Source: Bacteroidales bacterium (GTDB lineage: Bacteria > Bacteroidota > Bacteroidia > Bacteroidales > WCHB1-69). Taken from it: a stretch of DNA of 19,865 nucleotides. The stretch covers positions 1-19,865 of the forward strand of contig JAFPXF010000004.1 in the NCBI GenBank assembly GCA_017394765.1, written 5' to 3'. The translations under genes and the position numbers were made by a program. Position 1 is the first letter of the stretch; each line of letters starts with the position of its first letter. Positions 1 to 19,865 of the stretch are shown piece by piece. The notes under the pieces were generated by a model that saw only the letters and a program-made list of their open reading frames with translations, was not told where the DNA came from and made no database searches.

Positions 1-1
1 C

Positions 2-526
2 CCGGCCTCTTTCATGTTCGTGGCAGCCATGAATCCATGCCCGTGCGGTAACTACAACCATCCGACGATAACCTGCACCTGCAAGCCTTTTGAGGTACAG
101 AACTACTTGAACAAGGTCTCCGGCCCCTTAATGGACCGCATCGACCTCCATGTAGAGGTCATCCCAGTCTCGCACGCCGAGTTGGCGAGTAACCGGCCCG
201 TGGAGAGGAGTGCCGACATCCGCAAGCGGGTGGTGGCAGCGCGTGAGATTCAGAAGGCCCGTTTTGCGAACCATTACAATATCTTCTGCAACGCGCAGAT
301 GACGAGTTGCATGGTGCGCCAGTTCTGCGTCATCGACGAGGCGGGCCAGAAGGTGCTCAAGGACGCGATGGACCGCCTGGGTCTCTCCGCCCGCGCCTAC
401 GACAGAATTTTGAAGGTGGCCCGCACCATCGCCGATTTGGACGGCAGTCCCGGAATCGGGTTCGGCCACCTGAGCGAGGCCATCAATTTCCGGAGCCTGG
501 ATAGGGACAATTGGGGGAGAAAGTGA
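2..526 (+). CDS. comM: ComM/YifB family Mg-chelatase-like AAA+ ATPase, C-terminal part (5' truncated by window)
   Basis: The reading frame is open from the first bases of the window, so the start lies outside and only the last about 174 residues are visible. It begins in the signature P-A-S-F-M-F-V-A-A-M-N-P-C-P-C-G, typical of the ComM/YifB branch of magnesium-chelatase-like ATPases, followed by a second cysteine pair (T-C-T-C), a likely metal-binding knuckle. The rest matches the family's C-terminal helical domain: a conserved D-R-I-D-L-H stretch, then S-A-R-A-Y-D-R-I-L-K-V-A-R-T-I-A-D-L and a closing H-L-S-E-A-I-N-F-R. Family members are cytoplasmic hexameric helicases; in gamma-proteobacteria ComM promotes branch migration during natural transformation, and that role here is inference. 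The stop is at 524-526 and a palindrome array begins about 20 bp later. The internal ATG at 14 is not the start. Confidence 0.9.
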   Translation, partial: PASFMFVAAMNPCPCGNYNHPTITCTCKPFEVQNYLNKVSGPLMDRIDLHVEVIPVSHAELASNRPVERSADIRKRVVAAREIQKARFANHYNIFCNAQMTSCMVRQFCVIDEAGQKVLKDAMDRLGLSARAYDRILKVARTIADLDGSPGIGFGHLSEAINFRSLDRDNWGRK

Positions 527-546
527 AGATTGCATGTTCTGCTGTT

Positions 547-930
547 GCCCCTGACCGGGGCATTGTGTTGCCCCTAATCGGGGCGCGGTTTCGCCCCTAA
601 TCGGGGCGATGGGGGAACGTGCTGTTGATGGCCTTCTACCGAGCTTTTGCCCCTGACCGGGGCATTGTGTTGCCCCTAATCGGGGCATGGTTCCGCCCCT
701 GACCGGGGCGATAGGGGATAGCGTTGGCGATGGTCCTACCGAGCTTATGTCCCTGTCGGGACATATTGTTGGCCGTAACGAACGGCGGGGAACAGGACGG
801 CCGCGAATGGCCCCGGTAGGGGCCAAAGCTCGGTAGAGAAAATGGGCGTTTTTTCCGCATGGCCCCGGCAGGGGCCGAAGCTCGGTAGCAATGGCGGACG
901 GGGTGTGTGTTACGTCCCGGTTAGGGACGT
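547..930. repeat. Left palindrome array (about ten short GC-rich hairpins)
   Basis: I count ten palindromes, most with a 5-8 bp stem around a 4-5 nt loop: 547-561, 570-584, 593-607, 649-663, 672-686, 695-709, 746-765, 808-825, 861-876 and 912-930. The first six have GCCCC/GGGGC stems and loops TGACC or TAATC; the seventh is TATGTCCC/GGGACATA. The last three have loops GGTA, GGCA and GGTTA, so they read in the opposite orientation. The 11-mer CTACCGAGCTT lies next to forward units (636-646, 736-746) and its complement AAGCTCGGTAG next to reverse units (826-836, 878-888). A three-palindrome block repeats with a period of about 102 bp (547-611 against 649-713). No coding function is credible here; open frames across it are artefacts of the repeats. 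Confidence 0.9.
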
Positions 931-1007
931 GAGAAAGACATTGATTCAACAAAAATCAACATATAATATCAATCAAGACCATTTAATATTAATCAAAATC
1001 ATTAAAA

Positions 1008-1481
1008 ATGAAATCATTAAGAAACGACACCTACACGCAAATCCACATTCAATTGGTTTTTGCCGTTCAAAACAGGGAATCCATGATCCTCGAATCTTGG
1101 AGAGGGCGGCTGTACAAATACATAGCAGCCATCATACAGAACAACCGCCATAAGGTGCTGTCCATAGGTGGAACAGCGGATCACATTCACATTCTGATAG
1201 GGATGCGTCCCTCGCAGTCCCTTTCGGACTTGATACGAGATGTAAAAGGATGTTCGTCAAAATGGATCAATGAAAACGGGTTGTCAAATGGCTGGTTTTC
1301 ATGGCAGGAAGGTTATGGCGCATTCTCTTATGCTAAGGATGAATTGCCGGATGTCATCCGTTACATCGAGAATCAGGCCGAGCATCACAACCAGAAAAAC
1401 ATGGTAGATGAATACAAGGGTCTTCTGGAGGAACATGGTGTCGAATACGATGAACGGAATATTTTTAAGCCAATAGAATGA
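1008..1481 (+). CDS. tnpA: IS200-like / REP-associated Y1 (HUH) transposase, 157 aa
   Basis: A small, apparently intact Y1 transposase that would cut and rejoin single-stranded DNA at hairpins. The HUH motif is A-D-H-I-H-I-L with metal-binding H59 and H61. The C-terminal helix carries R-Y-I-E-N-Q; the spacing of Y119 and Q123 equals that of the catalytic tyrosine and third metal ligand in IS608 TnpA, so these are the likely catalytic residues. G-Y-G-A-F-S and the trailing E-H-H are common in the Bacteroidota versions. Length is normal for the family (about 150 aa). The ATG at 1008 follows an AT-rich leader with no clear ribosome-binding site. No tnpB is present, and GC-rich palindromes lie on both sides, favouring a RAYT-like role over an ordinary IS200 copy. 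It looks lower in GC than its neighbours, in keeping with mobile origin. Confidence 0.88.
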   Translation: MKSLRNDTYTQIHIQLVFAVQNRESMILESWRGRLYKYIAAIIQNNRHKVLSIGGTADHIHILIGMRPSQSLSDLIRDVKGCSSKWINENGLSNGWFSWQEGYGAFSYAKDELPDVIRYIENQAEHHNQKNMVDEYKGLLEEHGVEYDERNIFKPIE

Positions 1482-1499
1482 TTTATCGTTTGTCTGAAA

Positions 1500-1870
1500 T
1501 CCCTAATCGGGGCATGGTTCCGCCCCTGACCGGGTCGATGGGGGAACGTGCTGTTGATGACCTTCTACCGAGCTTTTGCCCCTGTCGGGACCATTGTGTT
1601 GCCCCTAATCGGGGCACGGTTTCGCCCCTGACCGGGGCGATAGGGGATAGCGTTGGCGATGGTCCTACCGAGCTTATGTCCCTGTCGGGACATATTGTTG
1701 GCCGTAACGAACGGCGGGGAACAGGACGGCCGCGAATGGCCCCGGTAGGGGCCAAAGCTTGGTAGAAACGCATGCTCACGGGTGTGTCCAGGCCCCGGCA
1801 GGGGCCGAAGCTCGGTAGAGAAAACGAGAACGTCTTCCGCAGGGCCCCGGCAGGGGCTGAAGCTCGGTGG
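1500..1870. repeat. Right palindrome array (about nine hairpins)
   Basis: This array starts 18 bp after the transposase stop, inside a palindrome: the 5' arm of the first hairpin (1501-1514) has lost its outermost bases. The next two hairpins (around 1522-1536 and 1578-1592) are imperfect, while those at about 1599-1613, 1624-1638, 1675-1694, 1737-1754, 1792-1805 and 1844-1856 are good or nearly so. CTACCGAGCTT occurs forward at 1565-1575 and 1665-1675, and in reverse at 1755-1765 (one change), 1808-1818 and 1860-1870 (one change, ending GG). The segment 1501-1765 duplicates 572-836. A second short duplication links 831-888 with 1813-1870. Confidence 0.9.
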
Positions 1871-2097
1871 ACCGACCCGAGACAAAAAAAATCAGCAAAT
1901 GGCAGGAGACCATCAACAGGAAGAACTCGAAGCTGCGCGTGAGGGTGGAACATGTGTTTGGGTACATGGAAGAGTGCCTTCACGGAATGTCCAGCTGTGT
2001 GGTCGGCTTTGCGCGGAACGCGGCCTACAACACCCTGACAAACCTGGTCTACAACCTGTGCCGGTACGAGCAAGTTATGCAACTCGGGATGAATTAA
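1871..2097 (+). pseudogene. IS5-like DDE transposase, C-terminal remnant
   Basis: About 75 codons of a DDE transposase survive. The R-V-R-V-E-H-V-F-G segment has the R-x3-E spacing around the third catalytic acidic residue that is typical of IS5-type enzymes. It is followed by the usual end N-A-A-Y-N-T-L-T-N-L-V-Y-N-L-C-R-Y-E-Q. The N-terminal and central domains carrying the two catalytic aspartates are absent, and sequence upstream of the remnant is palindrome array, so it cannot be functional. A GTG at 1867 keeps the frame open but lies in the last repeat unit. Either the array was inserted into, or it replaced, the 5' part of the insertion sequence. Subgroup within IS5 is uncertain, and I could not identify a terminal inverted repeat downstream. 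Confidence 0.8.
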
Positions 2098-2188
2098 ATA
2101 TGCTAACTAATTGATAATAAGAAATATATTACCCCACCCTAAAAAGAAGAAAAAATCAAAAAACAGACCGAACTAAAAGAATATTATG

Positions 2189-2196
2189 TAGATTTG
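2189..2196 (+). promoter_or_regulatory. Putative Bacteroidota -7 box for the giant adhesin gene
   Basis: TAGATTTG is an exact match to the TAnnTTTG element, in the 208-bp AT-rich gap between the transposase remnant and the adhesin start. No convincing TTG -33 element is seen at the expected distance. Transcription would start near 2203, giving a leader of about 100 nt. Confidence 0.45.
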
Positions 2197-2305
2197 CAGC
2201 GTCATATTTTCAGATTTTGTTCAACGGACCTCGCATGGTCTGGAGGTGCGGCGCGAAAATGGTAAAAATGGAGGTCCCCTTAAGAATAACCAATACAATA
2301 AGATA

Positions 2306-5300
2306 ATGAAGAAACTCGTCTCATTATTCGCAATTCTGGCGACCGTGGTGTCTGGAGTGACCGCGCAAACCCTCACCGTGGCTGGTGGCAACACGGCTAC
2401 CGACAGATACATTCCCGTATATGGCTACTATATGGATGTGCCGCAGAAATCACACGTGCTGTATCCCGCCAATTTGCTGACCGACATGGTGGGCTCGCAC
2501 ATTACTGGGCTGACCTACTACTTTTCCTCATTGCCTTCCGGCGCATGGGGAGGAACACAGATGGTCCGAATGGGCATCACCACCTCATCCAACCTGCAAA
2601 ACGGCTATGACAACGCATCGGTCACGACGGTTTGGACCGGCACATTGTCGAGTTGCATTTCAGGGTCAACCATGGTGATCACGCTGGATGAGCCGTTTCC
2701 ATATACTGGTGGAAACTTGCTGATTGAATTCGAGAACCCCACAGCAGCGACGTGGAAAGACTCCTATTTCTACGGGGCAAACCAGACCGCCCAACTCTCC
2801 TACATGACCTATACTACATCTGTTTCGACATATACACACGGGGCAGCATTCCTGCCTCAAACCACTTTTGCCTACGAAAGCGGCTGTTTCGCGCCCATCC
2901 ACACATACGCGAATAACATAAGCGTAGATACTGTGCTGTTGACATGGAATACCAATCCCATCCTGCCTGCCTCGTCCTATACGGTGGCTTACATGAAAGT
3001 TCCCGACACCGTTTTCACAGAGGTGGCGGTTACGGATACTTTCCTGACTCTGACTGGACTTCAGATTTCTACCGATTACGAATGGAAAGTGCGCTCCCAC
3101 TGCGACACTGCCGGAATGAGCGATTGGAGTACGGTCAATACGTTCACGACGCTGCAACACCCTGCAATTCTGCCATATCAGTGCGGTTTTGAAGATAACG
3201 CCGAGAACTTGGAATGGGGTTTCGCTCAAAACGCCGCCAATCAGTGGCATATTGGAGAGGCCGTGGCACGGAACGGCGAGGCATCTCTCTACATCTCCAA
3301 TGACGGCGGTGAAAACAATGCCTATACAAATACCCAATCATCTGTGGCTTGGGCATACCGCGACATCCAACTTCCTGCTGGACAGGCACAATACCAAATC
3401 TCCTTCGATTTCAAAGGTATGGGACAAAACGGCCAGGACTATGTCAAGGTGTTCTTGGGAACACAAACCACCCCTTCAAGTTCCGCAGCACCAGCAGGGG
3501 CAACACAGTTGGGCGATGCCCTAAGAATGGTTTACGCATGGCAGCACTTTAGTTTTACGGTGGACGCCTCCTTCGCAGGAAACCAGCGGCTCTATTTCCT
3601 GTGGGTGAACAACGGTGCTGACGGGACAAATCCGCCCGCTGCCATCGACAACATCCGCGTGGAGGCTTCGGATTGTGCCGTTCCCGCTGAGCTAACCCTC
3701 CTTTCAGTGACCGACTCTTCAGCCACTGTGTCATGGAACGCCGTTCCGGGCGCAACCGCAGGATACGAGGTGGCCTACCATTTAGATTCGGACAGTAACT
3801 ATCTGACGGTGACGACCATGGACACGTTCTGCGTGTTGCCGGCGTTGCAATCGGCCAGCGACTACCTATGGATGGTGAGGGCACGGTGTTCGGCCACGAG
3901 CCAAAGTGCCTGGTGTTCGGAATCCTATTTCCACACCCCCATCGCCATCGCTCAAGTCCCCTATTTCTGCGGATTTGAGGACGCTGTCGAGAACAACAAC
4001 TGGCAGTATGTCAATGGTACCAATTCAGACAGATGGTGTATCGGGACCGCAGCTTTTACAGAGGGAGAGACGGGACTCTATATCTCCAACGACAATGGCG
4101 AACACAACAAATACACTATGCTCAATTCCTTTACAGCGTGGGCCTACCGCGATATCTATATCGATTCCACCGCCACCGACGTGTTACTCTCTTTTGACTA
4201 TCGTAACGCGCTCGTCCCAGCAAACTCTGCCAAAGTGTTTATGGGTCCACCTACCACGCCTTCTGGAAACAGCGTTCCACAAAACGCCGTGCAGCTTGGC
4301 AACTCGTTGTCAACCAGCATTAATGAATGGAAACGTGCCAATTTCCTTTTAGATTCCACACAACGAGGACTGCAACGGCTCTATTTCCTATTCTACTATA
4401 GTGCCAATTCCTACTATTCTGACAACCAACCCCTTGCAATTGACAATCTATCCGTTGAGGCTTCCCACTGTATCTACCCCTTTGAGAGGTCTGTGGCATC
4501 GGTGGACAGTACCACGGCTTTACTTATATGGTCGCTTCCGCAAATTGGACAACCGAGTAGCTATACTGTAGCATACAAACAGCAGGACGAGACGGATTTC
4601 ACCACAGTTACGGTCACTGACACGTTTGTGTTGCTCACCGGATTGGAATACTCCACCCCATACGTATGGAAAATACGCAGCAATTGCAGTCCTACGGAGA
4701 TAGGCGAATGGAGTCCCGAAAAGAATTTCTTATCGGCTCAGATTATCGTTCCGCTACCTTACTGCTGTGATTTCGAAGATTCCCTTGAAAACAGCCAATG
4801 GCAATTCATCACCCAAGACACAAACACGCAATGGTATATAGGACAAGCTGTTAATAACGGCGGCACCTCGGCACTGTATGTTTCAGGAGCAGACGGAACA
4901 ACTACTTCCTGCTCTCATCCCGACTACGCAGGCGTTAATGCATTAGTCTATCGTGACATCTATTTCCCTGAAGCCACCGAATATCTGATTTCATTTGATG
5001 TTAAGGAAAGTCGTTGTGAAAACACAGGTTTGAGATTTATTGTCGGTCAGCCCACTCTCAATGAATCGATTGATTATAATAGCGGCATTCCGACCGGATC
5101 CAGTTTCACTTATAATTTCAGAAACCACTATTATGATGTGCCTGACACCACTTGGCAACATCACGATCTTATTATGAATTCCTCATACGTGGGTGTGCAA
5201 CGACTCTATTTCAGTTGGTATCATAATGGCATTTATCCATGCTCTCCCACTGCGGCAGTGGATAACTTCTGCGTGTCATCGAACAACTGTGGTCGTCCAA

Positions 5301-8300
5301 GCGCATTAAATCAGCTTACGGTAACGGACACCTTGGCCGAACTCAGCTGGCATCCTTTCAACAACCAAACGGCTGAATCTTATACTGTTGCCTATCGGGA
5401 AGAGACGGATACCCTTTTCACAGAGGTTGTGGTTACAGATACGACCTGCATTATCGGCGGGTTACAGCCTCTCACTGGATATGTTTGGAAAGTCCGTGCC
5501 AACTGCTCTGGTTCAGAGTCTAGCTTCTGGAGCAATGAGGAGTATTTCTATACGGAACAGCTACATGTAGAACTGCCGTACTTCTGTGATTTTGAGGATG
5601 CTGTGGAAAACAGCAACTGGCAGTTTTATCAAAACTACGGTGCAGGCTACAACCAAGCCTGGATTGGCGATGCGGTCGCCTGCGGCGAAGGACACTCCTT
5701 GTATATCACGAATGACAACGGAGTCACCAACAGTTACCTTTCTCGCATGTATGCTCCTGAAGCTTTCCGATACATCTATTTTACTCCCAGCTACCCGAAA
5801 TATCAGATTTCTTTCGACTGCAAGGGCGGTGGTAGTATGCAGGGATTTTTGCAGGTGCTTTTGGACGGAACACCGATAAGCGGCTACTTGAGCGATGCTG
5901 ATTTCTGGACTCGCCACAGTATCGTGGTGGATTCATCATACGCAGGTTTGCACCTGTTAACGCTGAAGTTCGACTACAACACCACTTGGAATCCAGCCGG
6001 TGCTTTTGACAATATTTCTATCAAGGGTGTTTCCCATGAAACGCCTGTTGGACTGTCCACTACAGACATCACCGCTCATACGGCACATTTGTCATGGACC
6101 TCCGACTCTTCCGAAACTTCACTTTCCTATCGTTTGGCATGGCGTGCACAGTCAGATACAACATACACGGAAATCCTGTTATCTGCTTCAGATTCGGCAT
6201 ACCTTCTCTCCAACTTGGAAGCCTCCTCCTGGTACGTTTGGAAAGTAAAGGCTTTGTATGCCGGCGGTGAATGGAGTGAATGGAGCGGCGAAAAAGCTTT
6301 CCAGACCTTGGCTCGACTCCCATATTTCTGTGATTTTGAAGATAATACGGAGAGTAAAAACTGGACTATCCGCAATGGCGACTATTATTTCACCACTGGA
6401 GGTTCTTCCGGGTATTACTCGGCGTCTCAAAACAAGTGGTTTATAGGAACCCCTTCCGATGTTGCTGACAATCAGCTGTTGTTCATTTCGACCGATGATG
6501 GAATCACCAATAGTTACTCACTAAATAGGCAGTCATTCGTCTGGGCTTTCCGAGACATTTATTTGGAACCCGGTTATTCCCAATATCAGCTTTCGTTGGA
6601 TTTCAAGGGTGTTGGCGAGGCCGGACAAGATTATGTAAGAATCTATTTAGACACCCCTGAGGAACCGTCTCATGACCGAAATGCAGCCGTTACGCTCACC
6701 CAAATCGGGGAGGATTTGAACCTGACCGACCAATGGATGCATAAATGTTTCACCGTGGATTCCACCCATGCGGGCGCACAACGGCTCTACATCTTGTGGA
6801 ACAACAACTATAATTCCGGCGCCAACCCGCCAGCCGCCATCGACAATATCTCCATTAAGGTAGCAACTTGCGGAGTGCCCGACAACATGGTCTCTTATCC
6901 GCAAGACACCTCAGCCACACTCTCATGGTCGAGTGGAAGCGCAGGTGTCGCATCTTCTTATGTGTTGGCCTACAAGATGTTGTATGATTCGGTTTATACG
7001 GTATTAACCACTCAAGACACGTCACTTACAATACAAGGACTTATTCCGAATACTGATTATATTTGGCATGTGAAGTCCCTCTGCAGTGCTTCGGACACCA
7101 GCGAATGGAGCAGTGACGCACTCTTCACCACCACGCAAACGCTGCCGCATTTGCCGTATTTGTGTTCATTCGACAATTCTACGGAGAACAGTCATTGGGC
7201 GATAGTGAACGGCAGTTCCGAAAACCAGTGGGTGATCGGCAACGCCATTGGATATGATGACAACCACGCCCTCTATATCTCCAATGACGGTGGCACAACG
7301 AATGCTTATACCATCACCTCTACATCCTCCGTGTGGGCATACCGCGATGTCTTCTTCGATAACGGCTATACCGAGTACCAGTTGTCTTTCGATTTCAAGG
7401 GCGTGGGACAAGGCAACAACGACTATATGAAGGTGTTTGTGGGAAGTCCCGCTGTCCCGTCCGGCACAACAACACCCGCCGGCGCAATGCAACTGGGCAC
7501 TGCCATATCCTCTGTCAACGACTGGACACACTACGCGTTCACCCTCGACTCCACTTACTCCGGAGTGCAACGGATCTATTTCCTGTGGGTTAATAACAAC
7601 TCTATCGGGGTGCAACCGCCTGCCGCTGTGGATAACCTCACCGTGGTCGGTTCAGACTGTGCCATACCGTCTGAATTAGTGTTAACCGGCATGACCAACC
7701 ACACGGTTGCTTTGGCATGGACCCCCGCATCTGACAATCCGGTCTCCTATACCGTGAGCATGCGACAAGCAGGAAGCACCGCGACCTCCGAATACACGAC
7801 CACGGACACTTTCTTGACCGTAAGCGGACTCACCCCGTCCGCCGCCTACTTCTGCAAAGTGCGCGCCAACTGCTCCGCCAACGACCATAGTGGATGGTCC
7901 AGCGACCTCAGCGTCCAGATGCCTGCGGCTTTGCCCTACATCTGTGACTTTGAAGATGCCAACGAGCGCAATGCCTGGCAGTTCGTGAATGGGACCTATA
8001 ACAACCAATGGTATATTGGCAACGCGGTCAGCTTAAGCGGGGACTATTCCTTGTATATATCGAACAATGGAGGTGTAACTTACGCATACTCTTACCCTTA
8101 TAACAGTTCTTACGTATGGGCATACCGGGATATCTATTTCGACCCGTCCGATTCCGTCTATACTCTTTCCTTTGACATGCGAGGGGTGGGAGGAACCAGT
8201 TACCAAATTTCAGCTTACACCAATGTTTACATCGGAAGTCCTGCCACACCTAACGGCACCGCCACGCCTGCCGGGGCCACCGAACTGGAAAACGGTCTTT

Positions 8301-11300
8301 GCGGAATGTCGGCATGGACGACCAAGACCTACACGATTGATTATTCCCACGCCGGTCTGCAGCGTCTCTATTTCTTCTGGCGTAACGCAGGCTACACTGT
8401 CGCTAATCCACCGGCCGCCATCGACAACATCGCCATTGATGGTACACCCTGTAACCATGTCCCGTCCAACCTGACAGCACAGGCCATGGACACGTTGGCC
8501 AATCTGTCGTGGACCTTGCCAGGAGGCAGTTCTGTTTATTACACTATAGCGTATAAGTCGCAGACAGATACCAATTTCTCCTATATCACCACCCAAGACG
8601 AACATATTACTTTGGGTAATCTCACCCCAACGACCATCTACATCTGGAAAGTCCGGGCGCACTGCACCACCACTGACTTTAGCAATTGGTCATCGGAGTC
8701 CACTTTCCAAACCACCGTGACTGTCGCACATATCCCTTACCAAGGCGGTTTTGAAGACCCGTCAGAAAACGCTAACTGGATGATTGTAAACAGCACTTAT
8801 ACAAACCAATGGTTTATCGGGAATGCTGTCAACAATGGTGGAAACAATGCGCTTTACGTTTCCAATAATAATGGCGTTTCGAACACCTACACAATGAACA
8901 CCGAATCTTACGTTTGGGCTTACCGAGACTTCTACTTTACTCCGAACTATCAGGATTATCTTATTTCGTTTGATATTCGCAGTTTCGGGGAATTGTACAG
9001 CAACATTCCGTATGATTACGTCAAAGTGTTTTTAGGTCCGCCCGCTATACCTGCATATAATAACATTCCGTCTGGTGCCACGCAGCTGGGTTCGGAGTAT
9101 TTGAATGATTCCATCTGGCATACAGAAACATTTACGGTGAATTCCTCCAATGCGGGATATCAGCGTCTATATTTCCTGTGGAGAAACGACGGTTCTTACG
9201 GTACTAACCCGCCCGGTGCAATTGACAATATCTCCATTACGCCTGTCGGATGCGGCACACCCCGCTGTCTGACAGTCAGCCAAATGTGGGAGGATTCCGC
9301 AGAACTCTCCTGGCCGGCAATTTACCAGGCCGATTCCTACACGGCGGCCTATCGCCGTGCATCCGACAGTACTTACAGTTACGTGATGACCACCGATAAC
9401 CATATTTTGTTGACCAACTTGTTGCCCATGACCAACTATCTGGTAAAAGTCAGAACCGATTGTGACACTTCGCAAGGTGCATGGAGCGACGAGTTTCAAT
9501 TCAGCACGACTGCTTTGCCCTATTTCTGCGGATTTGAAGAGGCGGGTGAGAATGCATGTTGGACACTGGATGGCGGCATGAACAACCACAAATGGTACAT
9601 CGGCCATGCGGTGCACTGCGACGGCGATTCAGCCCTGTACGTCTCCAATAACAACGGTGTTTCCAACACATTCTCCGATAATGTGAATGCCCAAATCTGG
9701 GCTTACCGCGACATTTACTTCAATCCGCAATATTCCGAATATCTGATGGAATTCGACATCCGCTCTTACGGTTATCCCGGAGCGTCTGTGGACTATGTAA
9801 GAGTGTTCCTCGGACCGCCGGCAACGCCTTCCGGCAGTTACACCCCCGCCAACGCAGAAGTCATCGGCGACTTCTATGGTATGACGAACTGGAACCATTT
9901 CCGCTTCGTAATCAACGGATCCCATGCCGGTATGCAACGTCTATACTTCCTGTGGAGACAGCAGGTTGCAGGAACAAACAACCCACTTGCCGGTGCCGTG
10001 GATAACATCTCCATCGTCGGTTCGCCATGCAGCATCCCGACGGAACTGACCGTTTCCGACCTTGCCGATGTCACGGCAGTGGTCTCCTGGAGCCCCGGCG
10101 CGTGCGGCATCACCAACGGCTACACGGTCGGCTACCGGATGAGCAGCGATACGGGATGGTACGAGCTTTCCACTACCGACACGTTCCTCTTGCTGCAGAA
10201 TTTGCAGTCCTCCACGCAATACACTTGGCGGGTGCGCAAAAGCTGTGTGCCGTCATTCGCCAGCCAGTGGAGCGATGTGAGCACTTTCTTCACGGAAGCC
10301 ACCGAAGCGCAGCTGCCCTATTTCTGCGGCTTTGAAGAGAGTGACGAGAACCGCGACTGGCGTCTGTTGGGTGTGAGCACCAACCGATGGTATATCGGGC
10401 AGGCCGCGCAACAGGCAGGCCAATACGCCCTCTATGTCTCCAACGACAACGGCGCTACCAACGCCTATGACGTTTACGGCTCAATGACTAATTCCTGGGC
10501 TTATCGCGACATCTATTTTACCCCCGGTTACTCAGAATACCAGATAGCCTTTGATTTCCGAGGTCTTGGACAGAGCGGCGATGACCGTACCCGCATCTTC
10601 CTCGGTCCTCCCACCCAAGTGGAGCCTAACGGTACTTACTCTATCACTATCCCTTCCGAATTGGAAGAACTCGGCAACGGTCTGAATACGGATGCCGTAT
10701 GGACCAGCCATTCCTTTACGGTCGATTCCACTCATGCCGGGCACCAGCGCCTCTACTTCCTCTGGTGCAATGGTTTCTATGAAGGGACGAACCCGCCAGG
10801 CGCAGTTGATAACATTATGGTTTATGGCGGAACCTGCGCCGCACCTCACGACCTGACGGTGACCGCGACCTCCACGACCAGCATCAGCATCAGCTTCACC
10901 CCCGCCGACACCAGCGACCAGAATTGGGAGGCCGTCATCGTGGAAGACGGACAACCTATTGACACCACGCAGGTTGTTGCGCTGACAGGCGCCGCCTATA
11001 ACTTCAATAACCTTCACAAGGACAGACTTTACGTCATCTATGTGCGCACCAACTGCGGGGACAGCCAGAGTGCATGGTGTTCCACTTCCCAGAGAACGGA
11101 TTGCGGCACCATTACCGATATTCCTTATTTGGAATCCTTTGACACCTACGGCACCGGTTCCAACTTGGACGGCTATTCCGCATTCCCGAGATGCTGGAGT
11201 CGCCTCTGCTCCTCCTATATCGTCGCACCTTATCCGTTTATTTTCCCCAATGGATATTACAGCTCACCGGGTTCGCTCTATTTCCAACCCAGCAACGGCC

Positions 11301-13441
11301 ACAACGTCGCCATCACGCCCGAATTTGATTCGTCTATCCCGATGAACACTTTGCAGGCATCGTTCAAGTTCAAAGCCAATACGACAGCCCCCAACTCCAT
11401 ATTGGTGGTGGGTGTGATGACCGATCCTAACGACTTCGCCACGTTCACGCCTGTTGACACGGTCTTCTCGAATCCTTACGCGCTGACATCTTGGATTGAC
11501 AGGACCGTCAGTTTGGCCTCCTATACCGGCAACGGTCACTACCTCGCTTTTATGCAGGAGAACTTCTCCAATCCGCTCACACCGGTCAGCATGGACAATC
11601 TGACGGTGGATTACCTCTCCGCTTGTCCGCTGCCAACGAATGTGACCGCTGAACCCATCACCCACGACAGCGTGTTGGTGGATTGGCAGCCCGGCGGGTC
11701 AGAGACCGCTTGGCGCGTGGTGGTCGTCCCCAACGGCAATGCACCTGAGAACGGCACGCTTGTGCAGACGGGAACCCATCCGATCGTTATCGGCGACTTG
11801 GCCGACAACACGATGTATGATGTCTTCGTGCAGTCCGATTGCGGCAGCTCGAGCAGCTCGTGGTGTACCCCCGCCACCTTCATGACAACTTGCGCCCCCG
11901 TGGTGGATCTGCCCTACTCGGAGAATTTCGACGACTACACGTGGATGAGCTCCTATATTGTGAGACCCGACTGCTGGATCTTCCCCGTGACATACGCCGA
12001 TTACCCCAGAATCGATTGGAACACTTACGGGTATTACGGTATGGAGAGCAAGGCGCTGCTCTTCCACTCCGACACGTCAACGACCGCCACCGCGGTCACC
12101 CAGCCGTTCGGAGTGGACATCCACTCGCTGCGGGCGCAGTTCCGGTTGTCCGCCGACCATGAATATATTGCCGGCTGTATGGAAGTGGGCGTGATGAGCG
12201 ACCCGTACGACCTTTCTACCTTCGAATCCGTGCAGGTGTTCTCCATCGCCCATTATGACACTTGGCAGGATGTCACGGTGGATTTCCGCAACACGGCGAT
12301 GACGGGCACCAACCGCCATATCGCCTTCCGGCAAGTGGGATTACACTCCTCTAATATGGCTATGTGGCTTGACGATCTGATTGTCTATCAAGCAGACGAT
12401 TGCGATGCACCCTCCGCTTTGACTGCCCATGACCTCACCTCCACCTCGGCTACGATCTCGTTCGAGCCCTCGCATAGTAGTGCTTCACAATGGGAATATG
12501 TGGCCTGCGCCCCGGGAGTTTCTCCCAATACCCAAACCCCGGTGGCCACCGCCAACACCTCGTTTGTCGTTGACAACCTGACTCCCGGACAAACGTACCG
12601 CATATTCGTGCGGACTGTCTGTGGCTCGAACAGCCATTCGGGATGGTCAGAGCCGTTAGAAATCACCCCGGACTGTGGAATTATCAGCCAATTGCCCTAC
12701 ACGGAGACGTTTGACACTTACGGAACAGACAGTGAAACGGCCTTCCCCGATTGTTGGCGCCGCATTCTGACCCCTGCATCCTACTCTTACTATCCCATCG
12801 TTTCGTCTGAAGTTTCCGCCAGCGGTGTCGGGTCGATGCTCTTCCTCGCCAATTCCTTCAGCGATGATTGGGCCATCACCCCGGCATTCGCCCCGAATCT
12901 CTCCTTTGATAGCATCCAGCTGGATTTCAGCTGCTTTCAGGAAGCTGGTGCGGTTCCGGGTTGGGACACGATGTTCATCGGCGTGATGAGCAGTCCTTAC
13001 GATGCCGCCTCCTTCGTGCCGGTCGATACCATCACCCTCCAGAGCTGGGGCGTGTGGGAACCGCATTCCGTACTCCTTGACCACTACTACGGCGACGGAC
13101 GGTATGTGGCGTTCCGCTACCACTGCCCCGCCTATTTGGGCAAGGTGTTCATCGACGACGTGGTATTTTCTGTAAGACCTGATGTCGGGATTCCCGAACA
13201 TAACCTGAACCAACTTTTGCATCTCTATCCCAATCCCACAAACGGAAAATGCACTATCCGCAGCGAGGAATACGCCATTGAGAATGTGGAGGTGTATGAT
13301 GTGTTCGGTAAACGGTTAGAGCAGCACTTTGCGCGTGATTACCAAATGGTTATAGATCTCTCCACCCGTGCCGCCGGTGTCTATTTTGTGCGTGTGACCA
13401 CCGAACAGGGCACCGTCACCAAACGGGTGGTGAAACGGTAG
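2306..13441 (+). CDS. Giant modular adhesin-like protein, type IX secretion substrate, 3711 aa
   Basis: A predicted outer-surface or secreted protein of about 400 kDa. The chosen ATG opens a clean signal peptide (M-K-K-L-V-S-L-F-A-I-L then A-T-V-V-S-G-V-T-A-Q, cleavage near residue 20); an in-frame GTG at 2246 would bury it behind 20 polar residues. Residues about 21-210 form an N-terminal domain. Thirteen fibronectin-III/jelly-roll pairs follow, with jelly rolls beginning at residues about 295, 557, 823, 1096, 1344, 1622, 1882, 2149, 2410, 2676, 2945, 3208 and 3469. The first ten open with Y-x-C-x-F-E-D-x-x-E-N and contain W-x-I-G, L-Y-I-S-N-D, W-A-Y-R-D-I-Y-F, Q-R-L-Y-F-L-W and P-P-A-A-I-D-N-I. 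The last three open with P-Y-x-E-x-F-D and carry F-P-x-C-W, like the cleaved-adhesin/choice-of-anchor-J family of gingipain haemagglutinins. The tail from L-Y-P-N-P (3640) to K-R-V-V-K-R is a type A sorting domain. Adhesion is inferred from domains; the ligand is unknown. Confidence 0.92.
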   Translation: MKKLVSLFAILATVVSGVTAQTLTVAGGNTATDRYIPVYGYYMDVPQKSHVLYPANLLTDMVGSHITGLTYYFSSLPSGAWGGTQMVRMGITTSSNLQNGYDNASVTTVWTGTLSSCISGSTMVITLDEPFPYTGGNLLIEFENPTAATWKDSYFYGANQTAQLSYMTYTTSVSTYTHGAAFLPQTTFAYESGCFAPIHTYANNISVDTVLLTWNTNPILPASSYTVAYMKVPDTVFTEVAVTDTFLTLTGLQISTDYEWKVRSHCDTAGMSDWSTVNTFTTLQHPAILPYQCGFEDNAENLEWGFAQNAANQWHIGEAVARNGEASLYISNDGGENNAYTNTQSSVAWAYRDIQLPAGQAQYQISFDFKGMGQNGQDYVKVFLGTQTTPSSSAAPAGATQLGDALRMVYAWQHFSFTVDASFAGNQRLYFLWVNNGADGTNPPAAIDNIRVEASDCAVPAELTLLSVTDSSATVSWNAVPGATAGYEVAYHLDSDSNYLTVTTMDTFCVLPALQSASDYLWMVRARCSATSQSAWCSESYFHTPIAIAQVPYFCGFEDAVENNNWQYVNGTNSDRWCIGTAAFTEGETGLYISNDNGEHNKYTMLNSFTAWAYRDIYIDSTATDVLLSFDYRNALVPANSAKVFMGPPTTPSGNSVPQNAVQLGNSLSTSINEWKRANFLLDSTQRGLQRLYFLFYYSANSYYSDNQPLAIDNLSVEASHCIYPFERSVASVDSTTALLIWSLPQIGQPSSYTVAYKQQDETDFTTVTVTDTFVLLTGLEYSTPYVWKIRSNCSPTEIGEWSPEKNFLSAQIIVPLPYCCDFEDSLENSQWQFITQDTNTQWYIGQAVNNGGTSALYVSGADGTTTSCSHPDYAGVNALVYRDIYFPEATEYLISFDVKESRCENTGLRFIVGQPTLNESIDYNSGIPTGSSFTYNFRNHYYDVPDTTWQHHDLIMNSSYVGVQRLYFSWYHNGIYPCSPTAAVDNFCVSSNNCGRPSALNQLTVTDTLAELSWHPFNNQTAESYTVAYREETDTLFTEVVVTDTTCIIGGLQPLTGYVWKVRANCSGSESSFWSNEEYFYTEQLHVELPYFCDFEDAVENSNWQFYQNYGAGYNQAWIGDAVACGEGHSLYITNDNGVTNSYLSRMYAPEAFRYIYFTPSYPKYQISFDCKGGGSMQGFLQVLLDGTPISGYLSDADFWTRHSIVVDSSYAGLHLLTLKFDYNTTWNPAGAFDNISIKGVSHETPVGLSTTDITAHTAHLSWTSDSSETSLSYRLAWRAQSDTTYTEILLSASDSAYLLSNLEASSWYVWKVKALYAGGEWSEWSGEKAFQTLARLPYFCDFEDNTESKNWTIRNGDYYFTTGGSSGYYSASQNKWFIGTPSDVADNQLLFISTDDGITNSYSLNRQSFVWAFRDIYLEPGYSQYQLSLDFKGVGEAGQDYVRIYLDTPEEPSHDRNAAVTLTQIGEDLNLTDQWMHKCFTVDSTHAGAQRLYILWNNNYNSGANPPAAIDNISIKVATCGVPDNMVSYPQDTSATLSWSSGSAGVASSYVLAYKMLYDSVYTVLTTQDTSLTIQGLIPNTDYIWHVKSLCSASDTSEWSSDALFTTTQTLPHLPYLCSFDNSTENSHWAIVNGSSENQWVIGNAIGYDDNHALYISNDGGTTNAYTITSTSSVWAYRDVFFDNGYTEYQLSFDFKGVGQGNNDYMKVFVGSPAVPSGTTTPAGAMQLGTAISSVNDWTHYAFTLDSTYSGVQRIYFLWVNNNSIGVQPPAAVDNLTVVGSDCAIPSELVLTGMTNHTVALAWTPASDNPVSYTVSMRQAGSTATSEYTTTDTFLTVSGLTPSAAYFCKVRANCSANDHSGWSSDLSVQMPAALPYICDFEDANERNAWQFVNGTYNNQWYIGNAVSLSGDYSLYISNNGGVTYAYSYPYNSSYVWAYRDIYFDPSDSVYTLSFDMRGVGGTSYQISAYTNVYIGSPATPNGTATPAGATELENGLCGMSAWTTKTYTIDYSHAGLQRLYFFWRNAGYTVANPPAAIDNIAIDGTPCNHVPSNLTAQAMDTLANLSWTLPGGSSVYYTIAYKSQTDTNFSYITTQDEHITLGNLTPTTIYIWKVRAHCTTTDFSNWSSESTFQTTVTVAHIPYQGGFEDPSENANWMIVNSTYTNQWFIGNAVNNGGNNALYVSNNNGVSNTYTMNTESYVWAYRDFYFTPNYQDYLISFDIRSFGELYSNIPYDYVKVFLGPPAIPAYNNIPSGATQLGSEYLNDSIWHTETFTVNSSNAGYQRLYFLWRNDGSYGTNPPGAIDNISITPVGCGTPRCLTVSQMWEDSAELSWPAIYQADSYTAAYRRASDSTYSYVMTTDNHILLTNLLPMTNYLVKVRTDCDTSQGAWSDEFQFSTTALPYFCGFEEAGENACWTLDGGMNNHKWYIGHAVHCDGDSALYVSNNNGVSNTFSDNVNAQIWAYRDIYFNPQYSEYLMEFDIRSYGYPGASVDYVRVFLGPPATPSGSYTPANAEVIGDFYGMTNWNHFRFVINGSHAGMQRLYFLWRQQVAGTNNPLAGAVDNISIVGSPCSIPTELTVSDLADVTAVVSWSPGACGITNGYTVGYRMSSDTGWYELSTTDTFLLLQNLQSSTQYTWRVRKSCVPSFASQWSDVSTFFTEATEAQLPYFCGFEESDENRDWRLLGVSTNRWYIGQAAQQAGQYALYVSNDNGATNAYDVYGSMTNSWAYRDIYFTPGYSEYQIAFDFRGLGQSGDDRTRIFLGPPTQVEPNGTYSITIPSELEELGNGLNTDAVWTSHSFTVDSTHAGHQRLYFLWCNGFYEGTNPPGAVDNIMVYGGTCAAPHDLTVTATSTTSISISFTPADTSDQNWEAVIVEDGQPIDTTQVVALTGAAYNFNNLHKDRLYVIYVRTNCGDSQSAWCSTSQRTDCGTITDIPYLESFDTYGTGSNLDGYSAFPRCWSRLCSSYIVAPYPFIFPNGYYSSPGSLYFQPSNGHNVAITPEFDSSIPMNTLQASFKFKANTTAPNSILVVGVMTDPNDFATFTPVDTVFSNPYALTSWIDRTVSLASYTGNGHYLAFMQENFSNPLTPVSMDNLTVDYLSACPLPTNVTAEPITHDSVLVDWQPGGSETAWRVVVVPNGNAPENGTLVQTGTHPIVIGDLADNTMYDVFVQSDCGSSSSSWCTPATFMTTCAPVVDLPYSENFDDYTWMSSYIVRPDCWIFPVTYADYPRIDWNTYGYYGMESKALLFHSDTSTTATAVTQPFGVDIHSLRAQFRLSADHEYIAGCMEVGVMSDPYDLSTFESVQVFSIAHYDTWQDVTVDFRNTAMTGTNRHIAFRQVGLHSSNMAMWLDDLIVYQADDCDAPSALTAHDLTSTSATISFEPSHSSASQWEYVACAPGVSPNTQTPVATANTSFVVDNLTPGQTYRIFVRTVCGSNSHSGWSEPLEITPDCGIISQLPYTETFDTYGTDSETAFPDCWRRILTPASYSYYPIVSSEVSASGVGSMLFLANSFSDDWAITPAFAPNLSFDSIQLDFSCFQEAGAVPGWDTMFIGVMSSPYDAASFVPVDTITLQSWGVWEPHSVLLDHYYGDGRYVAFRYHCPAYLGKVFIDDVVFSVRPDVGIPEHNLNQLLHLYPNPTNGKCTIRSEEYAIENVEVYDVFGKRLEQHFARDYQMVIDLSTRAAGVYFVRVTTEQGTVTKRVVKR

Positions 13442-13470
13442 TGTTCCGTTGCATTTCTTGAACCCCATTT

Positions 13471-13507
13471 GTTGAGACGCGCTATGGCACGTCTCAACAT
13501 TTTTTTA
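13471..13507 (+). terminator. Rho-independent terminator after the adhesin gene
   Basis: GTTGAGACG (13471-13479) pairs perfectly with CGTCTCAAC (13490-13498) across a 10-nt loop and is followed by A and a run of T. It lies 30 bp past the adhesin stop. The opposite strand lacks a proper T-run, so it mainly serves the + strand transcript. Confidence 0.85.
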
Positions 13508-13540
13508 CCTTTGCCGCATCCTGAAGGTGGCCCGCACCCT

Positions 13541-14050
13541 CTACTTCTTCGGCACCACGTTCAAGTCCAACGAGATGAACCCCAGATTGTCGTATTTCGG
13601 CATCTTGCGATAGAAGGTGACGGTGTAGCGCCCCTTTTGTGTCAATGTCTTGCCGGGGAATGCGACAAGCCTCATGGAATTTACACTGCCTTGGGAAAAA
13701 GGTGTAATATCCTTGTTCTGCTTGGGATCGAAATTGAGCACGCTGGTGACGAAGGATTCCATGCCGTCAGGGGCGGTGAGCGTGATGTTGACCGGAATCG
13801 TTTCGTCCACCACCACGGTGGTGTCATACTTTAGGTAAAATTCAATGCTATACTCACTTATGGTGTCAATGTTGTCGAAACCGTATTGGATGACCTGCTC
13901 CTCGAATGTCCAGTTGCCATTGGGGAATTCATGTGTTACCTTGATGGGCTCCTTCTGCCGGGGTGCACGATGGCAGCTTGTGCCTATTGCGCTGATGGTG
14001 AGGATGATGAGTGCGATAACTATAAAATGTTGATAAATTCTTTTTTTCAT
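13541..14050 (-). CDS. GldH-like lipoprotein, 169 aa
   Basis: A small predicted lipoprotein. The N-terminus M-K-K-R-I-Y-Q-H-F is followed by a hydrophobic stretch (I-V-I-A-L-I-I-L-T-I) and a plausible lipobox, G-T-S-C, so the mature protein would start at that Cys and sit on a membrane facing the periplasm or surface. The mature part is about 145 residues, mostly beta-strand in character, with F-P-N-G-N-W near the start and K-G-R-Y-T-V-T-F-Y-R-K-M-P near the end. Size, lipobox, early W, the T-A-P-D-G segment and the late G-x-Y motif resemble the gliding-motility lipoprotein GldH, associated with type IX secretion and gliding. Resemblance is weak and the context is not a known gld cluster, so an unrelated Bacteroidota lipoprotein is possible. 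The ATG at 14050 is preferred to an in-frame TTG 18 nt upstream, which adds a poor leader. It converges on the adhesin gene. Confidence 0.6.
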   Translation of the reverse strand: MKKRIYQHFIVIALIILTISAIGTSCHRAPRQKEPIKVTHEFPNGNWTFEEQVIQYGFDNIDTISEYSIEFYLKYDTTVVVDETIPVNITLTAPDGMESFVTSVLNFDPKQNKDITPFSQGSVNSMRLVAFPGKTLTQKGRYTVTFYRKMPKYDNLGFISLDLNVVPKK

Positions 14051-14114
14051 ACTCGAAGTTTCTTTCAATTTAAACTACTTTTGCATCTGGATTCTGTGGT
14101 CGCAAACACGGCTG

Positions 14115-14122
14115 CAAAAATA
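14115..14122 (-). promoter_or_regulatory. Putative -7 box for the GldH-like gene
   Basis: On the minus strand this reads TATTTTTG, an exact TAnnTTTG match, 65 bp upstream of the ATG at 14050. It lies in the 150-bp spacer shared with rnhA, so the two genes are probably divergently transcribed from it. No clear -33 element. Confidence 0.45.
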
Positions 14123-14134
14123 CATTAATTCTGC

Positions 14135-14142
14135 CATCTTTG
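14135..14142 (+). promoter_or_regulatory. Possible -7 box for rnhA
   Basis: CATCTTTG has one mismatch to TAnnTTTG and lies about 58 bp upstream of the rnhA ATG. It is back to back with the minus-strand box at 14115-14122. Weak on its own; placed here by position. Confidence 0.3.
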
Positions 14143-14200
14143 CGCATGGGATGGCAATGTCGCGGCAACTGTCGCAAAACATTCACTTAAAAGACGATAA

Positions 14201-14842
14201 ATGGCAACAAAGAGAAAATATTATGTGGTTTGGGCCGGTGTGAAGCCCGGTGTTTACGATAATTGGAACGACTGCAAGGCGCAAGTTCTGCACTTTGAGG
14301 GCGCAAAATACAAGTCCTTCGAGACTGAACAGGCGGCCATCTCGGCATTTAAGGAGGGCTATGCTGCCTATTACCGCAACCATCCTTCGTCGCAAAGCGG
14401 CATCCCCTTGCTGCTTCTGAAAGAGGAGGCACCGAAGCCCATCCTCGAGAGCCTGTCGGTGGATGCCGCCTGGAACACGGTAACCAAGATGATGGAGTAC
14501 CGCGGGGTCTATGTGGCCACACGGGAGGTCTGGTTCCACAAGGGACCGTTCCCCAACGCCTCCAACAACATCGGCGAGTTCCTGGCCTTGGTGCACGGCA
14601 TCTCCCTCTGCAAGCAGCGCAACCTCGATATCCCCATCTATACCGACAGCATCACGGCCATGGCCTGGGTGCGGCACAAGAAACACAAGTCCATCATCCT
14701 CCCCACAGCGGAGAACGCCGTCCTTTTCGACATGATGACCCGTGCGGAGAACTGGTTGAAAAACAATACCTACGACAATCCTATCTATAAGTGGAACACC
14801 CCCCTTTGGGGTGAGATCCCCGCCGATTTCGGGCGGAAGTGA
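14201..14842 (+). CDS. rnhA: Ribonuclease HI with N-terminal viroplasmin-type domain, 213 aa
   Basis: It degrades the RNA strand of RNA-DNA hybrids, in the cytoplasm. Residues 5-52 are the hybrid-binding viroplasmin/RNase H1 N-terminal domain: Y-Y-V-V-W-A-G-x-K-P-G-V-Y-D-x-W-x-D-C, then G-A-K-Y-K-S-F and an E-Q-A-A-I-S-A-F helix. The catalytic domain runs from about residue 84. All four acidic residues are visible: D88 (S-V-D-A-A-W, where many relatives have D-G-A), E126 (N-N-I-G-E-F-L-A-L), D149 (I-Y-T-D-S) and D209 (E-I-P-A-D-F-G). The length, about 210 aa, is usual for the Bacteroidota form. The ATG follows AAGACGATAA with no strong ribosome-binding site. The last 62 bp, including the D209 codon, overlap the 3' end of the convergent ygiQ-type gene. 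Confidence 0.93.
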   Translation: MATKRKYYVVWAGVKPGVYDNWNDCKAQVLHFEGAKYKSFETEQAAISAFKEGYAAYYRNHPSSQSGIPLLLLKEEAPKPILESLSVDAAWNTVTKMMEYRGVYVATREVWFHKGPFPNASNNIGEFLALVHGISLCKQRNLDIPIYTDSITAMAWVRHKKHKSIILPTAENAVLFDMMTRAENWLKNNTYDNPIYKWNTPLWGEIPADFGRK

Positions 14843-16607
14843 GCTGCGCGATGCGCTTGCGGTTCTCCGGCAGCTTGGGGAAAAAGAAGATGTGCTGGTC
14901 CTTGCGCTCCTCCATGCGCTTGGGTACATATACCGGCTTGCCATTATACGGATTGTACTCCAGGTAATACAAGGCCGTCGAGAAGGTCATCGGTGTGGGC
15001 GTGAAATCCTGCACCTGATCGGTGATAAGATGGTGCTTTTGCGTGATGTCACATAATGCGGCCATCTTCCCGATGGTGCAACCCGGATGCGACCCGATAA
15101 AGTAGGGGATCAGCTGCTGGTTCTTGCCGCATTGCCGGTTGGCTTGCATGAATTTCTCCAAAAAGAGCAGAAACTTGTCAAAATCGGGTTTCCGCATCAA
15201 CTTGAGCACCTCGGGGTCGGTGTGCTCCGGCGCCACTTTCAGACGCCCCGACACATGATGCTCCACCAACTGTCGCAGATATTGCGACTGTCCGTTGCGC
15301 TCGTCCTCCTTGCGGTCGTCGTTCAACAGCATCTCGTAGCGGATGCCGCTGCCGATGGTGACATGCTTGACGCCCGGCATTTTCCTCACTGTTTCGTACA
15401 AAACCACCAAAGGTTTGTGGTTCAGCTGCATGTTGGGACAAATCTTGGGTGAGAGGCATGATGGGCGCGGACAGGTGCGGCACTTCTCCAAGTCAAGGCC
15501 CTCCATGCGGAACATGTTGGCCGAAGGACCACCTAAGTCGCTGATATGCCCCTTGAAATAAGGACGTTGCACCAAGTCGCGCACCTCCGCGAGGATGGAC
15601 TCGTCGGAGCGCGAGGCGATCTGCTTGCCCTGATGGGCCGCGATGGCGCAGAAACTGCAGCCTCCGAAGCAGCCACGGTGCAGCGTGATGGAGTTCTTGA
15701 TCATCTCGAAAGCCGGTATCTCGCCACGTTTCAGATACTTGGGATGCGGGGCGTTCATCATCCGGTCGAAGAGCGCGAAACTGTCCATCTCGGCTTCCGT
15801 GGCCACGGGGTAGGGGGGCTGTACCACCAGCACCTGCTCGCCGTAGGGTTGCACCAGCATTCTTTGCTCGCGTTTGTTGGATTCTGTCTCGAACTTGACG
15901 AAATCCTCCCCATATTTGCGCTTGTCTTTCAACTCGGCCTCGTAGGAGTGCAGCCGGATGCAATGCGCTTGCCGGTAGTTTTCACCATCCTTGTCCATAT
16001 ATGCAATTTGATGGCATTCGGAGAGGTGGTTGCGCCAGTCTGTGTGTCGGAACAACTGTGCCAGGGCAATGATGGGGCGCTCACCCATTCCATACACCAG
16101 CACATCGGCACCGCTGTCGGCCAGGATGCTGGGCTTGAGCGAGTCGCTCCAGTAGTCGTAATGTGACAGCCTCCGCATAGAGGCCTCGATGCCGCCCAGC
16201 ACCACGGGCACATCGGGGAAAAGTTGCTTCAGGATGCGGGCATATACCGTGGTGGCGTAGTCGGGCCGGAAGCCGGCCTTGCCACCGGCGGTGTAGGCGT
16301 CGTCGCTGCGCAGCCGCTTGTTGGCGGTGTAGTGGTTGACCATCGAGTCCATATTGCCGGAGGTGACCCCGAAGAAGAGCCGGGGCTTGCCTAACTTCTT
16401 GAAATCGCGCAGGTCGTCCTGCCAGTTGGGTTGGGGCAGGATGGCCACGCGCAGGCCCTCGCGTTCCAGTACGCGCCCGATGACCGCTGCTCCGAAGGAA
16501 GGATGGTCCACGTAGGCGTCGCCGTTCACAATGATGACATCCACATAGTCCCAACCCAAGTAGTCTAACTCTTTCTTGGTGATTGGAAGAAAATGTTTGT
16601 CGTTCAT
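14781..16607 (-). CDS. ygiQ: YgiQ family (UPF0313) radical SAM protein, 608 aa
   Basis: A cytoplasmic radical SAM enzyme of unknown reaction. The N-terminal half has the family's B12-binding-like start (Y-V-D-V-I-I-V-N-G-D-A-Y-V-D-H-P-S-F-G) and V-V-L-G-G-I-E-A-S-M-R-R-L-S-H-Y-D-Y-W. The [4Fe-4S] cluster motif is C313-x3-C317-x2-C320 in R-G-C-F-G-G-C-S-F-C. A second cysteine group follows (C-R-T-C-P-R-P-S-C near the middle of the C-terminal half), then A-P-E-H-T-D and Y-F-I-G-S-H-P-G-C. Length is within the range of the family. It starts 23 bp after the DUF389 gene stop, so it is probably the last gene of a hisS-DUF389-ygiQ transcript. The last 20 or so residues (basic, ending G-G-C-S-T-Y-R) are encoded opposite the 3' end of rnhA. 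No terminator is visible between the two convergent genes. Confidence 0.93.
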   Translation of the reverse strand: MNDKHFLPITKKELDYLGWDYVDVIIVNGDAYVDHPSFGAAVIGRVLEREGLRVAILPQPNWQDDLRDFKKLGKPRLFFGVTSGNMDSMVNHYTANKRLRSDDAYTAGGKAGFRPDYATTVYARILKQLFPDVPVVLGGIEASMRRLSHYDYWSDSLKPSILADSGADVLVYGMGERPIIALAQLFRHTDWRNHLSECHQIAYMDKDGENYRQAHCIRLHSYEAELKDKRKYGEDFVKFETESNKREQRMLVQPYGEQVLVVQPPYPVATEAEMDSFALFDRMMNAPHPKYLKRGEIPAFEMIKNSITLHRGCFGGCSFCAIAAHQGKQIASRSDESILAEVRDLVQRPYFKGHISDLGGPSANMFRMEGLDLEKCRTCPRPSCLSPKICPNMQLNHKPLVVLYETVRKMPGVKHVTIGSGIRYEMLLNDDRKEDERNGQSQYLRQLVEHHVSGRLKVAPEHTDPEVLKLMRKPDFDKFLLFLEKFMQANRQCGKNQQLIPYFIGSHPGCTIGKMAALCDITQKHHLITDQVQDFTPTPMTFSTALYYLEYNPYNGKPVYVPKRMEERKDQHIFFFPKLPENRKRIAQLTSARNRRGSHPKGGCSTYR

Positions 16608-16630
16608 TATGATTGGATTAAAAGAAAAGT

Positions 16631-18004
16631 CTAATGTATCACTTTAAGTTCTTCCACCTCCATTCTGACCTTGAGCCACTCCACGATTTTCTTCTCGGCG
16701 GCGGTGTTGGCGGTACCCTCTTTCCATTGGATGAGCACGATGGGCACGCTGTGGTGCTCAAGCGTCTTGGGATCGAATTGCTCCATTTCGGAGATGGCGA
16801 ATCCTTTGATGTTGGGGTATTGCACATGGATTTCCTTTGCAATCTGGCCGGAGAGCGTCTCTGCATTGCGAGCGGAGCTCAGTTGGCCTTGAAGTTGGCT
16901 GATGAGGGAGTCTTGCTGTTCGATGCGCAGGTCTTTCTTGTTGATGATGTCCTCGATGATCTCGTTCTGCTTGGTGATATCGATGGCCTCCCCGGTCTGC
17001 TTGACAATCAGTTTGGTGCGGGTGAGGCCGTATTGGTTTTGCAGCGTGTTTTGCAATTCAGTGATCTCGCTCTTCGACAGGGGGCGCCCCACCAGCGACA
17101 GGGTGACACTCTGTTCTTTGGCGTGATAGTCGCGGACGGAGTTGACGATTTGGATGTTCTGGAAACTTTCACTCTCTTGGGTGTCGTTCACAAATTTGAT
17201 GGCCTGGGAGTTGAAAGCGGCTTGCCGTACCACGTCGATGGCCAGTATGATGCTGGGTACCAGTACGATGATGGTGAATATGGTGATGATACGCTTGACG
17301 GCGCGCTTACGTCCGGGTTCTACATACTGTATCTGGGGAAAAGAGAGGAAACGGACCATCACGAAGGTGGCGAGGGCGATGAAGAAGGAGTTGAGGAAGA
17401 AGAGGTAGAAGGCCCCGAAGAAGTACTTGAACTGTGCGGTGGCGAGACCGTAGCCGGCCGTGCAGAGCGGCGGCATCAAGGCGGTGGCGATGGCCACGCC
17501 CGAGATGACGGTGATGGACTGCGATTTGCGGGAGGTGGCCACGATGCCGGCCAAACCTCCGAAAAAGGCGATGAACACGTCGAAGATGGTGGGCCGGGTG
17601 CGCGCCAGCAGCTCCGACTGCGCGTCGCCGAGCGGCGAGAGCAGGAAGTACAGGAAAGAGGCCAACAGACTGACCAACACCATAATGCCGAGGTTCTTGA
17701 CGGATTTCTGCAGCAGGTATTCATCCATTATGCCCACGGAGAGCCCGATGCCGTTGATGGGCCCCATCAGCGGTGAAATCAACATGGCGCCGATGATGAC
17801 GGCGGTGGAGTTCACATTCAACCCTACGGAGGCCACGATGATGGCGAACACGAGAATCCACATGTTCATCCCTCGGAACTCCACACTCTTGGATATGGTG
17901 TCGATGGTGGCCTCATAGTCGGTGTCTTCGCGCAGTTGGGCGAAATCCTTGACCTTGCGCCACAGGAGCCTGAGTTTTGCCTTGAAGGATTGCTTTTCGG
18001 ACAT
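16631..18004 (-). CDS. DUF389 family integral membrane protein, 457 aa
   Basis: A polytopic inner-membrane protein of unknown function. A charged cytoplasmic N-terminus of about 45 residues precedes about seven hydrophobic segments: M-W-I-L-V-F-A-I-I-V-A-S-V-G-L; A-V-I-I-G-A-M-L-I-S-P-L-M-G-P; I-M-V-L-V-S-L-L-A-S-F-L-Y-F-L; F-D-V-F-I-A-F-F-G-G-L-A-G; V-I-S-G-V-A-I-A-T-A-L-M-P-P-L-C-T-A-G-Y-G; A-F-Y-L-F-F-L-N-S-F-F-I-A-L; and I-F-T-I-I-V-L-V-P-S-I-I-L. The paired motifs G-A-M-L-I-S-P-L-M-G-P and A-T-A-L-M-P-P-L-C mark the DUF389 core. The C-terminal about 170 residues are soluble and include a likely coiled coil around I-E-Q-Q-D-S-L-I-S-Q-L-Q-G-Q-L. The ATG at 18004 lies 12 bp after the hisS stop, suggesting co-transcription. 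Transport has been suggested for the family but nothing here shows a substrate. Confidence 0.9.
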   Translation of the reverse strand: MSEKQSFKAKLRLLWRKVKDFAQLREDTDYEATIDTISKSVEFRGMNMWILVFAIIVASVGLNVNSTAVIIGAMLISPLMGPINGIGLSVGIMDEYLLQKSVKNLGIMVLVSLLASFLYFLLSPLGDAQSELLARTRPTIFDVFIAFFGGLAGIVATSRKSQSITVISGVAIATALMPPLCTAGYGLATAQFKYFFGAFYLFFLNSFFIALATFVMVRFLSFPQIQYVEPGRKRAVKRIITIFTIIVLVPSIILAIDVVRQAAFNSQAIKFVNDTQESESFQNIQIVNSVRDYHAKEQSVTLSLVGRPLSKSEITELQNTLQNQYGLTRTKLIVKQTGEAIDITKQNEIIEDIINKKDLRIEQQDSLISQLQGQLSSARNAETLSGQIAKEIHVQYPNIKGFAISEMEQFDPKTLEHHSVPIVLIQWKEGTANTAAEKKIVEWLKVRMEVEELKVIH

Positions 18005-18016
18005 GACGGTGGAATG

Positions 18017-19381
18017 TTATTGTAGTATTTTGACAATCTCCTCGATGGAAAGTTGTTGTTGCTCGCCGGTGCCCATGTTCTTGAGTGTGTAGATGTTGTT
18101 GAGCCGTTCATTTTCGCCGGCGATGACAACGTAAGGCACGGATTTGGCGTTGGCATAGTTCATCTGCTTGCCGATTTTCGCGCTGTCGGGATAAATTTCC
18201 GAGGGGATGCCGGCGTCGCGGAGGGCGCGCAGGCCGCGCAGGGCGTATTTCTCGTCTTCCTTGCCGAAGTTGATGAACAGGGCCTTGACGGGAGTGAGGA
18301 TGGCGTCGGGGAAAAGGTTGAGTTCGTTGAGCACGTCGTAGATGCGTTCCGCGCCGTAGGAGATGCCCACGCCCGACATATTCTTAAGTCCGAAGATGCC
18401 CGTGAGGTTGTCGTAGCGTCCGCCGCCGGAGATACTGCCCATCGCCACGTCGTTGGCCTTCACCTCGAAGATGGCGCCGGTGTAGTAGTTGAGCCCGCGG
18501 GCCAGCGTGATGTCGATTTCAAGGGCGGTGGTGAGCCCCATCTCCTTGACATAGTCGAGCACGGCGGCCAGTTCTTCCACGCCTTTCATTCCGATCTCGC
18601 TGGTGTGGAGCAGCTGCTTGAGTTGCTCGAGTTTCGCGTCGTTGTTGTCGCCTCCGAAGCAGAACACGGGCTTGAGCTGTTCGATGGACTCCTGCGGGAT
18701 GCCTCTCTCCAGCAGTTCCTGGCAGACGCACTCCTGACCCACCTTGTCCAGCTTGTCCATCGCAGTGCAAAGGTCGGTGACCTTGTCGGCCTGGCCGATG
18801 ACCTCGGCAATGCCGGAGAGCACCTTGCGGTTGTTGATCTTCATCGTGATGTTGATGCCGAACTTGCGGAATACCTCGTCGGTGATTTCCACCAACTCGG
18901 CCTCGTTGAGGAGGGAGGTGCTGCCGATGATGTCGGCGTCGCACTGGTAGAACTCGCGGTAGCGGCCCTTTTGGGGGCGGTCGGCGCGCCACACGGGCTG
19001 CATCTGGTAGCGCTTGAAGGGGAAGGCAATGTCGTTCTGGTGCTGCACGACGAAGCGGGCGAAGGGCACCGTGAGGTCATAGCGCAGACCCTTCTCGCAA
19101 ATCTTTGCCGCCAGCTTGTTGGGGGAGGCGTCGGGGGCGTTGAAGTCAACACCCTGTGTGAAGTCGCCGGAGTTGAGGATCTTGAAGAGCAGGCGGTCGC
19201 CCTCTTCGCCGTATTTTCCCATGAGAGTGGAGAGATTTTCCATGGAAGGGGTCTCGATGGGAAGGTAGGCGTGCCGGTGAAAGACGGAGCGGATGGTGTC
19301 GAAAATATAGTTGCGCCTCATCATCTCGGTGGGCGTGAAATCGCGGGTTCCTTTTGGAATAGAGGGTTTTACAGTTGCCAT
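18017..19381 (-). CDS. hisS: Histidyl-tRNA synthetase (class II), 454 aa
   Basis: It charges tRNA-His with histidine using ATP, in the cytoplasm. The start [15 protein letters not shown] is the canonical HisRS opening, with the ATG at 19381; the open frame upstream to 19504 is an artefact. Motif 1 lies around residues 35-60 (P-I-E-T-P-S-M-E). Motif 2 is [20 protein letters not shown] near 129-148. The histidine-specific [13 protein letters not shown] and motif 3 (G-G-G-R-Y-D, then [11 protein letters not shown]) follow. The C-terminal anticodon-binding domain starts after [10 protein letters not shown]. Length is normal for Bacteroidales. The gene is probably first in a run with the DUF389 gene (12-bp gap) and ygiQ, and is transcribed divergently from tRNA-His. 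Confidence 0.97.
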
Positions 19382-19404
19382 AGTAAGTTTTTTGAAACAG
19401 GCTG

Positions 19405-19412
19405 CAAAGATA
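19405..19412 (-). promoter_or_regulatory. Putative -7 box for hisS
   Basis: On the minus strand this reads TATCTTTG, an exact TAnnTTTG match, 23 bp upstream of the hisS ATG. The region where a -33 TTG should lie is an A/T run with no clear match. The leader would be very short, roughly 15-20 nt. Confidence 0.5.
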
Positions 19413-19470
19413 CAAAAAAGGCATAAAAAAAATAATTTGTGGAAATCGGGTCTGGAAATGAAAAAAAGTG

Positions 19471-19478
19471 TATTTTTG
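19471..19478 (+). promoter_or_regulatory. Putative -7 box for tRNA-His
   Basis: TATTTTTG matches TAnnTTTG exactly and lies 26 bp before the mature tRNA 5' end. A TTTG at 19436-19439 is too far upstream for a normal -33 spacing, so the upstream element is unclear. Confidence 0.5.
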
Positions 19479-19504
19479 CCGCGTCTTTTTGAGACACCAA
19501 ACAT

Positions 19505-19579
19505 GGCGGTTGTAGCTCAGTTGGTTAGAGTACCGGATTGTGGTTCCGTGGGTCGTCGGTTCGAATCCGACCTGCCGCC
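19505..19579 (+). tRNA. tRNA-His (anticodon GTG)
   Basis: The sequence folds as a cloverleaf. It has the histidine-specific extra G at -1 (19505) opposite C73, D stem GCTC/GAGT, an anticodon loop TTGTGGT with GTG, and a T arm GTCGG-TTCGAAT-CCGAC. No CCA is encoded. My fold leaves a U6-U67 mismatch in the acceptor stem and a C27-U43 mismatch at the base of the anticodon stem. It lies 123 bp from the divergent hisS start. Confidence 0.93.
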
Positions 19580-19590
19580 CGAAAGATTGA

Positions 19591-19629
19591 AAAACAGCGA
19601 TTTACAAATGTAAATTCGCTGTTTTTTTT
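19591..19629 (+). terminator. Rho-independent terminator after tRNA-His
   Basis: ACAGCGA (19594-19600) plus TTTACA (19601-19606) pairs with TGTAAA (19609-19614) and, after a one-base bulge, TCGCTGT (19616-19622), and runs into eight consecutive T. It starts 11 bp after the tRNA, so the tRNA is probably a single-gene transcript. Confidence 0.9.
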
Positions 19630-19680
19630 GGGAAGTATATACTTGATGGCACAAATCAGGGCTTTTGCATCTATTTTATT

Positions 19681-19865
19681 TGGGCGTGCCGGCACGGCGG
19701 CGCGGAATCACATTGCATTCGCATACACCATCAAATGCCGCCGCGCCGTCGGGCTTTCCACTGCAATGATTTTGGCTTAGAACCCACCACCATTCCGCGA
19801 GACGCGAAGTGTCAAGCGGAACCTCCGTCTCGCCAGGGAACGCATTCCCGCCAAAATCATTTCCG
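19681..19865. other. Non-coding region with nested inverted repeats (structured repeat element), cut by window end
   Basis: No plausible gene is present. Two structures are visible. First, 19692-19705 pairs with 19741-19754 as a 14-position stem with one G-T and one A-G, enclosing 35 nt. Second, AATGATTTTGGC (19765-19776) is the exact reverse complement of 19850-19861, enclosing hairpins GCGAGACG/CGTCTCGC (19797-19804 with 19826-19833) and GGGAA/TTCCC (19836-19840 with 19845-19849). The flanking words TTTGGGCGTGCC and GTCGGGCTTTCC look like phrases that recur between genes in Bacteroidota, but that is an impression from memory. It could be a repeated extragenic element, a structured RNA or the edge of a mobile element. 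Confidence 0.6.

What the first reader, a model, noticed from the sequence alone, without database searches (positions are those of the whole stretch)
547..1870. A REP/RAYT-like system in a Bacteroidales chromosome
A stand-alone Y1 transposase (HUH at H59/H61, likely catalytic Y119 with Q123) is bracketed by about nineteen short GC-rich palindromes in two arrays, with unit orientation readable from loop sequence and the CTACCGAGCTT tag. This matches the logic of REP-associated transposases and BIMEs, best studied in gamma-proteobacteria. The palindrome family (GCCCC-loop-GGGGC) may be a Bacteroidales REP class with its own processing enzyme.
Basis: partly seen in the sequence, partly recalled or inferred. 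Interest (0 to 1): 0.75.

Follow-up and report, generated by a model that had tools for sequence, protein, structure and literature searches.

The report
Tagged hairpins with their own enzyme
A small DNA-cutting enzyme of a Bacteroidales-type bacterium sits between arrays of short tagged DNA hairpins, and its closest relatives carry the same hairpins scattered between genes, so this looks like a separately evolved version of the enzyme-plus-repeat partnership known from E. coli and Pseudomonas.

Summary
Confirmed: a Y1 (HUH) transposase (1008-1481) lies between two arrays with 19 hairpins, nine of them with a CTACC tag. Its motifs are those of TnpA-Y1 subclass 1.2, listed as having no REPs in the survey that described it (PMC6006769). 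In 78 of 81 loci of its kin, CTACC-tagged hairpins flank the gene (232 seen, about 3 expected), with one polarity and fixed spacing. Of 40 more distant paralogues in such genomes, 3 have the tag. Model hits per genome: 7-81 in the eight closest relatives, 0-4 in ten genomes where the gene was not found. In one relative, 20 of 20 sampled copies are intergenic and start sharply at the tag; at five of six sites no compared relative has a tagged unit. The close gene copy is single and beside yifB in seven of eight relatives. It works like a REP/RAYT system but is not a canonical RAYT: class 1 enzyme, CTACC some 5-8 nt before the hairpin instead of GTAG at its foot. Cleavage and mobilisation are inferred. 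The window's own genome is not held.

The parts
1008..1481 (+). Y1 (HUH) transposase/nuclease, 157 aa, subclass 1.2 signature (ADHIH, SWQ, YIENQAEHH, C-terminal extension)
   Evidence: Pfam Y1_Tnp 3.3e-25; NCBIfam IS200/IS605 65.4 bits over cut-off 55, REP_Tyr_transpos 24.7 bits under cut-off 80; invariant columns; AlphaFold2 mean pLDDT 81.6, best Foldseek matches ISDra2 and IS608 TnpA
546..930 (.). Upstream hairpin array: 11 hairpins, four of them tagged, one untagged hairpin (912-930) nearest the gene
1501..1870 (.). Downstream hairpin array: 8 hairpins by the strict rule; five tagged units by the covariance model
636..664 (+). Tagged unit CTACC-N7-hairpin
   Evidence: model hit 38.9 bits
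736..763 (+). Tagged unit CTACC-hairpin
   Evidence: 46.2 bits
809..836 (-). Tagged unit (hairpin-GGTAG on the + strand)
   Evidence: 48.3 bits
861..888 (-). Tagged unit
   Evidence: 47.6 bits
1565..1592 (+). Tagged unit (stem slightly degraded)
   Evidence: 33.7 bits
1665..1692 (+). Tagged unit
   Evidence: 46.2 bits
1738..1765 (-). Tagged unit
   Evidence: 46.4 bits
1791..1818 (-). Tagged unit
   Evidence: 47.6 bits
1843..1870 (-). Tagged unit (tag reads CTACC only with a changed base: ...GCTCGGTGG on +)
   Evidence: 34.9 bits; sequence
572..837 (+). First copy of a 266-nt direct repeat that makes the two arrays near-duplicates
1501..1766 (+). Second copy of the 266-nt direct repeat, 95% identical
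14..526 (+). C-terminal part of yifB (Mg-chelatase-like ATPase), cut by the window start; the landmark next to which the gene also sits in L001-L007
   Evidence: Pfam/NCBIfam; synteny by tblastn

Best explanation
This is a REP/RAYT-like partnership built on a class 1 (subclass 1.2) Y1 nuclease. A gene kept as one close copy at a steady chromosomal place encodes an HUH endonuclease; its DNA partners are short units made of a CTACC tag followed 5-8 nt later by a small G+C-rich hairpin. When the DNA is single-stranded (for instance on the lagging strand) the unit folds, the enzyme dimer binds the hairpin and cuts at or next to the tag with Y119, and strand transfer moves or duplicates the unit; insertion next to existing tags would build the ~52-nt-period arrays beside the gene, and insertion elsewhere gives the solitary intergenic copies. 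SHOWN here: the anatomy, its conservation with the gene clade, polarity and spacing, dispersal in relatives, the sharp edge of solitary copies at the tag, presence/absence at matched sites, single close gene copy at a kept locus. INFERRED: binding, cutting at CTAC|C, ssDNA intermediates, and that this enzyme (not another) spreads the units.
For: Tagged hairpins within 600 nt of the gene: 105 CTACC-hairpin plus 127 hairpin-GGTAG = 232, against 3.0 expected from the far flanks, and only 8 of the opposite polarity; 78 of 81 loci have at least one. Tag-to-hairpin-centre distance is 14.5-15.5 nt in 228 of 239 units; the tag lies between two hairpins whose centres are 48-56 nt apart in 141 of 187 cases with a 5' neighbour. 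The trait follows the protein tree: 8 changes against a shuffled mean of 33.8, 0 of 500 shuffles as low, and unit sequence tracks protein distance (77 loci, Mantel r 0.51, 0 of 999 permutations). Dispersal: exact CTACCGAGCTT 13, 4, 10, 15, 16, 8, 2, 3 times in G001-G008 against 1, 3, 3, 1, 2, 1, 1, 0 for the reversed control; covariance model 29, 7, 45, 81, 65, 32, 17, 53 hits in G001-G008 against 4, 0, 0, 4, 0, 0, 0, 1 in ten control genomes, at most 150 candidates scored per genome. 20 of 20 sampled G004 copies are intergenic and conservation jumps from 0.28 bits at position -1 to 2.0 bits at the first C of CTACC. At five of six G004 sites no compared relative has a tagged unit. One close copy of the gene per relative, beside yifB in L001-L007. 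CTAC|C differs by one base from TTAC|C, the site at which about 70% of IS608 integrations were seen (PMC5934647, passages).
Against: No cleavage, binding or movement was observed. The window's own genome could not be searched. In G002 the four exact-tag hits all lie beside the gene. In 295 genomes of the order of G004, 4 of 25 with three or more strict-pattern copies had no homologue at E <= 1e-10, and 72 of 89 with a homologue at E < 1e-35 had fewer than three copies, so gene and strict pattern are associated (p = 5e-5) but loosely; the strict pattern covers only TCCC/GGGA stems. The richest genome, G363 (182 copies), carries most inspected copies inside a larger composite repeat whose ends include the inverted repeat AATGATTATCGGATG, so something else may have amplified that one; G039 copies too lie in a longer repeat. 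Matched-site alignments are too diverged to show clean junctions. The 'far' copies could spread by recombination or by another enzyme.
Confidence: 0.72

Rival explanations
1. The hairpins are ends of an IS200/IS605-type insertion sequence or its decayed relics, and the array is a pile-up of dead copies.
For: The protein is class 1 like IS200/IS605 transposases; its best structural matches are ISDra2 and IS608 TnpA; NCBIfam calls it IS200/IS605.
Against: One close copy per genome with next-best homologues at most 50% identical in G001-G008; same place beside yifB in seven of eight close relatives; hairpins lie in inverted arrays on both sides rather than as one left and one right end; dispersed units carry no gene.
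Confidence: 0.1
2. The units are RNA-level or DNA-level regulatory hairpins (attenuators, mRNA stabilisers, gyrase or nucleoid-protein sites) selected by the host, and the transposase is a neighbour without a causal part.
For: Copies in G004 lie in intergenic gaps, often a few bases after a stop codon, as many E. coli REPs do; E. coli-type REPs have such host roles (PMC3733652 abstract).
Against: Enrichment around this gene clade in 78 of 81 loci from several classes of Bacteroidota and near absence around 40 more distant paralogues in such genomes (3 of 40); absence at matched sites in close relatives. No Rfam family matched.
Confidence: 0.12
3. The units are passive passengers of other mobile or recombining repeats (composite repeats with terminal inverted repeats, slipped-strand expansion) and the Y1 enzyme only expands or trims arrays locally.
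For: G363 and G039 units sit in longer repeats; arrays have a ~52-nt period and the window's two arrays are 95% identical direct repeats; a paralogue's own hairpin type in G033 was found only beside its gene (7 of 7).
Against: In G004 the solitary unit has a sharp left edge exactly at the tag and no shared flank beyond it in 20 sampled copies.
Confidence: 0.2

Closest known systems
REP/BIME with TnpAREP (RAYT), E. coli and gamma-proteobacteria, class 2
   Same: Stand-alone Y1 enzyme in one close copy; gene flanked by inverted, tagged G+C-rich hairpins; solitary, paired and clustered units; mostly intergenic; tens of copies or more in relatives.
   Different: Class 1 signature Y---Q--HH instead of Y---NP (PMC6006769, sections seen); NCBIfam RAYT model far below cut-off; tag CTACC 5-8 nt before the hairpin instead of GT(A/G)G 0-2 nt before it; regular second hairpin on the other side of the tag.
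TnpA-Y1 subclass 1.2 (Quentin et al. 2018, PMC6006769)
   Same: DH[IV]H, WQ, Y---Q--HH, about 150 aa, C-terminal extension, low copy number, Bacteroidetes.
   Different: Reported there with REP 'no' and generally without typical terminal structures; here 78 of 81 loci have tagged hairpins.
IS608 / ISDra2 (IS200/IS605 family)
   Same: Closest solved folds; a tag one base away from IS608's TTAC|C preference (PMC5934647, passages).
   Different: Not multicopy, no left/right-end pair in one orientation around the gene; W-Q instead of W-[TS].
TIRtrons and CGTC repeats (Di Nocera et al. 2013, PMC3733652, passages and CGTC section)
   Same: Y1 genes with non-GTAG repeats; CGTC repeats were reported from Bacteroidetes among five phyla.
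   Different: CGTC repeats were reported without a transposase and with the tag at the stem; many hairpins here begin CGTC inside the stem, but whether any is a CGTC repeat was not tested.

Membership tests
TnpA-Y1 subclass 1.2 | HuH motif DH[IV]H | tested here: met
   ADHIH, D58 H59 H61
TnpA-Y1 subclass 1.2 | Tyrosine motif Y---Q--HH | tested here: met
   Y119 Q123 H126 H127 invariant in 22 proteins
TnpA-Y1 subclass 1.2 | WQ motif, length near 148 aa, C-terminal extension | tested here: met
   W99 Q100, 157 aa, extension after Y119 with helix 132-142
TnpA-Y1 subclass 1.2 | Placement by the authors' own profiles or tree | not tested
   Their profiles and reference sequences were not at hand
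TnpA-Y1 subclass 1.2 | Reported trait, not used to define the subclass: no REP sequences nearby | tested here: not met
   78 of 81 loci have CTACC-tagged hairpins
Canonical RAYT / TnpAREP (class 2) | Y---NP catalytic context | tested here: not met
   YIENQ
Canonical RAYT / TnpAREP (class 2) | NCBIfam REP-associated tyrosine transposase model above cut-off | tested here: not met
   24.7 bits, cut-off 80
Canonical RAYT / TnpAREP (class 2) | GT(A/G)G 0-2 nt 5' of the hairpin | tested here: not met
   GTAG or its complement within that distance at 7 hairpins of 581 near the gene; only GTAG, not GTGG, was counted
Canonical RAYT / TnpAREP (class 2) | Gene flanked by inverted REPs, one close copy | tested here: met
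REP sequences (20-50 nt palindromes, many dispersed intergenic copies) | Many dispersed, mainly extragenic copies in the genome | tested here: met
   In relatives, not in the window's genome; wider sample 30 intergenic, 9 in ORFs of 90-149 aa, 8 in ORFs of 150 aa or more
REP/RAYT system as a mechanism | Enzyme binds and cuts its single-stranded REP | not testable with these tools
   needs a bench assay
IS200/IS605 insertion sequence (subclass 1.1) | Several near-identical copies per genome | tested here: not met
   one close copy in each of G001-G008
IS200/IS605 insertion sequence (subclass 1.1) | W[TS] motif | tested here: not met
   WQ

The most novel reading that the evidence does not exclude
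Class 1 (IS200/IS605-like) Y1 transposases gave rise, independently of the class 2 RAYTs, to a whole set of REP systems in Bacteroidota: each subclass 1.2 lineage keeps its own tagged hairpin family, and in this lineage the mobile unit is a roughly 40-52-nt single-hairpin ssDNA transposon cut and inserted at CTAC|C, an IS608-like site, with tag-next-to-tag insertion building the 52-nt-period arrays.
Probability: 0.35. Interest if true: 0.87.

Novelty: new variant of a known kind. Interest (0 to 1): 0.72.

Why it matters
If right, taming a transposase into a keeper of short palindromes happened at least twice, from two branches of the Y1 family, and a subclass described as having no REPs has them. 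That gives an independent test of what REP systems are for, and a phylum rich in gut commensals in which to do it. The tag, hairpin and enzyme are small enough for a simple cutting assay.

Tried and rejected
Viral contigs: 53 stretches matched the patterns, none encodes a relative. Plasmids: 24 records matched, best 44% identity; phages: 3 records, best 24%. Rfam: only tRNA in the window. Looking for a guide sequence at the hairpin foot that pairs with the tag gave nothing consistent; GTAG occurs in the linker of 4 units. TCAA after the G004 hairpin equals IS608's right cleavage site, but conservation runs four bases further, so I make no claim. The first gapped alignment for a covariance model misplaced the 3' arm and was replaced by 14 units of equal length. 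A first site comparison shows the unit in G003 and G004 and not in G001, G005, G006, without clean junctions; the fetched G007 and G008 regions were not aligned. Single strict-pattern hits are at chance level: in the order of G044 8 of 148 genomes hit, with 8 hits of the reversed control; in the order of G004 no genome had more than 2 control hits. 'Each paralogue has its own tag' is by eye; what was counted is hairpin excess over shuffles: 137 against 23 for paralogues of 37-52% identity and 106 against 36 for 27-36%, far control 54 against 58. Row L051 was cut at 157 residues and is misplaced in the tree.

Full report
Observation. The window holds a 157-aa Y1 transposase ORF at 1008-1481 (Pfam Y1_Tnp) between two hairpin arrays. 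By a strict rule there are 11 hairpins in 540-930 and 8 in 1495-1870, against shuffle means of 2.4 and 2.2 and maxima of 6 and 5. Nine units carry the CTACC tag, four on + and five on -. The arrays share a 266-nt direct repeat, 95% identical. Upstream is the end of yifB (14-526); downstream, at 1867-2097, the C-terminal end of an IS5-type transposase. No whole genome is held for the window.

The enzyme. H59, H61, W99, Q100, Y119, Q123, H126 and H127 are invariant in 22 aligned homologues. The signature Y---Q--HH with WQ and a C-terminal extension is that given for TnpA-Y1 subclass 1.2 by Quentin et al. 2018 (PMC6006769; I read its sections 12, 17, 18, 25, 31 and 38 and passages). Their table says 'no' under REP for this subclass, and their automatic search required GTAG or GTGG 0-2 nt before a hairpin. 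The NCBIfam RAYT model scores 24.7 bits against a cut-off of 80. The AlphaFold2 model (mean pLDDT 81.6) is nearest to ISDra2 and IS608 TnpA; the E. coli RAYT structure 4er8 ranks 28th. I did not have the authors' profiles, so subclass membership rests on motifs.

Hairpins around relatives of the gene. Within 600 nt of the gene in these and the window, 581 hairpins were found; 105 have CTACC 5' and 127 have GGTAG 3', the same thing on the other strand. From the far flanks 3.0 would be expected; the opposite polarity occurs 8 times; 78 of 81 loci have at least one, the misses being L009, L064 and L075. GTAG or its complement in the canonical place occurs 7 times (GTGG not counted). The tag-to-centre distance is 14.5-15.5 nt in 228 of 239 units. 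The consensus is T-rich, then CTACC, R, A (93%), then the hairpin, mostly with loop TAC, TAAC, TGAC or TGC. Of 187 tagged hairpins with another hairpin on the tag side, 141 have it at 48-56 nt centre to centre, with 21-29 nt between that hairpin and the tag in nearly all of these. Arrays thus tend to a period near 52 nt. A common minimal layout is hairpin-GGTAG, gene, CTACC-hairpin.

Specificity. In genomes from the same set, 40 further Y1 genes, 27-52% identical, were fetched; 37 of them match Y---Q--HH by a simple pattern, and only 3 of 40 have a CTACC-tagged hairpin. Yet hairpins are in excess near them: 137 against 23 by shuffling for the 20 nearer ones, 106 against 36 for the 20 farther ones, with 54 against 58 in a far control. 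By eye each has its own hairpin type and neighbouring motif; one such type, in G033, occurs only beside its gene (7 of 7). On a tree of 121 rows the CTACC trait needs 8 changes, against 33.8 on average when shuffled, and unit sequences track protein distance, which co-inheritance of flank and gene would also give.

Copy number and place of the gene. In G001-G008 there is one copy at 73-87% identity; the next best is 50% in G003 and 40% or less in the others that have one. Some other genomes have two or three copies of 55-65% identity (G010, G022, G023, G026, G030, G051). yifB lies directly upstream in L001-L007 (in L001 only its last 35 residues are on the contig) and in the distant L052, not in L008.

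Dispersal. Exact CTACCGAGCTT: 13, 4, 10, 15, 16, 8, 2 and 3 hits in G001-G008, reversed control 1, 3, 3, 1, 2, 1, 1 and 0; in G002 all four hits lie beside the gene. A covariance model of 14 units of the window and its nearest relatives gives 29, 7, 45, 81, 65, 32, 17 and 53 hits at E <= 0.5, with at most 150 candidates scored per genome; the first ten listed genomes without a homologue give 4, 0, 0, 4, 0, 0, 0, 1, 0 and 0, best E 0.008. A strict pattern for one stem type hits 65 of 75 gene-bearing genomes with one control hit in all. In 295 genomes of the order of G004, three or more copies go with a homologue at E < 1e-35 in 17 of 25 genomes, against 72 of 270 others (p = 5e-5); 4 of the 25 have no homologue at E <= 1e-10 (I transferred the lists by hand). 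G363 has 182 copies and no control hit, but its inspected pairs lie in a larger composite repeat, many copies of which end in AATGATTATCGGATG inverted repeats.

Where copies lie. In a first sample from G001, G003-G006, G008, G023 and G039, 30 units are intergenic, 9 lie in ORFs of 90-149 aa and 8 in longer ORFs. For 20 of the 81 G004 model hits, chosen away from the gene, 20 of 20 are intergenic. Aligned, they show no shared sequence up to position -1 (0.28 bits), 2.0 bits from the first C of CTACC, strong conservation to position 37 and a weak T-rich tail to about 48. So the unit starts at the tag and is about 40-50 nt long, close to the array period.

Presence and absence. For six G004 sites the matching gap was read in relatives (17 regions fetched, 16 aligned; L250 ended at its contig end). 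At five sites no relative compared has a tagged unit, though at one of them G006 has an untagged hairpin; at the sixth (L230) G001 has the unit and G003 does not, while G006 aligns poorly. Another site has the unit in G003 and G004 and not in G001, G005 and G006. Gaps are too diverged for clean junctions.

Other amplified forms. Units also occur as a 40-nt double-tagged hairpin (G359), 74-nt pairs with tags outward (G371) and 54-nt pairs (G023), each flanked by further untagged hairpins at similar distance.

Mechanism. By established knowledge of Y1 enzymes (PMC6006769 section 31; PMC8266576 and PMC5934647, passages) these proteins cut folded single-stranded DNA. IS608 inserts 3' of TTAC and prefers a following C, about 70% TTAC|C. 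The invariant tag CTACC, sharp unit edge at the tag, one polarity and constant tag-hairpin distance fit a cut at or beside the tag, CTAC|C being my guess. E. coli-type RAYTs cut at C|T (PMC8266576, passages), which the tag also contains, so the exact cut is open. Cutting, transfer and mobilisation are inferred.

Known or not. Searches of the paper library showed no paper describing REPs with subclass 1.2 or CTACC-tagged hairpins; most subscription papers and preprints are not held. RepRanger (PMC12306157, passages) counts REP candidates in Bacteroidota species without naming RAYT. Nunvar et al. 2010 (PMC2817692, passages) found qualifying RAYTs only in gammaproteobacteria. I rate this a new variant of a known kind: it works like REP/RAYT, from another enzyme class and with another tag geometry.

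Noticed in passing
window 1867-2097: C-terminal remnant of an IS5-type DDE transposase right after the last tagged unit; the array seems to abut or interrupt a dead IS.
   Followed up: partly
window 2303-13441: Giant 3,712-aa secreted protein with many fibronectin type III repeats and a Por secretion tail; related proteins lie downstream in L004 and L005.
   Followed up: no
G363 (L142, L144, L151, L169-L177): Composite repeat with inverted ends AATGATTATCGGATG and four inner hairpins; possibly a MITE of another transposase carrying the tagged units.
   Followed up: partly
L006 7957-8091: A second copy of the last 45 residues of yifB about 1.5 kb after the transposase, suggesting a duplication around the element.
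   Followed up: no
L095 about 1515-1611 and many places in G001, G003, G004, G006: Intergenic AATAACC-type short-period repeat with some 40 BLAST matches per genome (capped list).
   Followed up: no
L033, L038, L069: Records titled Planctomycetaceae, Ignavibacteria and Desulfuromonadales carry the gene inside Bacteroidota clades; transfer or mis-binning.
   Followed up: no
L209-L227, L194, L199: Distant subclass 1.2 paralogues have their own hairpin types and neighbouring motifs, e.g. CATACTG with GCCTC hairpins in L216.
   Followed up: partly
L120 1443-1470: A 485-aa ORF ends exactly in the TAG of a unit's GGTAG, so the repeat supplies the stop codon.
   Followed up: no
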